Shown one piece after another: positions 1 through 5,133 of a stretch of DNA of 5,133 nt. The position numbers and the translations under genes were made by a program. A model generated the notes under the pieces. That model saw nothing but the letters and a program-made list of their open reading frames with translations, searched no databases and was not told where the DNA came from. The stretch covers positions 620 through 5,752 of the forward strand of contig MIAC01000222.1 of assembly GCA_001830475.1 (NCBI GenBank), in the 5' to 3' direction. The stretch is from Rhodospirillales bacterium RIFCSPLOWO2_12_FULL_67_15. GTDB lineage: Bacteria; Pseudomonadota; Alphaproteobacteria; Rhodospirillales; 2-12-FULL-67-15. The number at the start of each line of letters is the position of its first letter. Within the stretch, counting starts at the first letter, position 1.

Positions 1-1
1 G

Positions 2-406
2 ATCACCCTCGGCGTCGCCGATCTCGACCGCGCCCGGACGTTCTATGAGCGGCTCGGCTGGAAGCGCTCGGTCCGCAAGGCCGAAGGGGTGGTTTTCTTC
101 CAGGCGGGCTGCTTGGCGCTCGCGCTTTACCCGCGCGCCGATCTCGCCGCCGATGCGAACGTCCGGGCAGAAGGATCCGGCTTTTCCGGGGTCACGCTCG
201 CCTACAACGCGCGCAGTCTGGCCGAGGTGGACGCGGTTCTCAAGGAGGCGGTCGCCGCCGGCGCCGCGCTCCTCAAGCCGGCGCACGAAGCTTTCTGGGG
301 CGGCACCGTCGGTTATTTCGCCGACCCGGACGGGCATGTCTGGGAAGTGGCGTGGAACCCGCAGTTCGCGCTCGGGCCGGACGGCGCCGTGACGCTTCCC
401 GACTGA
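2..406 (+). CDS. VOC (glyoxalase/bleomycin-resistance fold) family protein, 5' partial
   Basis: The frame is open from the window edge and ends at TGA 404-406; the first visible residues are ITLGVADLDRARTFYERLGW. This is the classic opening of a VOC-fold protein, where a beta strand is followed by the 'D..RA..FYE.LG' helix. Near the C-terminus GGTVGYFADPDGHVWEVAWNP gives the matching 'F.DPDGH.WE' strand, whose Glu is usually a metal ligand in this superfamily. About 134 residues are visible, and typical single-domain members are 125 to 145 long, so probably only a handful of N-terminal residues are missing. The superfamily includes glyoxalase I, bleomycin/fosfomycin resistance proteins and extradiol dioxygenases. 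The substrate cannot be told from this sequence. Nothing links it functionally to the oxidase genes downstream; a 70 to 120 bp gap with hairpins separates them. Confidence 0.87.
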   Translation: MTLGVADLDRARTFYERLGWKRSVRKAEGVVFFQAGCLALALYPRADLAADANVRAEGSGFSGVTLAYNARSLAEVDAVLKEAVAAGAALLKPAHEAFWGGTVGYFADPDGHVWEVAWNPQFALGPDGAVTLPD

Positions 407-432
407 ACGCTTTTCCCGCCCGGAAATAAAAA

Positions 433-472
433 CCCGCCCCTCTGCTCGGTTTCTCTCGGGGCGCGGAGTTTT
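433..472 (+). terminator. possible weak intrinsic terminator after the VOC gene
   Basis: CGCCCC (435-440) pairs with GGGGCG (458-463). Two further C-G pairs form across a one-base bulge, the loop is 17 nt, and four T follow at 469-472. A smaller hairpin, TTTCC (412-416) with GGAAA (422-426), lies just upstream. The large loop and short T-run make this a weak candidate, but its place directly behind a stop codon and before a new transcription unit fits. Confidence 0.35.
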
Positions 473-479
473 CGCGTGC

Positions 480-495
480 AAGGCCGCGCGGCCTT
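480..495. repeat. 16-bp perfect palindrome
   Basis: AAGGCCGCGCGGCCTT is its own reverse complement. It lies in the gap between the VOC gene and the small secreted protein. It could be a dimeric regulator site or a GC-rich coincidence. A second small stem, GCCGGA (513-518) with TCCGGC (524-529), follows and abuts the ATG at 530, where it could affect translation initiation. No function is shown by the sequence. Confidence 0.35.
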
Positions 496-529
496 GACAA
501 GCAACCCCGCGCGCCGGATGCTTTCCGGC

Positions 530-865
530 ATGCCGCGCGCGGTCCGTTTGTTCCTGGTCCTGGCGCTCCTGCTGGCGCCCATCCTCCATCCGACGGCCCT
601 GGCCGCCCCGGGGCCGGCTGTCGGTTCCGTTCAGCACTACTCCGGCAACGATGACGGAGATGGAGATCACGGCGGGTCCGGGCTGCTGCACGGCTTCGGA
701 GTCCCTGCTTCGTGCGTCGGCGCGGGAGCGTGCGATCTGCAGACGATTCTGACGAGCGATGCGCCGGCGGGTCGAACCGCGACCCTCATCCATGATGTTC
801 GCCTCGACGCGCTGATCGGGCTCGACATATCGCCCGACCCCTCGCCGCCGCGCGTTTCCTTCTAG
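530..865 (+). CDS. small secreted protein of unknown function, possibly metal-associated
   Basis: From ATG 530 this encodes 111 residues. The first 25 form a textbook Sec signal peptide: MPRAVR, a hydrophobic core LFLVLALLLAPIL, and an ALA-AP cleavage site. The mature part has an acidic/His/Gly-rich patch (HYSGNDDGDGDHGGSG), a Cys-x5-Cys pair (CVGAGAC) and a proline-rich end (PDPSPPRVSF). I do not recognise a named family. The layout of short secreted protein, His-rich patch, one Cys pair and a C-terminal 'PPR' resembles unnamed small periplasmic proteins often found beside copper or heavy-metal genes; this is an impression, not a match. It ends 62 bp before the oxidase subunit II gene on the same strand, so a periplasmic role linked to copper supply or to the complex is a reasonable inference. 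In-frame alternative starts are ATG 518 and GTG 476. None has a clear ribosome site, and 530 was chosen because it gives the most compact signal peptide. Confidence 0.65.
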   Translation: MPRAVRLFLVLALLLAPILHPTALAAPGPAVGSVQHYSGNDDGDGDHGGSGLLHGFGVPASCVGAGACDLQTILTSDAPAGRTATLIHDVRLDALIGLDISPDPSPPRVSF

Positions 866-878
866 CCCGACCTGTTTT

Positions 879-898
879 TCGCGGTCCTCCGGCCGCGA
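879..898 (+). other. intercistronic hairpin before the subunit II gene
   Basis: TCGCGG (879-884) pairs with CCGCGA (893-898) around an 8-nt loop, between the stop of the small secreted protein and the ribosome site of the subunit II gene. A T-run lies before the stem, not after it, so this is not a plus-strand terminator. It may act as an mRNA processing or stabilising element, or it may be chance. Confidence 0.3.
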
Positions 899-927
899 GA
901 TGCGATCACGCTTGAAGGAGATTCGAC

Positions 928-1584
928 ATGACTGATGTTGCGCGCGCGGACTCCGGAAAAAGGCATTTCACCACCCGTCGCGGTTTCGTCGCGGCCGTAG
1001 GGTTCGGCATCGTCGGCCTCTACGGCCTGTGGGCCGGGTACGGTGCGGCGCCTTTGCCTTTCCTCGGCGGGTCCCACGAACCCGTGGCGGGCGAAGGGGA
1101 CGCGCACGGAATTGCCGGGGGCGGCCACGGCGCGGGCGGGGTGTCCTCGCCCGAGGAGTTTCGCCGCGGCGTCGAGGAGTTCGCCGCCCGTTACCGCCAG
1201 CCCGACGGCAGCGTCCGCCCAAGCGCGGCGGGCGGAGCGGCGGGCGCGCACGCGAGCCACGGGATGGACCACGCGGTGGACCAAGCGGCGGAAGCCGCCG
1301 GCGGTCCCGACGACGTTTACCTGATGGCCTATCAGTGGGGCTTCGAGCCCGCCGTGCTGCGGCTCGAAGCGAACCGGCCCTACCGCCTGCGCATGATGGC
1401 GGTGGACGTCTCCCACGGCGCGGCGATCCAGCTCGGCCGTGGCAGCCGGATCGTGCGCCTTCGCACCAACACGTTGGTCGAGCAGACGACGACCTTCGCC
1501 CGCCCCGGCGAGCATCTCGTCTATTGCACGGTCTATTGCGGCCCCGGCCACGCCCGGATGCAAGGCCGTCTGATCGTGGCCTGA
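928..1584 (+). CDS. ba3-type cytochrome c oxidase subunit II (CuA protein)
   Basis: This 218-residue membrane-anchored protein should receive electrons from a periplasmic donor and pass them to the heme-copper subunit. The C-terminal cupredoxin domain (about 128-218) carries a complete CuA set: H163 in VDVSHG, then C200, C204, H208 and M211 in CTVYCGPGHARM. The residue whose backbone carbonyl binds copper (Glu in aa3, Gln in Thermus ba3) is V202 here; a backbone ligand tolerates that. A single hydrophobic segment at about 19-38 anchors it, as in ba3 enzymes, whereas aa3 subunit II has two helices. The segment is preceded by TTRRGF, which resembles a twin-arginine motif. Between anchor and CuA domain lies a linker of about 80 residues rich in Gly, Ala and His (about 48-128). 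It makes the protein about 50 residues longer than Thermus ba3 subunit II (168 by memory). AAGGAG at 915-920, 7 nt before the ATG, fixes the start. The stop is 10 bp before the subunit I start. Confidence 0.92.
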   Translation: MTDVARADSGKRHFTTRRGFVAAVGFGIVGLYGLWAGYGAAPLPFLGGSHEPVAGEGDAHGIAGGGHGAGGVSSPEEFRRGVEEFAARYRQPDGSVRPSAAGGAAGAHASHGMDHAVDQAAEAAGGPDDVYLMAYQWGFEPAVLRLEANRPYRLRMMAVDVSHGAAIQLGRGSRIVRLRTNTLVEQTTTFARPGEHLVYCTVYCGPGHARMQGRLIVA

Positions 1585-1588
1585 GGGG
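1583..1588 (+). promoter_or_regulatory. ribosome binding site of subunit I inside the subunit II stop codon
   Basis: GAGGGG overlaps the TGA stop of subunit II (1582-1584) and sits 6 nt before ATG 1595. This supports the start and suggests that subunits II and I are translationally coupled. Confidence 0.75.
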
Positions 1589-1594
1589 AACGCC

Positions 1595-3346
1595 ATGAGC
1601 TACGATTTCGCCAAGCGTCTCGGCGCGTTGCCCGCCGCCGACAAGGCGCTGCTACTGACGCTGGCCGGGTTCGCGCTGCTGGCACTTCTGCTCGGGCTCG
1701 GCTTCGGCATGGCGACCGGCCTGGTGCGCGGCGGTTTCCTCGCCGGCCTCGACGACGAAACCGGATACCGGCTGATGACGCTGCACGGCGTCAACGCGTT
1801 TTTCTATTGGCTTTCGTTCGCGCAGGCCTTTCTCCTGCTTGCGCTGACCGTCGGTCATACCGGCGGGGCGAGCCGGATCGCCGCGCGCCCCGCCGCCTGG
1901 GCTGGCGCCGGCGCGATGATCGCGGGTTTCGGTTTGAGCGAGGCCGGCGCGATTTTCGGCCCGGCGCTGCTCTACGACGCGCCGCCCGAGCTGGCGATGG
2001 ACCCGTCGTTGGCGTTTGCCGCGGTCCACGGCGGTTATCTCCTGCTCGCCGCCGGGCTGTTTCTCGTCGCGTGGGCTGCAGTCGCGACCGCGCTGGAGCT
2101 CCAGCGCGAAACCGGCGGGGAATGGTCGACGGTCGAGTTCGCCGCCGTGGGCTGGGCGGGGCTTTTGATGGTCAGCACGATCGCCGCCTTCAACGCCTTC
2201 CTGCCCGCCTTGCTCTGGGGTTTGGGCCTCGCCGCGTCGCCCGCCGATTACTCGACCGCGTGGCACCTTCTCTTCCACAACATGCACTATCTGCCGCTGC
2301 TGGCGACGGTGGTGGTGTGGTACGCGCTGGTGCAGTGGTTCACCGGCGTGCGCTCGGCGTTCGGGACGACTTTTTCGAAGATCGCGTTCGCCGCCTACCT
2401 CGTGTTCGTCCCGCCGACCTCGCTCTACCACATGTTCCTCGAGCCCGACCTGCCGGGAACGGTGCGCACCCTCGGCTCGCTGCTCTAGCTCTTCATCGGC
2501 GTCCCGACCGTGCTCGTGTTCCTGGTGCTGACCTCCTCGCTCGAAATCGCCGCCCGAAAGTCGGGTGCGCGCGGGCTGTTCGGCTGGATCGGGCGCCTGC
2601 CGTGGCGTCATCCGGCGATGGCGGCGATCGGCGCGGCGGTGGTGAATTTGGCCCTCGGCGGGGTGTTCGCGTTCGTCCTCATCCAGGAAAAACTCGCGCC
2701 GCTGCTCAGCGACACCTTCATGGTCCCCGGCTATTTTCATTTTCTCACCATCGGCACGGTGACGCTTTCGTTTCTCGCCGGTTTCGTCGTCGCCGGGCCT
2801 GCGCTTTCCGCCCGGCCGATGCGGGGCAGCGCGTGGCTGGTCCGGCTGCCGTGGCTCGCGACCCTCGGCCTCGCGGTTTTCGGCGCGGCCGGCGTCGCCG
2901 CCGGCTACTTGGGCGTGCCCCGGCGCACGATCTCGGTCGCCTACGAAGGGCTGGCGCCGCCTGTATGGTCGGCGCTGATGGCGGGCGTCGGCACCGGCGC
3001 AGCGATCATGGGCGTCGCCATGATCGCCTATGTCGCGATCGTCGCGGTTTCGTTGCTAGCCCCGGCTCGCGCGGGCGACCCCCGGGTCGAAGAGCCCGGG
3101 GGCCCGCGCGCTTATCGAGATGCGCCCCTATCGGGGCGCGCCGAAGCCGGTTTGCCCGTCGCGCCGGGAGGCGCGCAACCCGCAGGCGTCGTTTGGCGCG
3201 GAGACGGGACGGTGGCGGCGGAGCGCGCCTGGGTCGGGCCGCTCGCCGTGCTCGTCCTGATCGCGGCGATGTACGTTTTTACCGCGCTTGCGTTCAACCT
3301 CATGCACGCGCTCCCCACCGTCGCGCTCGGCGGCGGCGGGCATTGA
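1595..3346 (+). CDS. B-family (ba3-like) heme-copper oxidase subunit I, interrupted by in-frame TAG, with altered active site
   Basis: One reading frame of 583 codons, counting the TAG at codon 298. An automatic caller would split it at 2486-2488 into 1595-2488 and a piece starting at GTG 2510. Both halves align end to end with Thermus ba3 subunit I (562 residues by memory). Shared landmarks are TLHG (61-64), SSLE, GLFGWI..LPW, VPG-x-FH (377-382) and VPRR. Alignment from the CuB pair to the heme helix is gap-free. H64 and H382, the low-spin heme ligands, are present. H228 and Y232 (FHNMHY) match the CuB His and the cross-linked Tyr. Y278 replaces the first His of the CuB His-His pair; H279 keeps the second. 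Y380 replaces the high-spin heme His. K-channel and propionate positions also differ. A hydrophilic linker (about 490-543) precedes the last helix. Membership of the superfamily is near certain. Oxygen reductase activity is doubtful. It could be a diverged reductase, a non-catalytic electron carrier, or a decaying gene. Confidence 0.88.
2486..2488 (+). other. in-frame amber stop within oxidase subunit I
   Basis: TAG at codon 298 falls between SLL and LFIGVPT, in the helix just after the CuB His pair. The frame continues for 285 more sense codons of clear subunit I homology. Single-base neighbours include CAG (Gln), TCG (Ser) and TTG (Leu). The next in-frame start, GTG 2510, has no ribosome site upstream, so independent translation of the second half is unlikely. 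Confidence 0.9.
3069..3109. repeat. long hairpin inside the subunit I linker
   Basis: GCGCGGG (3069-3075) pairs with CCCGCGC (3103-3109), and inside it CCCCCGGG (3079-3086) pairs with CCCGGGGG (3095-3102) around TCGAAGAG. A 3-nt bulge separates the two stems, giving 15 pairs in all. It lies in the coding sequence for the hydrophilic linker before the last membrane helix, 11 bp ahead of a second palindrome at 3121. Two adjacent strong stems in a poorly conserved loop suggest inserted palindromic DNA, not selection on the protein. Confidence 0.55.
3121..3143 (+). repeat. palindromic repeat, intragenic copy
   Basis: Its core GCGCCCC-TATC-GGGGCGC is a 7-bp stem with a 4-nt loop. The 23-bp unit matches the minus strand of 5053-5075 at 22 of 23 positions (T for C in the loop). 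A partial copy at 5120-5133 reaches the window edge. It is read in frame as part of the subunit I linker (around DAPLSGRAE). Confidence 0.65.
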
Positions 3347-3347
3347 C

Positions 3348-3353
3348 GGGAGA
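3348..3353 (+). promoter_or_regulatory. ribosome binding site of the 64-residue membrane protein
   Basis: GGGAGA begins one base after the subunit I stop and sits 6 nt before ATG 3360. It decides this start over an upstream in-frame ATG at 3288 that overlaps subunit I. Confidence 0.65.
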
Positions 3354-3359
3354 ACGGTC

Positions 3360-3554
3360 ATGACCTTCGATGTCCGCCTGCTCGCCGCCGTCGCCGTCGT
3401 CTGGGCGGTCATGGCGGCGCTCTACGCCACCGTGCCCATGCTCGCGCATATGCCGGGAAGCGCGATGCTGTGGGGCTCGGGCGCAGGCGTTTTCGCCCTG
3501 CTCGCGGGAGCGGCGTGGATCGCCGAGCGACGCAAACGCGGCGAAAACGGCTAG
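3360..3554 (+). CDS. small two-helix membrane protein, probable accessory subunit of the oxidase complex
   Basis: It encodes 64 residues starting 13 bp after the subunit I stop. Hydrophobic segments lie at about 5-27 ([21 protein letters not shown]) and 35-54 ([20 protein letters not shown]), with a short loop LAHMPG between them and a basic tail ERRKRGENG. By the positive-inside rule the tail should face the cytoplasm. I recognise no named family. Its size, its topology and its place as last gene behind subunits II and I suggest a small structural subunit, comparable in role to subunit IIa of Thermus ba3 (34 residues, one helix) or to other small oxidase subunits. That is inference from context. 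Its TAG stop shares the bases CTAG (3551-3554) with the stop of the converging rho gene. Confidence 0.75.
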
Positions 3555-4807
3555 GCATTCATCGAATCGAAGAAGCCGGCGTTGTTCTTGGTTTCTTTCA
3601 GCTTGCCGAGCAGGAACTCGATCGCGTCCGAGACGCCCATCGGCATCAGGATGCGGCGCAGCACCCACATCTTGGAGAGCGTCGCCTTGTCGACCAGAAG
3701 CTCTTCCTTGCGCGTGCCCGACTTGGTGATGTCGATCGAGGGGAAGGTCCGCTTGTCCGAAAGCTTGCGGTCGAGAACGATCTCCGAATTTCCGGTGCCC
3801 TTGAATTCCTCGAAGATCACCTCGTCCATGCGCGAGCCGGTGTCGATCAGCGCGGTCGCGATGATGGTCAGCGAGCCGCCGTCCTCGATGTTGCGCGCGG
3901 CGCCGAAGAAGCGCTTGGGCCGCTGGAGCGCGTTGGCGTCGACGCCGCCGGTCAGCACCTTGCCCGAGGACGGCACCACCGTGTTGTAGGCGCGTGCGAG
4001 CCGGGTGATCGAGTCGAGCAGGATCACCACGTCGCGCTTGTGCTCGACCAGGCGTTTCGCCTTCTCGATCACCATTTCCGCGATCTGGACGTGGCGAGTC
4101 GCGGGCTCGTCGAAGGTCGAGCTCACCACCTCGCCCTTGACCGAACGGGCCATGTCGGTCACTTCCTCCGGCCGCTCGTCGATCAGGAGCACGATCAGGT
4201 AGCATTCGGGATGATTGGCGGAGACGGAGTGCGCGATGTTCTGCAGCATCATCGTCTTGCCGGTGCGCGGCTGCGCGACGATCAACCCGCGCTGGCCCTT
4301 GCCGATCGGCGTGATGAGATCGAGAATCCGCGAAGTGAAGTCCTTGGTTTTCGGGTCCTCGACTTCCATCTTGAGGCGCCGGTCGGGATAAAGCGGCGTC
4401 AGGTTGTCGAAGTTGATCCGGTGGCGCACGTTCTCGGGCGGCTCGAAATTGATGGTGTTGACCTTCAAGAGCGCGAAGTAGCGCTCGCCGTCCTTGGGCG
4501 AGCGGATCTGACCCTCGACCGTGTCGCCGGTGCGCAACGAGAAGCGGCGCACCTGGGAGGGGCTGACGTAGATGTCGTCGGGGCCGGGGAGATAATTGGC
4601 CTGGGGCGAGCGCAGGAAGCCGAAACCGTCCTGCAAAAGCTCGATCACGCCGTCGCCGAAGATCGGCACGTCGTTGTCGGCGAGCTGCTTCAGGATCGCG
4701 AACATCATGTCCTGGCGGCGAAGCGCGCTCGGGTTCTCGATCTGCAGCTCCTCGGCATAGGCGAGAAGTTCGGCCGGGGTTTTGGCCTTGAGGTCCTTGA
4801 GATTCAT
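3551..4807 (-). CDS. rho: transcription termination factor Rho
   Basis: A complete 418-residue Rho (E. coli has 419). This hexameric RNA-dependent ATPase and helicase binds C-rich nascent RNA and releases RNA polymerase. The N-terminal helical domain covers about 1-45. The cold-shock-type RNA-binding domain (about 48-120) contains the RNP motif DGFGFLR (60-66). The ATPase domain has Walker A PRTGKT (180-185), Walker B VVILLDS (260-266), the Q-loop SSGKVLTGG (280-288) and the R-loop KGTGN (336-340). RIRNA-loop features such as SGTRKEELL are intact, so it should be functional. The start is ATG at 4807 (minus strand). Upstream RNA is pyrimidine-rich with no Shine-Dalgarno match, but homologous Rho proteins begin with the same MNLKDLK. 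In many alphaproteobacteria rho is followed by mnmE/mnmG; here the next gene downstream is on the opposite strand and the ends overlap by 3 to 4 bases. Confidence 0.98.
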
Positions 4808-4890
4808 GGGGATGCAGGAGATCGAAGTCTTGAAGGGGGGATGAAACGGAGGGGTTGCGAGCGGAGCGAAAGAGGAAGCGAGGGAGCGGG
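4808..4890 (-). promoter_or_regulatory. cytosine-rich, G-poor rho leader, candidate rut site
   Basis: Over these 83 bases, read as rho mRNA, I count 43 C, 23 U, 9 G and 8 A. Long C-rich, G-poor, weakly structured RNA is the known signature of Rho loading sites. It lies directly before the rho start codon, inside a leader of about 200 nt. In E. coli rho is autoregulated by Rho-dependent attenuation in its leader. The same control here is an inference from composition. Confidence 0.55.
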
Positions 4891-4988
4891 CGCGCTGGGG
4901 ACGGAGGTCGCGCGCTTCGAGCTTTCCTGCCGGTCGGATCGGTCGTCGAAGGAAAAGGGGGCAGGACGCCCGTCGGGGAAGGGAGCCG

Positions 4989-5001
4989 GCTGAAATTCAG
5001 C
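4989..5001 (-). other. small hairpin near the predicted rho transcription start
   Basis: GCTGAA and TTCAGC flank one central base, placing a 6-bp stem at the very 5' end of the predicted rho transcript. It could stabilise the leader. It may also be part of an operator. Confidence 0.3.
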
Positions 5002-5012
5002 GGCCGGTCAAA

Positions 5013-5041
5013 GGATTAGCCAAAGTCCCGGAGTCTGTCAA
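5013..5041 (-). promoter_or_regulatory. probable sigma-70-type promoter of rho
   Basis: Read on the minus strand, a perfect -35 box TTGACA (5041-5036) is followed after 17 bases by TAATCC (5018-5013). The start of transcription would fall near 5006, giving a leader of about 200 nt. The -10 box is poor against TATAAT; an overlapping GCTAAT with 15-bp spacing is an alternative. The exact -35 box and the location between rho and a repeat support it. Confidence 0.55.
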
Positions 5042-5052
5042 ACGGGTTTTCC

Positions 5053-5075
5053 CGGCGCGCCCCGGTAGGGGCGCA
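5053..5075 (-). repeat. palindromic repeat, intergenic copy
   Basis: On the minus strand its core is GCGCCCC-TACC-GGGGCGC. It is the 22/23 partner of the copy inside the subunit I gene at 3121-3143. It forms the outer part of the left arm of the larger inverted repeat at 5062-5133. Confidence 0.65.
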
Positions 5076-5133
5076 ATATTTGGCGCGCGCGGGGATTCCG
5101 TTGTTGGCCCGCCAAATATTGCGCCCCTACCGG
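5062..5133. repeat. perfect 24-bp inverted repeat, REPIN- or MITE-like element, cut by window edge
   Basis: The left arm 5062-5085 and the right arm 5110-5133 are exact reverse complements. Each holds TAGGGGCGC or its complement plus an AATATTTGGCG segment, and a 24-bp spacer separates them. The right arm runs into the window end, so the true element is probably longer; the left side continues through the palindromic unit to 5053. Two inverted copies of a short palindromic unit around a spacer is the layout of REPIN elements; a small MITE is the alternative. Confidence 0.7.

What the first reader, a model, noticed from the sequence alone, without database searches (positions are those of the whole stretch)
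2426..2740. Heme-copper oxidase subunit I with the high-spin heme His and one CuB His both read as Tyr
The alignment to Thermus ba3 subunit I from the CuB His-His pair to the VPGHFH helix has no gaps over about 105 residues. In it, FHHQF reads LYHMF (Y278 for ba3 H282) and VPGHFH reads VPGYFH (Y380 for ba3 H384). The low-spin heme ligands H64 and H382, the CuB candidates H228 and H279, and Y232 remain. The high-spin heme ligand is essential in O2 reductases and, as far as I know, retained in NO reductases of this superfamily. A Tyr there would mean a Tyr-ligated heme, a lost heme, or new chemistry. With CuA intact in subunit II, this could be an undescribed HCO branch.
Basis: partly seen in the sequence, partly recalled or inferred. 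Interest (0 to 1): 0.85.

Follow-up and report, generated by a model that had tools for sequence, protein, structure and literature searches.

The report
Oxidase relative missing its catalytic heme
Various bacteria, among them the soil genus Azospirillum, carry a conserved relative of the oxygen-breathing enzyme cytochrome oxidase in which the histidine that normally holds the reactive heme is replaced by tyrosine (in a few by alanine, valine, threonine or asparagine) and the neighbouring metal-site residues are changed, so it has likely lost that heme and would do a different, still unknown chemistry, possibly on nitrogen oxides.

Summary
In 359 aligned rows the residue matching ba3 H282 is Tyr in 359 and the one matching the high-spin heme ligand H384 is Tyr in 349. 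The other ten have T, A, V or N, needing at least five changes on a tree, so this Tyr is probably not an obligatory heme ligand. Low-spin heme ligands (H64, H382), H228, H279 and Y232 are invariant, and a new invariant His (H231) joins them. Thirty-two rows from six other oxidase and NO-reductase groups all have His at both columns. The Tyr proteins form one clade (support 100) on the B-family side. Best reading: a heme-copper branch (CuA + low-spin heme + rebuilt metal site) that likely lost its high-spin heme. The substrate is unknown; nitrite-reductase genes in 12 of 13 genomes weakly suggest NO. The main comparative paper (Murali 2024) was not held, so an earlier description cannot be excluded.

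The parts
928..1584 (+). CuA subunit II homolog, 218 aa; twin-arginine-like N-terminal anchor (TTRRGF), His-rich linker, C-terminal CuA motif CTVYCGPGHARM
   Evidence: ORF; weak CoxB match, below cut-off. CuA pattern CxxxCGxxHxxM beside subunit I in 17 of 18 loci examined; in the 18th, L046, the Met is one residue further on. RRGF or RRSF in 14 of those 17 loci and in L046
1595..3346 (+). HCO subunit I homolog (583 aa if read through), interrupted by one in-frame TAG
1784..1786 (+). H64, low-spin heme ligand
   Evidence: 355 of 355 ungapped rows, 4 rows gapped
2264..2278 (+). H224-x-x-F227-H228: H224 replaces the Trp (ba3 W229) of other groups, F227 replaces the O2-channel glycine (ba3 G232), H228 = CuB ligand H233
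   Evidence: H224 344/359, F227 359/359, H228 359/359; other groups mostly W/G/H, with S at 224 and L or V at 227 in some rows
2285..2290 (+). H231-Y232: new invariant His at ba3 V236, then the active-site Tyr (ba3 Y237)
   Evidence: both 359 of 359; column 231 is V or Q in the other groups
2426..2431 (+). Y278-H279: Tyr for CuB ligand H282, then retained CuB ligand H283
   Evidence: both 359 of 359
2486..2488 (+). in-frame TAG
   Evidence: uninterrupted copy P0002
2696..2710 (+). A368 and S372 at ba3 D372 and H376 (heme a3 propionate side)
   Evidence: A 359/359, S 358/359; column 372 is His in the B, eNOR, cbb3, cNOR and HPAVY rows and H or S in the A rows
2732..2734 (+). Y380 at the high-spin heme ligand H384
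   Evidence: Y 349, T 5, A 3, V 1, N 1 of 359
2738..2740 (+). H382, second low-spin heme ligand
   Evidence: 359 of 359
3360..3554 (+). 64-aa one-helix protein, third gene of the operon
   Evidence: the A. brasilense counterpart finds matches in 15 of 18 loci (L007 and L047 are probably one genome); the window's own copy, L046 and L050 were not matched; the window copy is assigned by position and length
476..865 (+). small secreted protein upstream; possible counterpart of a Cys/His-rich protein upstream in Azospirillum
   Evidence: 31% identity in a 4-row alignment with 8 invariant columns; no Pfam match; not matched by tblastn with the A. brasilense protein; weak

Best explanation
This is a conserved branch of the heme-copper oxidase superfamily that has replaced the high-spin heme ligand and one CuB ligand and has likely lost the high-spin heme, so that a predicted CuA centre and low-spin heme would feed electrons to a rebuilt metal site, predicted to be made of three His and two Tyr. 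Shown from sequence: subunit II keeps a full CuA motif in 17 of 18 loci; subunit I keeps both low-spin heme His; H228, H231, Y232, Y278 and H279 are invariant; the heme-ligand column is Tyr in most members and Ala, Val, Thr or Asn in a few lineages. Inferred: the high-spin heme is absent or not held by the protein; H231 takes over as a metal ligand for the lost H282; the site holds copper; electrons run cytochrome c or cupredoxin -> CuA -> heme b -> this site. Guess only: the substrate is a nitrogen oxide such as NO, not O2, because the ba3 O2-channel glycine is an invariant Phe, three of the five K-path residues leading to the site Tyr are lost, and the genomes usually carry a nitrite reductase.
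For: Column counts over 359 rows. At least five changes between Tyr and other residues at column 380 on a FastTree tree built without that column; A is shared by three rows (two of them the same protein) and T/N by a clade of four. Rows of six other groups (A 5, B 9, eNOR 9, cNOR 3, cbb3 4, HPAVY 2; 32 in all) have His at 278 and 380 throughout; the Tyr rows are one side of a branch with SH-aLRT 100 and a stem of 1.89 changes per column. ba3 H384 is the heme a3 ligand, G232 lies in the O2 channel, and T315-Y248-T312-Y244-S309-Y237 is the K-path (PMC3141039, passages). Here T312 -> mostly V/A, T315 -> mostly V/I, Y244 -> mostly V, while Y248 stays Tyr in 353 of 359, S309 -> Thr and Y237 stays Tyr. 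CuA motif in 17 of 18 loci. Nitrite reductase (PF02239 at E<=1e-80, or NirK over cut-off) in 12 of 13 Tyr-type genomes. In the 100-genome relatives set, 8 of 9 with against 43 of 91 without (one-sided Fisher p 0.018, not corrected for kinship).
Against: Y380 is kept in 349 of 359 rows, so it matters for something; a Tyr-ligated heme in most members with a changed site in a few is possible. In the one Ala380 lineage whose operon I could read (L046), the CuA Met is shifted by one residue, so that lineage may have altered function; the subunit II genes of the V, T and N lineages were not seen. In ba3 itself several H376 and D372 substitutions keep proton pumping (PMC10766771, passages), so their loss alone does not show heme loss. 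AlphaFold confidence is low exactly around the site (365-378 under 50; 271-300 about 60-66), and no cofactor was placed. The nitrite-reductase link is weak: 17 of 20 Tyr-negative genomes picked from the same families also have one (a set enriched in eNOR carriers), G074 has none, and PF02239 also matches non-NirS proteins (recalled). In the four Azospirillum loci the operon lies beside heavy-metal efflux genes. NosZ was found in 3 of 13 Tyr-type genomes.
Confidence: 0.47

Rival explanations
1. The high-spin heme is kept and ligated by Tyr380 (a tyrosinate-ligated heme facing a changed CuB), giving catalase-like or low-potential chemistry; the few A/T/V/N members have lost or altered function.
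For: Y380 in 349 of 359 rows; the R443/R444 pair is kept in 358 of 358 ungapped rows; the Ala380 member at L046 also has a shifted CuA Met.
Against: At least five changes at the Tyr column, mostly to non-ligating residues, with the other subunit I site residues unchanged; ba3 H376 and D372 positions are also lost.
Confidence: 0.27
2. A metal-handling electron-transfer complex (for example Cu or another heavy metal redox-cycled at the rebuilt site), part of metal resistance rather than respiration.
For: In the four Azospirillum loci (L091, L122, L123, L006) the operon lies near a CusA/CzcA-type efflux set (TIGR00914, 767 bits, over cut-off, for the L091 copy); the nearby ICMT-type methyltransferase recurs at L046 (66% identity). 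The window's subunit II linker is His-rich.
Against: With the L091 proteins as queries, CusA/CusB/TolC homologs were found only in the three other Azospirillum loci, not in the remaining 15 of 18 loci searched, though four of those 15 hold only about 4 kb. SCP2 and U32-domain genes lie near the operon at L045, with similar ORFs at L047, which I recall as anaerobic ubiquinone-synthesis genes.
Confidence: 0.15
3. A catalytically dead remnant kept for structure or sensing (a redox or NO sensor).
For: Two of the six classical metal-binding His are gone.
Against: A new His is gained and fixed, five site residues are invariant, and the CuA subunit and small third protein recur with it; a sensor would not obviously need CuA.
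Confidence: 0.1
4. The window copy is a decaying pseudogene and the substitutions are decay.
For: In-frame TAG at 2486-2488.
Against: The Tyr residues are shared by hundreds of relatives; an almost identical uninterrupted copy exists; codon-position GC is similar after the TAG. Whether this one genome's stop is real or an assembly error is open.
Confidence: 0.03

Closest known systems
Thermus thermophilus ba3 / Aquifex B-family cytochrome c oxidase
   Different: H384 and H282 are not His, V236 is His, G232 is Phe, T312/T315/Y244 of the K-path are lost, H376/D372 are Ser/Ala; 22-23% identity
eNOR (Gln-type B-related NO reductase), also in this genome at G000:C208
   Same: On the same side of the tree (node joining them 97); CuA-type two-subunit enzyme
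   Different: eNOR has Gln at the site Tyr (31 of 31 rows kept) and keeps His at both Tyr columns
cNOR/qNOR, sNOR, gNOR, CuA-NOR
   Same: Superfamily and possible NO link
   Different: Defined by E, N, D or N at the site Tyr (PMC8756737 Table A4, passage); here it is Y, and the 3 cNOR rows aligned keep both His. No sNOR, gNOR, qNOR or CuA-NOR row was aligned
nNOR and other unread families of Murali et al. 2024
   Same: May include divergent CuA-type HCOs (recalled)
   Different: Paper not held; comparison not possible

Membership tests
Heme-copper oxidoreductase superfamily | HCO subunit I fold / PF00115 | tested here: met
Heme-copper oxidoreductase superfamily | bis-His low-spin heme site | tested here: met
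   H64 355/355 ungapped, H382 359/359
Heme-copper oxidoreductase superfamily | proximal His of the high-spin heme | tested here: not met
   0 of 359 have His at column 380
Heme-copper oxidoreductase superfamily | three canonical CuB/FeB His | tested here: not met
   column 278 is Tyr in 359 of 359; extra His at 231
B-family (ba3) O2 reductase | K-path residues T315, T312, Y244 | tested here: not met
   mostly V/I, V/A and V at these columns (residues from PMC3141039)
B-family (ba3) O2 reductase | CuA subunit II | tested here: met
   CuA pattern in 17 of 18 loci, shifted Met in L046
B-family (ba3) O2 reductase | His-Tyr cross-link at the active site | not testable with these tools
   residues H228 and Y232 are present; the bond itself cannot be seen in sequence
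eNOR | Gln at the active-site Tyr | tested here: not met
   Y232 in 359 of 359; definition from PMC8756737
cNOR/qNOR, sNOR, gNOR | Glu, Asn or Asp at the active-site Tyr | tested here: not met
   Y232 in 359 of 359; definitions from PMC8756737 Table A4
nNOR (Murali et al. 2024) | active-site pattern of that family | not tested
   paper not held; no reference sequence obtained

The most novel reading that the evidence does not exclude
A branch of the heme-copper superfamily has thrown away its catalytic heme and works with the copper side alone: a low-spin heme wires CuA to a membrane-buried His3-Tyr2 copper site (H228, H231, H279 with Y232 and Y278), perhaps a radical-copper centre resembling galactose oxidase (that comparison is recalled, not tested).
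Probability: 0.33. Interest if true: 0.92.

Novelty: new variant of a known kind. Interest (0 to 1): 0.75.

Why it matters
[quoted passage not shown] A conserved clade in which the heme-ligand column is free to vary would show that the heme can be dropped while the metal half is rebuilt, and would separate what the heme and the copper each do. Where the relatives bear a name in public data it is mostly a cytochrome c oxidase name, so genome surveys may count them as oxygen respiration. Azospirillum brasilense carries one with the same site residues, so the question can be tested in a harmless laboratory organism.

Tried and rejected
Private decay or sequencing error: rejected by the family counts. 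'Only HCO of the genome' argument: the PF00115 search found only the Tyr-type gene in G051 and G076, both with NirK. But both have a ctaB-like gene at a contig end, and in G071 coxB/coxA-like genes lie next to ctaB after one further ORF, so an ordinary oxidase is probably just missing from these bins; argument dropped. NOR complementarity: none of 5 NirK+ Tyr+ genomes (G496, G051, G076, G097, G666) showed a recognised NOR (fragments L082 and L085 unclassified), against eNOR-like matches in 9 of 12 NirK+ Tyr- genomes. But G002, G034 and G088 (NirK+ Tyr-) also show none, two of them in family f8 with four of the five; confounded with lineage and not used. FNR-box scan upstream of subunit II: one perfect TTGATCTGGATCAA (L051) and one weak site (L045) among the 14 of 16 loci that printed; not used. 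Phylum-wide sample: only the window's own genome of 398 had the gene at E<=1e-40, so no distant intermediates were found. In one search three of 34 eNOR candidates (L026, L031, L038) were dropped because the pattern P[GA]HFH was not found in them. In one search, 18 of the 359 Tyr rows were used, and L134 gave no row. The protein searches scored about 8000 candidates each and list the best 120 of 764, 767 and 789 matches; the rest were not seen. Paper searches for an earlier description (open-licence papers only) gave none; Murali 2024 was unavailable. All papers cited were seen as passages only.

Full report
What is in the window. The window lies in contig C222 of a genome in 290 contigs, 76.8% complete. 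On the + strand: the end of an ORF that looks glyoxalase-like by eye, a small secreted protein (476-865), a CuA-type subunit II (928-1584), an HCO subunit I frame (1595-3346) and a 64-residue one-helix protein (3360-3554). Facing them is an ORF at 3551-4807 whose product looks like transcription terminator Rho (by eye). The subunit I frame carries one in-frame TAG at 2486-2488, between the two Tyr codons of the finding. The database protein P0002 is uninterrupted and otherwise differs from the window's reading at one residue. I therefore treat the family as functional and leave open whether this one copy is broken or mis-assembled.

Check of the observation. The HMMER alignment to Thermus ba3 has no gap from the TM7 region through the VPGYFH helix and puts H228 on H233, H231 on position 236, Y232 on Y237, Y278 on H282, H279 on H283, Y380 on H384 and H382 on H386 (chain numbers less a tag of seven).

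Is it a property of a family? Three searches of 5.8 billion proteins (the best 120 listed each time) gave 345 distinct database proteins; with 14 genome loci this makes 359 rows. One row (P0002) is the intact copy of the window's protein, and two loci repeat or nearly repeat database rows (L016 and P0124; L017 and P0122). Column counts: H64 355 of 355 ungapped; H228, H231, Y232, Y278, H279 and H382 359 of 359; H224 344; F227 359; Y380 349, with T 5, A 3, V 1 and N 1. On a FastTree tree built without column 380, at least five changes between Tyr and not-Tyr are needed. Ala occurs in three rows, two of them the same protein, and Thr/Asn in a clade of four rows, so these are not single sequencing errors.

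Comparison with other HCO families. A 52-row tree holds A-type oxidases, a second group with HPAVY, cbb3, cNOR, eNOR and B-type rows, a divergent paralog pair, and 18 Tyr-type rows. Group labels come from motifs seen and, for B, from the plasmid records' annotation; two of the 9 'B' rows (L135, L136) fall with eNOR. The 32 rows of the six ordinary groups have His at 278 and 380. The Tyr rows are one side of a branch with SH-aLRT 100, joined at 97 to the part holding eNOR, on a long stem (1.89). The program warns that long branches meet elsewhere in the tree, so the exact sister group is uncertain. Position 372 (ba3 H376) is Ser in 358 of 359 Tyr rows and His in the other groups, except that A rows show H or S, which may be an alignment slip. 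In ba3, H376, D372 and a heme a3 propionate form one network, yet several substitutions of the two residues keep pumping (PMC10766771, passages). The O2-channel glycine (ba3 G232; PMC3141039, passages) is an invariant Phe. Of the K-path residues in that paper, T312, T315 and Y244 are lost, while Y248, Y237 and (as Thr) S309 remain.

Operon and subunit II. Subunit II with the CuA pattern CxxxCGxxHxxM lies beside subunit I in 17 of 18 loci. In L046, which has Ala at column 380, the motif reads with the Met one residue further on, so this lineage is changed in CuA too. A twin-arginine-like RRGF or RRSF is seen in 14 of those 17 and in L046; L042 and L043 have HKGF, and L122 showed none in the frame read. 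The third gene is matched in 15 of 18 loci. No NCBIfam model matches subunit I at E 0.001.

Distribution. 13 of 297 genomes of the order have the Tyr type (matches at E below 1e-100), and only the window's own genome of 398 drawn from the phylum (E<=1e-40). Names given by database sources include Azospirillum, Caenispirillum, Rhodoferax, Rhodocyclaceae, Ideonella, Competibacteraceae, Pseudolabrys and Devosia. The pattern is scattered.

Function clues. Nitrite reductase genes (PF02239 at E<=1e-80, or NirK over cut-off) occur in 12 of 13 Tyr-type genomes; G074 has none. In the 100-genome relatives set it is 8 of 9 with and 43 of 91 without (p 0.018, uncorrected for kinship). In 20 Tyr-negative genomes picked from the same families it is 17. 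PF02239 also matches related non-NirS proteins (recalled), so some counts may be those only. NosZ occurs in 3 of 13. In the four Azospirillum loci the operon lies near CusA/CzcA-type efflux genes. These clues disagree, and the substrate remains a guess.

How it most likely works. Because the H384 column tolerates Ala, Val, Thr and Asn while H228, H231, Y232, Y278 and H279 do not change in 359 rows, the selected function appears to reside in the metal half of the old binuclear site, and the high-spin heme is likely gone. H231, one turn from H228 on the same predicted helix, is the obvious replacement for the lost H282. Electrons would enter at CuA and pass through heme b to this site. The altered channel and proton path argue against O2 reduction coupled to cytoplasmic protons. 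That the reaction involves NO or another nitrogen oxide is my weakest inference.

Novelty. I found no description in the papers searched. PMC6431628 (passages) describes B-type relatives lacking the catalytic Tyr, a trait the eNOR group here shares; in the passages seen it does not mention Tyr at the heme-ligand column. Murali et al. 2024, which names several uncharacterised HCO families (recalled), was not available, so a catalogue entry there is possible.

Noticed in passing
L005 (own genome G000:C94:6778-7974) and L119 (G002:C65): A 455-residue PF00115 relative upstream of a coxB-like gene shows the reverse loss: the aligned heme His columns (64, 380, 382) are kept while the CuB pair reads Ile-Asp. 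Alignment of such a divergent protein is uncertain.
   Followed up: partly
window about 3057-3170 and 5053-5133: A GC-rich palindromic repeat (TGCGCCCCTATCGGGGCGC core) sits in frame inside subunit I and recurs inverted at 5053-5075 (RNA fold z -2.5, 3 of 200 shuffles as good). Protein-level matches of the same stretch lie elsewhere in the genome at C222, C256 and C99; P0014 carries a like insert by eye.
   Followed up: partly
L091:2081-10401, with parts in L122, L123 and L006: In Azospirillum the operon neighbours a CusA/CzcA efflux set, DUF2933 and LTXXQ proteins, an ICMT-type methyltransferase and a small Cys/His-rich secreted protein.
   Followed up: partly
G000:C208:4477-5787 (L003): The same genome has an eNOR-type HCO (HSSQQ at the site Tyr) followed by a gene that looks SCO-like by eye.
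   Followed up: no
L046:9848-10597 (subunit II of the Ala380 lineage): The CuA Met is displaced by one residue (HDRTM instead of HxxM), the only one of 18 loci with a changed CuA motif, in the same operon that has Ala at the heme-ligand column.
   Followed up: partly
L051, 121 bases before the subunit II Met: Perfect FNR-like palindrome TTGATCTGGATCAA.
   Followed up: no
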